Source: Actinomycetota bacterium (GTDB taxonomy: Bacteria; Actinomycetota; CADDZG01; WHSQ01). Taken from it: a DNA stretch of 64,000 bases. This document shows, piece by piece, positions 1 to 64,000 of this stretch. The notes beneath the pieces were generated by a model that had not been told where the DNA came from, did not search any database, and saw only the letters and a program-made list of their open reading frames with translations. The position numbers were made by a program, and so were the translations under genes. Each line of letters starts with the position of its first letter. Positions within the stretch are counted from its first letter, which is position 1. The stretch covers positions 1 to 64,000 of the forward strand of contig WHTI01000002.1 of the NCBI GenBank assembly GCA_009377815.1. The letters are read 5' to 3'.

Positions 1-136
1 CGTGGACGATCTCGTTGATCCTGCGCGGAGGAACGCTGATGTCCTTGGCGAGCCGATACTGGCTGATACCCATGGGCAGCAGGAACTCCTCGAGGAGGGC
101 CTCGCCTGGATGGAGGGGGGTCATCTTCTGTGTCAT
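1..136 (-). CDS. higA: HigA-like HTH antitoxin, truncated by window edge
   Basis: Reverse-strand reading gives [45 protein letters not shown], a typical HigA N-terminus; directly downstream of HigB. Confidence 0.85.
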
Positions 137-145
137 CTCTCACCC

Positions 146-427
146 CTAGTGATAGTCGACGATCTCCACGTCGTGCGCCTCACCCGGTTCCCAGCGGAAG
201 CAGATGCGCCACTGATCATTGATCCTGATGCTGTACTCACCTGTGCGGGCGCCCTTGAGACGTTCCAATCGGTTCCCCGGCGGCACCCTCAGGTCGGCGA
301 GGTTCACTGCCGCATCCAGCATCCGTAACTTCCGAAAGGCGGCCCTTCGAACGTCGTTCCCGAACCTGCGCACGGGACTTCGCTCGAACAGGCGCCGCGT
401 GTCGTTGTCTCTGAAGCTCCTGATCAT
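146..427 (-). CDS. higB: HigB/RelE-like toxin
   Basis: MIRSFRDNDTRRLFERSPVRRFGNDVRRAAFRKLRMLDAA...GEYSIRINDQWRICFRWEPGEAHDVEIVDYH matches the HigB family pattern. Confidence 0.9.
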   Translation of the reverse strand: MIRSFRDNDTRRLFERSPVRRFGNDVRRAAFRKLRMLDAAVNLADLRVPPGNRLERLKGARTGEYSIRINDQWRICFRWEPGEAHDVEIVDYH

Positions 428-443
428 GAAATAGTAACGCCGC

Positions 444-456
444 ACGTTATTAACGT
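444..456. promoter_or_regulatory. putative higBA operator (ACGTTA-T-TAACGT)
   Basis: Perfect 6+6 inverted repeat with 1-nt centre, inside a TTGACG-N17-TACTAT promoter-like stretch on the minus strand. Confidence 0.5.
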
Positions 457-634
457 CAAGCGTTATGCCTTCCCACTAGAGGCGCCATCAACAACCGCTT
501 CACCGATACGAAGAGTAGTGAGGTGGTACGACACGAGCTTCGGCCGGCAACTCTTCCGCTGGCCCAGCGCGATAGCGCTGGATCTTCAGGCTCTCAGGGT
601 TCGGTAGTGGGATGTCCGGACGCTCATCGTGGCC

Positions 635-1441
635 TTAGGAAATCAGTCGCTCGACAAGAATCGTTGCCATCTCCTCGATGGTGTAGTCGGCGGACTTGAG
701 GGCTACCTTGTCGGCAAGGATGGGGCTGTATCTCGCAACTTCTTCCTTCGTGACGTTGTGCCAAATGAGCAGGATTCGAGGCTCACCACTCTGCTCTTCT
801 CTGACGAACAACCCATTGAGTTCCTGCTCTGTCCAGTGTCGTCCTTCCAGGAAGTCCTTTGACAATACGACAATCCCGTACCGGCTCTTCCGGAGTCCCT
901 CGTCGATCTTGCTTCGAATGCTGTCTCCAACCTTCATATGCCACTCATCCAGCCAGACATGTTTCTCCCGTGCCCTTAGTGCTTCAGCCAATGGCCGCGC
1001 AACAGAAGCTTTGTCGAGTCCGGCATGACTGACGAAGAAGTCGTACTCGGCGATGTCTGCCCCTGTCCCGTAGGTGGGCTCCTGCATGGAGGTCACGACG
1101 CTCGCACGTTCAGCGACGCTTCGCTGGAGGATCTCTTCTTCGAGCCGCCGAAAGGAATCAGTCTGCTCACGTGCGATGCGAGATTCCTCGGTGTGCAGCC
1201 GTCCAGTGGCATCGGCGATCCTCCTGTCGATATCGGCGCGTTTCTTGCGGGCATCCAAAGCTTGCTTCTCGTACCTGTCTGCCTCCCTCAGTTTCATGCT
1301 TGCGAGACCCGACGATGATGAGCGTGATGCCTGTTCTCTTGCGCGGGCTGCCTTTGAGCTCGCGTCGGAATCCTTGCGGCTCTCTTGGGCCGCCTTGTTG
1401 TGCAGATCCTGAAGCTGTCTTCGAAGGCCGTCGGCCCGCAT
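635..1441 (-). CDS. Coiled-coil + TIR domain protein
   Basis: N-terminal charged coiled coil, then YDFFVSHAGLDKASVARPLAEALRAREKHVWLDEWHMKVGDSIRSKIDEGLRKSRYGIVVLSKDFLEGRHWTEQELNGL (TIR pattern). Confidence 0.85.
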   Translation of the reverse strand: MRADGLRRQLQDLHNKAAQESRKDSDASSKAARAREQASRSSSSGLASMKLREADRYEKQALDARKKRADIDRRIADATGRLHTEESRIAREQTDSFRRLEEEILQRSVAERASVVTSMQEPTYGTGADIAEYDFFVSHAGLDKASVARPLAEALRAREKHVWLDEWHMKVGDSIRSKIDEGLRKSRYGIVVLSKDFLEGRHWTEQELNGLFVREEQSGEPRILLIWHNVTKEEVARYSPILADKVALKSADYTIEEMATILVERLIS

Positions 1442-1576
1442 CCTTCCTCCCTATCGGCAGCGCCATTCCTTGCGCAAGCCCTCCGTTGGCCCGGTCACAC
1501 ATTCGCCGCCGCCTCTACTGGCCTATTGCGGAGGAAGGTTCAGCGACAGAACTCGGTGACTTGCTCCATCCAGCTT

Positions 1577-2080
1577 TCACAGCGAGTCAATGAACTTCTC
1601 AATACGCTCCCATGTCCATTCTCCGACGCGTTCTTTCGGCAGTTCAGGGGGGATGGCTCCCTTGTTGTCCTTGTGGATATGGACGCCCAAGATCGGTTTT
1701 CCTTCGTCAACTGCGCATTTGATTTCCCAGCGCGCTCCTTTCGCATTCCAGGTTTTCTTGCTAAGTAGAACAATGACCCCGTCGCAGGACCTAATCACAT
1801 CTCGACATTGTGTCTTCCATTTCTCACTAAAGGGCTTGTCGAGCCCCATATCAATGAACGCGAAGGGACTCCGGCTATTGATTGACTGCCCACGCAGGTG
1901 CTCCCGGGAGCCCTTGTCTTCCACCGCGAAGCTGACAAAGACCTTCTTGCGCCCGAAGCTTCCACTGGCAGCGATAGCGAGTAGAAGCACCGATCCTGCT
2001 CCCACGATGGCACGAACAGTGTCTCGACCCCTCTCCTCCCACCACGGCCGACCTCTCTCCTCCCACCACTCGTTCGGCAT
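1577..2080 (-). CDS. TIR-like (DUF1863/ThsB-like) protein with N-terminal TM segment
   Basis: AIVGAGSVLLLAIAASGSF hydrophobic stretch then KKVFVSFAVEDKGSREHLRG...SCDGVIVLLSKKTWNAKGARWEIKCAVDEGKPILGVHI; start chosen at MPNEWW because of a GGAGGAGAGAG RBS. Confidence 0.75.
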   Translation of the reverse strand: MPNEWWEERGRPWWEERGRDTVRAIVGAGSVLLLAIAASGSFGRKKVFVSFAVEDKGSREHLRGQSINSRSPFAFIDMGLDKPFSEKWKTQCRDVIRSCDGVIVLLSKKTWNAKGARWEIKCAVDEGKPILGVHIHKDNKGAIPPELPKERVGEWTWERIEKFIDSL

Positions 2081-2327
2081 CTCTCTCCTCCATCCAGTTT
2101 CAGATGTCCATTCCATTGAGCGTAGGGGGTCGTGAGACAGGTACCCCAGGGGCGGGTCCTCGGTAACGGGATCAGCGCTCGGTGGAAGGCTGAAACGGCA
2201 AAACCCGTGACATGTCTTGAGAGGTTCGCGATCTCGTCTACTTTGGCCTCGAGGGGTCAATCATCGCGCCTCGCGGTGGAAGTATGATTCTTTAAGACGA
2301 CCGATTGAAGGACGCAAGGGGAGTTGG

Positions 2328-2705
2328 ATGCCTGACAAGGTCATCTTCATCGCATTCGCCAAAGAGGATGAAGCGGCTCGCAACCTGTTTAGCGGGCAGC
2401 GAATCAACGCTCGCTCTCCCTACTCTTTCGTGGATATGTCCGTGAAGGAGCCGTACTCGAGTCAATGGAAGGAGCGTGTTCGCACTCGAGTACGCCGCTC
2501 CGCTGGGGTCATTGCGCTTATTAGCAGCAACACTCCCGCAGCTACCGGCCAACTCTGGGAGATTGGGTGCGCACGCGACGAAGGTCGTCCGCTGCTTGGT
2601 TTGTGGATAGAAGACGGATATCGGACAAAACCGGCTGCATTGGGGACTGCTCCTGTAAAGGCCTGGACTTGGGAGGCTGTGTCTGTCTTCATCGATGCGC
2701 TGTGA
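2328..2705 (+). CDS. TIR-like (DUF1863/ThsB-like) protein
   Basis: MPDKVIFIAFAKEDEAARNLFSGQ...SAGVIALISSNTPAATGQLWEIGCARDEGRPLLGLWI; paralog of the 1577..2080 product. Confidence 0.75.
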   Translation: MPDKVIFIAFAKEDEAARNLFSGQRINARSPYSFVDMSVKEPYSSQWKERVRTRVRRSAGVIALISSNTPAATGQLWEIGCARDEGRPLLGLWIEDGYRTKPAALGTAPVKAWTWEAVSVFIDAL

Positions 2706-2722
2706 TGTTTCGCAGGGGCTGA

Positions 2723-3679
2723 ATGCGGCGAGCATTGACGGTCGGCATTGATGGTTACCCCTTCGGGCCGCTGACGGGATGCGTGGCGGATGCGGCTGCG
2801 GTCGCTGATCTGCTGGAGCGTCATCATGATGGATCGAAGAACTTCGATGTTCGACGAGTAACCGGACCTCCTGATGACGTAACTCGCCCCCTCTTGAGGG
2901 AGGCTCTGACAGATCTCTTCAAGCAGCCGGCGGAGGTTGCCCTCTTCTACTTCTCAGGTCACGGGACCGAGAACGATTTGGGCGGCTACTTGGTGACGTC
3001 AGACGCGGCCAGCTACGACGAGGGGGTTCCAATGGGGGATGTCCTAACTCTCGCCAACGAAAGTCCGGTCAGCGAGGTAGTGGTGATTGTCGATGCCTGC
3101 CACAGCGGTCATCTCGGAAATCCTGCCCAAGGCCCGCGCGTGATGAACGCGCGGGCAGAGATTCGTGAAGGTGTCTCGATTCTCACAGCAAGCCGCTCAA
3201 GTGAACCAGCTGTTGAAACCGGAGGTAGGGGAGTCTTCACAACCTTGGTCTGCTCCGCATTGGGAGATGGCGCCGCGGATGTACTCGGTAGCACGTCAGT
3301 GGCGAGCATCTACTCGTATGTCGATCAATCTCTTGGCGCGTGGCAGCAGCGACCGCTCTTCAAGACGCATGTCAGTTCGTTGCTCTCTCTTCGCCAAAGC
3401 AAGCCCGCTGTGTCACCGGACAGACTGAGACGGATCAATGAGCTGTTCGTGAGTGCTACGGATGAACACGCAATGGATCCATCTTATGAACGTACGGACG
3501 AGTCTTCAGTCGAGGAGAAGGTTGAGATCTTTGACACCTTGGCCGAGTTTCGAAACGCACGACTTGTCGAAGTCGTTACCCACGAGCACTTGTACTTTGC
3601 TGCAATTGAATCGGGTTGCGTGCGGCTCACACCTCTCGGTCGACACTATTGGCGCTTGGTTGCGGAGGGCCTCCTATGA
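2723..3679 (+). CDS. Caspase-like (peptidase C14) protein
   Basis: TVGIDGYPFGPLTGCVADAAAV, ALFYFSGHGTE (His) and VVIVDACHSGHLG (Cys) motifs of the caspase/metacaspase fold. Confidence 0.88.
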   Translation: MRRALTVGIDGYPFGPLTGCVADAAAVADLLERHHDGSKNFDVRRVTGPPDDVTRPLLREALTDLFKQPAEVALFYFSGHGTENDLGGYLVTSDAASYDEGVPMGDVLTLANESPVSEVVVIVDACHSGHLGNPAQGPRVMNARAEIREGVSILTASRSSEPAVETGGRGVFTTLVCSALGDGAADVLGSTSVASIYSYVDQSLGAWQQRPLFKTHVSSLLSLRQSKPAVSPDRLRRINELFVSATDEHAMDPSYERTDESSVEEKVEIFDTLAEFRNARLVEVVTHEHLYFAAIESGCVRLTPLGRHYWRLVAEGLL

Positions 3680-4158
3680 TTCGCCTGGGCGTCACCGGCC
3701 ACCAGGAGGTTCCCTCAGGCGTCGATAGGCTCTTACAAGCTGAGATTCGCGGGCTCGTTGAGAGTCGCTCTCCCGCTTCCGGATTCATTGGAGTCACGAG
3801 TCTCGCTGCGGGCACCGATCAGCTGTTCGCAGACGTAATTCTGGAATTGGGCGGGTCTCTTCATGTTGTGCTCCCATGCCTTGGGTATGAGACAACATTC
3901 TCGGATTCCAAAACTCTTGACCATTTCGAAGATCTCCTTGGGCACGCTGAGGAAGTTGAGAAACTCACGTTCCCTTCACCTCGGGAAGAAGCCTTCCTGG
4001 CGGCCGGGAAGCGCGTCGTGGACCTAAGTGACATTCTGTTGGCTGTTTGGGACGGGAAGCCCGCTCGGGGACTTGGTGGAACGGCCGACATAGTGAACTA
4101 TGCCGGATCAGTGGGTCGACCGATCAGAGTTCTCTGGCCAACTGGAGCTAGCAGGTAG
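3676..4158 (+). CDS. SLOG-like (LOG/DprA-type Rossmann) protein
   Basis: MIRLGVTGHQEV...GVTSLAAGTDQLFADVILELGGSLHVVLPC...DILLAVWDGKPARGLGGTADIVNYA; ATGA overlap with caspase stop. Confidence 0.65.
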   Translation: MIRLGVTGHQEVPSGVDRLLQAEIRGLVESRSPASGFIGVTSLAAGTDQLFADVILELGGSLHVVLPCLGYETTFSDSKTLDHFEDLLGHAEEVEKLTFPSPREEAFLAAGKRVVDLSDILLAVWDGKPARGLGGTADIVNYAGSVGRPIRVLWPTGASR

Positions 4159-4354
4159 GGCCGATGGGTCGATCTGGGAAATTGGAGGCGAGCTTGGTCA
4201 AGAGTTCGTTCCTTGGATCGACTCCGTGCGTTTCTTGACAAGTGGCATCGAGGGAAGATGGACAGGTTTCTTCATAACGGTGATACGCCTAACGTGCGAG
4301 AGATGACCGCGTCAGAATGAGATTCGGATTGTGCAACGACCCTAGGAGGCGGAT

Positions 4355-4795
4355 GTGACCTTCGACGAGCTACGTGCGGTTCTACTCGACAGTGACGCCG
4401 GAAAGTGGAAAAGGATTCATCACCTCCCATACAGAGAAGCGTGGCATGACGCCGCGGCCGTCTTCTTACAGGACCTGTCCGTGACCATGCAATGGGGAGC
4501 GGACATGAACAATCCTTTTTCCGAGGAATGGACAGACAACTTCCCGGATAGACGCGCCCGAAGCTTCTACGTGCATGTTCTCTGCAACGGGGCGGTCGTT
4601 TTCGAGGATGCGCTTGTCTCCGCTGATGGGGGCCGCTACATATTGCCAATCCCCAGCCCTAAGAACGCCGATGGAGAGTGGCTCGTAACTGGCGAGGATT
4701 ATGATTTTGCGGAGCTACTGCACGCCATCAGTAATGGAACCGCATACTCGTTTCTTGGAGGCTTTGAGACTGGGAATCTCACTCTGAGGAGATAG
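4355..4795 (+). CDS. Hypothetical protein
   Basis: 146-aa ORF with GTG start following an AGGAGG-like sequence, same strand as the TIR/caspase/SLOG genes; no family recognised. Confidence 0.55.
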   Translation: MTFDELRAVLLDSDAGKWKRIHHLPYREAWHDAAAVFLQDLSVTMQWGADMNNPFSEEWTDNFPDRRARSFYVHVLCNGAVVFEDALVSADGGRYILPIPSPKNADGEWLVTGEDYDFAELLHAISNGTAYSFLGGFETGNLTLRR

Positions 4796-5016
4796 GAGGG
4801 AGTGCCCCCAAGACCTGAAGACCGATTCCCACTTAGGGTTCCGACCCCATGAAAGGTCTCCAAAGGGTTCATGGATCATGCGAAGCCCATGGAAAGCCTG
4901 GAAACCGAAGCTCTGGCCCTGTCTCAGTTGACTCGTATGCTTCTTATGTGACTGGGGAAGACGAAACGGCGAAGCTGCCTCTCGACACGCTGGCGTCCGT
5001 CCGGCAGGCTGGGTAA

Positions 5017-6246
5017 ATGGTGTACGAAGCACAACGAATGAGTATTGATCGGTTGCCGAACCGATGGAGGAGATCTCCTCGACGGTGGGGGCATCCGCTT
5101 CATTCCCTTTGCTCTTACTTCGCAATGTTTCCGCCGCAGATTCCCTCTGTCTTCATTCGATGGCTGACCGAACCAGGTGATCACGTGTATGACCCTTTTT
5201 CAGGCCGGGGAACAGTCCCGCTCGAGGCGATCCTTCTCGGACGAACGGGCTGGGGCACCGATGCCAATCCGCTCGCAGTGACTCTTACTGGGGCCAAGAC
5301 CAACATCCCCAGTGAACGTCGTGTCCTTGCGCGCCTCGCGGAGCTTGAAGAATGGGCGCCAACCTCCGGGCGTCCAACGGTCCCTCCGGATATTGACATG
5401 TTGTTCTCGACCAAGACGCTCAGGCATCTGGAGTTTCTTCGAGCGCAGTTGGATCACTCCAACCCCCTTGATCGTTTCATCGCGGCGATGGTATTGGGCA
5501 TCCTCCATGCGAATGCGAGATACGACGGGACCCCACGTGGCCTCTCCATCAGCATGCCGAACACGTTTTCCATGGCTCCTGGCTATGTTCGAGGCTACAT
5601 ACATGATCAAGGACTTGTAGCGCCAAGAGTGAATGTGTTCAATGCCCTTCGAACTCGACTGGCTCAGCTGGACCTTCCGTCTGCCTCTATGAACCGAGGT
5701 CACGCCTGGAAACGAGATGCCATGCGACCAGTTCCCGATAAGCTAAAGGGGAAAGTGAAGCTCATTTTCACTTCACCGCCCTACCTTGAGGTCATAAAGT
5801 ACGGAAAATACAATTGGGTTCGACTGTGGTTCCTTGGTCACGAGCCCCGTGCTGTTGACGAGAAGTTAATGGCGACGAGCTCCCTGGACAAGTACCTGGG
5901 CTTCATGGGGACGGCGATGGCGTCGCTAGCTCCGAGTCTTCGGAAAGATGGACGTGCCTGTTTGGTAATCGGTGACGTACGAAGAGGAGACGAAACGATA
6001 AACCTCGCACGCGAGGTATGGAAGCAAGTTCTCGAGCCGACCGGCTGGAATCTTGAAGCAGCTATTTCGGACAACTTGCCTATCCAGCACAAGGTGAGCC
6101 GTATTTGGAAAGACCGCAATGGTAAGGCGACGAAAACGGACAGGATCCTGATACTGACTCGTGGGCCGAGAGATCCTTTGCCTTCGATTCCACGCATGAC
6201 TTGGGCCGAACCAGAGTGGCAAAGGCAGAAAGAGGGGGGACCGTGA
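5017..6246 (+). CDS. DNA N4/N6 methyltransferase
   Basis: DPFSGRGTVPLEAILLGRTGWGTDANPLA (SAM motif) and IFTSPPYLEVIKYGKYNW (TSPPY catalytic motif). Confidence 0.85.
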   Translation: MVYEAQRMSIDRLPNRWRRSPRRWGHPLHSLCSYFAMFPPQIPSVFIRWLTEPGDHVYDPFSGRGTVPLEAILLGRTGWGTDANPLAVTLTGAKTNIPSERRVLARLAELEEWAPTSGRPTVPPDIDMLFSTKTLRHLEFLRAQLDHSNPLDRFIAAMVLGILHANARYDGTPRGLSISMPNTFSMAPGYVRGYIHDQGLVAPRVNVFNALRTRLAQLDLPSASMNRGHAWKRDAMRPVPDKLKGKVKLIFTSPPYLEVIKYGKYNWVRLWFLGHEPRAVDEKLMATSSLDKYLGFMGTAMASLAPSLRKDGRACLVIGDVRRGDETINLAREVWKQVLEPTGWNLEAAISDNLPIQHKVSRIWKDRNGKATKTDRILILTRGPRDPLPSIPRMTWAEPEWQRQKEGGP

Positions 6247-8186
6247 CCGTCTCGGCGGTTGAAGAACTAAAGAAGCTTGCACACATTGATCTCTTCATTG
6301 AAGCCAGAGATCAGGAACGGTTCATTGGACGCCCCTTCTATCTCGACTTCGGGCGAATGAGGATGCTTTCCAATGACAAGTGGAAGCACAATGTTCGAGG
6401 AGTACCCGCAGGCGCCTTCTTGCTCTGCGTTTATGACGGCGAGCCCGACGTCGAGGAGGCGATTCTCGTTCGCGTCTTGGGACCGACGAAACTGCCCACC
6501 GACAACGATGTGGTGGCAGCGATGGTGGACTATTACAAGGAAGCCATCCCGGATCAACCGAAGGAGAAGCTCGACTCCTATACCAGAGCAGAGTTCCAGT
6601 TCTCAGGTATGGAGTGCCGCGTAATAGGGACTTTCTACAGGGATCTCGGCGGGAAGGTTCGTCTAGCTGGAGATATCGACAACTTCTACTCGCCCAACAA
6701 CTATCTGGTCTACAAGCCGACCGAGAAGATGCTTGAGTACGTGGTCAACTTCCGAGAGGAAGGTATCCCCGGTGGCATCGGTGACGACAGAATAGGCAGC
6801 GTGCGCTACAGCTCGAGCCTGCGCCACGGGGGCGACGAAGGTGCGCAAATGTTCGTGTCTGCGCTGGACTTTCTGGGGAAGCGAACGGCGCTGTTCGGAA
6901 TGACGCGGACCGGTAAGTCCAACACCGTCAAGAAAATCATTCAGTCGACGATGAACATCTCAAAGTCGGGGGTGTCTATTGAGGGCGTCCCGATAAAGCC
7001 GGTGGGACAAATCATTTTCGATGTCAACGGTGAGTACGCCAACGAGAATCAGCAGGATGCCGGCACCGCCCTCTTTGCCCAATACCCCGATGAGGTTACG
7101 CGTTACAGCGAGATGGAGAAACCAGGCTTCCGTGTGATGAAGCTGAATTTCTATCGCGACGTGATCGAGGGGTTCAGGATGCTTGCCGCAATTCTTGCTG
7201 ATGACTCTGCGGACTACACACGAGCTTTCTGCAACATCAATTGGGATGAGCCAGCCGCCTCGAACAAGGGGGAATCCACTCGTTTTGCTCGGCGAGTTGC
7301 TGCATACAAGTGTTGCCTCTTCAAAGCGGGGTTCACCGTTCCACCTGGCGAAACTGTGAAGTTTGCTAGCAGCAAGGACATAAGAAACTCGAATATCGCC
7401 GGACTTACTAATCGACCCGAGGATGGAATCAGCCTTGAGGACGCAACGACGTGGTTTGAGGCGGCCTGGGCAAACTACAAGGACTCTGCGGGCCCATTTG
7501 AGCAATCTCGGCAAGCAACGGGCCGGGAGTGGGCTGATGAGGATCTGCAAACTCTCATGAGGTTCCTCTCGCGCCGTCGCCTCCCTGGTGGGAACCCGAG
7601 CGAGAGCGGCTACACCAAGCTGATTCCCGGTCGGGATCTGCATACGTCAACCGTGGGTAAGGGATTTGAGGAAGAGATTCTTGACCTTCTTCGCGAGGGC
7701 AAGGTTGTCATCATCGATCTTTCACAAGGCGATCCCATGATTCAACGCGTTTACGCGGACAGAGTGGCATCGAGAGTCTTTGCCGACGGGATGAGTAGGT
7801 TCGTTAAGAACGAGGTGGCTAACTTCGTGCAGATGTACTTCGAGGAGGCGCATAACCTCTTTCCACGGAAAGAGGAGCGGGATCTCACTATCGTTTACAA
7901 CCGACTCGCTAAGGAGGGTCAGAAGCTTCGGATTGGTCTTTGCTACGCGACTCAGGAGGTTAGTTCGATTTCCTCCAGCATTCTCAAGAACACTCAGAAC
8001 TGGTTCGTATCTCACCTGAACAACCGGGACGAGCTACGTGAGATTGAGAAGTACTACGATTTCGAGGACTTCACCGAGAGCCTTCGTCGAGCGACGGACA
8101 AGGGTTTCATCAGGATGAAGACTGACTCGAACACCTTCATCGTGCCGGTGCAGGTAGATCGCTTCTTCGTTCCGGTCGCCACCTGA
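6243..8186 (+). CDS. HerA-family ATPase/helicase (DUF87)
   Basis: ALFGMTRTGKSNTVKKIIQ, QIIFDVNGEYANENQ, VVIIDLSQGDP, MYFEEAHNLFPRKEERD; GTGA overlap with MTase stop. Confidence 0.88.
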   Translation: MTVSAVEELKKLAHIDLFIEARDQERFIGRPFYLDFGRMRMLSNDKWKHNVRGVPAGAFLLCVYDGEPDVEEAILVRVLGPTKLPTDNDVVAAMVDYYKEAIPDQPKEKLDSYTRAEFQFSGMECRVIGTFYRDLGGKVRLAGDIDNFYSPNNYLVYKPTEKMLEYVVNFREEGIPGGIGDDRIGSVRYSSSLRHGGDEGAQMFVSALDFLGKRTALFGMTRTGKSNTVKKIIQSTMNISKSGVSIEGVPIKPVGQIIFDVNGEYANENQQDAGTALFAQYPDEVTRYSEMEKPGFRVMKLNFYRDVIEGFRMLAAILADDSADYTRAFCNINWDEPAASNKGESTRFARRVAAYKCCLFKAGFTVPPGETVKFASSKDIRNSNIAGLTNRPEDGISLEDATTWFEAAWANYKDSAGPFEQSRQATGREWADEDLQTLMRFLSRRRLPGGNPSESGYTKLIPGRDLHTSTVGKGFEEEILDLLREGKVVIIDLSQGDPMIQRVYADRVASRVFADGMSRFVKNEVANFVQMYFEEAHNLFPRKEERDLTIVYNRLAKEGQKLRIGLCYATQEVSSISSSILKNTQNWFVSHLNNRDELREIEKYYDFEDFTESLRRATDKGFIRMKTDSNTFIVPVQVDRFFVPVAT

Positions 8187-9544
8187 TGTCCTACTCGACC
8201 AAAGGTCGGAAGCCCTTTGAGAGAGCAAGCAAAATCTCCCATGCGGAGATCATCAATAATCCGAAGGTCCAAGAATTCATCAACGGTTGTACGATTCCCA
8301 AACCGGCTGATGCAACAACGGTAGCCTCGTTAATGACGTCGGTACCTCCACCGGTCGACCCCCAGTTCAAGGTTGTTGTTGCTATCGACGGGGGGTACAC
8401 GGAGACGCCGGTCCGAAAGGAATTCCCCTCGGCCGCCATCACCTTCTTCACATTCGGGCCCCTGGTATTCCGTCTTGATGACTTAAGGGCATTGGACGAG
8501 ACTCCCTTTATCGCTCCAGAAGACTTGGCACGACTAAAGAAGATTCAGCGATACACCATTGTCCTCCCGACGAAAAACATCTCGCGGAATGGCCTGTCCT
8601 TAAGGAGGTCGGTGCGACAAACGCTGCACGAGTTCATTGGGGAGAAGGTGCATGATGATCCGCCGCTATCAGAGGCGCTTCGTTTCCTCCTTCTTCGTGG
8701 ATGGACCACAGCAGGCGACAAGAAGTGGGTCATCCCAAGGTGCCCAAACGATGGGTGCGATCATGTGAACCTCGAAATCACGGCATCGACGCCAGACCTC
8801 GGGAAATGCCCGAAATGTTCGGGCCCGGTGTATTTGATCGACAGCCTTCGGCTGCACGAGCGAGTTGATGAGGAGCAGGGTGCATCCGGGATTCTTTCCT
8901 ATGTGATGACCTCACTCGAGCAAATTGTCTTGGTCCATCTCATCAAGGCGCTTTGGGACGCGAAGCCAGCCCTTCTTCGTGAGGTCCTCTTCATAAAGGA
9001 CGGCCCGCTGGCCTTCTTCGGACAGACCTCTCCTCTGGCTCGGCCCATGCGAGAGCTGGCTGCTTTCCTGAACAGTCAGCCGGCGCCCGGGGGAGGTCCA
9101 GCAACAACGCTTCCTCTCTTGAACGTCGTTGGCTTGGAGAAGAGCGGGGCTTTTGTTGAGCACGCAAGCCAAATTGAGGATCGTCTGAATCCGGAGACAG
9201 CATTGATTCTCACGAACGATTACATCTATAAGTACATCGTTCCGGGTGACCCCAGTAGTACTGATCCCTACGGCAAGAACACCTATTGGGGGGGCAAGCT
9301 CATTTACAAGGCTCCCGATCGCAATGTCTATGTTGCTACGGTCCCGACTGGAGAGTTCAAGCCAAGTCCCGCGTTCGAGGATTTTGCAAATCTTGCGGAG
9401 ATTCTCTCCGTATTAGCGTCCCTCAGGTGTTCGATGTACGACAATGCTTTGATCCCGATTGCACTTGTTAACAAGTTGGTTTCGCTCTCTGATTTCCCGA
9501 GTGCTCGAATCCTGCAAACTTTCGCTAAGGGAAATCTGACCTGA
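8186..9544 (+). CDS. NurA-domain nuclease
   Basis: VVVAIDGGYTE and LREVLFIKDGPLAFFGQTSPLARPMRELAAFL motifs; directly coupled to HerA (TGATG overlap). Confidence 0.8.
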   Translation: MSYSTKGRKPFERASKISHAEIINNPKVQEFINGCTIPKPADATTVASLMTSVPPPVDPQFKVVVAIDGGYTETPVRKEFPSAAITFFTFGPLVFRLDDLRALDETPFIAPEDLARLKKIQRYTIVLPTKNISRNGLSLRRSVRQTLHEFIGEKVHDDPPLSEALRFLLLRGWTTAGDKKWVIPRCPNDGCDHVNLEITASTPDLGKCPKCSGPVYLIDSLRLHERVDEEQGASGILSYVMTSLEQIVLVHLIKALWDAKPALLREVLFIKDGPLAFFGQTSPLARPMRELAAFLNSQPAPGGGPATTLPLLNVVGLEKSGAFVEHASQIEDRLNPETALILTNDYIYKYIVPGDPSSTDPYGKNTYWGGKLIYKAPDRNVYVATVPTGEFKPSPAFEDFANLAEILSVLASLRCSMYDNALIPIALVNKLVSLSDFPSARILQTFAKGNLT

Positions 9545-9765
9545 TTGTGTCTCAATTCGCGTTGTTCCGAGACGGCCTTCGGTTGAATGCGGCGGGGGGA
9601 GTCAGGCTCCTTGGCTGCATTTCTGCCCTGCATCCCAATGACAGTGGAATTGGTGGCTACTGATTCAGCTGCGATCTGGCTTCCTGCAAGGCTTTCATCC
9701 CCCTTGCACACCTTCTCTCCGTCACGTTAGATGAACGAACGGGGGCATCTATTAGGGGGCGCACA

Positions 9766-11052
9766 ATGTTCGGTAACAAGCAGCGCGTTGTTGACCTGAC
9801 GGCTGAAAACGCAACCCTGACCGCCAAGCTTGAAGAGCTTGGTGCTATGGAGCACTTGGAGCTTGAGCGACGCCTATCGGATCTCAGAGATGAAATGGCG
9901 ACAACAAGCGAGAAGCTTGAGGCCGAACGGAACTCTTTGACAAGTGAAATCGCGGCCGAAGCCTTGCGCTTAAGGGAAGTAAAGCAAGAAGTTGTTGAGA
10001 CAGATGACGCGGTCATTCTGCAAGAAGTAGGCGTCTATCAGTATCGTCATCCACTTGATTCGGCTGCTCAATACAAGGGGGAACTTGACACGATCAAGAG
10101 CCAGCTGAAGACCATGGTTAGAAACAAAAGTGCCGTCACCGCCATCACGAATTTCACGTTCAACAACTCGGCGGCCAAGGGCCGGAGTTTCGTAAACGAT
10201 TTCTCAAAGTTGATGCTTCGTGCTTACAACGCTGAGGCAGAGAACTGCGTCCGGGTCCTGAAAGCTGGCACACTGACTTCTGCCGAGAAGAGGCTGAGGA
10301 AGACAGCTGACGTTATCGAGCGGTTCGGGCGGATGATTGATATGCGAGTCACTTCTGAGTATCAGCGGCTGCGCCTGAGGGAGCTAGAGCTGACGGCCGA
10401 CTATCTGGTCAAGCTGCAGGAAGAGAAGGAAGCGGCGCGAGCCGAACGCGATCGTCTGCGCGAGGAGGAGAAGGCTCGGGCGGAATACAGAAGAGAGCAG
10501 GAGCGACTGTTAAAGGAACGACTTCACTATCAGAATGCTCTTGTAGCGCTTCGCGCCAAAGGTGATCTTGAGGGTGCTTCTGAAATTGAAGGGAAGATCG
10601 CTGATGTCGATCACGCGATCGAGGGCATCAAGGACCGCGAGGCACATATCCGGGCCGGCTATGTCTATGTCATTAGCAACATCGGCGCCTTTGGCGAACA
10701 AATGGTCAAGATTGGCATGACGAGGCGGCTCAATCCTTTGGATCGCGTCACGGAGCTAGGCGATGCCTCCGTTCCGTTCCGCTACGACATTCACGCTCTG
10801 TTCTTCTCTCAGGATGCGGTGGGCATCGAGACCTCCCTGCACCAGGCTCTGGAGAGCAAACGAGTGAACAAGGTGAACCTTCGACGGGAGTTCTTCTACG
10901 CCACACCCGCTGAGGTGAGGGAGCTGCTGCTGAAGGAGGCAGGCAACCTGTTGGAGTTTGTCGAGGAGCCGGAGGCCCCCGAATTCTGGCAGAGCGGGGG
11001 CGTCGCATCTCAAAGCCAAGCGCGCACCGTGGACCGGCAGTCCAGAGATTGA
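9766..11052 (+). CDS. DUF4041 + GIY-YIG (T5orf172/Mug113-like) nuclease, SNIPE-like
   Basis: Coiled-coil N-terminus, DUF4041-like middle, C-terminal GYVYVISNIGAFGEQMVKIGMTRRLNPLDRVTELGDASVPF...REFFYATPAEVRELL. Confidence 0.82.
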   Translation: MFGNKQRVVDLTAENATLTAKLEELGAMEHLELERRLSDLRDEMATTSEKLEAERNSLTSEIAAEALRLREVKQEVVETDDAVILQEVGVYQYRHPLDSAAQYKGELDTIKSQLKTMVRNKSAVTAITNFTFNNSAAKGRSFVNDFSKLMLRAYNAEAENCVRVLKAGTLTSAEKRLRKTADVIERFGRMIDMRVTSEYQRLRLRELELTADYLVKLQEEKEAARAERDRLREEEKARAEYRREQERLLKERLHYQNALVALRAKGDLEGASEIEGKIADVDHAIEGIKDREAHIRAGYVYVISNIGAFGEQMVKIGMTRRLNPLDRVTELGDASVPFRYDIHALFFSQDAVGIETSLHQALESKRVNKVNLRREFFYATPAEVRELLLKEAGNLLEFVEEPEAPEFWQSGGVASQSQARTVDRQSRD

Positions 11053-11061
11053 GGGTCGATC

Positions 11062-12315
11062 ATGTACCGCGGACGCTCAAGGGGGCGAACTGATACCGGT
11101 GTCGTTGTTGTTGACGTGGAAACAACGGGCATCTCCACTGGATATCATCATCGGATTGTCGAGTTGGCGATAGTGCGAGTGGATGCTGACGGCGAGATCG
11201 ATGACGAGTACTGCACCTTGGTTAATCCTGGACGCGATCTTGGCGACTCGAGTCAGATTCATGGTCTGAGAGCGAGGGATTTGCTTGACGCTCCGACCTT
11301 CCAAGGCATTGCAGGAGATGTGTTGATGCGTCTCAATGGCTCAGTAGTCATAGGCCACAACATCCGATTCGATCTGGACTTCCTTCGGTACGAATATGGG
11401 CGAGTGGGATACGAATTGCCTGCTATCCCGAGTCTTTGCACGATGCAGCTTGCGCGCAAGTCGCTGGGCACACGCACGCGTCGGCTCAACGATTGCTGTG
11501 CGGCGTTGGGCTTGGCCGTTGACGGTGAACATTCGGCTCTGGGCGATGCTCGCGCGACGGCTCGACTGTTCATTGACCTCCGTGAAACCGCCGATATGCC
11601 GACGCGGTGCTGTGAATTCGATCCATGGCCCGTACTGGAGTCTGGCGGGAGCCTCAAGTTGCGTGGGATTAAGGCGCCTCGGCAGAGCTACCTCGCCCAT
11701 TTGGCTGAATCGGCGGATATTGACCTTGACGAGTTTAAGGATTCCGTCACTATCCCCCAGTACCTGAACGTCCTCGATCGGATTCTCGAGGACCGGGTAG
11801 TCACTAAGGCCGAGGCAGATGAACTGGAGTCACTCGCTGGGTCATGGAGGATGAGCGCGGGGGAGATTCGGGCGGCGCACGTGGCATACATGCAGGCCGT
11901 CGCCAGGGCAGCGCTGGCGGATGGCATCGTTAGCGATCGCGAACGAAGGGACATTGATGGGGTCGCTGAATTGTTAGCAATTGCTCCGGCAGATTTGGAT
12001 CTAATGCTCAGGCAACCAAGACATGCGGCTACCACTGCAATGCCAGAGCCCCCTTCTATGGAGGGTTGGACCGTCTGCTTCACTGGTGCATTGGAGTGTT
12101 TTTGGAACGGCGATCCCATCACTCGAGATGTTGCGGAACGCCTCGCGTCCCGGGCAGGTTTGATGCCCCAGAAGAGCGTTAATCGGAAGCTTGATCTTCT
12201 TGTCGTGGCTGACCCGGACTCGATGTCATCGAAGGCCCAAAAAGCACGTGCTTACGGCACGAGAGTTATGGCTGAAACGGCATTCTTTGCGGCGATTGGA
12301 GTCGATGTCTCCTAG
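11062..12315 (+). CDS. DnaQ-like DEDDh exonuclease with central TerB-like segment and C-terminal BRCT domain
   Basis: VVVVDVETTGISTGYHHRIVELAIV, VIGHNIRFDLDFL, HSALGDARATARLF; C-terminal WTVCFTGALECFWNGDPITRDVAERLASRAGLMPQKSVNRKLDLLVVADP (BRCT). Confidence 0.85.
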   Translation: MYRGRSRGRTDTGVVVVDVETTGISTGYHHRIVELAIVRVDADGEIDDEYCTLVNPGRDLGDSSQIHGLRARDLLDAPTFQGIAGDVLMRLNGSVVIGHNIRFDLDFLRYEYGRVGYELPAIPSLCTMQLARKSLGTRTRRLNDCCAALGLAVDGEHSALGDARATARLFIDLRETADMPTRCCEFDPWPVLESGGSLKLRGIKAPRQSYLAHLAESADIDLDEFKDSVTIPQYLNVLDRILEDRVVTKAEADELESLAGSWRMSAGEIRAAHVAYMQAVARAALADGIVSDRERRDIDGVAELLAIAPADLDLMLRQPRHAATTAMPEPPSMEGWTVCFTGALECFWNGDPITRDVAERLASRAGLMPQKSVNRKLDLLVVADPDSMSSKAQKARAYGTRVMAETAFFAAIGVDVS

Positions 12316-12585
12316 GGCCTGGAATCACGACGAAACCGATTCGTATGGTACAGGAGCTACTTCGGGCACCCTAGGGATTTCGAGTGGTGACTATTTTTCA
12401 TGCCGAGTTAGTCGTTCGAGAGCTCTCGGACGTATCGTGAAGAACCGGAACGGTTCCGAACATCGAGGATAGGTGAGCCCCATGCTACTGGCGTCAATGC
12501 TCCGAGGCGCCGTCCTTGTCCGGCGTCATATCGAGCGTCATGGTTTCTGGACGCTCTCCCTCCGCGGTCCGGGAGGGATGAGCTG

Positions 12586-15500
12586 ATGGGGGACCCGACA
12601 GAGCGGCCGGAAGTGACGGACTTAGGCATGGGCCGAAAGAAGCTTGTCGTTGATGCCGTCGAACGATGGATCGCACGACTTATTGACCTTTCCAGAAGGA
12701 ATAGTCTTCTCTATTACCGGCCGCTTAAGGTCGGCACCCTGGAGCTCACAGATTGCGATGAGGAAGAGCTCAACGGGTTGCTCCATGGCCGGAAGCTCCG
12801 ATTGTCTTCCCTTGTTGAGCCGGAAGAGGAAGAGCAGGCGTCAGGGAAGCTCCAGGAGATCCGTCGTAAGGCATTGGCCAACCTTGAGGAGAAGGGGCTA
12901 GAGACCCTCTTCCTGGCGGTCGGAATGGCCACGTGGGATCCGGCGGACGAGGGCCGTCCCCCTGAATCACCTGTATTGCTTCTTCCAATGGAGATCGAGG
13001 GAAGGGGTCGGGAAACCCGCAGCCTCTCTCTAAGGCGCAGCGGGGATGCTCAAATCAACCCCGTACTGCTCCACATTCTCAACGCCGAGATGGATGTTGG
13101 GATAACGGAGGAGGGCCTTCTCAGTGTCGACGCAGCAACAGATACCGACAAGCTTGATCCTTCCGTCGTCTTCTCGCGGCTAAATTCCGCGGCGTCGGGG
13201 GTTAAGGGGTTCCGAACCGATCGCAAGATAGTGCTCGGTAACTTCTCGTTCCAGAAGATGGCGATGGTTAAGGACCTAAGGGAGAACCTCGACCAGCTCG
13301 TTACACACGATCTCATTGCAGCCATCGCCGGGGATCCAGGTGCGCGCGAGTCTGTTCTGAGTGACCGACTCGGAGTTGATCTGGAGGAACTTGACCTAAT
13401 TCCGGCCGACGAGGAGTTCCTCGTACTCGACGCTGACTCCAGTCAGCAACGCGTGATCAGGTGCGTGCAATCGTCCCAGGACGGTGTGATTCACGGTCCT
13501 CCAGGCACAGGGAAGAGTCAGACTATTTCGAATCTCATTGCTGCCTTGGCGGTTCAAGGGAAGCGTGTCCTCTTCGTCGCCGAGAAGAGAGCTGCCCTCG
13601 AAGTCGTGCTCCGAAGGTTAGAGAATCTCGGTTTGGGCCATCTAGCGCTGGACCTGCACGGGGCAACTACCACGCGTCGTGAGGTCATGGGCCGGATCAG
13701 TCATAGCCTGGACATCATCCGCGAAAGCACCCCGGCAGACGTCGAGAATGCGCACCGAAGGTTCGAGGACCGACGGATAAAACTCAATGAGCATGCAAGA
13801 AGGATGCATCAGCCCCAACCCCCAGCTGGTTTGGGTATCTACGAGATCCAGGGGCGCCTTTTGCGTCTATCTGAGGGAGTCAAGAGCACCCTGCGGTGGA
13901 GTGAATCAGAGCTACTCCGACTCGATCGAGTTGTCATCGACGAGGTAAAGGACCTACTCCTTGATCTCGGTTCCGCGTACCGCAGCCTTTTTCTACGCAA
14001 CGACGACTCTCCCTGGAATGGTGCCGTAATCCCGTCGGGGGAGCGGGCGCAGGAGGTAGTAAGAACCGTTCGCGAGCTCCTTCAATACTGGCCTCAGATG
14101 GAGGCTGCTCTCTCGGGTTCGGTCCGAGAGGCTGCGGTGCCTCCGCCAATGACAGTCGAGGGTTCGGAGCGAGCTGCAACGATTTTCGGCCGAGCGAATT
14201 CAAAGTTGGACGAGTACGAGCCTGATTTGTTCCAGCACATCGCTGGGAATCTGGTCGAGGCACTCGAGCCAGCTTCGGGGGGAGTTCTTTCACGAACTCT
14301 GGCATATCTGTTTAACGGTAGGTATAGAGCAGCGCGGAAGCTCCTGCTTGGTGTGAGAAAGGGCGGGAATGCTCCTAGCCCCCTTCTCCTTGAGGAGGCC
14401 AGAGCTGCTCTTGAGATCGCCCGCGCTTGGGGGTCGCTAGGCGCGGTCAATGATCTCCCCAAGGAAGTCCCGTCCGCCGAATCTCTGGAGAGAACGATCG
14501 GAGTAGTCAAGCCCATGCTCCTGATCCTGGCATCAGCTCTTGAGGAGGATCTTCTTCGGGTTCCGCTTCCATCACTACGGGACCTGTTCCGGGCGCTAGC
14601 CAGCGATGACATAACTCCTCATCGTTTACCTCGACTATTCGATATGGAGAGGAGACTCACTGACCTGGGGATGGGAGACGTAGTTATCCACCTCCGTGAA
14701 ACCATGCCCCCGTCCAACGAATGGGGGTCGGTCGTAGAGCATGCGTGGCTGTCATCCATGATAGATGTCGCAAGACAAAACGACTCACAAGTGGCGGGTT
14801 TTGACGGGCGGGCGCAGGACGCGCTCGTGGACGACTTCAAGCAGCTCGATAGGCTTCGACTGGATCTAGCTGTCGCTCGTGTCAGAAGGATGCATGCTGA
14901 GACAGCAGTCGCCGCCCGCAACGCGCATCCTGGCCAGGATCAGATCGTGAGCCGACAGGCGAGACTAAAAACCCGGCATCAGCCGTTGCGCAAGACGTTT
15001 GAGGAAGCGTCAGACGTATTGACGGCCTTACGGCCTTGCTGGATGGCCAGTCCTTTGACAGTCAGCCAGTTGCTGGGCCCTGCTCGTGCTTTCGACATCG
15101 TCATATTCGACGAAGCCAGTCAGGTTCTTCCACATGACTCGATTCCATCTTTGATGCGGGCGGGAAAGACGGTCGTGGCCGGCGACCGCAATCAACTCCC
15201 ACCGACAACTTTCTTCTTCTACAGCGGAGATGAGGACGAGAGTTCGGAACTTGCTGGACCGGCAGAGGGGTTTGAGAGTCTGCTGGATCTTCTCTCTGCC
15301 TTCCTCGACCCGTGGTCGCTAGATTGGCACTACCGCAGCCGATCCGAAGAGTTGATTTCCTTCTCAAACAGACACATCTACAAGGATCGTCTCGTTACTT
15401 TTCCTTCGGTTGGCGAGTCTCAAGCCGTCACCCACCACTTGATCCCGTGGCGCCCGGTGGATGGGCAGGAGGATAGCTCTTCCGAAGAAGTCTCTAAGGT

Positions 15501-16620
15501 CGTTGATCTCGTCATTGACCATGCAGAGATCATGCTCAAGCGCGCGAAACCTGAAAGAGAGACGTTGGGGGTTATAGCGATGGGCATCAAACATGCTCGT
15601 CGTATCGAGGGAGCTCTGGACGAGGCTTTGCGCGAACGACCTGATCTGGACGAGTTCTTTGATTTGAACGTGACCGAACGCTTCTTTATCAAGAATCTCG
15701 AACGTGTCCAGGGTGACGAGCGAGACGCAATCATCCTGTCAATTGGCTACGGGAAGGATCGGAGTGGCCGATTACCTTACCGGTTCGGACCCCTCCTAAC
15801 GGAGGGCGGCGAACGCCGCCTGAATGTTGCCGTCACAAGAGCTCGTCAGCGCATGATTGTTGTGTCGTCTTTCTCTCATGTAGATATGGATCCGGGTCGA
15901 TCGAGTCGCAGGGGTGTTGAACTCTTGCGTTTGTACCTTCAGTACGCAGAATCGAATGGCAAATTGCTTGGGGACAGGGCGGACACAGGAGTTGCCCTAA
16001 ACGCGTTTGAAGAGGCCGTGAAAATCGCGTTGGAGGAACGAGGGCTGACAATCCTCCCCCAATGGGGGGCCTCGCGATACAGAATCGACTTGGTGGCCGT
16101 CCATCCTGAGAAGCCGGGTCGACCCGTGCTTGCCATTGAATGCGACGGGGCCAGCTATCACTCTGCTCCCACAGCGCGAGACAGAGATCGACTGCGCCAG
16201 CAGCATCTAGAGGCCCTTGGGTGGCGGTTTCACCGAATCTGGTCAACAGACTGGTTCATGAGAAGAGACGAAGAGATTGCCCGAACGCTGCGTGCATTTG
16301 ACGAGGCGGTCACGATTGCCGATCGGCGGGATGGGGGAGAGCCGGATCCAGTTCCTAGGGAAGGGCCACGCTCCCCGCTCGACCACGGGCCTGAACACGG
16401 TGGAGGTGTCCGCTCTGCGCGCCCGAATCTCCGGAAGGGTCTTCCTATAGCCAACTACACCGATGCCCAATTGACGAGGCTTCTGGAGTGGATAGAGAGC
16501 GATGCTCGCCTAAGAACCGATCAGGAGCTCATCCAGGCCATGGTCGAGGAGCTCGGCTACCGGCGGCGTGGCGCGCGTATCGAAGAGCGTCTGCGCCAGG
16601 TGATTACTAGGCATCGGTAG
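12586..16620 (+). CDS. DUF4011-type SF1 helicase with C-terminal Vsr/DUF559-like nuclease
   Basis: RWIARLIDLSRRNSLLYY; Walker A GPPGTGKSQTISNL; DEASQVLPHDSIPSLMRAGKTVVAGDRNQLPPTTFF; LNVAVTRARQRMIVVSSF; YRIDLVAVHPEKPGRPVLAIECDGASYHSAPTARDRDRLRQQHLEALGWRFHRIWSTDWF. Confidence 0.88.
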   Translation: MGDPTERPEVTDLGMGRKKLVVDAVERWIARLIDLSRRNSLLYYRPLKVGTLELTDCDEEELNGLLHGRKLRLSSLVEPEEEEQASGKLQEIRRKALANLEEKGLETLFLAVGMATWDPADEGRPPESPVLLLPMEIEGRGRETRSLSLRRSGDAQINPVLLHILNAEMDVGITEEGLLSVDAATDTDKLDPSVVFSRLNSAASGVKGFRTDRKIVLGNFSFQKMAMVKDLRENLDQLVTHDLIAAIAGDPGARESVLSDRLGVDLEELDLIPADEEFLVLDADSSQQRVIRCVQSSQDGVIHGPPGTGKSQTISNLIAALAVQGKRVLFVAEKRAALEVVLRRLENLGLGHLALDLHGATTTRREVMGRISHSLDIIRESTPADVENAHRRFEDRRIKLNEHARRMHQPQPPAGLGIYEIQGRLLRLSEGVKSTLRWSESELLRLDRVVIDEVKDLLLDLGSAYRSLFLRNDDSPWNGAVIPSGERAQEVVRTVRELLQYWPQMEAALSGSVREAAVPPPMTVEGSERAATIFGRANSKLDEYEPDLFQHIAGNLVEALEPASGGVLSRTLAYLFNGRYRAARKLLLGVRKGGNAPSPLLLEEARAALEIARAWGSLGAVNDLPKEVPSAESLERTIGVVKPMLLILASALEEDLLRVPLPSLRDLFRALASDDITPHRLPRLFDMERRLTDLGMGDVVIHLRETMPPSNEWGSVVEHAWLSSMIDVARQNDSQVAGFDGRAQDALVDDFKQLDRLRLDLAVARVRRMHAETAVAARNAHPGQDQIVSRQARLKTRHQPLRKTFEEASDVLTALRPCWMASPLTVSQLLGPARAFDIVIFDEASQVLPHDSIPSLMRAGKTVVAGDRNQLPPTTFFFYSGDEDESSELAGPAEGFESLLDLLSAFLDPWSLDWHYRSRSEELISFSNRHIYKDRLVTFPSVGESQAVTHHLIPWRPVDGQEDSSSEEVSKVVDLVIDHAEIMLKRAKPERETLGVIAMGIKHARRIEGALDEALRERPDLDEFFDLNVTERFFIKNLERVQGDERDAIILSIGYGKDRSGRLPYRFGPLLTEGGERRLNVAVTRARQRMIVVSSFSHVDMDPGRSSRRGVELLRLYLQYAESNGKLLGDRADTGVALNAFEEAVKIALEERGLTILPQWGASRYRIDLVAVHPEKPGRPVLAIECDGASYHSAPTARDRDRLRQQHLEALGWRFHRIWSTDWFMRRDEEIARTLRAFDEAVTIADRRDGGEPDPVPREGPRSPLDHGPEHGGGVRSARPNLRKGLPIANYTDAQLTRLLEWIESDARLRTDQELIQAMVEELGYRRRGARIEERLRQVITRHR

Positions 16621-16823
16621 GATCCAGTCGAAAGGTGCAAGTGGTTCAGCAGAGACCGTTCGGACTCATCGTGGGCGATGTGAGAAGCCCATCTGTAATC
16701 CCATTGGCAGCCGGATGGGACTGATTCGAGAATCGAGCCTAGAGACTCATCTTCCAACCGAGGAATGTGATGTACTGGCGTTCGTCTCGTTCGGGATCGA
16801 TGACTCTCTTAAGCTGGCTAACG

Positions 16824-17346
16824 TCAATCTGTGAACGAGATCGTCCGTCGAAGATCTTTCATCAGGAGCAGCAAGTGAAGCGGATCGGTCGGACTCTCCT
16901 CGAAGTCGGCAAGCCCCATGTAGAAGCTGCTTTGCAGCGTCCCCTTCGCAATGGATCAGGAGGGCTCTCACTCCAATCTCCTGTGACGCGACGTCAACTC
17001 TGCGCAGTGCGTCTACTACGAGGGCGCGGCCCAAGCCGCCCCCTTGTTCTGAGATATCAACACCCAACCGCGTCAGTATTACGACAGGGATCGGGTACTG
17101 GCTGGCCCCCTTCTTCATTCGCTCAGGCGCGTTTTCGAGGAGAACTGCACCAGTGGCGAGCGCGTAGTACCCGACCACGACACCGTCTTCGATTCGGCAG
17201 ACCACTTGTACCCGGCTAGTTCCGGACTGGTGAGCCGCCAAGCCGTGCTTTCTAAGCCAATTTGTCTGAGCCTCCGACCCACAGTCGAAGTCCGAGACGC
17301 GGTGAGAAACGTCCAGGGGCTCGACCGGGCTATATCGTGAAGTCAC
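16824..17346 (-). pseudogene. TacT-like GNAT toxin, frameshifted
   Basis: Intact N-terminal part (FDCGSEAQTNWLRKHGLAAHQSG...LTRLGVDISEQGGGLGRALVVDALRR...RALLIHCEGDAAKQ); expected C-terminus FYMGLADFEESPTDPLHLLLLMKDLRRTISFTD* is in another frame, a +1 shift near 16926. Confidence 0.75.
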
Positions 17347-17639
17347 TCCTCATCAAGAACATTGCTTGCTTCCAAGAGTTTGCGTAGTCGGGGCAGTTCT
17401 TGGGCAGGGCGATCGAGAATGTCGATGAATGCTTTCCATCGGTCTTCTGACAACACAAAGGAACGCCGATCTGCGAGGACATCTTCAGCAGCCCGGGTCG
17501 CAGATCGCAAGACAAAGTCGGAGACCGTGGTCCCTTCGACCTGGCTGGCTTCCTTGAGTAAGGTGCGCTGCTTAGGGTTGGCGCGAAGACTCAGGCGCTC
17601 TGACTTCGCCGTTTTTGAATCATCTTGTTCGATCGACAT
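17343..17639 (-). CDS. DUF1778 antitoxin (TacA-like)
   Basis: AKSERLSLRANPKQRTLLKEASQVEGTTVSDFVLRSATRAAEDVLADRRSFVLSEDRWKAFIDILDRP; ATGA overlap with the GNAT gene. Confidence 0.88.
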   Translation of the reverse strand: MSIEQDDSKTAKSERLSLRANPKQRTLLKEASQVEGTTVSDFVLRSATRAAEDVLADRRSFVLSEDRWKAFIDILDRPAQELPRLRKLLEASNVLDEE

Positions 17640-17672
17640 TTGGCTCCCTCCTGAGATCCGCATTGTACGCCT

Positions 17673-17686
17673 GATGTACGTACATC
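17673..17686. promoter_or_regulatory. putative TacA operator, perfect palindrome GATGTACGTACATC
   Basis: 14-bp perfect palindrome 34 bp upstream of the antitoxin start. Confidence 0.5.
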
Positions 17687-17802
17687 TCAACGTCACTAAG
17701 AAACCTCACTGCTAAGAGAGGGCCAGTTACGAGAATCTCCAGGGGCATAGTTGAATGTGCGTTCGACCTCAAGGATGCCCTTGATTGACTCAGCCGACCG
17801 AA

Positions 17803-18147
17803 TCAGGCGGTGACCCCTTCGGCCATGGCCAGGATTCCGGCGATCACCTCTCGATACCCACCCTCGGAGATCACATCAATTGGTTTCCGGTATCCCAGAT
17901 CGGGATTAGGCGTCTTCAACCACAGTCGGGCCGGCTCATCCGTGAGTACCTCTCTGAGCAGGTCGAGCACGGACTTCAACTCCAGGAGTCGCTCCTCCAC
18001 GTCCCTCTTCGGGATTGCCTTGCGAGCCTGCCACCGAGAGACGCTGCGAGGCGTGGACCCAGAAACCCGCGCGATGTCATTTCCGTCGATCAGTGAATCG
18101 AAGGAAAGGGCATCTATCAGGGCCTGCACCTGAGCCATATCCTTCAC
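17803..18147 (-). CDS. MbcA/ParS/Xre-type antitoxin (DUF2384-like), orphan
   Basis: ISGSTPRSVSRWQ-like HTH segment (VSGSTPRSVSRWQARKAIPKRD) and C-terminal ARLWLKTPNPDLGYRKPIDVISEGGYREVIAGILAMAEGVTA. Confidence 0.75.
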   Translation of the reverse strand: MKDMAQVQALIDALSFDSLIDGNDIARVSGSTPRSVSRWQARKAIPKRDVEERLLELKSVLDLLREVLTDEPARLWLKTPNPDLGYRKPIDVISEGGYREVIAGILAMAEGVTA

Positions 18148-18250
18148 TCCTTAAGCTACGGGCTGGTAATTCATCACCGTTATCGTCCTACAGCACGACG
18201 CTAGTTTGGCAGGGGCAATGACCGCCTAAGGTCGCGGAGTTGACGATCGG

Positions 18251-18424
18251 CTACTCCTTATCGTGGCGTGCCCGATCATTCGCGGAGTCAACGATTCTGC
18301 CCGTCTTGCTGGACCTCGCGGCCTTACCTGAGATCGAGTCATAGGTGCTCCTGAAAGACCGTGAAACGGTGGTCCTCCTCGAGGGCTCCGAGGTCCTGAA
18401 CGTACTCTTCTTTCTGGTTGCCAT
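18251..18424 (-). CDS. Small basic ORF (57 aa), hypothetical
   Basis: Reading MATRKKSTFRTSEPSRRTTVSRSFRSTYDSISGKAARSSKTGRIVDSANDRARHDKE after a GGAGGAGAG RBS, 17 bp downstream of the GAF/TM gene; below the ORF-track size cutoff. Confidence 0.4.
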   Translation of the reverse strand: MATRKKSTFRTSEPSRRTTVSRSFRSTYDSISGKAARSSKTGRIVDSANDRARHDKE

Positions 18425-18441
18425 CTCTCCTCCAGTCTACG

Positions 18442-19167
18442 TCAGGTCCGCGATGTCTTGCGGGCGGTCGCTTCGATCCATAACCCTGCGTCATGGAGCG
18501 CTCCCAGGACCTCTTCGGTCCAGATGAGGTCGTAAGTCTCTCCCGGGGCGTCGGCCGAGACGCAGCCGATGAACCCACCGGCGTCATCGAGAATCGGGAC
18601 CGCGACGACGGCACCGTAGGCGCGAACCCTCAAGTACTCGTCGTACGAAAACCCGTATCTCACTGCCTCTTCGAGGCTTTCCCACTCGCTCTCATCCAAC
18701 TCTTCGAAACCCCATTCCTCGGCGAGGTTGGCGCCGACGTTCTGCCGCAGCTCCCAGCAGCGCCCGATGAGGCCCTTGCCCCGGGTCCATTCGATCCCCG
18801 TGACGGGCGGGGTCGATTTGAGCCGCCAGCGCCCGACTCGGACGAGCCGCTTGCGCCAGGGTCTCAGTCTGTAGCCGCGTACTAGAAACGCGTGGAGCCC
18901 AACGTCTCGGTAATCGATCCCGGATAGTTCGACGATCTGGACGTAGGCAGTCTTGAGTGCATCCTGGACGCGCCGTTCTTGGGCCAGCGACCGTTGTCCG
19001 ATGAAGTTCAACAGAAGCGTTCTAACGCTTGAGAGCGCCAGCACCACTACGGCGCCCACGAACCATACGCGCCGATCGTCCCAGAAGGTGGCCGGGATCT
19101 TGGCGCCGAACAACGCGACGACGATGGTCGCGACCACGGTCAGGAAACCCCAGATGAGATTCGCCAA
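18442..19167 (-). CDS. Membrane protein with C-terminal GAF-like domain
   Basis: Two N-terminal hydrophobic segments; GLIGRCWELRQ...AYGAVVAVPILDDAGGFIGCVSADAP. Confidence 0.6.
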   Translation of the reverse strand: MANLIWGFLTVVATIVVALFGAKIPATFWDDRRVWFVGAVVVLALSSVRTLLLNFIGQRSLAQERRVQDALKTAYVQIVELSGIDYRDVGLHAFLVRGYRLRPWRKRLVRVGRWRLKSTPPVTGIEWTRGKGLIGRCWELRQNVGANLAEEWGFEELDESEWESLEEAVRYGFSYDEYLRVRAYGAVVAVPILDDAGGFIGCVSADAPGETYDLIWTEEVLGALHDAGLWIEATARKTSRT

Positions 19168-19170
19168 GTC

Positions 19171-19860
19171 TTACCCCGCTTTCATCGAGTTAGGTGGATC
19201 GATCCGGCACCACCCGTTCTCTGTGACGATGACGTGATCGACGAATCGCAAACCGACACGGGCGGCGGCCAGCTGCAAGTCGCGGGTGCAGGCGGCATCT
19301 TCGCTGCTCGGTTTGGGGTTGCCCGACGGGTGGTTGTGTGCCACGGCGAACGCGGACCCTCCAGCGCTGAGAACGGCCCTAAGCACATCGCGGGTCTCGA
19401 CCAAGCAGCGGGTATCGGTGCCGACCGTCAGTCGCTGCACCTTGATCACGTGGTTGACCGTATTGAGGACCAGGACCAGTGCGATCTCACGCTCTCCGTG
19501 AGTGAACTCACGCTTGACGATCGCGGCGATGTCACCTGAGTCTCTGATGGCGATCGGGGTCGGTGCCGAGTCGGCCGCCGCCCGCCGGCCGAGTTCGAAG
19601 GCTGCCACCAGGCCGGAGGCTTTCGCGGTTCCCATCGCGTGGGTGCCGGCGAGGCGATTGAGTGCAGCCTTTGCCAGGCCCGTGATTCCGCCCTCCTCGG
19701 CGATCAGTGATTCGGCGAGCTGCAGGGCGCTGACGCCCGGGCCTCCGCTCCGAAGGATCAGGGCGAGGATCTCGGCGTCGGTCAGGGCCGCCGCCCCGAG
19801 CCGGTCGAGGCGCTCACGGGGCCGGTCTCTGGCGGGGATCCTGGCCATCGGGGTGCTCAT
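19171..19860 (-). CDS. radC: RadC-family JAB/MPN domain protein
   Basis: PRERLDRLGAAALTDAEILALILRSG; AFAVAHNHPSGNPKPSSEDAACTRDLQLAAARVGLRFVDHVIV. Confidence 0.92.
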   Translation of the reverse strand: MSTPMARIPARDRPRERLDRLGAAALTDAEILALILRSGGPGVSALQLAESLIAEEGGITGLAKAALNRLAGTHAMGTAKASGLVAAFELGRRAAADSAPTPIAIRDSGDIAAIVKREFTHGEREIALVLVLNTVNHVIKVQRLTVGTDTRCLVETRDVLRAVLSAGGSAFAVAHNHPSGNPKPSSEDAACTRDLQLAAARVGLRFVDHVIVTENGWCRIDPPNSMKAG

Positions 19861-19968
19861 GTGTTCACCATAGTGACGACCTGTGACATTTCGGCGGGTC
19901 TGTAGATTCGTCGTAGGGCACCGCTACCATGGGCCCGGAGGCGTCAATGAAGCCAATGTAGGGGGTAC

Positions 19969-22005
19969 ATGAACCACAGTCAGATCGTTTCCTTCATCTG
20001 GGGGGTCGCCGACCTCATCCGCGACACCTTCAAGCGGGGCAAATACCAGGACGTCATCCTGCCGCTGACCGTCCTGCGCCGCATCGATTGCGTGCTGGCC
20101 CCCACCAAGGAGAAGGTGCTCGCCACCAATGCCAAGATGAAGGAGAAGGGACTCGCGAACCCGGACCTCCAGCTTCGGAGGGCGTCGGGATACGCCTTCT
20201 ACAACACCTCCAAACACGACTTCCAGTCGGTGCTCGGGGACGCCGCCAACCTGAAGCGCAACCTGCTCCGCTACATCGATGACTTCTCGCCCAACATGAA
20301 AGAGGTCCTCGAGCGGTTCGACTTCCGCAACACGATTGAGAAACTCGACGAAGCGGGTCTGCTGTTCAAGGTCGTCGAGCGCTTCAAGGGCGTCGACCTG
20401 CATCCCGACCTCGTCGACAACGCCACGATGGGGACGATTTTCGAAGAGCTGATCCGCAAGTTCAACGAGGCCCTCAACGAGAATCCCGGCGAGCACTTCA
20501 CCCCGCGTGACGTCGTTGGGCTCATGGTCGAACTCCTCTTGGCGGGCGACGAGGACCTCCTTTCCAACCCCCACAAGGTGGTCAAGATCTGTGACCCTTG
20601 CTGCGGCTCGGGCGGCATGCTCACGCTCGCCAAGGAGCACATCGAAGCATCGGCGGACAAACACGCCGAGGTCCATCTCTTTGGTCAGGAGGTCAACCCC
20701 GAGACCTACGCGATCTGCAAAGCAGACCTCTTCATGAAGTCGGAGGACGGTCGCGACGGCGACAACATCGCCTTCGGCTCCACGCTGTCGGCCGATCGCC
20801 ATGCCGGTTTGGGCTTCGAGTACCTCATCGCCAATCCGCCCTACGGCAAGGACTGGAAGCGTGATGAGGACGAGGTAAGGGCGGAATACGAGAAGGGGGA
20901 GGCCGGGCGCTTCCCCGCCGGGCTCCCGCGCATCTCCGACGGCCAGCTCCTGTTCCTGCAGCACATGGTTGCCCGCATGGCTTCACCCGAAGAGGGCGGG
21001 GGCCGCGTCGCCATCATCATGAACGGCTCACCCCTGTTCACCGGGGATGCCGGCAGCGGCGAGAGCGAGATCCGTCGCTGGGTGATCGAGAACGATTGGC
21101 TCGAAGCCATCATCGCCATGCCCGAGCAGCTCTTCTACAACACCGGGATCGCCACTTACGTATGGGTGCTGACCAACCGCAAGCAGCCTGCCCGCAAGGG
21201 CAAGGTGCAGTTGATCGATGCGACGAGCTTCTGGACCCCGATGCGCCGGAGCCTCGGAGACAAGCGGCGCGAGATCCCCGCCGACAAGGCCGCCGAGATC
21301 CTCGCCCTCTACCGCTCCGCCGAGGAGCAGGATCACTGCAAGATCTTCGACGCCGAAACCTTCGGCTACCGCAAGATCACCGTCGAGCGCCCACTGCGCC
21401 TCAACTTCCAAGCCAGCCCTGAGCGCATCGCACGCCTCGAGGATCAGAAGGCGTTCGCCGGACTTTCAGTTAGCAAGAAGAAAGACGAGAAGGTCAAGGC
21501 TGCCGAGGAGGAAGAGGGCCGCAAGCGCCAGGACGAGATCCGCATGTTCCTGAACACACTCCCGGACTCGCCCTTCACCGACCGAGCCGAGTTCGTTGCC
21601 CTTCTGGACAAGAAGCTGAAAGACGCAAAGCTCAAGCTCGCAGCTCCGCTGAAGAAGGCCATCCTGTCGGCGCTTTCGGAACGAGACGAGGAGGCGGGGC
21701 CGTGCCTCGACGGAGATGGCAACCCTGAGCCCGATCCGGACCATCGTGATTACGAGAACGTGCCTCTGTCTGAGAGCGTGCGCGACTTCTTTGATCGAGA
21801 GGTTAGGCCCTACATCGACGACGCATGGATCAACGAATCGATCCGAGACATCAAAGACGGTGAGATTGGCAAGGTCGGCTACGAGATCAATTTCAACCGC
21901 TACTTCTACGTCTACGAACCGCCCCGACCACTAGAGGAGATCAAGGCCGAAATAAGGGAGCTCGAAAGCGAAATAGTCGATTTGCTCGGACAGGTCGCAT
22001 TGTGA
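19969..22005 (+). CDS. hsdM: Type I restriction-modification methyltransferase subunit
   Basis: FTPRDVVGLMVELL, VKICDPCCGSGGMLTLAKEHI, EYLIANPPYGKDW. Confidence 0.95.
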   Translation: MNHSQIVSFIWGVADLIRDTFKRGKYQDVILPLTVLRRIDCVLAPTKEKVLATNAKMKEKGLANPDLQLRRASGYAFYNTSKHDFQSVLGDAANLKRNLLRYIDDFSPNMKEVLERFDFRNTIEKLDEAGLLFKVVERFKGVDLHPDLVDNATMGTIFEELIRKFNEALNENPGEHFTPRDVVGLMVELLLAGDEDLLSNPHKVVKICDPCCGSGGMLTLAKEHIEASADKHAEVHLFGQEVNPETYAICKADLFMKSEDGRDGDNIAFGSTLSADRHAGLGFEYLIANPPYGKDWKRDEDEVRAEYEKGEAGRFPAGLPRISDGQLLFLQHMVARMASPEEGGGRVAIIMNGSPLFTGDAGSGESEIRRWVIENDWLEAIIAMPEQLFYNTGIATYVWVLTNRKQPARKGKVQLIDATSFWTPMRRSLGDKRREIPADKAAEILALYRSAEEQDHCKIFDAETFGYRKITVERPLRLNFQASPERIARLEDQKAFAGLSVSKKKDEKVKAAEEEEGRKRQDEIRMFLNTLPDSPFTDRAEFVALLDKKLKDAKLKLAAPLKKAILSALSERDEEAGPCLDGDGNPEPDPDHRDYENVPLSESVRDFFDREVRPYIDDAWINESIRDIKDGEIGKVGYEINFNRYFYVYEPPRPLEEIKAEIRELESEIVDLLGQVAL

Positions 22006-23237
22006 ATCCTCCTCTTCTAAGGCTCAAACACATCGCTGCAATCAGAGCCAGCAATGTGGACAAGAAGTCTGTTGAGGGAGACATCCCGGTCAGCCTGTGC
22101 AACTACGTTGATGTCTACAAGAACGATCTGATTTCGAGCGATATGGAGTTCATGAGGGCGACCGCAACTGCCTCGCAATTAAGAGTGTTCGAACTTCGTC
22201 GCGGTGACGTGCTGATTACAAAGGATTCAGAGACGGCTGATGACATCGGAGTTCCAGCTTATGTACCCGAGGATCTAGATGGCGTTGTTTGTGGTTACCA
22301 CTTGTCTATCCTTCGAGCCAACCCCCGAATAGTGGATTCCGCTTTCTTGGCCTGGGTACTCAGGTCGGACTCCGCCCGGCAACACTTCACCGCAATGGCG
22401 AACGGGATCACTCGTTTTGCCATCGGCTACTCCGATATCGGGAGCTTGTCGATTCCGCTCCCGCCGTTGGATAGGCAGCAGGCGATTGCGCGGATCTTGG
22501 ACGAAGAAGCCGCCAAGATAGACGCCCTCATTGAAATGAAGGACAAGTTGAAGGACTTGCTTCACGACGAAACAGAAACCTTGCTAGCTATGCGCCTTTG
22601 GCCAGATCCACTACCTTCAAATTGGCGGATGACGCCGCTTATGCGCCTAACACAATCGGATCGTCCCATCATGTACGGCATCGTGCTCCCTGGCCCCAAC
22701 GTGACGACGGGCGTGCCATTGGTTAAGGGCGGTGACGTCAGTAACGGAAGACTCAATCTCGACGTGCTGAACAAGACCGGTTATGAGATTGAGGCTCCAT
22801 TTGCTCGCGCTAGGCTCAAAGGCGGAGATGTTGTTCTCACGATCCGGGGCAAGTATGGCGACTGCGCTTTGGTCCCCGATCAATTATTGGGGGCAAACAT
22901 CACGCAAGATATCGCCCGGATTTCGCCGCGTAAATCCGTAAATGGTTTGTGGCTGTTGCGAGTTCTCCAATCGAGGCCAATAAGAGAGAAGATCTCAAAT
23001 GAGGCTTTGGGGGCAGCCGTCCAGGGAGTGAATATTCGAGATGTGAAGAGATATCGAGTGCCAGTTCCGCCGCTTGACGAGCAAGGCGCCCTGGTCGCCG
23101 AGATCGAGAGACACCTCAAACGCGTGACTGAGATATCGGCGCAACTTGATGCAGCTCGGACCAAACTTGTTGAGTACCGAGCGGCCTTCATAACAGCTGC
23201 GGTTACCGGGGAGATCGATGTGGGGAGTGCGGCGTGA
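22002..23237 (+). CDS. hsdS: Type I restriction-modification specificity subunit
   Basis: Two TRD-like halves each ended by PLPPLDRQQAIARILDEEAAKIDALIE and PVPPLDEQGALVAEIERHLKRVTEI; GTGA overlap with hsdM. Confidence 0.92.
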   Translation: MNPPLLRLKHIAAIRASNVDKKSVEGDIPVSLCNYVDVYKNDLISSDMEFMRATATASQLRVFELRRGDVLITKDSETADDIGVPAYVPEDLDGVVCGYHLSILRANPRIVDSAFLAWVLRSDSARQHFTAMANGITRFAIGYSDIGSLSIPLPPLDRQQAIARILDEEAAKIDALIEMKDKLKDLLHDETETLLAMRLWPDPLPSNWRMTPLMRLTQSDRPIMYGIVLPGPNVTTGVPLVKGGDVSNGRLNLDVLNKTGYEIEAPFARARLKGGDVVLTIRGKYGDCALVPDQLLGANITQDIARISPRKSVNGLWLLRVLQSRPIREKISNEALGAAVQGVNIRDVKRYRVPVPPLDEQGALVAEIERHLKRVTEISAQLDAARTKLVEYRAAFITAAVTGEIDVGSAA

Positions 23238-26200
23238 ACCTCGATATCTCGGAGCGGAACTTCGAAGAGGTTGTTGAGGCTTCGTTGCTCCGGGGTGGGC
23301 CCGATGCGATGGCCGTCGCCGGCATGGTGGCGGAACCTGAGGCTCCCTACGGGCTCTATGCCGCGGGCGGGTACGTCAAGCGCTCGTACAAGGACTACGA
23401 CCGGTCGCTGTGCCTCGATACCGAGATGCTCGTGCGCTTCGCTCAGGCCTCGCAGCCCAAAGAGTGGGACCGGCTCAAGTCCCACTACGGTGATGAGGTC
23501 CGGGAGCGCTTCGCCAAGCGTGTGGCATCGGAGGTCGAGAAGCGGGGGCTGATCGACGTCCTCCGTAAGGGAGTCAAGGACGCCGGTGTCAAGTTCGAGA
23601 TGTACCACCCGCGGCCTCCGAGCACACTGAACCCGGACCTCCAGACCCTCTACGAGGCGAACCTCTTCTCGGTCATCCGGCAGCTGCGGTATTCGACGAG
23701 CAACGAGAACTCGATCGACGTGGTGCTGTTTCTCAACGGCTTGCCGATCTTCACCTCCGAGCTCAAGAACCCCTTCAACGGCCAGGACGTTAACAACGCG
23801 GTCCACCAGTACTGCTACGACCGCGATCCGCGCGAGCCACTGCTGTCGTTCGGGCGGGTGATCGCGCACTTCGCCGTCGATCCCGAGCTGGCCTTCGTGA
23901 CGACCAAGCTCGAGGGGCCGAAGACCCACTTCCTGCCCTTCAATCAGGGCTACGACAACGGCGCCGGCAATCGGCCCACGAAGACCGGTTTTGCGACGCA
24001 GTACCTCTGGGACCATGTGTGGTCGAAGGACTCGGTGCTGGAGCTGGTGCAGCGCTTCGTCCACGTGCTCGAGGAGGAGGACGACAAGGGGCGCAAGACC
24101 GGCAAGAAGTCGCTGATCTTTCCCCGTTACCACCAGCTCGACGCGGTGCGCCGACTGGTGCTCGACGCGCTGCAGAACGGCGCCGGTCCCGACTACCTGA
24201 TCCAGCATTCCGCCGGCAGCGGCAAGTCCAACACGATCGCGTGGCTGGCGCACCAGCTCTCCACGCTTCACGATGCGAGCGACGAGCGCGTCTTCGACTC
24301 GATCATCGTGATCACCGACCGGCGCGTGCTCGATCGCCAGCTGCAGAGAACGATCCGGCAGTTCGAGCAGACTCTCGGCGTGGTCGAGAACATCGATAAG
24401 ACATCGCGCCAGCTCAAGGAAGCTCTCGAGTCGGGCAAAACGATCATCGTCACCACACTGCAGAAGTTTCCGATGATCGTGAAGGAGATCGGCGAGCTGC
24501 CGGGAAAGCAGTTCGCGCTGATCATCGACGAGGCGCACTCCTCGCAGACGGGGGAGACCTCCCGGATGATGCACCAGGTACTCAAGGTCGATTCGTTGGA
24601 GGAGGCCGAAGAGCAGGATCAGGTCGAGGAAGACCTCGAGGACCGCATCGTTAAGGTCGCCGAGGGGCGCGGTCGGCTCGACAACGTTTCGATGTTCGCC
24701 TTCACCGCGACGCCGAAGGAGAAGACCCTTCAGATGTTCGGCGAGGAACGGGAGGACGGATCCTACGAGCCGTTCTCCCTGTACTCGATGAAGCAGGCGA
24801 TCGAGGAGGGCTTCATCCTCGATGTGCTGCGCAACTACACGACCTACCGGGTGTACTGGAACCTGCTCAAGAAGATCGAGGACGACCCCCGCTACAACGA
24901 GCGCAAGGCGAAATATCTGGCCCGGCTGTTCGTCGACCTCCATCCCCACGCGATCGACGAGAAGGTCGCGATCATGGCCGAGCACTTCGCCCAGAACTCG
25001 GCACCGGAGATCGGCGGCCGGGCCAAGGCGATGGTTGTGACCCGCTCGCGCCTGCATGCGGTCAAGACGTTCCTGTCGCTGAGGCGCTACCTCGAAGAGC
25101 ACGGACACCCGTTCAAGGCGCTGGTGGCGTTCTCCGGTGAGGTCGACGACGGGGGGATCAAGTACACCGAGACCGGTCTCAACGGGTTCTCCGAGAAGCA
25201 GACGGCCCTCGTGTTCAAACAGCCGGAGTACCGCTTCCTGGTGGTGGCCGAGAAGTTCCAGACCGGCTTCGATGAGCCGCTGCTCCACACGATGTACGTG
25301 GACAAGAAGCTGTCTGGGCTCAATGCGGTCCAGACCCTGTCCCGGCTCAATCGGATCCATCGCGACAAGACTGAGACGATGGTGCTCGACTTCGTGAACG
25401 AGGCCGACGACATCCAGAGTGCATTCGCCCGCTACTACGAGGCCTCGATCCTCTCGGAGGGAGCCGACCCGCATCTCCTCTACGACCTGCAGCGGACGCT
25501 CCTCGATAGCGAGGTCTTCGACGAGGACGAGGTCAGGGCGTTCGCCGAGGTCTTCTTCGACCCAAAGGGAAGCCAGGACCGGCTCTACCAGGTGCTCAGG
25601 GAACCGGAGCGGCGCTACAAGGATCTCGCCGAGGAGGACCAGGCGGCGTTCCGCAAGGAGATCACCTCGTTCACCCGGATGTACGCGTTCCTGTCGCAGG
25701 TGGCGACGTTCGTCGACGCCGACCTCGAGAGCCTCTATCACTTCGCCCGCTATCTGCTCCGGCGGTTGCCGACCGAGCAGAAGGGCCTCCCCTATGAGGT
25801 CCAGCAGGCGATCGACCTCGAGTCGTTCAGCGTCCGCGAGACCTTCGGCGGGTCGATCGCGCTCGGTGCCGACAAGGGGCGGCTGGAGCCTCCGGGCAAG
25901 GGGGTCGATGTCGAGCCGAGTCCGGAGGAGAAGGAAGCCCTGTCCCAGATCATCGACGAGTTGAACGAGCGCTTCGGGACCAGCTTCACCGCCGAGGACA
26001 AGGTGTTCGTCGAGGAGCTGGAGAACCGCTTGGTCGATCATGCCGGCCTCGAGGCCAGCATCCGGGCCAACACACCGGAGAACGCCCGTCTGACCTTCGA
26101 CCATGTCATCGAGGACCTGCTTCAGGACATGGTCGACAAGAACTTCGAGCTCTACAAACGGGTCACCGACGATGAGCGCTTCGGGGACTTCTTCAAGGAC

Positions 26201-26572
26201 GAGCTCTACAAACGTTACCGAAAGCAGGTCGAGAGCAGCCCACCCGGACCCAGAGTGCCTTCGATCGTCGACGCGGTGGTCGATGCATTGGTCAAGGAGC
26301 TGGCTCCGGAGAAGGTGATCCTTTTCGGATCGGGGGCGCGCGGAGAGTTGATCGAGGGCAGCGATCTCGACCTTCTCGTTGTTCTCCCCGAAGTGAGCGA
26401 AGACCGATCTGAGGTCACCCGGGCATACAGGGCCGTGGGTACGGTCAAGGGTCGACCGCCGGTGGATGTTCTCGTCTTCTCATCCCAGGACGTGGCGGAG
26501 TGGGGCGACGTCGTGGGTCACATCATCAACGAAGCCTTGGTCGACGGACGGGTCGTCTATGACGCCGCTTGA
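23234..26572 (+). CDS. hsdR: Type I restriction endonuclease subunit HsdR fused to a C-terminal minimal nucleotidyltransferase (MNT) domain
   Basis: HsdR motifs (TSELKNPFNGQ, IQHSAGSGKSNTIAWLAHQL, LIIDEAHSSQTGE, FTATPKEKTL, NAVQTLSRLNRIH); C-terminal VPSIVDAVVDALVKELAPEKVILFGSGARGELIEGSDLDLLVVLPE has the GSX10DXD MNT signature in the same frame. Confidence 0.93.
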   Translation: MNLDISERNFEEVVEASLLRGGPDAMAVAGMVAEPEAPYGLYAAGGYVKRSYKDYDRSLCLDTEMLVRFAQASQPKEWDRLKSHYGDEVRERFAKRVASEVEKRGLIDVLRKGVKDAGVKFEMYHPRPPSTLNPDLQTLYEANLFSVIRQLRYSTSNENSIDVVLFLNGLPIFTSELKNPFNGQDVNNAVHQYCYDRDPREPLLSFGRVIAHFAVDPELAFVTTKLEGPKTHFLPFNQGYDNGAGNRPTKTGFATQYLWDHVWSKDSVLELVQRFVHVLEEEDDKGRKTGKKSLIFPRYHQLDAVRRLVLDALQNGAGPDYLIQHSAGSGKSNTIAWLAHQLSTLHDASDERVFDSIIVITDRRVLDRQLQRTIRQFEQTLGVVENIDKTSRQLKEALESGKTIIVTTLQKFPMIVKEIGELPGKQFALIIDEAHSSQTGETSRMMHQVLKVDSLEEAEEQDQVEEDLEDRIVKVAEGRGRLDNVSMFAFTATPKEKTLQMFGEEREDGSYEPFSLYSMKQAIEEGFILDVLRNYTTYRVYWNLLKKIEDDPRYNERKAKYLARLFVDLHPHAIDEKVAIMAEHFAQNSAPEIGGRAKAMVVTRSRLHAVKTFLSLRRYLEEHGHPFKALVAFSGEVDDGGIKYTETGLNGFSEKQTALVFKQPEYRFLVVAEKFQTGFDEPLLHTMYVDKKLSGLNAVQTLSRLNRIHRDKTETMVLDFVNEADDIQSAFARYYEASILSEGADPHLLYDLQRTLLDSEVFDEDEVRAFAEVFFDPKGSQDRLYQVLREPERRYKDLAEEDQAAFRKEITSFTRMYAFLSQVATFVDADLESLYHFARYLLRRLPTEQKGLPYEVQQAIDLESFSVRETFGGSIALGADKGRLEPPGKGVDVEPSPEEKEALSQIIDELNERFGTSFTAEDKVFVEELENRLVDHAGLEASIRANTPENARLTFDHVIEDLLQDMVDKNFELYKRVTDDERFGDFFKDELYKRYRKQVESSPPGPRVPSIVDAVVDALVKELAPEKVILFGSGARGELIEGSDLDLLVVLPEVSEDRSEVTRAYRAVGTVKGRPPVDVLVFSSQDVAEWGDVVGHIINEALVDGRVVYDAA

Positions 26573-26945
26573 TCTCGCCAAGGCGTACCTCGCCAAGGGA
26601 CTGGACGACCAGGCACTTCTCGATCGGATCGTCGACGAGAAAGCCATCACGGACGCGATCTTCGGTTTCCATGCGCAGCAGGCTGCTGAGAAGTATCTGA
26701 AGGCGGTTCTAGCGATCGATCAAGAGCGTCCCGAACGTACGCACGATCTCCGCGCGTTGGCCGATCAATGTGAACAGGCGGGGCACCCACTTCCGGACGA
26801 TCTCCATGAGGTGCTGGAGCTCTCTCCCTTCGCAGTCCAAGAGCGTTACCCGTTCGCGCTTACACCCCCGATCGACCGCGGCAAGTCCCTAGGGCTCATT
26901 GCCGACATGTGGCGATGGGCTGAACAGATCGTGGAACATGCGTAG
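26559..26945 (+). CDS. HEPN-domain protein
   Basis: ITDAIFGFHAQQAAEKYLKAVLAIDQERPERTHDLRALADQ...LSPFAVQERYPFALTPP; start overlaps the hsdR stop by 14 nt. Confidence 0.85.
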   Translation: MTPLDLAKAYLAKGLDDQALLDRIVDEKAITDAIFGFHAQQAAEKYLKAVLAIDQERPERTHDLRALADQCEQAGHPLPDDLHEVLELSPFAVQERYPFALTPPIDRGKSLGLIADMWRWAEQIVEHA

Positions 26946-26963
26946 AGGTGGACGGGAGCATCA

Positions 26964-27296
26964 ATGAAGGTTCGCTTTTCCATGTCGGTTGGCGATCTTT
27001 CCGGCTACTCCCTGAACAACTTGTACCGACAAGCTGGGATGCCGGAGGGCGCGGTGGCTGAGGAGTCCTCCCCAATCTGGATGTACAAGGAAGTCGAGAT
27101 GGATGCGGTGCCTCGGGAATTCGAGGAGGTGGATATCGGGTTGATGGTCGACTTGCGCGAGGTCCACTCCGTCGTCTGGAATCTGGATGGCTCTGTCGCT
27201 GTAACCCTGAACGACTTCGATACAGATGAGATTGGGACGGAAGAGGAAGGCTTCACTCAGCTACTAGATTCAGGTTGGAAGATCGAGATTGAATAG
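26964..27296 (+). CDS. Hypothetical protein
   Basis: 110-aa ORF immediately after HEPN, same strand; no family recognised. Confidence 0.6.
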   Translation: MKVRFSMSVGDLSGYSLNNLYRQAGMPEGAVAEESSPIWMYKEVEMDAVPREFEEVDIGLMVDLREVHSVVWNLDGSVAVTLNDFDTDEIGTEEEGFTQLLDSGWKIEIE

Positions 27297-27364
27297 GGCG
27301 AGCAGCGGAGCGACATGGAGGATGAAGGTCTAAGTCAGGAATAGGACGGGTGGCGCATTGGGGC

Positions 27365-28093
27365 TCACCGATCGACAAGGCAATGCTCCAGTTCCGCTTC
27401 CCATTCCTCAAGTTCATGTGAGTTGACCACTTTGCGGAGCTCCGCTCGTGTCGGCAGCCGTTTGTCGGGGGCCGCGTCAAGAAGTATGCGCAGATAGCCC
27501 GGCGTCGTGGTTCCTGCACACTCCACGAATAGTTGCACCAAGGGCTTCAGAAAGCCGACGAGACTCCCGACGATAAGCTCGTTTCTCCGGCGCACATATG
27601 TCTGTCCCATCCCCGTGAGTACGTAGCCGAAGAGTTTGGAGTGCCTGGCTTCTCCCGTGCTGCTTGTTGAGCGGAGCACAGCTTTCTCCACTTGTTGGAA
27701 TGATTTGTGGGGATCGAGTGCAGGCCGTCGCGGCGTAAGCACCCCATCCATGTACAGATATCTACCTTCGGTAGCGAAGTCATTTAGGGCGATCAGCAGA
27801 GTGGTCAGGATGGGATCCTTCTCAAGAAGTTCTCTGCCCACAGCCGCGGAACTCTTCATCGGCCGAAGGGTAACCTCGGAGAGCTTGAGCAGGTCATGAG
27901 TCCGGAGTTCTTGCTTGTCAGGAAGCACGCCTTGAAACCTTAAGGACTCGAGGATTATGACCAACTTCAAGAGTCTCTCGAGGCCACTTGCAACAAGCCC
28001 GAATGCCAACGGGTAGAAACTGGTTCCTTTGTCCAATGCGTTCAGGGCCTGTAACCCCTCCACCAGATAGAAGGCAGCCGTCTTCTCCTCCAT
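27365..28093 (-). CDS. HEPN-like hypothetical protein
   Basis: ALDKGTSFYPLAFGLVASGLERLLKLVIILESLRF...RTHDLLKLSE...ALNDFATEGRYLYMDGV resembles HEPN-type helices; start codon uncertain (ORF extends to 28273). Confidence 0.45.
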   Translation of the reverse strand: MEEKTAAFYLVEGLQALNALDKGTSFYPLAFGLVASGLERLLKLVIILESLRFQGVLPDKQELRTHDLLKLSEVTLRPMKSSAAVGRELLEKDPILTTLLIALNDFATEGRYLYMDGVLTPRRPALDPHKSFQQVEKAVLRSTSSTGEARHSKLFGYVLTGMGQTYVRRRNELIVGSLVGFLKPLVQLFVECAGTTTPGYLRILLDAAPDKRLPTRAELRKVVNSHELEEWEAELEHCLVDR

Positions 28094-28360
28094 TGCCAAG
28101 CTTCGGCATTGTGAAGACGTGAGTGGCGCCCGTGACCCGGCTTCTGGCATCCATCTTCCCTGGTCGGTGGCCCTAGACGCTAACTTTCTAGGAGCTGAAA
28201 TTATGTCAACTGCCGAGTTGTTTTGCTTGCAGGAATCATGTCGACCAATAGTCGATGGCCGGCCGCATCCCATTGATAGTCGGATTCTCTAGGTTCCCAC
28301 ACACCCCGTGAGGGCATCAGTCGGCCACGCCCTAAAGACCTCCCAGATCGGGTTCGGTGC

Positions 28361-29401
28361 CTATGCGCCTGCTCCGTTACTTCGATTCCCATGACCGGCC
28401 GATGAGAACAGGTCCAACGCGATCGGGATCTGATTCAAAGAGGCTGGTCGGATCAGGGGCAATTTGACTCCGGCTCTCCGGTACTGGTCGACCCTTGCTT
28501 TCACATCTCGTGGCGCCCCGCTTGCCGTGAGTCCCTCAACGAATCGGTCAGGGATGGCCTTTACGAGTGCAGCTTCCCCCCCCGTTTCATAGGCAGCTTC
28601 CAGCCGAGAAATATCGTCCTCCGTTATGGTGGGCTCGCCGACTCGCATTCTTGGCCGAACGACGAAAGGAAGTTGAACTGGGTTGAAGTTAGTGGCAATC
28701 TCCCACCTGATTGCATCAAATGCAGCGTCCTTGTCTTCTGAGATTGAGCAGTTCACCAGCTGAGCGACTTCGAACTCATCCCAATCGCGTCCGTTCCTCG
28801 TTACGGCTTGACGGAGAATCGAGATTGCATTTGCCGAATACTCAGGTGAGGAGATTGAAGTCAGAACGACTCCATCGCCTATCGCCGCTGCAAGTTCAAG
28901 GCCGGTTCGACTGATGGCGGGAATCAGGATCTTCGCTTCCTTGAACCGAGGCTCATAGCCAAGCCCGACCTTGTTGAGTTTGACGAACTGGCCGTCGTAG
29001 GTCACTTCTTCCCCTGTCAGAAGAAGCCGAATAGTCTCCACCCATTCCGTGAGTGTTCCTGGTGGGTCAAGATGGGGGAGCGAGTGTTTGACTGCGTGAG
29101 ATCTGGTGCAGGCGCCCACCGCGACGATTGTCCTTCCGTTGCTGATTTCGTTGAGACTCGCAATGGTTTGGGCCATCACAATCGGGCTCCTGAGACGGGC
29201 GATCATGGTGCACCCGAGTTGCATTCGGTTTGTAGAAAGGGCAAACGCCGTCATGGAGGTGGGGGCGTCTCGGAGAAGCTCGATCGTCTCGGAAAAGAAG
29301 CCGACCTCATACCCCAATCCGTCGGCTCTCGACATGTACTCGGCCATCTGTCTCGCTCCAAGTGTCCCGTCGTAGCCAGTGGCAAACCCAGTCCGCTCCA
29401 C
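28361..29401 (-). CDS. LLM-class flavin/F420-dependent oxidoreductase
   Basis: MAEYMSRADGLGYEVGFFSET, QLGCTMIARLRSPIVMAQTIASLNEISNGRTIVAVGAC; start set at GTG after AAAGGAG. Confidence 0.85.
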   Translation of the reverse strand: MERTGFATGYDGTLGARQMAEYMSRADGLGYEVGFFSETIELLRDAPTSMTAFALSTNRMQLGCTMIARLRSPIVMAQTIASLNEISNGRTIVAVGACTRSHAVKHSLPHLDPPGTLTEWVETIRLLLTGEEVTYDGQFVKLNKVGLGYEPRFKEAKILIPAISRTGLELAAAIGDGVVLTSISSPEYSANAISILRQAVTRNGRDWDEFEVAQLVNCSISEDKDAAFDAIRWEIATNFNPVQLPFVVRPRMRVGEPTITEDDISRLEAAYETGGEAALVKAIPDRFVEGLTASGAPRDVKARVDQYRRAGVKLPLIRPASLNQIPIALDLFSSAGHGNRSNGAGA

Positions 29402-29436
29402 ATTGCTCCTTTCATCCGCGTTCACGGATCCCCCCT

Positions 29437-29466
29437 TTGGCATCGGGGCCCTTGGCATCGGGGCCT
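29437..29466. repeat. 15-bp tandem repeat x2 (TTGGCATCGGGGCCC / TTGGCATCGGGGCCT)
   Basis: Read directly from sequence. Confidence 0.9.
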
Positions 29467-29502
29467 ATTAATAGTAATCATTAGACTATGATGGAGGAAA
29501 GG

Positions 29503-30246
29503 GTGGCGTTCGTAACAGGTTCCGGCTCCGGACTGGGTCGCGCCGTAGGAAACCGACTTGTCTCGGATGGGTGGAAGGTCGTCGGTTTCGACCTTCATGA
29601 TGACGGACCTTGGGAACTCTCCTTCCAGGGAGATGTACGCGATGCCAATGCGGTCTCAGCCGCATTGGATACCGTCAACGAGAGATTATCGACGCCGATA
29701 GGAGTTGCTCTATGCGCCGGGGTGTTCCAGCCAATGGTCGGGCCGCTTCATCAGCTGGACTTCGAAACATGGGAGAAGACAATCTCAGTCAATCTCATGG
29801 GAGCGGTCACTGTTGCGGGGTGCTGTCTTCAACGCATGGCGAAGGGAGCACTCGTATTTGTCGGATCCGCCGTTGGTAAGCATCCACAGGCCGGAGCTTC
29901 GGCATATGGCGTCTCGAAGGCGGGTGTGTCCGCGCTTTCACGCTCGATCGCAATTGAGTACGCGGGGCGGGGTATCCGTTCGAATGTCGTGAGTCCAGGC
30001 TGGATGGACACCCCCATGGCTCAGGCGATAACCGGGGATGATAGGAGGCGGAAACGGGTTGAGGACCGTATCCCTCTTGGACATATCGCGGCTCCGGAAG
30101 AGGTTGCGAGCATCATCGCGTTTCTCTTGTCTGACAACGCCGCCCAGGTGACGGGGCAGGACTTGACCGTTGATGGAGGAGAGGGTCTGGGCTCCTTCAC
30201 CTCTTCTGATGACGTAAGACGAATGTGGGGGTGGGCAGCGAAGTGA
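29503..30246 (+). CDS. SDR family oxidoreductase
   Basis: VAFVTGSGSGLGRAVGNRL, GASAYGVSKAGVSALSRSIAIEYAGRGIRSNVVSPGW; GTG start after GGAGG (ORF extends to 29488). Confidence 0.88.
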   Translation: MAFVTGSGSGLGRAVGNRLVSDGWKVVGFDLHDDGPWELSFQGDVRDANAVSAALDTVNERLSTPIGVALCAGVFQPMVGPLHQLDFETWEKTISVNLMGAVTVAGCCLQRMAKGALVFVGSAVGKHPQAGASAYGVSKAGVSALSRSIAIEYAGRGIRSNVVSPGWMDTPMAQAITGDDRRRKRVEDRIPLGHIAAPEEVASIIAFLLSDNAAQVTGQDLTVDGGEGLGSFTSSDDVRRMWGWAAK

Positions 30247-30308
30247 AGTCACGTCGTCTCGCTCCAAGTTGAACGCACGTACCGAGGTTCGTTGCGAGGG
30301 GAGAGTGG

Positions 30309-31337
30309 ATGAAGTTTGTTGAGGTATCTCCTGGAGTGGCCCAAGTTCGTTCGGGCCCCCTTCCAGAGCTTAGGGAAGGAGAGGGAAGGGTTCGTGTACT
30401 TGCTTGCGGGTTGTGCGGTACCGATGTGCACCTTTTCAAGGGGATGCAACTTCCACCGAACGCGACGTACCCGGTACGCCCCGGACACGAAGTAGCTGGG
30501 ATCCTCATCGAGGCGCGCGGCACGACCAGTATTGAATTGGGAAGCCTCGTAGTGCTCCACATCTTCGAGGTGTGTCAGGAGTGTGATGCTTGCCTCAGCT
30601 CGAACGAACAGAGGTGCGAGAGTCAGCGAATTTTAGGGATTCACGCTCCCGGAGGGATGGCGGACAGCGTGACCTGGCCGCTTTCTCGAATGGTCGCGGT
30701 TGGTGACATCGACCCTCTTTCAGCAGCTCTGCTGCCCGACGCTGCAGCAACGGCACACCACGCTCTTCGTCTGGCTGATCCCGGAGACGGACCGCTCTGC
30801 GTTATCGGCGCAGGTGGCGTGGGATCAAACGTCCTAAGGCTTTCAACGATCCTGTATCCCGAGGCAGTGTTGGTTGCGATTGTGAGGCGCCCGGAGAGTG
30901 CTCTGGCGCTTGAGAACCTCGCCAAGACGGTGATTGGTCTCGAGGGGTCGGCAAAGCAAGTCAAGAAGGTAGTTGGAGAATGTGCGGCGGTAGTCGATTT
31001 CAGCGGCAGTGCTTTGGCTGCGGCCGAGGGGGTCAGGATGCTGAAGAGAGGGGGGCGCTTGATCTTGGGCTCGGTGTCCGAAGAGCCGTTGGATATCAGG
31101 ATGCCAGTGGTTGGGGTGGTTTCGAGAGAGCTCGACATCATGGGCTGCTATGGATCGACTATGAAGGATCTTCGAACCGTCTGCTCTCTGGCTGAATCAG
31201 GATCTTTCGATGTCGGTTCCTCAGTATCGTCGGTGATCGATCTTGCCTCCGTCCCTAATGTTCTGAGGGCCCACGCGGAAGGCTCAGCAGCTGGAGGTCG
31301 GGCTGTGATCGTTCCTGATCAGGTATCATCAGTGTAA
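30309..31337 (+). CDS. Zinc-type alcohol dehydrogenase (MDR family)
   Basis: ACGLCGTDVHLFKG, VRPGHEVAGIL, CQECDACLSSNEQRCESQ, CVIGAGGVGSNVLRL. Confidence 0.9.
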   Translation: MKFVEVSPGVAQVRSGPLPELREGEGRVRVLACGLCGTDVHLFKGMQLPPNATYPVRPGHEVAGILIEARGTTSIELGSLVVLHIFEVCQECDACLSSNEQRCESQRILGIHAPGGMADSVTWPLSRMVAVGDIDPLSAALLPDAAATAHHALRLADPGDGPLCVIGAGGVGSNVLRLSTILYPEAVLVAIVRRPESALALENLAKTVIGLEGSAKQVKKVVGECAAVVDFSGSALAAAEGVRMLKRGGRLILGSVSEEPLDIRMPVVGVVSRELDIMGCYGSTMKDLRTVCSLAESGSFDVGSSVSSVIDLASVPNVLRAHAEGSAAGGRAVIVPDQVSSV

Positions 31338-31365
31338 TCAATCCCCCCGAAGCCGGAGGACCTCA

Positions 31366-32151
31366 ATGGGCGAGCACATCCTGTACATGGTGGACCGCAG
31401 TGTCGCCACAATCACGATCAATCGTCCGAGGGCATACAACGCCTTCAATAGCGAGACATTGTCGAAGATGACAGAAGCATTTCACGCTGCTGGAGGCGAC
31501 CGGAACGTCGGAGTTATTGTCCTCACGGGGGCGGGGGACAAGGCATTCTGCGCGGGGGGGGACGTCAACTGGGAGAAGGAAGGCGGCCTGGTTGACGGAC
31601 AGGCCGAACATGAGATGAAGGTGCTGTATGAATCGATGAGAGCCACCCTCAAGCCCGTAATCGCTCGGATCAATGGTTACTGTATCGGCGGCGGTCACCA
31701 CCTAGCTTACTTCTGCGACCTATCGATAGCTGCGGACCACGCGATCTTTGGTCAAAACGGTCCGCGCGTCGCAAGCCCCGCTCAGGGTTGGCTCGTCTCC
31801 TACCTTGTGAGAGTGGTGGGGGCGAAGCGCGCGAGGGAAATGTGGATGCTTTGCAGACGCTATCCAGCCGCCAAGGCTCTCGAATGGGGACTTGTTAACG
31901 CGGTCGTTTCGCCGGAGGAACTCGATGCGGAGGTGAGAAAGTGGTGCGATGAAATTCTGGCGCTTAGCCCTACGGCGCTGAAGGTGCTGAAGCGGTCCTT
32001 TGACGAGGAGTATTCGTCACTAAGGGAAGCCCAGGACAATCACGACTTCCTTGATGAGATCAATCCGGATTTCTACAAAGACGGCGAGCAGCAGGAAGGT
32101 GCTGCGGCATTTCTCGAGAAGAGGATTCCTGATTTCTCCCGTTGGCGGTGA
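31366..32151 (+). CDS. Crotonase; BadI/MenB-like (ring-cleaving 2-ketocyclohexanecarboxyl-CoA hydrolase-like)
   Basis: VATITINRPRAYNAFNSETL, GAGDKAFCAGGDVNWEKEGG, PVIARINGYCIGGGHHLAYFCDLSIAADHAIFGQNGPRVASPAQGWLVSYLVRVVGAKRAREMWMLCRRY. Confidence 0.8.
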   Translation: MGEHILYMVDRSVATITINRPRAYNAFNSETLSKMTEAFHAAGGDRNVGVIVLTGAGDKAFCAGGDVNWEKEGGLVDGQAEHEMKVLYESMRATLKPVIARINGYCIGGGHHLAYFCDLSIAADHAIFGQNGPRVASPAQGWLVSYLVRVVGAKRAREMWMLCRRYPAAKALEWGLVNAVVSPEELDAEVRKWCDEILALSPTALKVLKRSFDEEYSSLREAQDNHDFLDEINPDFYKDGEQQEGAAAFLEKRIPDFSRWR

Positions 32152-32324
32152 GAAAGCTGTACGTGGCATGATGGCAGCATTCTTGGATCTTGCGTTTCGT
32201 CGGTGCTCCCTGTCCTCTGACTTCTTGCAAGCCGCGTCGCTGATCAACCGCGGGGTCTTAAACCCCTCCGCGCCGCTCGCTGCGCGTGTCATAGCCAACT
32301 GGTAGTTGACGTTCAACCTCAGTC

Positions 32325-33509
32325 TTGCTAAATTTTCGCTTGAGTATAATGAGTATAAGGATGCCAATGAACATAGAGGTGAGCGAAGAGCAGATCGCCT
32401 TTCGCAAGAGCGTTAGGGATTTTGCCGAACAAGAGATTGCCCCGTTCTCAGCCGAGTGGGACCGGAGCGAGCAGATGGATCGCTCAATCGTGAAGAAGCT
32501 GGCGAGCGTAGGTCTTCTTGGCGGCACTCTCCCTGAATGCTACGGCGGTATGGGCATGGATAACATGTCCTATTGCCTCATGATTGAGGAACTAGGTCGG
32601 GCAGACTCCTCCGTTCGTGGTGTTGTCTCAGTGAACGTAGGGCTTGTCGGGAAGACAATACTCAGATGGGGAACGGAGAGTCAGAAGGAGCAGTGGTTGC
32701 CGAGCCTTTGCTCGGGTGATGGGATCGGATGCTACGGGTTGACGGAACCGGATGCTGGATCTGATGCTGCGGCTCTACGAACTAGAGCAGAGAGGGTCGG
32801 GGGAGACTGGAGACTCAATGGGTCCAAGATGTTCATCACAAACGGAACATGGGCTTCATTTGCGCTGATCTTTGCGCGCACCGGCTCTGAAGAGATTTCC
32901 GCGTTTCTCGTGCCTACCGAATCTCCTGGGTTCTCTGCCAGGCCGATTATGGGCAAACTTGGTCTGCGAGCAGCCGATACGGCTGAATTAACGCTTTCGG
33001 ATGTATTGGTTGCGGACGAGAACAGGCTGGGAGAAGTAGGTGAGGGTCTCCGAGTGGCCATGTCCGCGCTAGATAACGGAAGGATGTCACTCTCCGCGGG
33101 CTGCGTCGGTCTAGGGCAAGCTTGCCTTGAGGCTAGCCTCTCCTATGCTGGCGAAAGAAGGGCTTTCGGGAAACCCATCGCTGGATTCCAACTGATCCAG
33201 GAGTTGATAGCTGAGATGGCGATGGATATCGATGCATCGCGATTGCTCACTTGGCGGGTGGCCGCACTTGCGGATGAGGGGAAGCCCCACAAACTCGAAT
33301 CGTCATTTGCCAAACTGTTTGCCAGCGAGGCTGCAGTGAAGGCGTCCAATAACGCGCTGCAGATCTACGGCGGCTACGGGTACATAGATGAGTACCCAGT
33401 GGGACGGTTGATGCGAGACGCAAGAGTCACCACCCTTTATGAGGGGACGAGCCAGATGCAGAAGCTGATAATCGGCAGAGCCTTGACGGGCCAGTCCGCA
33501 TTCTCTTAG
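32325..33509 (+). CDS. Acyl-CoA dehydrogenase
   Basis: YGLTEPDAGSDAAALRTRAE, WRLNGSKMFITNG, RRAFGKPIAGFQLIQELIAEM, QIYGGYGYIDEYPVGRLMRDARVTTLYEGTSQMQKLIIGRAL; start codon uncertain. Confidence 0.93.
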   Translation: MLNFRLSIMSIRMPMNIEVSEEQIAFRKSVRDFAEQEIAPFSAEWDRSEQMDRSIVKKLASVGLLGGTLPECYGGMGMDNMSYCLMIEELGRADSSVRGVVSVNVGLVGKTILRWGTESQKEQWLPSLCSGDGIGCYGLTEPDAGSDAAALRTRAERVGGDWRLNGSKMFITNGTWASFALIFARTGSEEISAFLVPTESPGFSARPIMGKLGLRAADTAELTLSDVLVADENRLGEVGEGLRVAMSALDNGRMSLSAGCVGLGQACLEASLSYAGERRAFGKPIAGFQLIQELIAEMAMDIDASRLLTWRVAALADEGKPHKLESSFAKLFASEAAVKASNNALQIYGGYGYIDEYPVGRLMRDARVTTLYEGTSQMQKLIIGRALTGQSAFS

Positions 33510-33541
33510 CCAGCCAAGTGTCATCCGCAGATCCCTCGAGT

Positions 33542-34714
33542 TCACGCGAGCTCGAGGATTACCACGCTTGCTACCGCTCCAGGTCCGCCGAGGGTATGGG
33601 CGAGTCCACGTTCGGCGCTGGTGACCTGATGACCTAGTGCGCGACCTTGAAGCTGCATCGTGACCTCAAAGATCATCCGACAGCCGGTTGCTCCCACAGG
33701 ATGTCCGAAGCTCTTCAAGCCGCCGGAGGGGTTCACGGGCAACTCTCCATCAGATGCAGTGAGGCCACCCTTCACGAGGTCCACAGCAGTTCCACTTTCG
33801 CACAACTGAAGGTCTTGCATGTTGAGCAGTTCAGTAATGGTGAAGCAATCGTGACATTCCAGGAAGTCGATCTCTTTGCGTGGATCAGAGATACCCGCCG
33901 TACGGTATGCGCGCTTGGCCGCTTCAACTGTTGCGGGGAAACCCAGATAGGTCGATGCTTGATCGAACTGTGGGTAGGCTGTCGCTGTAACGGTCTCACA
34001 CGCACTTACCAGTACTCCAGGGTGTGGAGAATGCAGTCTCTTAGCAGCAGCCGCGCTGGCGAGCACGATGGCAGAGGCACCATCCGATGTTGGGCAACAG
34101 TCGAATCGACGTAGAGGCGAGGAGATGCTGGGTGCTTGCATCGCCTCATCCATGGAAATCTCCCGTCTGAAATGCGCTTTTGGATGCCTCGCTCCGTTCT
34201 TGTGGTTCTTCACCGCGACGCGCGCAAGGTCTTCCTCGCTCCATCCCCATACGTGGAAGGCGCGTGTTGCAGCCAGAGCGAATAGCCCGGGGGACGAAGG
34301 ACGCATCCTTGCTGGATCCATCGGAATGATCGGAGGCAGTCCCGTCGCAGGATTGTCGGATAACTTCTCTACCCCACATACCAGGACCAGATCGTATGCT
34401 CCTGCGGCGATTGCGAAACATGCGTTTCGGAAGGCATCCATTCCAGACGCGCAGTAGTTCTCTACGCGCGTGATCGGGATCTGGTGAATACCAAGGGCGT
34501 CCGCCATGGAGGCCCCCCCCACTCCGGAGGTGGAATAGTAATTGCCGATCCACGCCGCCTCAATGTCTTTCCGATCCACTCCAGCATCGTTTAGGGCTTC
34601 GGCTGCCGCTTCTCGGAGAAGGTCGGCCGGGCCTAATCTCCAGCGTTCACCGAACGTAGTGCATCCAACTCCGGCAACGGCAACCCGCCCATTTACCCAC
34701 GCCCTAGCGCTCAC
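33542..34714 (-). CDS. Thiolase (SCP2/acetyl-CoA acetyltransferase-like)
   Basis: VAGVGCTTFGERW, VENYCASGMDAFRNACFAIAAGAYDLVLVCGVEKLSD, NPSGGLKSFGHPVGATGCRM. Confidence 0.9.
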   Translation of the reverse strand: MSARAWVNGRVAVAGVGCTTFGERWRLGPADLLREAAAEALNDAGVDRKDIEAAWIGNYYSTSGVGGASMADALGIHQIPITRVENYCASGMDAFRNACFAIAAGAYDLVLVCGVEKLSDNPATGLPPIIPMDPARMRPSSPGLFALAATRAFHVWGWSEEDLARVAVKNHKNGARHPKAHFRREISMDEAMQAPSISSPLRRFDCCPTSDGASAIVLASAAAAKRLHSPHPGVLVSACETVTATAYPQFDQASTYLGFPATVEAAKRAYRTAGISDPRKEIDFLECHDCFTITELLNMQDLQLCESGTAVDLVKGGLTASDGELPVNPSGGLKSFGHPVGATGCRMIFEVTMQLQGRALGHQVTSAERGLAHTLGGPGAVASVVILELA

Positions 34715-36116
34715 GGCTGTGCTTTTCCTGCTCTTGAATTGTGGGGGATTCAGAAGAACTCAGTATTTCGGATTTCCACACGTAAGGCGTTTCCGAGGTA
34801 TTTCTCGACGCCTTTCGAAGCACCAACCGCACCTTTGCCCCCACATACGCCACTCCGTCGTTGACTACGGACGTGAACATTCGTGTGCCGTCTTCAAGAT
34901 CGATAACGCATCGGGCGGTTCCTGTATCGTCGTAGGTGCCATCCTCGATGTGATCTTGTGTGAAGGTGTAGACGGTTCCGGCGTCGCCGCTCCGCTTGTG
35001 GATGATCTCTTCGCTCCCACATCTGACACAGAGCGTGGATGGTGGATAGCTCCTCTTGTGGCACTGCGCGCACTCACCGCTGGTGCGTCTGAGTATCGCC
35101 TTAGAGTCTCTCCAGTATTGAAGTGCATTGAAGTCTGAGGATGATCTCGCCGCGGAGCTAGGACGCGAAGATCGAGTTGGAGCCCCAGAAAGACTTGATG
35201 CTTCGAGTTGCTGGGCCAACCGCGGGCCAGGGAATGGTGCTTCCATGATGATTGCGACCGCGCTGACCCCGTCTCCGACAGTTGTCAGAAGAAGATGCCC
35301 CCCTTCAGTGCCTTTCTCAAGAAGCCCAATGAGCCTGAGAAGTGGCGTAACCGTCCCCGCTTGGAGCAGCTCAGTGTGAGATTCCAGATAGACCTGATCT
35401 CGAAGCAGAGACAGAGCGCGGCCCGCCTTGAGGCAGGCCGTTGGTGAGGCGTTCCCGAGTGAGAAGAGCTCTATGTCGTCCACGTTGGTTCCCGTCTCGG
35501 CGACGACTTGCCGACAGAACTCCTGAAGGGACCCATCAAGAGCTGATTCGAGTTCAACCCGCGAATACCATTGCGGATCCGCAACTCCTTGATGATTCGA
35601 GCTCGCGGGACTTACTTCCGACCATGAACGGGCGGCCTCGATCCTGGCGTAGCCCTGGTGGTCAAGGAGGATTGCCACCCCGATTGCAGAGTTTCCTCCC
35701 GGGGAGGATGCCGATGCTCTCCCATCATGACTAGCAATCAGGAGTCCCTGAGATGTAGGCTGCCGGCTCATCATGAGGGCTGCTGCCTCAATAGCCTGGT
35801 GGGGGGCTCGCGCCGAAGGCACTATATGTAGGACGCTCACTCCTTGGTCCAAGTCGAGGGCGTCGATGATCACACCTAATGAGGATGGTTGGTGAGACTG
35901 GCCCTCCAGAACAAGGATGAGTACTTGGATCTTCGGCGGACTATCCAGCCCGTTGAGGCAACGACGGGCAGCCTCCACCCCCAGCGTCAGAGCATCCTCA
36001 TCCTCATCGCAAGACGCGAGAGCCCCTTTGGTTTGCTGTCCAGATTGGTTGACTTGAGGTGAATCGGATCGACCACAAGGAAGATAAAGTCCTATACTCC
36101 TGATTTTGGTGACCAA
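34704..36116 (-). CDS. HMG-CoA synthase/thiolase-fold protein fused to DUF35 OB-fold zinc ribbon
   Basis: N-terminal MVTKIRSIGLYLPCGR; C-terminal CAQCHKRSYPPSTLCVRCGSEEIIHKRSGDAGTVYTFTQDHIEDGTYDDTGTARCVIDLEDGTRMFT. Confidence 0.75.
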   Translation of the reverse strand: MVTKIRSIGLYLPCGRSDSPQVNQSGQQTKGALASCDEDEDALTLGVEAARRCLNGLDSPPKIQVLILVLEGQSHQPSSLGVIIDALDLDQGVSVLHIVPSARAPHQAIEAAALMMSRQPTSQGLLIASHDGRASASSPGGNSAIGVAILLDHQGYARIEAARSWSEVSPASSNHQGVADPQWYSRVELESALDGSLQEFCRQVVAETGTNVDDIELFSLGNASPTACLKAGRALSLLRDQVYLESHTELLQAGTVTPLLRLIGLLEKGTEGGHLLLTTVGDGVSAVAIIMEAPFPGPRLAQQLEASSLSGAPTRSSRPSSAARSSSDFNALQYWRDSKAILRRTSGECAQCHKRSYPPSTLCVRCGSEEIIHKRSGDAGTVYTFTQDHIEDGTYDDTGTARCVIDLEDGTRMFTSVVNDGVAYVGAKVRLVLRKASRNTSETPYVWKSEILSSSESPTIQEQEKHSRER

Positions 36117-36117
36117 A
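36105..36117. promoter_or_regulatory. putative GntR/FadR-type operator TTTGGT-G-ACCAAA
   Basis: Perfect 6+6 inverted repeat in the region between the divergent HMGCS-DUF35 and GntR genes. Confidence 0.45.
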
Positions 36118-36204
36118 CCGCGTTACCTCCGTTTGTCGTGTCAGGTCAGAAAGGGAAGCAGGCCTAGTGTCTGGGACGCCTCCAGATTTCGAATCGAAGA
36201 GGGG

Positions 36205-36966
36205 ATGGAACTGAAGATGCCCAATGAGAAGCCAAGGTCTCGGCTGCCCAAGGCGTCAGATATCTTGGCAGACCAGATTAGGGGCAGGATCCTCGGAGAC
36301 GGGTTGACGCCAGGGACCAGCCTTCCCTCTGAGGTCGACCTGATCGAGGAATCTGAGTTCAGCAGGAGTACCGTTCGTGAGGCTCTGAGGCTCCTGGAGG
36401 CTGAGGGTCTTATCGAGATTCGAAGAGGCCCACGAGGCGGTATCAAGGTTCGCCATCCGGATGCAGGCCACGTGGGCCGTTCTCTGGCGCTAATGATGAC
36501 GCTTTCACAAGCACCCCTGTGGCAGCTGTTTGAGTTCCGGATGATCGTGGAGCCGGAGGCTGCAGCGGCCGCTGCGGTGCGACTCACCCCCAAGGAACGC
36601 AAGGAAGTTCTCAAAGCAATCGACGAGGATATGGACATTGTTGAGTTTCACCGACAGATTGGTATCTGGTCCGGTAACGAAATGATGAATGTCGTTCTCG
36701 CCGCCGTTCACGACGTTGTGCGATGGCACGTCCTCCGAGAGGCTCTCACGGAGGAGGACGTCGCCGCAACGAAGGCGGTGCACATAAAGATTGCTCGAGC
36801 TATTGCCGAGGGAAAAGGGCGCCTCGCCGCCACCCACATGCGTAAGCATCTTGAGAGTTTCCAGCGCCTGATGAAGGAGCAAGGCCGGCTTGACAAACCG
36901 ATTGTTCCTAGGCAGACCTGGCAAAGGTCGTCCTCGGGAGCTCATTCCGACGGGCACCCGTACTGA
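36205..36966 (+). CDS. GntR family (FadR/FCD-type) transcriptional regulator
   Basis: PGTSLPSEVDLIEESEFSRSTVREALRLLEAEGLIEIRRGPRGGIKV winged-helix motif. Confidence 0.9.
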   Translation: MELKMPNEKPRSRLPKASDILADQIRGRILGDGLTPGTSLPSEVDLIEESEFSRSTVREALRLLEAEGLIEIRRGPRGGIKVRHPDAGHVGRSLALMMTLSQAPLWQLFEFRMIVEPEAAAAAAVRLTPKERKEVLKAIDEDMDIVEFHRQIGIWSGNEMMNVVLAAVHDVVRWHVLREALTEEDVAATKAVHIKIARAIAEGKGRLAATHMRKHLESFQRLMKEQGRLDKPIVPRQTWQRSSSGAHSDGHPY

Positions 36967-37020
36967 CTCGCTCCTGTTGGATTTGATGTTCCCCAATTGC
37001 TCCCACCCTCCTAGAATAGT

Positions 37021-37048
37021 AGATTCATCATAAAGATTTGATGAATCT
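37021..37048. promoter_or_regulatory. 10-bp perfect inverted repeat AGATTCATCA-N8-TGATGAATCT
   Basis: Read directly; lies just upstream of the likely SDR start (37065). Confidence 0.6.
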
Positions 37049-37064
37049 GGCACAAGGAGAAGGT

Positions 37065-37874
37065 ATGCAGCTCTCTGGGAAGTCCGCCATCGTTACGGGC
37101 GCTGGGGGAGGGATAGGGCAGGCTGTTGCTGAGGCTTATGGACGAGCGGGAGCATCCATTATTGTCAACGATATCTCGAAGGAAGCGGCGCACGAAACTG
37201 CGATGAAGGTCGAAGCAGTTGGAGCGAGAGCAGTTGTGATCCTTGGTCCCGTGGGTGACGAACTTGTTGCTCAGTCTTTAACCGAAGCGGCCGTAAGCGA
37301 GTTCGGTCATCTGGACATCCTTGTCAACACCGCAGGAATTGTTCGCGACCGGATGATCCACAACATGGAGTTTGAGGAACTCGTTGACGTATTGACCGTT
37401 CATCTAATTGGCACATGGTGCAATTGCCGTGCCGCTCTCCGGCATTGGCGTCCGCTCATTAAGCAGGAAGATGCGGTCTTGGATCCGGCCAATGCTCGTT
37501 TCCGCAAGATCATAAACGTTACGTCCCTTTCCGGTCTCCGTGGGAACGCCGGGCAATCGAACTACGCGGCCGCTAAGGCGGGGATAGTAGGGCTGACAAA
37601 GACTTTGGCGCGAGAAGCAGGACCTCTTCGAGTGAACGTGAATGCCATCGCCCCCCTTGCTCGAACGGCTATGACAGAGAGTAATGACTATGGTCTCCAT
37701 CTTCCCCCGGGTCCACCGCGGGAGGCATTCCTTAAAGCACGACTGGAACGGTCCGCCCTTCGCTGGATCGCAGAACCCGATCAGGTGACAGGCGCTTTCC
37801 TCTTCTTCGCATCGCCTGCATCGGACTACATCACTGGTCAGGTCTTGAACGTTGATGGAGGCGCAAACATCTGA
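37065..37874 (+). CDS. SDR family oxidoreductase
   Basis: KSAIVTGAGGGIGQAVAEAYGRAG, NYAAAKAGIVGLTKTLARE; ATG after AAGGAGAAGGT. Confidence 0.9.
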   Translation: MQLSGKSAIVTGAGGGIGQAVAEAYGRAGASIIVNDISKEAAHETAMKVEAVGARAVVILGPVGDELVAQSLTEAAVSEFGHLDILVNTAGIVRDRMIHNMEFEELVDVLTVHLIGTWCNCRAALRHWRPLIKQEDAVLDPANARFRKIINVTSLSGLRGNAGQSNYAAAKAGIVGLTKTLAREAGPLRVNVNAIAPLARTAMTESNDYGLHLPPGPPREAFLKARLERSALRWIAEPDQVTGAFLFFASPASDYITGQVLNVDGGANI

Positions 37875-37882
37875 AACCTCCC

Positions 37883-39061
37883 TTGAGAAAACCGCCCCTG
37901 TCGAACCTAAGGGTCCTAGACCTTTCTAGGCTCGCGCCAGGTCCTTTTGCGACGATGCTCCTGGGAAGACTTGGTGCCCAGGTGATTTCCGTCGAGCCGC
38001 CGCGTGCTCTTCGAGAAGAATCGTCACTTGACCGCCTCGAGGGACACGGGGATGCAGCAAGCAGGCGTCTGGGCACATCCCCCCTTTTTTCACATAGGCG
38101 CAGCTTGGTTGTCGACCTTAAGTCGGCCGTCGGCGTATCAATCATAAAGAGGATGGTTCCCACCGTTGATATCTTCCTGGAGGGTTTCCGGCCAGGAGTA
38201 ATTGAGCGATTGGATCTCGGATACGAGACTCTCTCAAGCATCAATACCGGTCTCGTGTACTGCTCGATTACGGGTTTCGGTCAGAGCGGGCCCTCGAGTC
38301 AAACACCCGGGCACGACCTCACCTACCTCGCTGAAAGTGGAATCCTTTCTGCTGCGACACGTCCCGGACAGAAACCTGGAATTCCACTCAATGCACTCGC
38401 CGACTTTTCCGCAGGGGGGTTGCTTGCGGCCTTCGGTGTGATGGCGGCGCTCCACGAGCGGACATCTAGTGGTCGAGGAGCGTTCGTCGATGTATCCATG
38501 TATCAGGGTTTGCTACTAATGGCTAGCCACGCAAGGGACTGGATCGAGAGCATCGCCGAGGATAATTCGTGGGGCGGAGGGTTGCTGACAGGCGAAGCAC
38601 CTTTCTACGACTGTTATCTCGCCAAGGATGAACGCTGGGTCGCGGTCGCTGCACTCGAACCCAAATTCTTCCGGAGGTTCTGCTCAACTCTCGGTTTAGA
38701 CGACCTGACCGATTCCCAGAACGATCGCGCTCGATGGCCTGAGATGAGAGTCCGTTTCTCGGACGCAATCGGATCGAGAAATAGTCACGAGACGCTTGCC
38801 CTCCTGAAGGAATCTGATGTGACCGTAGCTCCCGTGCTGTCCCTTACGGAGGCGTTCGAGGAAGCTGTTTCGCGCGGCGTTGTTGGAGATGCCTTTTCTC
38901 TCGGTCCGGTTCCCCGATTCGACGCCTTCTCGTTTCCACCAGTGGACCGGAGCCCACTGCCTGGAGCGGACACATGCACCATTCTTCGCAATTTTGGGTT
39001 CTCGGCCTTAGAGATCCGCGAATTCCTATCCGACGGAGTTGTGGAGCAGGCAGAGTCCTAG
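37883..39061 (+). CDS. CaiB/BaiF family CoA-transferase
   Basis: NLRVLDLSRLAPGPFATMLLGRLGAQVISVEPP, IEGFGQSG-like ITGFGQSGPSSQTPGHDLTYLA, GRGAFVDVSMYQG. Confidence 0.92.
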   Translation: MRKPPLSNLRVLDLSRLAPGPFATMLLGRLGAQVISVEPPRALREESSLDRLEGHGDAASRRLGTSPLFSHRRSLVVDLKSAVGVSIIKRMVPTVDIFLEGFRPGVIERLDLGYETLSSINTGLVYCSITGFGQSGPSSQTPGHDLTYLAESGILSAATRPGQKPGIPLNALADFSAGGLLAAFGVMAALHERTSSGRGAFVDVSMYQGLLLMASHARDWIESIAEDNSWGGGLLTGEAPFYDCYLAKDERWVAVAALEPKFFRRFCSTLGLDDLTDSQNDRARWPEMRVRFSDAIGSRNSHETLALLKESDVTVAPVLSLTEAFEEAVSRGVVGDAFSLGPVPRFDAFSFPPVDRSPLPGADTCTILRNFGFSALEIREFLSDGVVEQAES

Positions 39062-39064
39062 CCG

Positions 39065-39093
39065 TTGACGAGCCTTCATCACATCAGTATATT
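39065..39093 (+). promoter_or_regulatory. sigma70-like promoter TTGACG-N17-TATATT
   Basis: Read directly upstream of hyuA. Confidence 0.5.
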
Positions 39094-39123
39094 CTTCATA
39101 ATCTTTAGCCTCGAAGGGGATGG

Positions 39124-41166
39124 ATGGGTATGTGGCAGATCGGCGTGGACACAGGTGGAACCTTCACTGACGTCGTAGCTATCGATCACGAAGGTCGACG
39201 CAAAGCGGGGAAGGTTCCCTCTACGCCCCCGCACTTTGAGGAAGGAATCATTGAGGGCATCTCGAAGCTTGGCTTAGCACCCGACGAGGTTAGCGTCATC
39301 TTCCACGGGTCAACGGTCACAACTAATGCGGCGCTGACGAAATCGGGGGCATTGACCGCTCTCATCACTACCAAGGGATTCCGGGACGTACTCGAGATCA
39401 GGCGGGCTCATCGAGAGGATCTCTACGACATCCTTTGGGACCCGCCCGCGCCTCTCGTTCCGAGATTCAATCGTTTGGAGGCGGACGAGCGGACCAACTA
39501 TGCGGGAGAGGTCCTAAAGGGAGTTGACGACGCCGAAATCAGGGAGCTCGCACAGGTGTTGAAGAAGCGAGGCGTCGAAGCTGTCGCAATTTGTTTTCTC
39601 CACTCATATGCCAATCCCTCCAACGAGTTGCGTGCGAAACAGATAATCCAAGAGGAGCTACCGTCAGTCTTCGTATCAGCTTCTGCCGAGATTCTGCCCC
39701 AGCCACCCGAGTTCGAGCGTACGTCCACCGTTGTTGCGAATGCATATCTGGGCCCTGTGTTGGCAAATTATGTTCGAAAGCTTGATAAGGGTCTCAAGAA
39801 CGTCGGTTTCTCTTGTGACGTTCTCTTGATGCATTCTGCAGGTGGGGTGATGACTCTTGAGTCCTCAGCACTCTTGCCCGTCCGAACCGCTGGCTCGGGT
39901 CCTGCTGCGGGAGTGATGGGGGCCGCTGCGATAGGCACTGCCGCTGGGCGGAGCAATCTGATATCGATGGACATGGGCGGTACCAGTTGTGACGTTTCGG
40001 TTATTGTGGAGGGGACGCCCCACCTTTCCAGGCAACATCAGCTGGAATGGGGACTTCCCATCATGTTCCCAAGCATAGACTTCGCGGCTATCGGCGCGGG
40101 CGGTGGTTCGATTGCGTGGATAGACGCCGCTGGTTATCCAAAGTCCGGCCCCGAAAGTGCAGGAGCTCGCCCTGGTCCAGCATGCTACGGAGAGGGCGGT
40201 ATCGAACCGACGACTACTGACGCGAATCTGTACCTCGGTCGGCTTAGCGAAGAGAATTTCCTGGGTGGGGACCTTTCGGTCGATCGAAGCCTGTCTGAGG
40301 CGGCGATCCGAGGGCGTCTTGCTGATCCCCTTGGCCTCAGCCTTGAGGAAGCTGCGGCAGGTGTGGTCCGAATAGCGAATGCCAACATGGCCTCGGCCGT
40401 CCGACTCGTGACCATCCAAAAGGGTTTTGATCCGCGGGAATTCTCTCTTGTCGCTTTCGGCGGAGCTGGACCACTTCATGCGGTCGAGGTGGCTAAAGAA
40501 CTCGGAATTCCTGAGGTGATCATTCCACCTCAGCCTGGACTCACATCTGCTCTGGGTCTTCTCTTCGTTGACCTCATGCACGATCTCTGTCAGTCGCTTG
40601 TTCTCAATGCGGATGAGTCGAGGTTCTCTGAGGCGGAGAAGATCTTCGCCGGATTCGAGGATGAGCTGAGCAAACGATTGCAGAACGAGGGGGCAGACCC
40701 ATCCGATATCCAACTGACGCGTTTGGTAGATATGCGCTACGCCGGGCAGCTGCATACGATCACAGTCCCCATTGGACCAGCTCCATTCGATGCAAGTGTT
40801 GTGCCGGTGGCTACGAAGAGTTTTCATAAGGCACATGAACGCGAGTATCGCTATTCGCGTGCGGAGTGGCCTGTCGAAATCTCGGTCCTGAGAGTTGAGG
40901 CACGGGCCGCAACGCCGAAACCCTTATTGAAGCTCAACGTCTCAGCGTCACCCCAAGAGAAAGTGGAGCGTGAGGTCTATTTTGAGGACGAGGGCTGGGT
41001 TTCCACGAGCATTATCAAGCGCGAGGGATTGGGAGTCGGCGATGTTGTTGTGGGTCCAGCCATTGTCGAGGAGTTCGACTCTACTACCCTGATTCCATCT
41101 GGCTTCGTTGCTGAGGTCGACTTGATGAGCAACCTACTAATCAGTGCAGAGCGCGCTGATGCCTAA
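39124..41166 (+). CDS. hyuA: Hydantoinase/oxoprolinase A-type subunit
   Basis: IGVDTGGTFTDVVAIDHEGRRKAGKVPSTP, FHGSTVTTNAALTKSGA, SMDMGGTSCDVSVI, VAFGGAGPLHAVEVAKELGIPEVIIPPQPGLTSALGLL. Confidence 0.93.
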   Translation: MGMWQIGVDTGGTFTDVVAIDHEGRRKAGKVPSTPPHFEEGIIEGISKLGLAPDEVSVIFHGSTVTTNAALTKSGALTALITTKGFRDVLEIRRAHREDLYDILWDPPAPLVPRFNRLEADERTNYAGEVLKGVDDAEIRELAQVLKKRGVEAVAICFLHSYANPSNELRAKQIIQEELPSVFVSASAEILPQPPEFERTSTVVANAYLGPVLANYVRKLDKGLKNVGFSCDVLLMHSAGGVMTLESSALLPVRTAGSGPAAGVMGAAAIGTAAGRSNLISMDMGGTSCDVSVIVEGTPHLSRQHQLEWGLPIMFPSIDFAAIGAGGGSIAWIDAAGYPKSGPESAGARPGPACYGEGGIEPTTTDANLYLGRLSEENFLGGDLSVDRSLSEAAIRGRLADPLGLSLEEAAAGVVRIANANMASAVRLVTIQKGFDPREFSLVAFGGAGPLHAVEVAKELGIPEVIIPPQPGLTSALGLLFVDLMHDLCQSLVLNADESRFSEAEKIFAGFEDELSKRLQNEGADPSDIQLTRLVDMRYAGQLHTITVPIGPAPFDASVVPVATKSFHKAHEREYRYSRAEWPVEISVLRVEARAATPKPLLKLNVSASPQEKVEREVYFEDEGWVSTSIIKREGLGVGDVVVGPAIVEEFDSTTLIPSGFVAEVDLMSNLLISAERADA

Positions 41167-42931
41167 GGTAGACCCCGTCACTTTTGAGGTCCTGCGGAAC
41201 GCCCTCGTTTCCGCGGTGGACGAAATGGGATTGATGCTGGAGAAGGTGGCTTTCTCACTAGTCGTAAGCGAGGGGAGGGACTTCAGCACGTCCATCAGCG
41301 ACAATGATGGAGATCTAATTGCGGACGGAACACAGGATCTTCCCGGTCACGTCGGGACGATTCCCTTCACAACGAAGGCGATCATCGAGGCTATTGGGCT
41401 CGAGGGACTGAAGCCCGGTGACGTGATCATCATGAATGATCCTTATCTCGGTGGGACTCACTGCCAAGACGTTCGCACTGTCATGCCAGTCTACTGGGAT
41501 GACGAACTCGTGAACTTTGTGCAGGTTTCTGCCCATTGGCTAGACGTTGGAGGTCGAGTCCCTGGGAGTTTCCAAATCGATGCGGCATCGGCATACGAGG
41601 AGGCTCTCTACATCACCCCGATCCATCTCGTGAGAGAGGGAGCACTTGACAACGAAGTCCTCAATCTCATCTTGAGGAACATCCGCGTCCCAGAAATAAC
41701 GCGTGGTGACGTGGTCGGAATGATCGAAGCATGTCGAACCGGTGAAGAGAGGTTGCATGCTCTTTATCTCAAGTATGGGCGCTCGCTAATGTTCGCCCAG
41801 ATGCGCGAGCTCAAGGAGCACTCACGAAGACTGCTTGAGCAGCACTTCAGAGATCTGACCGAGGGCACGTACTCATTCACGGATTACGTCGACTACGACC
41901 CGGGATCCAGTAGCCGAGAGCCGATTCCGATCCACCTCGACCTGACGATCAGAGATGGCCGTCCTCTTTTTGATTTCTCTAAGTCAGGACCACAAACGCT
42001 AGGGGCAGTTAACATCTCGAGATCTCTGCTCTGGTCGGGGATTCTCGTTGCGACGAAGGCAATCTTTCCCGATGTCCCGGTCAATCAAGGAGTGTTCCAA
42101 GCGGTTGATTTGGTCGCGCCCGACGGGCTGGTCGTTACGGCTCAGTTTCCGGCCTCCACAAGTGCCGGCTTCTCGAATAGCTACGAGAAGGTCACCGCTT
42201 GCATACTCGGGTGCTTCTTGGAGATCCTGCCAGAGCGATCCATGGTCGGTTCAGGGAACATCGGTAATTTCGTTTTGGGGGGAACTGATCCGAGAACGAC
42301 CCCTCCAACTGAATTCATCATGTACGACTGGACAGCCGGTGGCTACGGTGCTCGACCTGGCAAGAAAGACAACCACAGTGCCATCAGCTTGTTTGCGTCA
42401 GGAACACAGAATCAGCCAATCGAACCGATGGAACGGATGTATCCGGTCCTCTTCACGGAGTATGGGTTCCTCCCCGACTCGGGCGGCCCTGGAAGACACC
42501 GTGGGGGGGTCGGTATCTGCCGCAGCTTCCGGCTCATGGAGGGGGCGGACGGAAGCATCTCTGTGACGGGAGATCGAGAAGTCATTCCCGCTTGGGGATT
42601 TAAGGGAGGAGCATCTGCCAACGCTGGAGACGGAATGGTTTGCATCGTTGATGGAAGCGAGGTGAGCATCGGGATGAAGAAATCTGGTGTGCCAGTGAAA
42701 GGCGGATGGACTCTCCGCTACTGGGAGGGCGGGGGCGGCGGTTACGAGCCGCCTTGGAAGAGACCGACTGACTGGGTTCTAGAGGACGTCGTTAACGGGC
42801 TAGTGACCGTGGAGGGAGCAAGAAGAGACTACTTCGTGGTTGTCAACGTATTGGATGAAGACCTACTTGACTACCGGGTGGACGAGGAATCAACACGTTC
42901 GGTCAGAGCCACTGCAGAGGCCTCTGCATGA
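41159..42931 (+). CDS. hyuB: Hydantoinase B-type subunit (copy 1)
   Basis: DPVTFEVLRNALVSAVDEMG, VSEGRDFSTSISD, IIMNDPYLGGTHCQDVRTVMP, DSGGPGRHRGGVGICRSF, LRYWEGGGGGYEPPWKRP. Confidence 0.93.
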   Translation: MPKVDPVTFEVLRNALVSAVDEMGLMLEKVAFSLVVSEGRDFSTSISDNDGDLIADGTQDLPGHVGTIPFTTKAIIEAIGLEGLKPGDVIIMNDPYLGGTHCQDVRTVMPVYWDDELVNFVQVSAHWLDVGGRVPGSFQIDAASAYEEALYITPIHLVREGALDNEVLNLILRNIRVPEITRGDVVGMIEACRTGEERLHALYLKYGRSLMFAQMRELKEHSRRLLEQHFRDLTEGTYSFTDYVDYDPGSSSREPIPIHLDLTIRDGRPLFDFSKSGPQTLGAVNISRSLLWSGILVATKAIFPDVPVNQGVFQAVDLVAPDGLVVTAQFPASTSAGFSNSYEKVTACILGCFLEILPERSMVGSGNIGNFVLGGTDPRTTPPTEFIMYDWTAGGYGARPGKKDNHSAISLFASGTQNQPIEPMERMYPVLFTEYGFLPDSGGPGRHRGGVGICRSFRLMEGADGSISVTGDREVIPAWGFKGGASANAGDGMVCIVDGSEVSIGMKKSGVPVKGGWTLRYWEGGGGGYEPPWKRPTDWVLEDVVNGLVTVEGARRDYFVVVNVLDEDLLDYRVDEESTRSVRATAEASA

Positions 42932-42965
42932 GAGGTTTTGGCAGCGTCGCTACCAGAGAGAGGGT

Positions 42966-44219
42966 GTGAGTGAGGTGGCTGGAGCAAGAAAGTGGTTCGC
43001 TGTTTTTGCGCTTGTTTCCCTGCTGACTGCTACTGCAGCATGTTCGGATGACAAGTCCGACAACTCTGGAAACACAGAAACGAACGAGAATGGCAGCTTG
43101 AGCGACCCAATCATTATCGGCTACGTCCTGGGGGCAACTGGATGGATGCGCTTCTATGACGGCCCCGCGCTTGACGCGGCTCGCTTGGCGGTTGACGACA
43201 TCAACTCAGCTGGGGGGGTGCTCGGCCGCCCTCTTCAGCTGCTTCAATATGACATGAAGACAGATCCACCTCTGGGCGTAAATGGTGTCTTGGAAATGAT
43301 CGATAAGGGCGCTGCGGCGTTGATTGCCCCTGGTGACTACGACACCGCCGCGCCCGCACTGACAACGGCCGAAGAAAACCAGATTCCGATCATCTCCGGC
43401 TTGGGATCCGACTACAAGCTTGGACTTTTCGGGCCCTATTCATATTCGATGGGATTGGCGAGCAACGTGCAGGGTGCAGCTGGAGCTGAATGGGCCTTTG
43501 AGGAACAAGGATGGGATTCAGCCTATGTCCTGACGGATGTAACCATCGAGATTACAAAGACCGCTGGACAGTTCTTCTTGCAGCGTTTTGACGAACTGGG
43601 CGGCGAGATTGTTGGAGCGGATACCTTTCTGAATGACGATGCGTCGATCGGCGCGCAAATCACTTCGCTGCAGAATGCCTCGTCTCAGCCGGACTTCATC
43701 TACATGTCGTCCTTCATCCCCGGCAGTGCCAGTGCAATCAAGCAGATAAGGGATGCGGGCATCGATTTGCCGATCCTGTGTCAGATCTCATGTGGGGAAG
43801 GTGTGGAATGGGTGAAGGGTATCCCTGGACTCTCTAACTTCTTCTACACGAACATGGGTTTCGTCTATGGCGAAGGAGACCCAAACGCGAAGGTATGGGA
43901 GCTTGCTCAACGCTTTGAGCAGGCTTATGGGTCGCCGATGGAGCTGTCCTTGACGCTCGGAGGTTACGCGTCGGTTGAGATGTTGGCCTATGCCATCGAG
44001 GAGGCCGGTTCAACAGATTCCGAGGCGATTAAACAGGCTCTAGATGGTGCCCAGGGAGTCGATACGGTTCTTGGACCAGTCAGTTTCACTCCAGAGTTCC
44101 ACATGATGTACGACATCGCCGTACGCATTGGCTCAATCGTGGATGGAGAGCAGACTTTCGTTACGACGTGGACTCCCAACGAGGTGAACCTCACAGGCGA
44201 GAACCTACCTGAACCTTAG
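42966..44219 (+). CDS. Branched-chain-amino-acid-type ABC transporter substrate-binding protein
   Basis: Signal/lipobox-like LLTATAACS, then IIIGYVLGATGWMRFYDGPALDAARLAVDDINSAGGVLGRPLQLL. Confidence 0.9.
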   Translation: MSEVAGARKWFAVFALVSLLTATAACSDDKSDNSGNTETNENGSLSDPIIIGYVLGATGWMRFYDGPALDAARLAVDDINSAGGVLGRPLQLLQYDMKTDPPLGVNGVLEMIDKGAAALIAPGDYDTAAPALTTAEENQIPIISGLGSDYKLGLFGPYSYSMGLASNVQGAAGAEWAFEEQGWDSAYVLTDVTIEITKTAGQFFLQRFDELGGEIVGADTFLNDDASIGAQITSLQNASSQPDFIYMSSFIPGSASAIKQIRDAGIDLPILCQISCGEGVEWVKGIPGLSNFFYTNMGFVYGEGDPNAKVWELAQRFEQAYGSPMELSLTLGGYASVEMLAYAIEEAGSTDSEAIKQALDGAQGVDTVLGPVSFTPEFHMMYDIAVRIGSIVDGEQTFVTTWTPNEVNLTGENLPEP

Positions 44220-44316
44220 AAAGTCCCTTGACATAGGCTGGTGTGGCAGCGGGTCGAGACTCATTGCCACACCAGCCCCCCCCTTATCTCTTGCGTCGGA
44301 AGGGAACATTGCAACG

Positions 44317-45033
44317 ATGAGTCGCAGTTTGGCCGTCGAGTCTGCAACAGTTTCGTTTGGAGGCGTGGACGCCGTGCGATCGGTGTCCCTGACCCTTCAC
44401 CCTGGGGAGATTGTGGGCCTAATTGGTCCCAATGGAGCGGGGAAGACGACTCTAATGAATGTTACTAGCGGACTTCAGAAGGCCTCATCTGGTCGAGTCC
44501 TAATAGACGATGTGGATGTGACGTCCTGGCCTCCCTTTCGCCGTGCTCGGCATGGATTGTCACGAACTTTTCAGGATGTTCGGCTTTTTCTTTATCTCAC
44601 GGTGTTCGAGAACGCGCATGCGGGGGCTTTGGGTGTTGGGCAGGATCCAGTTTCCGCCCTCGACACAACGAGCGAGATGCTTAAGAGGTTTGGATTGGAG
44701 GCTCTCGCCGACGATCTGGCGGTTTCGCTCAATCACGTCGAACAACGCCGACTCGCAATTGCTCGAGCCCTCACGGCCAGGCCGAGCTATCTGTTGCTTG
44801 ATGAACCGGGGGCCGGTTTGAGCGAGGGGGAGACAGATGACTTGTTGAACAGCCTGGTCAGCGTAAGAAACGACCTTGGCTGCGGTCTTCTCGTTATCGA
44901 ACATGATATGCGCCTCATCATGCGCCTCTGTGACCGAATTCAGGTTCTGAACGACGGTGCGACGATTGCCATAGGGACCCCAGAGCAGATCCAGGCGGAT
45001 CCTCAGGTTCACTCCGCCTACCTGGGGGTTTAG
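44317..45033 (+). CDS. ABC transporter ATP-binding protein (LivG-like)
   Basis: GLIGPNGAGKTTLMNVTSGL, LLLDEPGAGLSEGE, LVIEHDMRLIMRLCDRIQVLNDG. Confidence 0.93.
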   Translation: MSRSLAVESATVSFGGVDAVRSVSLTLHPGEIVGLIGPNGAGKTTLMNVTSGLQKASSGRVLIDDVDVTSWPPFRRARHGLSRTFQDVRLFLYLTVFENAHAGALGVGQDPVSALDTTSEMLKRFGLEALADDLAVSLNHVEQRRLAIARALTARPSYLLLDEPGAGLSEGETDDLLNSLVSVRNDLGCGLLVIEHDMRLIMRLCDRIQVLNDGATIAIGTPEQIQADPQVHSAYLGV

Positions 45034-45042
45034 GAGATTGGA

Positions 45043-45777
45043 TTGCTAGAGACAACGGGTCTGACCGTCGACTACGAACGGATAAGGGCGCTTCGTGATG
45101 CCGACCTTCGTGTCTCCGAGGGAGATATCGTCGGAATCCTCGGTCCTAACGGGGCTGGAAAGTCGACTCTTCTTTCGGCCATCGTTGGGTTGGTTCGACC
45201 CAGTTCAGGAACAATCTCTTTTCAGGGCCAGTCCTTACTTGGCATGAAGACTGAAGACATCGCCAGGCTTGGCGTGGCACTGGTCCCCGAAGGACGACAT
45301 GTCTTTCGGAGACTCTCTGTGATTCAGAATCTAATGCTGGGAGCCAGCGTCAGGAGGAGCGACCGAAGCGTGTCCTCCGATGCTGAGGAGCTCATGGATC
45401 GGTTTCCCGTGCTCGCGAAGAAGAGGAACGACTCCGCTGGCTCGCTATCGGGCGGCCAGCAGCAGCAGCTCGTAATCGCCAGAGCGCTTCTCTCTAAACC
45501 TCGTTTGCTGGTCCTTGACGAGCCATCTCTGGGACTTGACCCGAAGATGGTCCACCTCGTCTTTGACATTCTGCGAGAGCTTGGTGAGGAGGGACTGGCT
45601 CTGCTTATTGCCGAACAGAACACCGTTCGAACACTCGGTATCACCCAAAGGGTTTACGTACTCAGGACTGGTTCCGTTGTTTGGGCAGGGCCTTCCGACG
45701 ATCTGGAGGCTCAGCTTGACTTCAAATCAGAGTATTTGGGAGCAGAATCCGTTGTGAAACGGCTGGAGGATCAGTGA
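45043..45777 (+). CDS. ABC transporter ATP-binding protein (LivF-like)
   Basis: GILGPNGAGKSTLLSAIVGL, LSGGQQQQLVIARALLSKPRLLVLDEPSLGL. Confidence 0.93.
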   Translation: MLETTGLTVDYERIRALRDADLRVSEGDIVGILGPNGAGKSTLLSAIVGLVRPSSGTISFQGQSLLGMKTEDIARLGVALVPEGRHVFRRLSVIQNLMLGASVRRSDRSVSSDAEELMDRFPVLAKKRNDSAGSLSGGQQQQLVIARALLSKPRLLVLDEPSLGLDPKMVHLVFDILRELGEEGLALLIAEQNTVRTLGITQRVYVLRTGSVVWAGPSDDLEAQLDFKSEYLGAESVVKRLEDQ

Positions 45778-46664
45778 GGTTTGTACAGTACGTCCTTGAT
45801 GCCTTAAGTCTAGGAAGCACATTTGCACTTGCGGCTCTTGGAATCGCGTTGGTCTTCAGTTTGATGCGACTTATCAACTTCGCCCATGGCGAGATCATTG
45901 TCGCAAGCGCCTACGCGCTCTGGTACCTCAGATCCGAATGGGAACTTCACTGGTTCTTAGCCACCATCGGAACAGTATCGGTGGGGATAGCGGTGGCGTT
46001 GATCATGGAGCGTCTGGCTTTTCGCCCCCTCCGGCATGCTGGCCCAACGATGCTGCTTGCAAGCTCGTTTGCGGTGTCCGTGACCGTCCAGAACTTCCTA
46101 ATCTTGTCAATTGGAGATGATTTCCGCTCTGTTGCTTCTCCGAGCTTCATTACAGGAACTGTCACGTGGGGTTCACTGCGGCTTCCCAAGGTAAGCATCC
46201 TGGCCCTGGTGGTGAGTGTGTTGTTCATGACTGGACTTGCTCTATTTCTCAGACGGACTCGTCTTGGTCAACAAATGCTTGCAAGTGCGGAGGACTTCGA
46301 CATGGCACGACTTCTCGGAGTGAGAGCCAACGGAGTGATCGCTGCGGCCTTTGCCATCAGTGGACTACTGGCAGCGGTGCTCGCACTAATCTTGGTAGCG
46401 CAGCAGGGATTGATTCACATAAGGATGGGGCTGCCTCCCCTACTCATTGCGTTTGTTGCAACTGTGATTGGCGGGATTGGCAGTCTACCTGGAGCGGTCG
46501 CCGGAGGACTGATACTTGGGGGAGTCGTCACGGCTCTGCAAGTAGCGCTTCCCATTGGACTCCTGCCTTTTCGCGACGCCTTCACTTACTCGATCGTCAT
46601 TGTGATTCTCTTGGTGAAGCCTGAGGGGTTGTTTGGATCTCGGACGAGAGAGAGCAGGGTATGA
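45774..46664 (+). CDS. Branched-chain-type ABC permease (LivH-like)
   Basis: LINFAHGEIIVASAY, VIGGIGSLPGAVAGGLILG. Confidence 0.93.
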   Translation: MRFVQYVLDALSLGSTFALAALGIALVFSLMRLINFAHGEIIVASAYALWYLRSEWELHWFLATIGTVSVGIAVALIMERLAFRPLRHAGPTMLLASSFAVSVTVQNFLILSIGDDFRSVASPSFITGTVTWGSLRLPKVSILALVVSVLFMTGLALFLRRTRLGQQMLASAEDFDMARLLGVRANGVIAAAFAISGLLAAVLALILVAQQGLIHIRMGLPPLLIAFVATVIGGIGSLPGAVAGGLILGGVVTALQVALPIGLLPFRDAFTYSIVIVILLVKPEGLFGSRTRESRV

Positions 46665-47728
46665 AGGGCAGAAAGAGTCTCCGTTTCCACGGACTTTCGT
46701 ATCACCTGCCACTAGTTGTCTCTTTGCTTGTCGTCCTTCTGGTTGGTTTGTTGGGTGCGGCCTTCGCTCCCTTGGTACTCCAGAGAACGGTCACGAGCAT
46801 GATGATCGCCGTTGTCTTGGCGGTTGGGCTCTATATCTTCAGTGGAAACAGCGGAATCTTGTCCTTTGGCCACATGAGTTTCATGGCCGTTGGCGCTTAC
46901 GTCACCTCTTGGTTGACGATTCCTGCCAACCTTAAGGCACTCTTCTTTTCGTTTCCCGGCCCTTTGGACTTTCTCTACACGCTTAATGTCCCACCCTGGG
47001 CCGGGCTGCTCGCGGGCGTCTTCATTGCCGCAGTGGTGGGATTGGTTACCGGGTCGATATTGATGCGATTGTCAGATATCGAAGCCTCCATCGCCACCCT
47101 GTCGCTATTGCTCATCGTCAATGTCGTGGCTTCCAACTGGCAGGGGGTGACGCAGGGACAACGGACGATGGTCGGCGTTCCGCAAGTGGTTGAGATTGGC
47201 AACTCTATGGTTTGTGCGATCCTGGCGATTCTGATTGCCTATCTATATCAGCGGTCTCGATCTGGGCAGAGGTTGAGGGCTTCCCGCGAAGATGAAAATG
47301 CTGCTGCGGTATTGGGTGTCAGAGTGAGCCTGGAGCGTCTCGTCGCGTTCACGATCAGCGCCGGCGTGGTCGGTGCGGGTGGGGTGCTATATGCCCACTT
47401 CTCATCTGGGTTCAGTCCGAACCATTTCTTTCTTCAGAGAACCTTCTTGATCGTTGCAATGGTAATTGTTGGCGGAAGACACAGCCTTCCGGGTGTCGTT
47501 ACCGGGGTGTTTGTGATCACCATAGTGGCGGAGGTTCTGCGCAAGGTGGAAGAGGGCGTGGTGCTCTTTGGAGTTTCGATCAATGCTCCAACTGGAATGG
47601 GTGATGTCGCGTTGGGTTTGTTCCTGCTCGCGGTTCTGGTTTGGAGACCAGAGGGGATTATTGGGCCTGCGGAGATAAGATGGCCCTCTCGCAACAAAGG
47701 CGCTGCTCGTGAGGTCGAGACGAATTAG
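46661..47728 (+). CDS. Branched-chain-type ABC permease (LivM-like)
   Basis: GNSGILSFGHMSFMAVGAYV, SREDENAAAVLGV, GGRHSLPGVVTGVFV. Confidence 0.92.
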   Translation: MKGRKSLRFHGLSYHLPLVVSLLVVLLVGLLGAAFAPLVLQRTVTSMMIAVVLAVGLYIFSGNSGILSFGHMSFMAVGAYVTSWLTIPANLKALFFSFPGPLDFLYTLNVPPWAGLLAGVFIAAVVGLVTGSILMRLSDIEASIATLSLLLIVNVVASNWQGVTQGQRTMVGVPQVVEIGNSMVCAILAILIAYLYQRSRSGQRLRASREDENAAAVLGVRVSLERLVAFTISAGVVGAGGVLYAHFSSGFSPNHFFLQRTFLIVAMVIVGGRHSLPGVVTGVFVITIVAEVLRKVEEGVVLFGVSINAPTGMGDVALGLFLLAVLVWRPEGIIGPAEIRWPSRNKGAAREVETN

Positions 47729-47983
47729 GCGATGGAGGCGCCATACTCTCTGGGAATATTGAAACTCACAAAGCTAGGCCCGACGAGATGGGACGCTCAC
47801 AACTCAGCTAAGGGCCAGCCGAATTTACGTAACTCCATCAACCGAGCAAGACCAGCTCTATCGACTCCACAAGAAACCACAGAGTGACCTCCATCGATGG
47901 CTCGATACGGACGTTGTCGCGATCGGCGCCACGTCGATAGTCCTTGATGTCGATGTGATCGAGAGGCCTCGCGATCAGGTCAA

Positions 47984-48322
47984 TCACGATACAGCCTGTA
48001 CCGGAACCTCCCATTCCTCGACAGTGACGGCGACGGATTCCTTGGTTGTTGGTCCCATGAAGTTCTTCTCGTCACCTAGTACGACTTCCCACTGGGGGGA
48101 GGTGACGGCGGTTCTAAGCGCCTCCAGGCTGTCGAACCAAACCTCTGCCACTCCATCGTAGGGGGGTTCTTTTCCTGGTATCTCAACGGGGCAGTTCTGC
48201 ACATACCTCTTTACTCCAGGGAGACCCAGGACCAAAGGGGCGTGGTTGTGTCGCCAGTGTTCGATGAACTCCTGGTGCGACATCCCATCTCTTCTCTTCA
48301 GCACCACGATAGATTTCACCAT
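47984..48322 (-). CDS. EthD-family small protein
   Basis: MVKSIVVLKRRDGMSHQEFIEHWRHNHAPLVLGLPGVKRYVQN...YDGVAEVWFDSLEALRTAVTSPQW. Confidence 0.85.
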   Translation of the reverse strand: MVKSIVVLKRRDGMSHQEFIEHWRHNHAPLVLGLPGVKRYVQNCPVEIPGKEPPYDGVAEVWFDSLEALRTAVTSPQWEVVLGDEKNFMGPTTKESVAVTVEEWEVPVQAVS

Positions 48323-48379
48323 TAGGGCTTCTATTCCTTTCTTGTCACGTTGAGTTAGCTTCCGGAGTGTTGCGTTGTC

Positions 48380-50266
48380 CTATGACCCAGCGCGTTGCTT
48401 CGAACGAAGATCTTCGGTTGCTTCTTGATTGATGGAGTACTCCATTATGCGTTCGTCGGTCGTCTCTATGACTGTGGAGTAATCTCTCTTGGCTCCCTCA
48501 ACAGTCACATACCCGTTTTGAACATCTTCGAGGACCCATTCAACGGGTCGACGCCAAGGCTCTTGGTAACCACCTCCCCCGCCCTCCCAGTACCGGATCT
48601 TCCAGCCTGCGGCGACAGGGAAACCTGACCGTTTTACCCCCACAACCACTTCGTCGTCGGTCCCGGCCTTGTAGAGGAGCCCATCGCCTAGATTGCCTGG
48701 TTGGCCGCCGTCGAATCCCCAAGCAGGAATCTCTTCCCGATCTCCCACTACGGAGATCACGCCGTAGGCACCATGCGTCAGCTCAAAGGATCGGTAAATC
48801 CCCATCCCGCCGCGATGCCTCCCGGGTCCAGGGGAGTCGGGGATGAATCCATAACCATCAAAGATGACAGGATAAGCGCGTTCCATCATCTCTATCGGCT
48901 GGTTACGCGTGCCGGAACACAGAAGGCTCATGGCGCTATGGTTGTCTTTCTTCCCAGGTCGAGCACCGTAGCCGCCGGCTGTCCAGTCGTACATCAGGAA
49001 CTCACCACCTCGGCCGGGGCGAGGATCAACGCCTCCAAGTACGAAGTTGCTGATGTTGGCGTTGGCTGCCATCGATCGCTCAGGAAGTACCTGGAGGAAG
49101 CAACCCAGGATGCATCCCGTGACTTTCTCATAGCAGTTGGACACTCCTGCGCTAGTTGCTGCTGGGAATGCTGCAGTCACGATCAAACCATCTGGAGCGA
49201 CTACCTCTACCGCGTTGTAGATGCCCTGATTAACCGGCACATCAGGAAAGATTGCTTTGGTAGCGACTACGACGGCAGACCAAAGCAACGCTCTTGGAAT
49301 GTTCACGGCCCCCAGGGTCTGGCCGGCTGATCGCGAGAAGTCGTATATGACTCGATCCTTCTCCACAGTCATCTCCAAGACGACGGGAAGTCGTTCTCTC
49401 TCGTCAGCCTCGACTCCGGGATCGTAGTCGATGAAGTCGGTAAAATGATAGGTGCCCTCCTTCAACTTACTGAAATGCTTCTCAAGAAGGGAACGGGAGT
49501 GATTCTTGAGTTCCTCCATCTCAGCAACCATGAGATCTCGACCGTACTTTGCAAAGAGAGAGACCATTCGAGCTTCGCCAGTTCGACAGGCCTCAACCAT
49601 TGCAGTGATGTCCCCAACGCTTACGTCCGGAACCCGAATGTTCCTAAGTATTAAGGCCAGAACCTCGTTGTCCAGGACGCCCTCTCTTACAAGATGAATC
49701 GGCGGAACGTAAAGCGCTTCCTCGTAAGCGGACCGGGCGTCGATTTGGAAACTGCCGGGGACTCGACCTCCAGCATCCGACAGATGGACCGAGGAGTGGA
49801 CCATCGCGATTAGCTCACTCTCCCAGTAGAAAGGCATCACCATCCGGAAGTCCTGGCAGTGGGTGCCTCCCAGATATGGGTCGTTCATGATGATTAGGTC
49901 GCCACGCTTTAGATTGGCTTCCCCGATTTGGTCAAGGATCGCTCGGATCGCGAAGGGAAGCGTTCCCACGTGCGTAGGAAGGTCCTCAGTGCCATCTGCG
50001 ATCAGATCCCCAGCTTTGTCGCTTATCGAAGTGCTGAAGTCCCGCCCTTCGCTGACCACCAGTGAAAAGGCGACCTTCTCTAACATCACGCCCATCTCGT
50101 CAACGGCGGCCACGAGAGCATTTCTGAGGATTTCGAAGGTTACGGGATCGATGTCTGCAGACAACTCAGGTGTGCCTCTCAAAGGAGTGCTCCATGGCAT
50201 GTCCCTCTTAGTTAGATGCCGATATTCAGGATAAAAATCATACCCATTGAAGTAGTCTCCGGTCAA
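48380..50266 (-). CDS. Hydantoinase B-type subunit (copy 2)
   Basis: DPVTFEILRNALVAAVDEMGVMLEKVAFSLVVSEGRDFSTSISDKAGDLIADGTEDLPTHVG; close paralog of 41159..42931. Confidence 0.93.
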   Translation of the reverse strand: MTGDYFNGYDFYPEYRHLTKRDMPWSTPLRGTPELSADIDPVTFEILRNALVAAVDEMGVMLEKVAFSLVVSEGRDFSTSISDKAGDLIADGTEDLPTHVGTLPFAIRAILDQIGEANLKRGDLIIMNDPYLGGTHCQDFRMVMPFYWESELIAMVHSSVHLSDAGGRVPGSFQIDARSAYEEALYVPPIHLVREGVLDNEVLALILRNIRVPDVSVGDITAMVEACRTGEARMVSLFAKYGRDLMVAEMEELKNHSRSLLEKHFSKLKEGTYHFTDFIDYDPGVEADERERLPVVLEMTVEKDRVIYDFSRSAGQTLGAVNIPRALLWSAVVVATKAIFPDVPVNQGIYNAVEVVAPDGLIVTAAFPAATSAGVSNCYEKVTGCILGCFLQVLPERSMAANANISNFVLGGVDPRPGRGGEFLMYDWTAGGYGARPGKKDNHSAMSLLCSGTRNQPIEMMERAYPVIFDGYGFIPDSPGPGRHRGGMGIYRSFELTHGAYGVISVVGDREEIPAWGFDGGQPGNLGDGLLYKAGTDDEVVVGVKRSGFPVAAGWKIRYWEGGGGGYQEPWRRPVEWVLEDVQNGYVTVEGAKRDYSTVIETTDERIMEYSINQEATEDLRSKQRAGS

Positions 50267-50288
50267 ACCTCTCGTGACTCATGGAGAA

Positions 50289-50300
50289 TCCATATATGGA
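50289..50300. promoter_or_regulatory. 12-bp palindrome TCCATATATGGA between divergent genes
   Basis: Read directly; intergenic between hyuB copy 2 (-) and acyl-CoA ligase (+). Confidence 0.4.
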
Positions 50301-50375
50301 AATCCTCATGAAGAGTATGATAAATAAGAGGACTTAGATTAGGAGGACTTAGATCGAGCCGGGCTCTGGAGAAAT

Positions 50376-51965
50376 ATGACTGCGAACGCGCTGCTCAGCA
50401 AAGAGGCGATCGAAGGCTACCGCCAACAAGGTTTGTGGAACGCGGCAACGCTCGTCGAGCTCGCTAACCAAGCTCGAGGACCTCATCCCGCCGTTGTTTG
50501 TCAGCGCAACGGAACTATCACGTACTCCGAAATGAACGAGGAGGCCTCTCGCCTGTCACAAGCGCTGGCGGACGAAGGAATCGGACCGGGTTCCGTCGTC
50601 TGTCTTCAGATCCCCAACTGGTATGAATTCGTCCTGTCTCATCTGGCCCTCACTCACCTCGGCGCCGTCACTCTTCCAGTCCTCCCGAGCTTTCGCAGTA
50701 AGGAACTGGAGTACATCATCAACACCGCCCAGGTTTCGGCGGTCATAGGTTCACCCACCTTTGGCTCCAGTCCCGAGTTGTCCTTGTATATGGAGCTGGC
50801 TGAACGCTGTCCTTCGCTTCGCTTCTGGTGGGCCGCGGAGGATCCCGAAGAGGGAGTCAGGCGGCGAGCAGGCGCGGCCAGTGATCGCACTCCCGACGTC
50901 GTGAACTTCGATGACCTTACGATCCTGGTAGCCACCTCCGGGACTACCGGAGATCCCAAACTCGTGGGCCATTCCCACCGGAGCACCCTCGGTGGTGTCT
51001 TGGGCAAGATCGCACGGGAGATCGTCGGCCTCACTGAGGATGATGTCATCTTGATGCCTTCCCCCCTTTCTCACATGACGGGGCTGCTCTACGGCGTGAG
51101 GATGACGATCCTCCTAGGGGCCACTCTGGTCTTGATGGATAGGTGGGAGCCGGAGCAGGCAGCCGACTTGATGGAGAGACACCAAGTGACCTACATGCAG
51201 GGAGCGACTCCTTTCCTCTTCGACCTGGTGCGGACCGATCCCAAACGAACCGAAAGACTCGCCAGTCTGAGTTACTTCACTTGTGGAGGAGCTCCGATCC
51301 CTGAGACTCTGGCGCAAAGCGCGGTAGAGCGTTTCCCGCAGATTTCCTTGATGGCAGCATGGGGACTCAGTGAGACTGGCACTGTCACTCTTGTGCGCCC
51401 AGATGATCCCATTGGGAAAGTCACGGGAACGGATGGCGCCACGGTTCCAGGGTGGGAGGTCCGGATTGTGGATTCCGAGGGTGAACCGGTCGAGGTCGGC
51501 CAAGAAGGAGAGATCGAATGCCGAGGTGCTGCCCTCTTCCACGGCTACTACATGAAGCGCGACTTGACAGAATCGGCGATGCGGAACGGCTGGTTCCGAA
51601 CTGGAGACCGAGGTCGGCTCGACCAAGACGGTTACTTGAGGTGCCTCGACAGACTGAAGGACATCGTGATCAGAGGTGGCCTGAATATATCTCCAATCGA
51701 GATTGAGGAACTTCTGAGACGTCATCCGAAGGTGAAGGATGTTGCGGTCGTTGGAACTCCTGACGACCGGCTGGGAGAGAGGATCTGCGCGGTCGTGGTG
51801 CCGGATGGAGTTGCTCCGTCATTAGACGAGGTCGTTCAGTTTCTGACGAAGATGGGCCTTTCTAAGCAGAAGCTACCAGAGAGCATTGTGGAGGTCGGTG
51901 AGCTCCCGACTTCTCCGACGGGAAAGGTTCAGAAGTTCCTACTTAGAAAGGGGCTGGCGGGTTGA
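50376..51965 (+). CDS. AMP-binding acyl-CoA synthetase/ligase
   Basis: LVATSGTTGDPKLVGHSH, AAWGLSETGTVT, GWFRTGDRGRLDQDGYLRCLDRLKDIVIRGGLNISPIEIEELL, PTSPTGKVQKFLLR. Confidence 0.94.
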   Translation: MTANALLSKEAIEGYRQQGLWNAATLVELANQARGPHPAVVCQRNGTITYSEMNEEASRLSQALADEGIGPGSVVCLQIPNWYEFVLSHLALTHLGAVTLPVLPSFRSKELEYIINTAQVSAVIGSPTFGSSPELSLYMELAERCPSLRFWWAAEDPEEGVRRRAGAASDRTPDVVNFDDLTILVATSGTTGDPKLVGHSHRSTLGGVLGKIAREIVGLTEDDVILMPSPLSHMTGLLYGVRMTILLGATLVLMDRWEPEQAADLMERHQVTYMQGATPFLFDLVRTDPKRTERLASLSYFTCGGAPIPETLAQSAVERFPQISLMAAWGLSETGTVTLVRPDDPIGKVTGTDGATVPGWEVRIVDSEGEPVEVGQEGEIECRGAALFHGYYMKRDLTESAMRNGWFRTGDRGRLDQDGYLRCLDRLKDIVIRGGLNISPIEIEELLRRHPKVKDVAVVGTPDDRLGERICAVVVPDGVAPSLDEVVQFLTKMGLSKQKLPESIVEVGELPTSPTGKVQKFLLRKGLAG

Positions 51966-52008
51966 GGCGGTCTTGCGGTTCGACTCTCTCTGCGCAGGGA
52001 ATCTTCCA

Positions 52009-52806
52009 ATGAGCCAGAGTCTTTGCACCGATCTCGTTGGAGGAGTGCTCACACTTCGCTTGAATCGCCCTGGACAGATGAATGCCCTTGATTCGGAGTT
52101 GATTGCCGCTTTAGGCGACGAGATTGCCTCTGCTTCGCTGAACCGTGATGTGAGGGTTCTGTTGCTGACGGGCAGTGGTTCAGCGTTTTGCGCGGGCGCA
52201 GACTTGGACGAGGCCCGGGGTCTATCAAAGGATCCGAAAGACTTCGAAACCTGGCTCTACTCATGGAAAAAGACCTTCTCCCGATTGGAAACGATTGGCA
52301 AACCGACTTTGGCGGTCGTGGACGGGTGGGCTTTGGCGGGTGGTCTGGAGCTGGCTCTCGCATGTGACATCGTCATCGCATCTGAGTCTTCTCGTCTCGG
52401 TGACGTTCACATACGCCACGGCCTGGTGCCGGGTGGTGGGGGCACTGTACGGCTTCCGGATGCCGTTGGTCGCAGAGTCGCTAGGTGGCTGATGTTCACT
52501 GGAGCGATCATCACTGCACGCGAAGCAATGGGGATCGGTCTGGTCCAAGCGGTGTTCTCCGATGACGAGTTCAACGTCAAGGTCCAGGAACTGGCTGCCG
52601 GAATCTCTAGAGCAAGTGCTCCTGCTCTGGCTTTCATGAAGGAAATGACTCGAGTGGGGGGAGATACGAGCGACTTGCTCAGTGCTGAGATCGATCAGGG
52701 TGTTCTGATTCTCTGTGGAATCGACGCCAAGGAGGGACTGGAGTCTTTCGTCGGGAAGCGCACTCCGCGGTTCTCAGAAGCACCTCTGTCCGTGGAGCTT
52801 CCCTAA
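52009..52806 (+). CDS. Enoyl-CoA hydratase/isomerase family
   Basis: GVLTLRLNRPGQMNALDSELI, GSAFCAGADLDEARG, VVDGWALAGGLELALACDIVIASE. Confidence 0.92.
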   Translation: MSQSLCTDLVGGVLTLRLNRPGQMNALDSELIAALGDEIASASLNRDVRVLLLTGSGSAFCAGADLDEARGLSKDPKDFETWLYSWKKTFSRLETIGKPTLAVVDGWALAGGLELALACDIVIASESSRLGDVHIRHGLVPGGGGTVRLPDAVGRRVARWLMFTGAIITAREAMGIGLVQAVFSDDEFNVKVQELAAGISRASAPALAFMKEMTRVGGDTSDLLSAEIDQGVLILCGIDAKEGLESFVGKRTPRFSEAPLSVELP

Positions 52807-52817
52807 AGGAGGGCTCG

Positions 52818-53585
52818 ATGAGCAACGACCAACAGATTGAGGGTCTTTCCCTCGAGGGTAAGACCGCTGTGGTAACGGGTGCAGCGGGAGGTATCGGTTC
52901 CGTAATTGCACAGGATCTCGCCAGGCTTGGGGCCCAGGTTGTGGTTTGTGACATCAGGGTCACTAGCGCTTATGAGGTCGCTTCGAACCTGCCAAATGCT
53001 TCGGCAGTTGAAATCGACCTCGGAGATCCAGGCAGTGTGGCGTCGGCGATTGGAGTTATCAAAGAGAACGTAGGTTCCGTGGACGTTCTTGTGAACAATG
53101 CGGGTTGGGATCAGGTCGGCCCTTTCCTCGAGTCAGACCCCGCTGTATGGGAGAAACTGGTCGCCATCAACCTGAAAGGACCCATTCAACTGACCCACGG
53201 TCTTCTTCCAGACATGGTTGAGGCGGGTTGGGGCCGGTTGATCTTCATCTCATCCGATGCAGCAAGAGTTGGCTCCAGCGGGGAAGCCGTGTACTCGGCC
53301 TGCAAGGGCGGGATCATGGCCTTCGCTAAGACTCTCGCGCGGGAGACGGCTCGATCAGGGATCACTAGCAATACTGTTTGCCCAGGACCTTCCGACACCC
53401 CCCTGCTACGGGAGATAAGCGAAGGAAACCCGAAGTTAGTGGAATCGCTGAAGAGAGCAATTCCTATTGGGCGACTAGGTGAACCTAAGGATATCTCGGG
53501 ATTGGTCTCTTACTTGTGCTCCCCGAGGGCCGCTTACATCACCGGCCAGACCATCAGTGTCAGCGGTGGCTTGACGATGGCTTGA
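52818..53585 (+). CDS. SDR family oxidoreductase
   Basis: KTAVVTGAAGGIGSVIAQDL, AVYSACKGGIMAFAKTLARETARSGITSNTVCPG. Confidence 0.93.
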   Translation: MSNDQQIEGLSLEGKTAVVTGAAGGIGSVIAQDLARLGAQVVVCDIRVTSAYEVASNLPNASAVEIDLGDPGSVASAIGVIKENVGSVDVLVNNAGWDQVGPFLESDPAVWEKLVAINLKGPIQLTHGLLPDMVEAGWGRLIFISSDAARVGSSGEAVYSACKGGIMAFAKTLARETARSGITSNTVCPGPSDTPLLREISEGNPKLVESLKRAIPIGRLGEPKDISGLVSYLCSPRAAYITGQTISVSGGLTMA

Positions 53586-54568
53586 TGGCAACCACCCGCT
53601 CTCTCTTATTGGACTCCCCCTTAAGCATCAAGGCGATGGGCAGCCTCGCTGGGCGCGCCGAGAAGGCGGGCTTCGACAGGATCTGGATCGCCGAAACGGA
53701 TGGCCCAGATGCCTTGGTCACGGCAGCGCTTGTTTCGATGAGAACTAAGCGCGTGCAGATCGGAACTTCGATCGTTCCGTCCTATTCGCGTACTCCGGCC
53801 GTTCTCGGCATGGCGGCAGATACTCTCGCAGGCGCGTTGGAGAACCGTCCATTCATTTTGGGGATCGGCACGGGGGGACAGGCAATCGTCGAGAGATGGC
53901 ACGGTCTTGCCATGGTGAAACCACTCAAGCAGATCGAGGAGAGCGTCCAGATCTTGCGGTCTGTTTTGGCGGGGGACAAGACAGATTTCGTGGGGGAGGC
54001 CCTAACATCCCGCGGGTTTCGCCTCCGCAGACAGGGAGGTGAGGGTGTAAGAATATTCTTGGCTGCGCTTGGCCCGAGAATGCTCTCGCTGGGAAGTCGC
54101 ATCGCGGATGGAGTAATTCTCACCTTAACCCCTGCTCGCCACTTACCCGAGGTTGTCGATCGCATTCGCAAGAAGGTGACAAAAGCAGGGCGCGATCCAG
54201 ACGCAGTGGAGATCGTCTGTCGAGCGCCCGTTGTCGTCGACCCGAACGAAGATTCTGCGTCTGAACGTGCCCGAGCCCACTTGTCCTTCTATCTTCCTTC
54301 ACTTCCTTACAACCGTTACTTGAGCTCTCTTGGCTACTCAGAGGAGTGCGCTCGGTTTCTTGAAGCGTTCAGTGTGGGTGATCGTGTGGCATCGCGAGCA
54401 GCGATCAGTAAGAGGATGCTCGACGATCTAATCGTGCAAGGAAGCAACGAGGAATGTCGCGACCGTCTATCCGACTACCTCAGTGCCGGGATAGACGATC
54501 TCATGGTTTCCCCTGTCTTCAGTGATCCGGTGTCTTCGGAAGTTGACGTGTCAGTGCTCAAACCTTAG
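53585..54568 (+). CDS. LLM-class flavin/F420-dependent oxidoreductase
   Basis: AEKAGFDRIWIAETDGPDALVTAALVSMRTKRVQIGTSIVPSYSRTPAVLGMAADTLA; ATG overlaps SDR stop. Confidence 0.87.
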   Translation: MATTRSLLLDSPLSIKAMGSLAGRAEKAGFDRIWIAETDGPDALVTAALVSMRTKRVQIGTSIVPSYSRTPAVLGMAADTLAGALENRPFILGIGTGGQAIVERWHGLAMVKPLKQIEESVQILRSVLAGDKTDFVGEALTSRGFRLRRQGGEGVRIFLAALGPRMLSLGSRIADGVILTLTPARHLPEVVDRIRKKVTKAGRDPDAVEIVCRAPVVVDPNEDSASERARAHLSFYLPSLPYNRYLSSLGYSEECARFLEAFSVGDRVASRAAISKRMLDDLIVQGSNEECRDRLSDYLSAGIDDLMVSPVFSDPVSSEVDVSVLKP

Positions 54569-54582
54569 AGAGGCGGAGACAA

Positions 54583-55779
54583 GTGGATGCTCAGGCGATC
54601 CTCCAAAGTGAACTAGTTCATCAGCAGGCAGCGGACTTTGTTGATGTCTCGTCGATGTTGACTGATGAGGAGCGGGACGTCCAAGTCTCTGTTCGAAGAT
54701 TGATGGAGGACAAGTGCAAGCCGAACATAGCGGTTCACTTCGAGGAAGGAACTTTCCCGACTGATCTGATCGACGATCTTGCAGCTCTCGGACTCCTGGG
54801 CATGCATTTGACCGGCTACGGCTGCGCGGAGTCGAATTCGGTCTCTTATGGTCTTGCCTGCCTTGAGCTCGAGGCGGCCGACAGCGGGCTTCGCAGTTTC
54901 GTGTCTGTCCAGGGCTCTTTGGCCATGTACTCAATTTGGAGGTTCGGTTCTGACGAGCAGAAGGCGATGTATCTCCCGCAAATGGCGCAGGGAAGTCTTA
55001 TCGGATGTTTTGCCCTAACAGAACCAGACCATGGCAGCGATCCAGGTGGCATGACGACAAAGGCCATTCGCAAGAACGGGAGATGGACGCTTAATGGCAC
55101 GAAGATGTGGATAACGAACGGTGGCCTTGCAGATGTCGCAACAGTCTGGGCGAGGACAGAGGATGGGATACAAGGCTTCTTGTTGCCGATGGATCATCCA
55201 GGGGTAAAGGTTCACGACATCTCTCGGAAGCTGTCACTTCGGGCATCGGTCACGTCCGAGATCGTCTTTGACGATTGTGAGTTAAGAGATGAGTTCGTTC
55301 TTCCGGGAGCCAAAGGACTTCGTGCTGCGCTCTCCTGTCTGGACGAGGCACGTTTCGGGATCGTCTGGGGCGCCTTGGGTGCGGCGCGCGATTCTTTCGA
55401 GTGCGCTCTCGCCTATGCGGGCTCTCGAACCCAGTTCGGCCGTCCGATAGCTTCGTTCCAGCTGACCCAGAAGAAACTGGTGGAGATGGCAATAGAGCTG
55501 AACAAAGGCCTGCTCTTGGCTTTGCACCTGGGAAGGTTAAAAGACAAAGGCCGGCTAACCCCCGAACAGATCAGTCTTGGGAAGCTCACCAACGTGGCCC
55601 AGTCTCTTAAGATATGCAGAGAGGCACGCTCAATTCTCGGCGCAAGCGGGATAACACTCGAATACCCGGTCATGCGTCATATGAACAATCTGGAATCAGT
55701 AGTTACCTACGAGGGTACCCATGAGATGCATACCCTGGTCGTTGGAAAGGGGCTGACGGGAATCGGGGCGTTTGCTTAA
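54583..55779 (+). CDS. Acyl-CoA dehydrogenase
   Basis: FALTEPDHGSDPGGMTTKAIRKNGRWTLNGTKMWITNG, RTQFGRPIASFQLTQKKLVEM, VVTYEGTHEMHTLVVGKGLTG. Confidence 0.93.
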   Translation: MDAQAILQSELVHQQAADFVDVSSMLTDEERDVQVSVRRLMEDKCKPNIAVHFEEGTFPTDLIDDLAALGLLGMHLTGYGCAESNSVSYGLACLELEAADSGLRSFVSVQGSLAMYSIWRFGSDEQKAMYLPQMAQGSLIGCFALTEPDHGSDPGGMTTKAIRKNGRWTLNGTKMWITNGGLADVATVWARTEDGIQGFLLPMDHPGVKVHDISRKLSLRASVTSEIVFDDCELRDEFVLPGAKGLRAALSCLDEARFGIVWGALGAARDSFECALAYAGSRTQFGRPIASFQLTQKKLVEMAIELNKGLLLALHLGRLKDKGRLTPEQISLGKLTNVAQSLKICREARSILGASGITLEYPVMRHMNNLESVVTYEGTHEMHTLVVGKGLTGIGAFA

Positions 55780-56219
55780 CCTGTCCTCGCTGTCTGAAGG
55801 AAGAGATGTAGCGCCCTTATCCCGAGCACGTACGAATCCTTCCGGAAGCCAGCTATGACTCCCACTGATGGAATTGCAGTGTAGGAGATAGGGCCTGGTT
55901 CTCGGGCGTGAATGTTGGTCATGTGGACCTCAACAACCGGATAGTCCACGGCCGAAATCGCGTCCTCAATGGCTCGGCTCGTGTGGCAATACCCGCCAGG
56001 ATTGATTACGGCTCCGACAACGGAACCTATCGCCTCGTGGAGGAGGTCTACTATGACTCCCTCGTGATTTGACTGATGGATAGCGGTTTCGTAACCAAGC
56101 TCTTTCGCTTCCCGGACGATTGCCTCATTGACCTGGTCTAAGGTCGTGGTCCCATATGCTTCCGGCTCACGCGTCCCCAAGAGATTCAGATTCGAACCGT
56201 GGATCACCAGTATGTTCAT
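55776..56219 (-). CDS. Type II 3-dehydroquinate dehydratase-like protein (divergent)
   Basis: MNILVIHGSNLNLLGTREPEAYGTTTLDQVN, AIHQSNHEGVIVDLLHEA, INPGGYCHTSRAIEDAI, VEVHMTNIHAREP. Confidence 0.85.
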   Translation of the reverse strand: MNILVIHGSNLNLLGTREPEAYGTTTLDQVNEAIVREAKELGYETAIHQSNHEGVIVDLLHEAIGSVVGAVINPGGYCHTSRAIEDAISAVDYPVVEVHMTNIHAREPGPISYTAIPSVGVIAGFRKDSYVLGIRALHLFLQTARTG

Positions 56220-56229
56220 CACGCCTCCA

Positions 56230-57129
56230 CTAGTCGTGTTGCGGCTGCTCCAGGTCTTGAACGAATTCCCCCAGCCCTCGGCAGAACACCGCGGCCTCGC
56301 GGGACGCGGTGTAGACGGGATCAATGACGACGTGACAACAGCCGATATTAGACAGTTCAGCCAAGCGACTGCGTAGCTTCTCCAGATAATCACGCTCCGC
56401 CCTCGCACCGATCCGCACTGTGAAACCAACCCCTTCAGGGGAGCGCCCAGCTTTGGTTGCATGAGCACGCACGTCATTCATAAGCTGCACAAGCTGGGCA
56501 GTGTCTCTGACGGCTATCGCGTGCCAAGCATCGCCCAAGCGGCCAGCCCTGCGGATTGCGGGGGGAGAAGTGCCGCCGATCCAGATCGGCGGCACTTCTG
56601 TTGGGCGGGGTTCCATCTTCAGCGCTGGAAAGCCCAGCCTCTTGCCAGAGAAACCGAAGTCCGATTCTCCCAGCAGGCCACGGAGTGCCTGGACCTGTTC
56701 GTCGAGCAGTTGCCCTCTGTGGGCGAAATCGGCGTCGAGTAACTCGAATTCCTCCTTTAGCCACCCGGTTCCGACCGCGATGATTAACCGGCTTGGAGCG
56801 AGGAAAGCGAGCGAGCCCAATTGCTTGGTCGTTAGGAGTGTGTTGCGAAGAGGCATGACTAGGACGCTGGTTCCCAGTTTCACACTTTCAGTTCCGCCAG
56901 CAACCATGGCTAGGAGGACGACCATTTCGATGAATGGAGTGGAGTACTCGACGGGAAACTTTCCGTCGGCGGAGTAGGGGTAACGTGAAGATTCCACGCT
57001 AGGGAATACGACATGATCTGAAACCCAGACCGAAGAGAGTCCAGAATCCTCGGCCTCTCGGGCAAGATCCAGCACGGCGTCGCGGGAGGCTATCTGCCCG
57101 ACTTGAGGTAGATGTATCCCTACTTCCAC
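56230..57129 (-). CDS. LLM-class F420-dependent oxidoreductase
   Basis: VGIHLPQVGQIASRDAVLDLAREAEDSGLSSVWVSDHVVFP, KLGTSVLVMPLRNTLLTTKQLGSLAFLAPSRLIIAVGTGWLKEEFELLDADFAHRG. Confidence 0.9.
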   Translation of the reverse strand: MEVGIHLPQVGQIASRDAVLDLAREAEDSGLSSVWVSDHVVFPSVESSRYPYSADGKFPVEYSTPFIEMVVLLAMVAGGTESVKLGTSVLVMPLRNTLLTTKQLGSLAFLAPSRLIIAVGTGWLKEEFELLDADFAHRGQLLDEQVQALRGLLGESDFGFSGKRLGFPALKMEPRPTEVPPIWIGGTSPPAIRRAGRLGDAWHAIAVRDTAQLVQLMNDVRAHATKAGRSPEGVGFTVRIGARAERDYLEKLRSRLAELSNIGCCHVVIDPVYTASREAAVFCRGLGEFVQDLEQPQHD

Positions 57130-57157
57130 TGCAGTCTTAACCTCGCAGACTCAACAC

Positions 57158-57180
57158 ATGATAATAAGTGTGATTATCAT
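57158..57180. promoter_or_regulatory. 8-bp inverted repeat ATGATAAT-N7-ATTATCAT
   Basis: Read directly; upstream of the LLM gene starting at 57129 (-). Confidence 0.5.
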
Positions 57181-57329
57181 AGTCTAATGGTGAGGAGGCT
57201 GCAGGCCTTTGATGAGAAGCGCGGGACTAGACCAGAGGGCTCCTCGACGAGGCAATCTTCTCAAAAGAAGTGGGAGACATTCGACAAGGTGATTGCAGAA
57301 TGTGAGTTCGCGGAGTCCGAGTCTCTTGA

Positions 57330-57588
57330 TCTCGATGGGTCGAGCCCACCGTCCGATTGGATGAAGAGGTTAGACAGTGGCGCGATGAGATGCTGGCCCC
57401 CAGCCGGACCTGCGCTTGAGGTACAAAAGCGTTCTTTCGACGAAGAATACTCGGGACTTCGCCACGTGTGGGACGCGCACGACCACCTCTCACAGATCAA
57501 TCCATCGTTCTTCGAAAGCGGTGAGCAGCAGGAGGGTGCAAACGCTCTCCTTGAGAAGCGCCCCCCGGACTTCCTTCCATGGCGTTGA
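57330..57588 (+). pseudogene. Remnant of a BadI-like crotonase C-terminus, frameshifted and 5'-truncated
   Basis: QKRSFDEEYSGLRHVWDAHDHLSQINPSFFESGEQQEGANALLEKRPPDFLPWR aligns with LKRSFDEEYSSLREAQDNHDFLDEINPDFYKDGEQQEGAAAFLEKRIPDFSRWR of 31366..32151; preceding LDEEVRQWRDEMLAPSRT is in a different frame. Confidence 0.8.
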
Positions 57589-58484
57589 CGGACAGGGGTT
57601 TCGCTGCTCGTTTGCGAGCGGTGCACCCCATCATCCTGTCTGGCTCGGTATGCCTGTTGTGGTCTTCGGCCTTCCTATCTGGCCGCATCGCCCTTCGCGA
57701 GAGTGATCCGTTCATCGTGGCGGGCGTGCGCCAGATGCTCGCCGCGTTCGCGACATGGGGTCTGCTTTCATTTTGGGGCTATCGGTTGTCGCTCATCCCG
57801 ATCACCGCGTCCTACGTCACCTTCTTCTTGCTGGACGTCGTGATGTTGCATGGGTTCACATTGCTCGGCATATCGCTGCTGCCCGCGGGTGTGGGGGCCG
57901 GACTCCTCTACATCTATCCGGTATTCACTACGGTTCTGGCGATCATTGTGCTGAAGGAGCGTGTGCGGCGGCGCTTCTGGGTTTCACTTTTCCTGGCAGC
58001 TGCAGGGGTCGTCCTCATTTCTCGAGTCGGGGCTCAGGGATTTCGACTCGGGCACCTCGCGTTCTTGATCGCAGCACTCTCGTGGGCGGCTTCGACGACG
58101 CTTTTCAAACGTGCACGATTGGGTGAGGACATCGTCAGCCTTCAGATTTGGTCGATGTTCCTGGGCGGTGCCGTTCTTGCTGCAATCGCCCTCATCATCG
58201 GTGAGGGCCACATCGAACCGTCCGTTTCGTTCTTCCTCGCCTTGGCATGGCTCGTGATCCCGGCCGGCGCCGTCGCGATGGTGTTGTGGTACACGGCGCT
58301 GTCTGTGTTGCCCGCGCACCGCGCGTCTTTCTCCCTCGTTCCGGTCCCGTTTCTCACGCTGTTCTTTGGCCGGCTCATCCTCGGCGAGCCGATCACGTGG
58401 AGCGGCTTCATAGGCATCGTCTGCGTGACCGTAGGCCTGCTCGTACTTCCGCGACGGAGGGCACGCTCAGCGCCGTTGACCTAA
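57579..58484 (+). CDS. EamA/DMT family transporter
   Basis: Multiple hydrophobic helices; VGAGLLYIYPVFTTVLAIIVLKERVRRRFW and PFLTLFFGRLILGEPITWSGFIGIVCVTVGLLV. Confidence 0.88.
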   Translation: MALTDRGFAARLRAVHPIILSGSVCLLWSSAFLSGRIALRESDPFIVAGVRQMLAAFATWGLLSFWGYRLSLIPITASYVTFFLLDVVMLHGFTLLGISLLPAGVGAGLLYIYPVFTTVLAIIVLKERVRRRFWVSLFLAAAGVVLISRVGAQGFRLGHLAFLIAALSWAASTTLFKRARLGEDIVSLQIWSMFLGGAVLAAIALIIGEGHIEPSVSFFLALAWLVIPAGAVAMVLWYTALSVLPAHRASFSLVPVPFLTLFFGRLILGEPITWSGFIGIVCVTVGLLVLPRRRARSAPLT

Positions 58485-58686
58485 GAAGCCGAACCTTAAC
58501 GTAGGAAAGGTCATAGTGAGTATGTCTATTGCTTAGATGGGCGAGGAACTCGGACGGGCAGGTCCTCGGACGGAGGAACCTGCTCTTAATCGGGTACCGA
58601 TGGATCCCAATCTCCAGGGCATCCTCTCCTAGCGCGAAACGAATCAATAGATATAATCATCATACTGTTAATGAGTCGGGAGGTCG

Positions 58687-59811
58687 ATGAGTGTGAGCAA
58701 CGTTCCGGGATTAGACGAGTTTCGCTCCTTCTTCTTGGATGAGGTGGAGGAGGCCGCGGAGGAGATCGAATCCACGGATGCCATCCCCGAGCGGGTCCTG
58801 AAGAGAGCCGCGGAACTGGGTGCCTACCGCCTCACTCTCCCAGAGGAACACGGGGGCTTCGACCTGAAACTCTCCGACTACCTTCCCTATCTGGAGGCTT
58901 CGGCAGAAGGCCCCGGGGCGGGTCGAATGCTCGTACACCTGACTAACGGTGTATGGCGTCCGATTGCCGAGTTCGGCACTGACGAACAACGGAAGCTGAT
59001 CGCAGGTCTCGCAAGCGGAGACGAGGTCGTGGCCTTCTGCCTGACCGAACAAGCCGGAGGGACGGGTAGGGATCTGAGATCACGCGCCGTCAAGACTCAG
59101 GATGACTGGCTGCTCTCGGGCGAGAAGCACCTGATCACCTTTGCCGACAGGGCAACGCATTTCCTGTTGGTGGTGGGAACCGACTCCGAGCACGAGGAAG
59201 CTTCTCTGACAGCGTTCCTGGTGCCGCGTGAAACCGATGGATTCGAGATTGATGTCTCGCAACCGACGATGGGCATCCACGGGACCGGGCATGCCTTCCT
59301 TAGGTACGAGAACATGCGCGTTCCGGACAGGTTCCGGCTCGGCGTTGTGGGCCAGGGCCTAGAAGTGGCACTTAGCTTTCTCGATTACAGCCGCATTTCG
59401 CTGTCGACGTGCATGGTGGGACTTGCGAAGAGGGCGATGGACGAGGCGGTGGCATTCTCCAAGCGGCGAGAAACCTTCGGAAAGCTGATCTCTTCACGGC
59501 AAGCCATACAGGGCCACATTGCCGACATGCATACTGATGTGACGGCGGGACGAGCCTTGGTACGCGCCGCCGCGACCGACTACGACGAGGGGCTTCCGGT
59601 CAGGATCATCGCGGCGACCGCCAAACTCTTCTGTCTGAATATGGTGGGTCGTGTCACGGACCTGGCCCTGAAGGTGCACGGCGGTTATGGCTTCACGAAA
59701 GCTGCGCCCATCGAGCGCATCTACCGGGACGCCCGAGGATTCTGGTTCGAGGAAGGGACACAGGAGATTCAGCGACTCGTCATTGCTAGGGGAGTGCTGG
59801 ACTCGGCTTGA
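58687..59811 (+). CDS. Acyl-CoA dehydrogenase
   Basis: FCLTEQAGGTGRDLRSRAVKTQDDWLLSGEKHLITFADRATHFL, RRETFGKLISSRQAIQGHIADM, VHGGYGFTKAAPIERIYRDARGFWFEEGTQEIQRLVIARGVL. Confidence 0.92.
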   Translation: MSVSNVPGLDEFRSFFLDEVEEAAEEIESTDAIPERVLKRAAELGAYRLTLPEEHGGFDLKLSDYLPYLEASAEGPGAGRMLVHLTNGVWRPIAEFGTDEQRKLIAGLASGDEVVAFCLTEQAGGTGRDLRSRAVKTQDDWLLSGEKHLITFADRATHFLLVVGTDSEHEEASLTAFLVPRETDGFEIDVSQPTMGIHGTGHAFLRYENMRVPDRFRLGVVGQGLEVALSFLDYSRISLSTCMVGLAKRAMDEAVAFSKRRETFGKLISSRQAIQGHIADMHTDVTAGRALVRAAATDYDEGLPVRIIAATAKLFCLNMVGRVTDLALKVHGGYGFTKAAPIERIYRDARGFWFEEGTQEIQRLVIARGVLDSA

Positions 59812-59883
59812 TCCTTGCCTAGGAGTGTGGCCTCCACTATCGGCCTTCATTTCTCTGGCGGAACCCAGGAGAAAGGAGCTGGA

Positions 59884-60846
59884 TTGAAACGCAGGGAATC
59901 CGCCGGGGGCATGGGCACCGGGCTGGTTGCTCTGGGTGCCTCTCTGTGGGCGACCGACCTGATCTTCAGGCGAGGCCTGGCTCGTGACCTCCCCGCCGTC
60001 GAGGTCGTCTTCTGGGAACACCTGATACTTACGATCCTGTGCTGCCCTCTTGTCATGAGGAGCGTCCGTTACCTACGGAGCCTCGACCGTGGCGACTGGG
60101 TCGCAGCGATCATCGTGGGCGCAGGCTCATCGGTCGTCGCGACGGTGCTGTTCACGGAAGCGTTCGCCGTTGCGCTTCGTGAGACGGGTAACCCCACGGA
60201 AGTCCTGTTACTCCAGAAGCTCCAGCCGCTGATTGTGGTGCTTGCGGCCAGGTTCCTCCTCGGCGAGCGCGTGATCCCGCGTTACTGGATGTACGCGATC
60301 CCGGCCATCATCGGCGCGTACCTCGTTTCGGTGCCCGATCCGCTCGAGTTCAGGATCTCCGAGCTGGTGCCCGCGGTGTTGTCGATTGGCGCCGCGTCGC
60401 TCTGGGGACTCGGCACGGTCCTCGGTCGCCGGCTGTCGTTCAAGATCCCGGCCATTCGGCTCTCATCGATCCGCTTCTGCGCTGGTTTTCCCGTGTCGGT
60501 GGTGTTGTTGTTGATCTTCGAGAGCGGAACCAAGGCGACGATGAGCGAGGCTCCTGAGTTGCTCGCGCTCGCTGTCGTCCCCGGACTAATCGCGGTCTCA
60601 CTCTATTACCGGGGGCTCGCGAGGACACCCGCCGTCACGGCCACCCTCGCCGAGCTGGCGTTTCCTCTCGCTACAATCGTGTTGTCTTACGCTCTGTTCG
60701 ACGCGCCCCTCTTAGTATCGCAGTGGATCGGCATCGGGCTGCTCGCCGGGAGCATCACGGCGCTTGGTCTCGCCAGCCGGAAGGGTCCGAGTGAGGTCGG
60801 GATTCAACGCGAGCGGAGTGCCGGGCCAGCCGGGGCGCCTGTCTAG
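59884..60846 (+). CDS. EamA/DMT family transporter
   Basis: MGTGLVALGASLWATDLIFRRGLARDLPAVEVVFWEHL...QKLQPLIVVLAARFLLGERVIPRYW; start uncertain (ORF extends to 59815). Confidence 0.88.
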   Translation: MKRRESAGGMGTGLVALGASLWATDLIFRRGLARDLPAVEVVFWEHLILTILCCPLVMRSVRYLRSLDRGDWVAAIIVGAGSSVVATVLFTEAFAVALRETGNPTEVLLLQKLQPLIVVLAARFLLGERVIPRYWMYAIPAIIGAYLVSVPDPLEFRISELVPAVLSIGAASLWGLGTVLGRRLSFKIPAIRLSSIRFCAGFPVSVVLLLIFESGTKATMSEAPELLALAVVPGLIAVSLYYRGLARTPAVTATLAELAFPLATIVLSYALFDAPLLVSQWIGIGLLAGSITALGLASRKGPSEVGIQRERSAGPAGAPV

Positions 60847-60891
60847 ATATCCCATTGCAGATCCGCTGCAGTGAGATGGATTCTCGAGGGG

Positions 60892-61104
60892 CTAGCCCGC
60901 GGCTACGAACCTCGCTGTTGCCCTGGGGCTTGGGACAGGTTCCTTATGAGCTCTGAGGGATTCGATATGGAGGCGAATCGCGTCCTTCATAAGGGCCTCG
61001 ACTTCATCGAGGCTCTCGCCGGCAGCAACACAGCCCGGTAAGTCAGGGGAGTATGCCGAAAACGATTCGCCCTCGCCTTCGATAACAACAAGATACTCAG
61101 TCAT
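60892..61104 (-). CDS. hicB: HicB-like antitoxin
   Basis: MTEYLVVIEGEGESFSAYSPDLPGCVAAGESLDEVEALMKDAIRLHIESLR. Confidence 0.92.
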   Translation of the reverse strand: MTEYLVVIEGEGESFSAYSPDLPGCVAAGESLDEVEALMKDAIRLHIESLRAHKEPVPSPRATARFVAAG

Positions 61105-61300
61105 CCTCGCTCCGTTGCTTTAGACCAGCCTGTCTCAGGATGCTCGCGAGTGTTCCCTTCTTGAGATCGGCTCCCAGTTTACCTGCTACCGTCACGGTCC
61201 CTGGTTTGTCAGGGTGGCGGTATTGACGGTGACTGCCGATCTGCCTGTCGATCGCCCAGCCATCCGCCCTCAACAACCTGATGACCTCTCGAACCTTCAT
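61097..61300 (-). CDS. hicA: HicA-like toxin
   Basis: MKVREVIRLLRADGWAIDRQIGSHRQYRHPDKPGTVTVAGKLGADLKKGTLASILRQAGL. Confidence 0.93.
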   Translation of the reverse strand: MKVREVIRLLRADGWAIDRQIGSHRQYRHPDKPGTVTVAGKLGADLKKGTLASILRQAGLKQRSEDD

Positions 61301-61435
61301 CGTTACCTTTCTCCATGGAGGTGCACGATGACGCTAGCGAGAGGGTGAGACATGAGCGCTGCCTAACAAGGTCTGCGAACCGAACCTCATCGTCCCTAGT
61401 TGATAGGCAGGTCGTAGTGCTCAGCGCTCGCCTTC

Positions 61436-62659
61436 TTACGCTCGACCGTCGCTCTCCTCGAACGTCGAGTCGGCTATCCGTAGCCACGCGGCGGTTCCCA
61501 CGGCTATCGGCAGGAGCAGGAGGACCGCCATCGCAGTGAGACTCGCCTTGGCCCCCCATCCCGTCGTGCCGACCACCAGGGCCACTACCGCGCCGGTCAC
61601 CATCGCCTTCTGTGCCGAGCTGTAGAGCTTGCGGTGGACGCGGCGTTCCTCGAGCGTTTGACTGATGATCGCCATCGAGACGAGCGCGGCGGCGAGGGAA
61701 CCGACCAGGAGCCAGCGGACCGTGTCCGGGAGGGGCTCCTCCACATGCTCGATCGTGTTCAGCACGCCTGCGCCTCCGGCCCCGATCGCGATCACCAACG
61801 GGAGATGCACGTAAACCCATATCTGGGTAAGGCGGGATACCGGGGGCCGGTGGGACACAAGGTCGAAGTAGATCCACCACAGTCCGATGGCGACGAGCAT
61901 TCCAAGAATCCCGATCGTCACGCCGTTGAGCTCAAGTGGCTTGATCGCGGCCATACCGTTTACCGCACCGGCGACGACCTCGCCGAGGACGATGATCATG
62001 AAGAGGCCGATCCGCTCGATCAACGACGGTGTCATGGCGATGTTGGCGTCGCCTTGCTGGGTTGCTGGAGGCGTCCAGCGGAACGAAGCGATCACGTATC
62101 CCACAACTTCAAGAAGCAGGGCCGCGGCCCACACACGGTACTGGGCGGGCTGCTCGAAACCCACACTCGCGGCGAAGAGCAGGGCCGAGGCGAAGTAGCC
62201 ACTCGAGTAGGGAACCGATGCCGGACGATGCGTGGGGTCGTGAAGCCCCGTCCGGAACCACAGGATCGTGAGGATGAAGCCGTTGGTGGCGTAGGCGAGA
62301 GCGAAGCCGTCGGCGCCGTTGCCGGGAACGTCTCCGACGTAGACGGCCATGATAGCCACGGCGAGCATCTGACCGAAGGTGAAGATACGCACGCTCACGT
62401 CGTTGGTCGTATGGAGGTCGTGGTACAGGGTGCCGTTGATCCACGACGACCACATCGCGTAGAACAGGAACACGAACCAACCGACACCGGACCACGATGG
62501 ATGTTCGGCGAGACGGTGGGCCAGCTGCGCGAGTACGACGACGAAGACGAGGTCGAAGAACAGCTCGAGGAACGTGACCCGCCGATCCGAGGCCCGGTCT
62601 TCGAAGCGCGCCGGCGGTTGCCACAGGCGACGGAAGGTAGATGTCCGGTTCTCAGTCAT
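61436..62659 (-). CDS. Low temperature requirement protein A (LtrA)-like membrane protein
   Basis: RVTFLELFFDLVFVVVLAQLAHRLAEHPSWSGVGWFVFLFYAMWSSWINGTLYHD. Confidence 0.92.
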   Translation of the reverse strand: MTENRTSTFRRLWQPPARFEDRASDRRVTFLELFFDLVFVVVLAQLAHRLAEHPSWSGVGWFVFLFYAMWSSWINGTLYHDLHTTNDVSVRIFTFGQMLAVAIMAVYVGDVPGNGADGFALAYATNGFILTILWFRTGLHDPTHRPASVPYSSGYFASALLFAASVGFEQPAQYRVWAAALLLEVVGYVIASFRWTPPATQQGDANIAMTPSLIERIGLFMIIVLGEVVAGAVNGMAAIKPLELNGVTIGILGMLVAIGLWWIYFDLVSHRPPVSRLTQIWVYVHLPLVIAIGAGGAGVLNTIEHVEEPLPDTVRWLLVGSLAAALVSMAIISQTLEERRVHRKLYSSAQKAMVTGAVVALVVGTTGWGAKASLTAMAVLLLLPIAVGTAAWLRIADSTFEESDGRA

Positions 62660-62987
62660 CGGCTTGTGCAGCTAATCCGACCCCAGGTCCATGGCGAACA
62701 TTTCAACACAACGGAGGCGCGGGCGTCGCAAGCACAGTCGCACCGTGGTAGTGCTGGGAACGGCTTCCTATCCTTGAGCGAGTTCTAGCCCGCAAGCCTG
62801 GGGTGGGCGGAATTGAGGTTCGGGTGGCGTAGTCACTCACGAGTGCCGACCCCCGTCAGGCGACCATCGCGACCCTGCCTCACGATGAGTTCCGGGGCCG
62901 CGGCCAGACGGATCCCTTTCTTACGCTCCCGGATCTGTCGAATGATCGTCGATCATGTGCGGGCACAGGAGGATTGACGTACTTTCT

Positions 62988-63002
62988 TACTTTCGGAAAG
63001 TA
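62988..63002. promoter_or_regulatory. putative operator TACTTTC-G-GAAAGTA upstream of AbrB-like antitoxin
   Basis: Perfect 7+7 inverted repeat with 1-nt centre, 16 bp before the start codon. Confidence 0.5.
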
Positions 63003-63017
63003 CGCTAAGGTACTGGA

Positions 63018-63290
63018 ATGGCTGATTCACGTGTGAGAGCGAAAGGACAGGTCACGATCCCTCGTGAGATACGGGAGCTCGCCCACCTCGAAGAGGGTGA
63101 TCCGATCGAGGTTGAGATGGTCCCGGAGGGGATCCTCCTTAGGCCTCAGAAGGTCGTCGATGCGACGCAGTCTTGGTTCTGGACGCCCAACTGGCAGGCG
63201 GGGGAGCGCGACGCGTCGGCCGACATCGCCGCTGGTCGCGTTGAGACGTTCGAATCTGACGAGGAGTTCCTCGACTCCCTGGACGACTAG
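63018..63290 (+). CDS. AbrB/MazE-family antitoxin
   Basis: RVRAKGQVTIPREIRELAHLEEGDPIEVEMVPEGILLRP swapped-hairpin motif. Confidence 0.9.
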   Translation: MADSRVRAKGQVTIPREIRELAHLEEGDPIEVEMVPEGILLRPQKVVDATQSWFWTPNWQAGERDASADIAAGRVETFESDEEFLDSLDD

Positions 63291-63301
63291 GCGCGCTCAC
63301 C

Positions 63302-63595
63302 GTGCCGACCTACGGGAAGACCGAGCGATTCAAGAAGGACTACGCGGACTTATCGCCCGAGGCTAGGAAGCGATTCAAGAACGCGGTTAAGAAGTTCGTC
63401 GAAGACCTTCGCGCGGGTCGCCCATTCCGAAAGGGTCTGCGAGTCAAAGGGGTAAAGGGCGCGTCTGGCATCTTCGAGATGACTTGGGCGGATGATGGGC
63501 GCGCCACCTTTGAGTTCGGAGATGAGGGGAGAGAGGGTGAGACCCACATCATCTGGCGTCGAGTCGGCGCCCACGACGTCTTCGGCGAACCGTAG
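63302..63595 (+). CDS. RelE/ParE-superfamily toxin
   Basis: KTERFKKDYADLSPEARKRFKNAVKKFVEDLRAGRPFRKGLRVKGVKGASGIFEMTWADDGRATFEF; paired with AbrB-like antitoxin. Confidence 0.8.
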   Translation: MPTYGKTERFKKDYADLSPEARKRFKNAVKKFVEDLRAGRPFRKGLRVKGVKGASGIFEMTWADDGRATFEFGDEGREGETHIIWRRVGAHDVFGEP

Positions 63596-63739
63596 GAGAC
63601 GATCTTCTCCAGGCCCGACCCAATGCATCCGTGGGTCGGACTGCTGAGGCCGTTTGTGTGACACAGTGAGGCCGATCTGACGGCAGGCCGTCACCATCTC
63701 TACGCGCGGGTCGCCGTGCAGGATCGAAGGGAATGAACC

Positions 63740-64000
63740 ATGAGCGCTCCAACTGATGCCGCCTACCCGGCGAGATTGAACATCGATTACCCGGATCGAA
63801 GCCTGGACCGCTTTTCGACGTTCTTCCGGATGCTCTTCGCCATCCCGATCATGATCGTCATGGCCGCCCTCGGTGGGGGGTTGGGGCCGGCCGTCGGGCT
63901 GATGATCGTGTTCCGCCAGAAGTACCCGCGGTGGTGGTTCGACTTCAACCTCGAGTACACGCGGTTCACCACCCGGGTGAGTGCGTACTTGGGTCTGATG
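63740..64000 (+). CDS. DUF4389-like membrane protein, truncated by window edge
   Basis: MSAPTDAAYPARLNIDYPDRSLDRFSTFFRMLFAIPIMIVMAALGGG...RQKYPRWWFDFNLEYTRFTTRVSAYLGLM. Confidence 0.75.
   Translation, partial: MSAPTDAAYPARLNIDYPDRSLDRFSTFFRMLFAIPIMIVMAALGGGLGPAVGLMIVFRQKYPRWWFDFNLEYTRFTTRVSAYLGLM

Follow-up and report, generated by a model that had tools for sequence, protein, structure and literature searches.

A type I restriction subunit fused to the nucleotidyltransferase of a predicted Class II MNT-HEPN pair

PrrC and PARIS are the main known cases in which a restriction-modification (RM) enzyme has a suicide effector as its guard. PrrC, an anticodon nuclease with ABC-ATPase and HEPN parts, is silenced by a type I RM enzyme through complex formation, and a phage anti-restriction factor sets it free (PMC2610378, PMC3874165, PMC12707154); the same literature reports that, in restriction alleviation, ClpXP degrades the HsdR of types IA and IB. 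HEPN proteins are also found in pairs with minimal nucleotidyltransferases (MNT). Class I pairs (PF01934/PF01909) are the type VII HepT/MntA systems, and Class II pairs have a HEPN protein that matches PF05168, lacks the RX4HXY motif and carries a conserved tyrosine (Yao et al. 2020, PMC7641770). The AMPylation assays of that study covered Class I pairs only, and the toxicity of Class II was not part of it. Class II pairs correspond to the HEPN-T proteins of Anantharaman et al. 2013 (PMC3710099). In the AF0298-like members of that group the Arg of Rx4-6H is retained and its His is not, and a different conserved His, located between helices 2 and 3, was proposed as a possible substitute.

Here, we describe a type I RM operon in which the restriction subunit ends in an MNT domain and is followed by a HEPN gene. 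The window (the whole stretch of DNA that was analysed, 64,000 nucleotides from an Actinomycetota genome) carries hsdM, hsdS and hsdR on the + strand, which together form a complete type I restriction-modification operon with a 4-nt overlap at both the hsdM/hsdS and the hsdS/hsdR junction:

19969-22005, + strand: hsdM, type I methyltransferase subunit, 678 aa (PF02384, E 1.2e-59; HsdM_N, E 8.3e-23; PADLOC MTase_I, E 1.7e-278)
22002-23237, + strand: hsdS, specificity subunit, 411 aa (PF01420, E 2e-15; PADLOC Specificity_I, E 1.5e-68)
23234-26572, + strand: hsdR-MNT fusion gene, 1112 aa, GTG start, HsdR body at residues 1 to about 1001

The frame at 23234-26572 runs without interruption over all 1112 aa, and its Pfam matches come in the order HSDR_N, SWI2_SNF2, ResIII, T1R_D3 and then NTP_transf_2. 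The matches to HSDR_N, SWI2_SNF2 and T1R_D3 exceed the Pfam cut-offs, and both the nuclease and the SF2 motor are present. Four HsdR motifs (ELKNP at residues 176-180, HSAGSGKS at 325-332, DEAH at 432-435 and QTLSRLNR at 700-707) are near-invariant across 24 relatives, and the top fold match of the HsdR body in the PDB is the HsdR of EcoR124I (E 2.8e-20), which differs in having no C-terminal MNT. The HsdR part of the fusion is complete, with its nuclease and motor motifs intact. Against the NCBIfam hsdR model TIGR00348 it scores 204 bits, under the cut-off of 285, and it is therefore a divergent HsdR.

In the listed set of HsdR relatives, unfused proteins mostly stop about 60-90 residues past the point where the conserved C-terminal match begins. 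Past that usual end the window protein has about 110 further residues, which correspond to a PF01909 minimal nucleotidyltransferase:

26237-26260, + strand: short flexible linker joining the MNT to HsdR, residues 1002-1009, AlphaFold2 pLDDT <50
26258-26569, + strand: MNT domain, residues 1009-1112, PF01909 match, with the nucleotidyltransferase order of helices and strands in the AlphaFold2 model
26327-26371, + strand: MNT motif GSX10DXD (G1032, S1033, D1044, D1046)
26465-26467, + strand: third MNT aspartate, D1078

The NTP_transf_2 (PF01909) match covers residues 1019-1082 (E 3.3e-9; score 37.5 bits, cut-off 21), and the GSX10DXD motif is carried by FGSGARGELIEGSDLD (residues 1031-1046, nt 26324-26371). 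The catalytic residues are also present in the second fusion locus described below and in unfused pairs. In the AlphaFold2 model the last HsdR helix (981-1001) is followed by a low-confidence stretch (1002-1009), an MNT helix (1011-1023) and a separate MNT fold; the mean pLDDT of the model is a modest 69, a measure that says nothing on domain packing. There are possible internal starts at the MNT boundary, a GTG at codon 1008 in the window and an ATG at codon 1011 in the second copy. Their ribosome-site energies are near background, and a strong internal start that would yield free MNT was not supported.

The gene that follows encodes a small HEPN protein:

26559-26945, + strand: HEPN gene, predicted Class II, 128 aa (PF05168, E 2.4e-13)
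26742-26744, + strand: HEPN His62 (RTHDL), which lies before helix 3, is conserved across the aligned HEPN proteins and is a candidate for an alternative active-site residue
26844-26849, + strand: HEPN Arg96-Tyr97 (ERYP), the Arg a candidate active-site residue and the Tyr a candidate target of AMPylation

Its ATG lies within the 3' end of hsdR, and counted through the hsdR stop codon the two genes overlap by 14 nt. PF05168 is the sole HEPN family matched, and PF01934 or PF08780 with RX4HXY was not found. A PF01909 MNT with GSX10DXD lies directly upstream of the PF05168 protein, RX4HXY is absent and the conserved Tyr is present. The HEPN alignment shows the Class II signature FHAQQ..EK, THDL and RYP, with RY retained in nearly all pairs aligned. 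These features place the protein in the Class II defined by Yao et al. 2020 (PMC7641770). A fold search with an AlphaFold2 model built from two sequences only returned 4nqf, 2hsb (AF0298), 1wol and 1ufb at probabilities of 0.96-1.00, but with E-values of 0.2-0.4; it did better than a sequence search of the HEPN protein against the PDB, which gave no convincing match.

The original prediction, made from the letters of the window, had the hsdR frame running past the usual HsdR end into an MNT with a GSX10DXD signature, and the HEPN ATG lying inside the hsdR 3' end with a 14-nt overlap. The fusion is confirmed by the NTP_transf_2 match within one uninterrupted frame, the signature is kept in both fusion copies and the overlap is as described. 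It was also right in seeing no canonical Rx4-6H in the HEPN protein, which is normal given that the protein falls in Class II. The RPERTH that it pointed out was rejected as that motif: the Arg five before the His is not conserved in relatives (for example, RVGTFPYVH at locus L088), and the conserved residues are instead the T/V-H-D His and the RYP Arg. Because RX4H is absent, the RNase activity of this HEPN protein is uncertain. The proposed likeness to HepT/MntA was not borne out, as the HEPN protein is of the PF05168 type assigned to Class II and the MNT reaches only 24 bits against the NCBIfam MntA equivalog NF047752, for which the cut-off is 60.

Compared with type VII HepT/MntA, the window thus shares a GSX10DXD MNT upstream of a HEPN gene and differs in the HEPN protein itself (PF05168, no RX4HXY). 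The likeness to Class II pairs is closer and extends to the PF05168/PF01909 composition, the gene order, the overlap type, GSX10DXD, the absence of RX4H, the conserved His before helix 3 and RYP. In a standard Class II pair, however, the MNT is a separate small protein, whereas here it is the C-terminal domain of HsdR; hence, the locus is a variant and not a standard member. With PrrC/EcoprrI it has in common a HEPN-superfamily protein in a type I RM operon and the proposal that the RM enzyme keeps this protein silent. In contrast to PrrC, the window HEPN is small and consists of HEPN only, with no ABC-ATPase domain found, and the putative antitoxin is fused to HsdR. Among solved structures the nearest sequence match of the MNT (E 1.4e-4) is Cmr1-MntA (PDB 9z7q, 9z7v, 9z7x), which, going by its name, has an MntA domain joined to one subunit of a defence complex, but Cmr1 is a type III CRISPR subunit and not a restriction enzyme. 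No paper on Cmr1-MntA was found in the open-licence literature searched.

Searching for further HsdR proteins with a C-terminal NTP_transf_2 domain beside a HEPN gene, as the original prediction had proposed, revealed one recurrence. It lies in the Actinomycetota metagenome-assembled genome YX3bin35 (G020; JAUJPC010000002.1, locus L016), which belongs to another family of the same class as the window genome. Its HsdR-MNT is a single frame of 1109 aa, 65% identical to that of the window along its length; the linker is similar and also Pro-rich, the MNT and HEPN reading frames again overlap by 14 nt, and the HEPN proteins are 45% identical. The hsdM and hsdS genes of this second operon are each split in two pieces in different frames, and RM function may have been lost there, or these may be assembly errors.

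The fusion is rare, with two known copies. A scan of HsdR tails in approximately 85,000 species genomes, which left out the window's own genome and relies on exact short peptide patterns, gave 41 loci, and an MNT was present only in YX3bin35. Profile searches of approximately 1,900 genomes from five phyla (398 from Actinomycetota, and 399, 348, 347 and 399 from four further phyla; 8-9 candidates scored per genome) gave more than 200 MNT matches and no further one in an HsdR-length frame. No HsdR-MNT fusion was seen in IMG/VR viral contigs and plasmids, and none is described in the open-licence papers searched.

Between the two copies, dN/dS is approximately 0.20 for HsdR, 0.27 for MNT and 0.36 for HEPN at a dS of approximately 1.3-1.5, values that indicate purifying selection on all three. 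In the HsdR tree the two fused proteins are sisters (support 100/99). This sister relationship, the codon-level constraint and the shared junction together argue for one fusion event that has since been retained. Where Class II pairs are unfused, the end of the MNT gene and the beginning of the HEPN gene overlap mostly by 11-20 nt, most commonly by 14. Because the fused gene keeps exactly this overlap, hsdR was added in frame to the 5' end of the MNT gene of an intact Class II pair. In other members of this HsdR subfamily the C-terminal position is taken by a Schlafen AlbA_2 domain (loci L040, L052 and L104; PF04326, E down to 9.4e-19), and L117-L119 have AlbA_2 at the HsdR end, by sequence. 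Since two unrelated domains, MNT and AlbA_2, occupy one place, the HsdR end seems to accept accessory domains, which suggests that it tolerates, and may favour, accessory effectors.

We propose, with a probability of roughly 0.5, that a Class II MNT-HEPN pair is tethered to HsdR and acts as a PrrC-like guard that frees its toxin when HsdR is inhibited or degraded. HsdR and HEPN would be co-produced, as the gene overlap implies, and the tethered MNT would bind HEPN and AMPylate it, probably at Tyr97, rendering it inactive in the manner of HepT/MntA. If an anti-restriction protein titrated HsdR, or if HsdR were degraded or lost, HEPN in its unmodified form would, by analogy with PrrC, attack RNA and halt growth. 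HsdR would then be the cutter and the safety catch at once, and a tethered antitoxin would vanish along with ClpXP-degraded HsdR, if the system is so controlled. Translation of HEPN is probably coupled to that of hsdR. Given the 14-nt overlap, a mutation that destroys hsdR, such as a nonsense mutation, should lower HEPN as well, and this coupling argues against simple mutational loss as the trigger; likelier triggers are that existing HsdR is inhibited, disassembled or degraded, or that the locus is lost by segregation. Release would require that HsdR is removed or inhibited while unmodified HEPN continues to be made or is stored, or that the operon is lost by segregation. Somewhat short of even odds, and hence tentatively, we also suggest that HsdR itself is the antitoxin of HEPN, one polypeptide that restricts DNA and also maintains the AMPylation of the abortive effector, that any phage protein sequestering or degrading HsdR would cause growth arrest, and that, with the AlbA_2 fusions taken into account, the HsdR C-terminus is a general socket for RNA-targeting back-up effectors.

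The tethered pair could instead neutralise itself without guarding anything, the fusion to hsdR being a frozen accident or a means of addiction or matched expression that stabilises the RM locus. This agrees with a single fusion event in one lineage, with an MNT and an overlap that resemble those of unfused pairs, and with the possible internal starts at the MNT boundary, though their energies are near background. However, the in-frame join has been kept through deep divergence (dS approximately 1.3-1.5) with the MNT under constraint, and AlbA_2 recurs at the same place of HsdR in relatives, which makes the account rather unlikely. It is improbable, too, that the pair serves regulation instead, as a nucleotidyltransferase whose substrate-binding part is HEPN and which tunes restriction by modifying HsdR, HsdM or a phage component. 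HEPN-like domains do serve nucleotidyltransferases as substrate-binding parts (PMC3710099), and Class II lacks RX4H (PMC7641770), but the order of antitoxin then toxin with an overlap is the arrangement of a toxin-antitoxin pair, the HEPN protein keeps the His and the Arg proposed as an alternative active site, and HEPN proteins without the motif were reported as toxic in a genome-scale screen (PMC3710099).

There is very little chance that a frameshift or chimera has artificially fused hsdR to a neighbouring MNT gene. The window genome is in 485 contigs, as expected for a metagenome assembly, and both known copies of the fusion come from such assemblies. Nevertheless, the same junction, linker and overlap are found in a genome of another family, at 65% protein identity and with codon-level constraint, and on the evidence of this second genome we reject an assembly or sequencing artefact. 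A frameshift or stop between 26220 and 26265, which had been named at the outset as a possible refutation, is likewise countered by the independent in-frame junction of the second copy.

Compared with other RM-linked toxin-antitoxin pairs, the unusual trait of this locus is that the predicted antitoxin is part of the restriction subunit. If the proposed PrrC-like guard is real, an antitoxin covalently fused to a restriction subunit would be another, genetically simple guard design, and a cassette this small would allow a direct test of whether an RM enzyme senses that it is being inhibited. Class II HEPN/MNT pairs, which have been little studied, would also gain a defined defence context.

Free MNTs related to the fused ones occur in the window's own family (G013). 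An orphan MNT of that genome (L090) was considered as a possible relic of an HsdR-MNT; no significant HsdR remnant was found upstream. Unfused pairs seldom adjoin RM genes, in 2 of 60 cases against 0 of 16 control stretches, a weak enrichment that speaks against the proposed reading. In one genome (G208) the pair follows a partial hsdS, and in another, of the window's family (G004), a different type I operon has an unfused Class II pair inserted between its hsdS and its hsdR, which speaks for that reading.

Within the window's own family, a type I operon of genome G004 carries an unfused Class II MNT–HEPN pair, and genome G013 has an orphan MNT that is close to the fused MNTs and has no HEPN downstream, possibly left over from a fusion since lost or from the donor pair.

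L088:3738-10166 (G004), type I operon with the unfused pair flanked by hsdS and hsdR
L090:5176-5766 (G013:C248), orphan MNT

At the G020 fusion locus, hsdM and hsdS are both split into two pieces each, in differing frames (L089:10720-14016), which reflects either decay or assembly errors; the G004 hsdM (L088:3738-10166) is likewise spread over two frames.

Several HsdRs of the same subfamily as the window protein bear a C-terminal Schlafen AlbA_2 domain (PF04326) in the place of the MNT, with hosts in the Acidobacteriota, Chloroflexota and Bacillota and one deltaproteobacterial MAG.

L052:3091-6678, HsdR with C-terminal AlbA_2
L040:3-2207, the same arrangement
L104:1-2223, the same arrangement
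L117-L119, the same arrangement, putatively assigned from sequence alone

A radC-family gene lies near hsdM at both fusion loci. The 110-aa ORF 18 nt downstream of the HEPN gene gave no match in family searches, and its counterpart is missing at the G020 fusion locus. As a whole, the window constitutes a defence island.

12586-16620, DUF4011/AAA/MTES_1575 helicase-nuclease that strongly matches the PADLOC models PDC-S37 and Hhe
17343-17696 (-), TacA1-like antitoxin (PF08681)
19171-19860 (-), radC-family gene, family model match
L089:15400-16080 (G020), radC-family gene, as judged by sequence
26964-27296, 110-aa ORF, same strand as HEPN

The TacA1-like antitoxin gene overlaps an ORF (region 16747-17696, -) that looks like a GNAT toxin, has no Pfam match and may contain a frame shift near its end.
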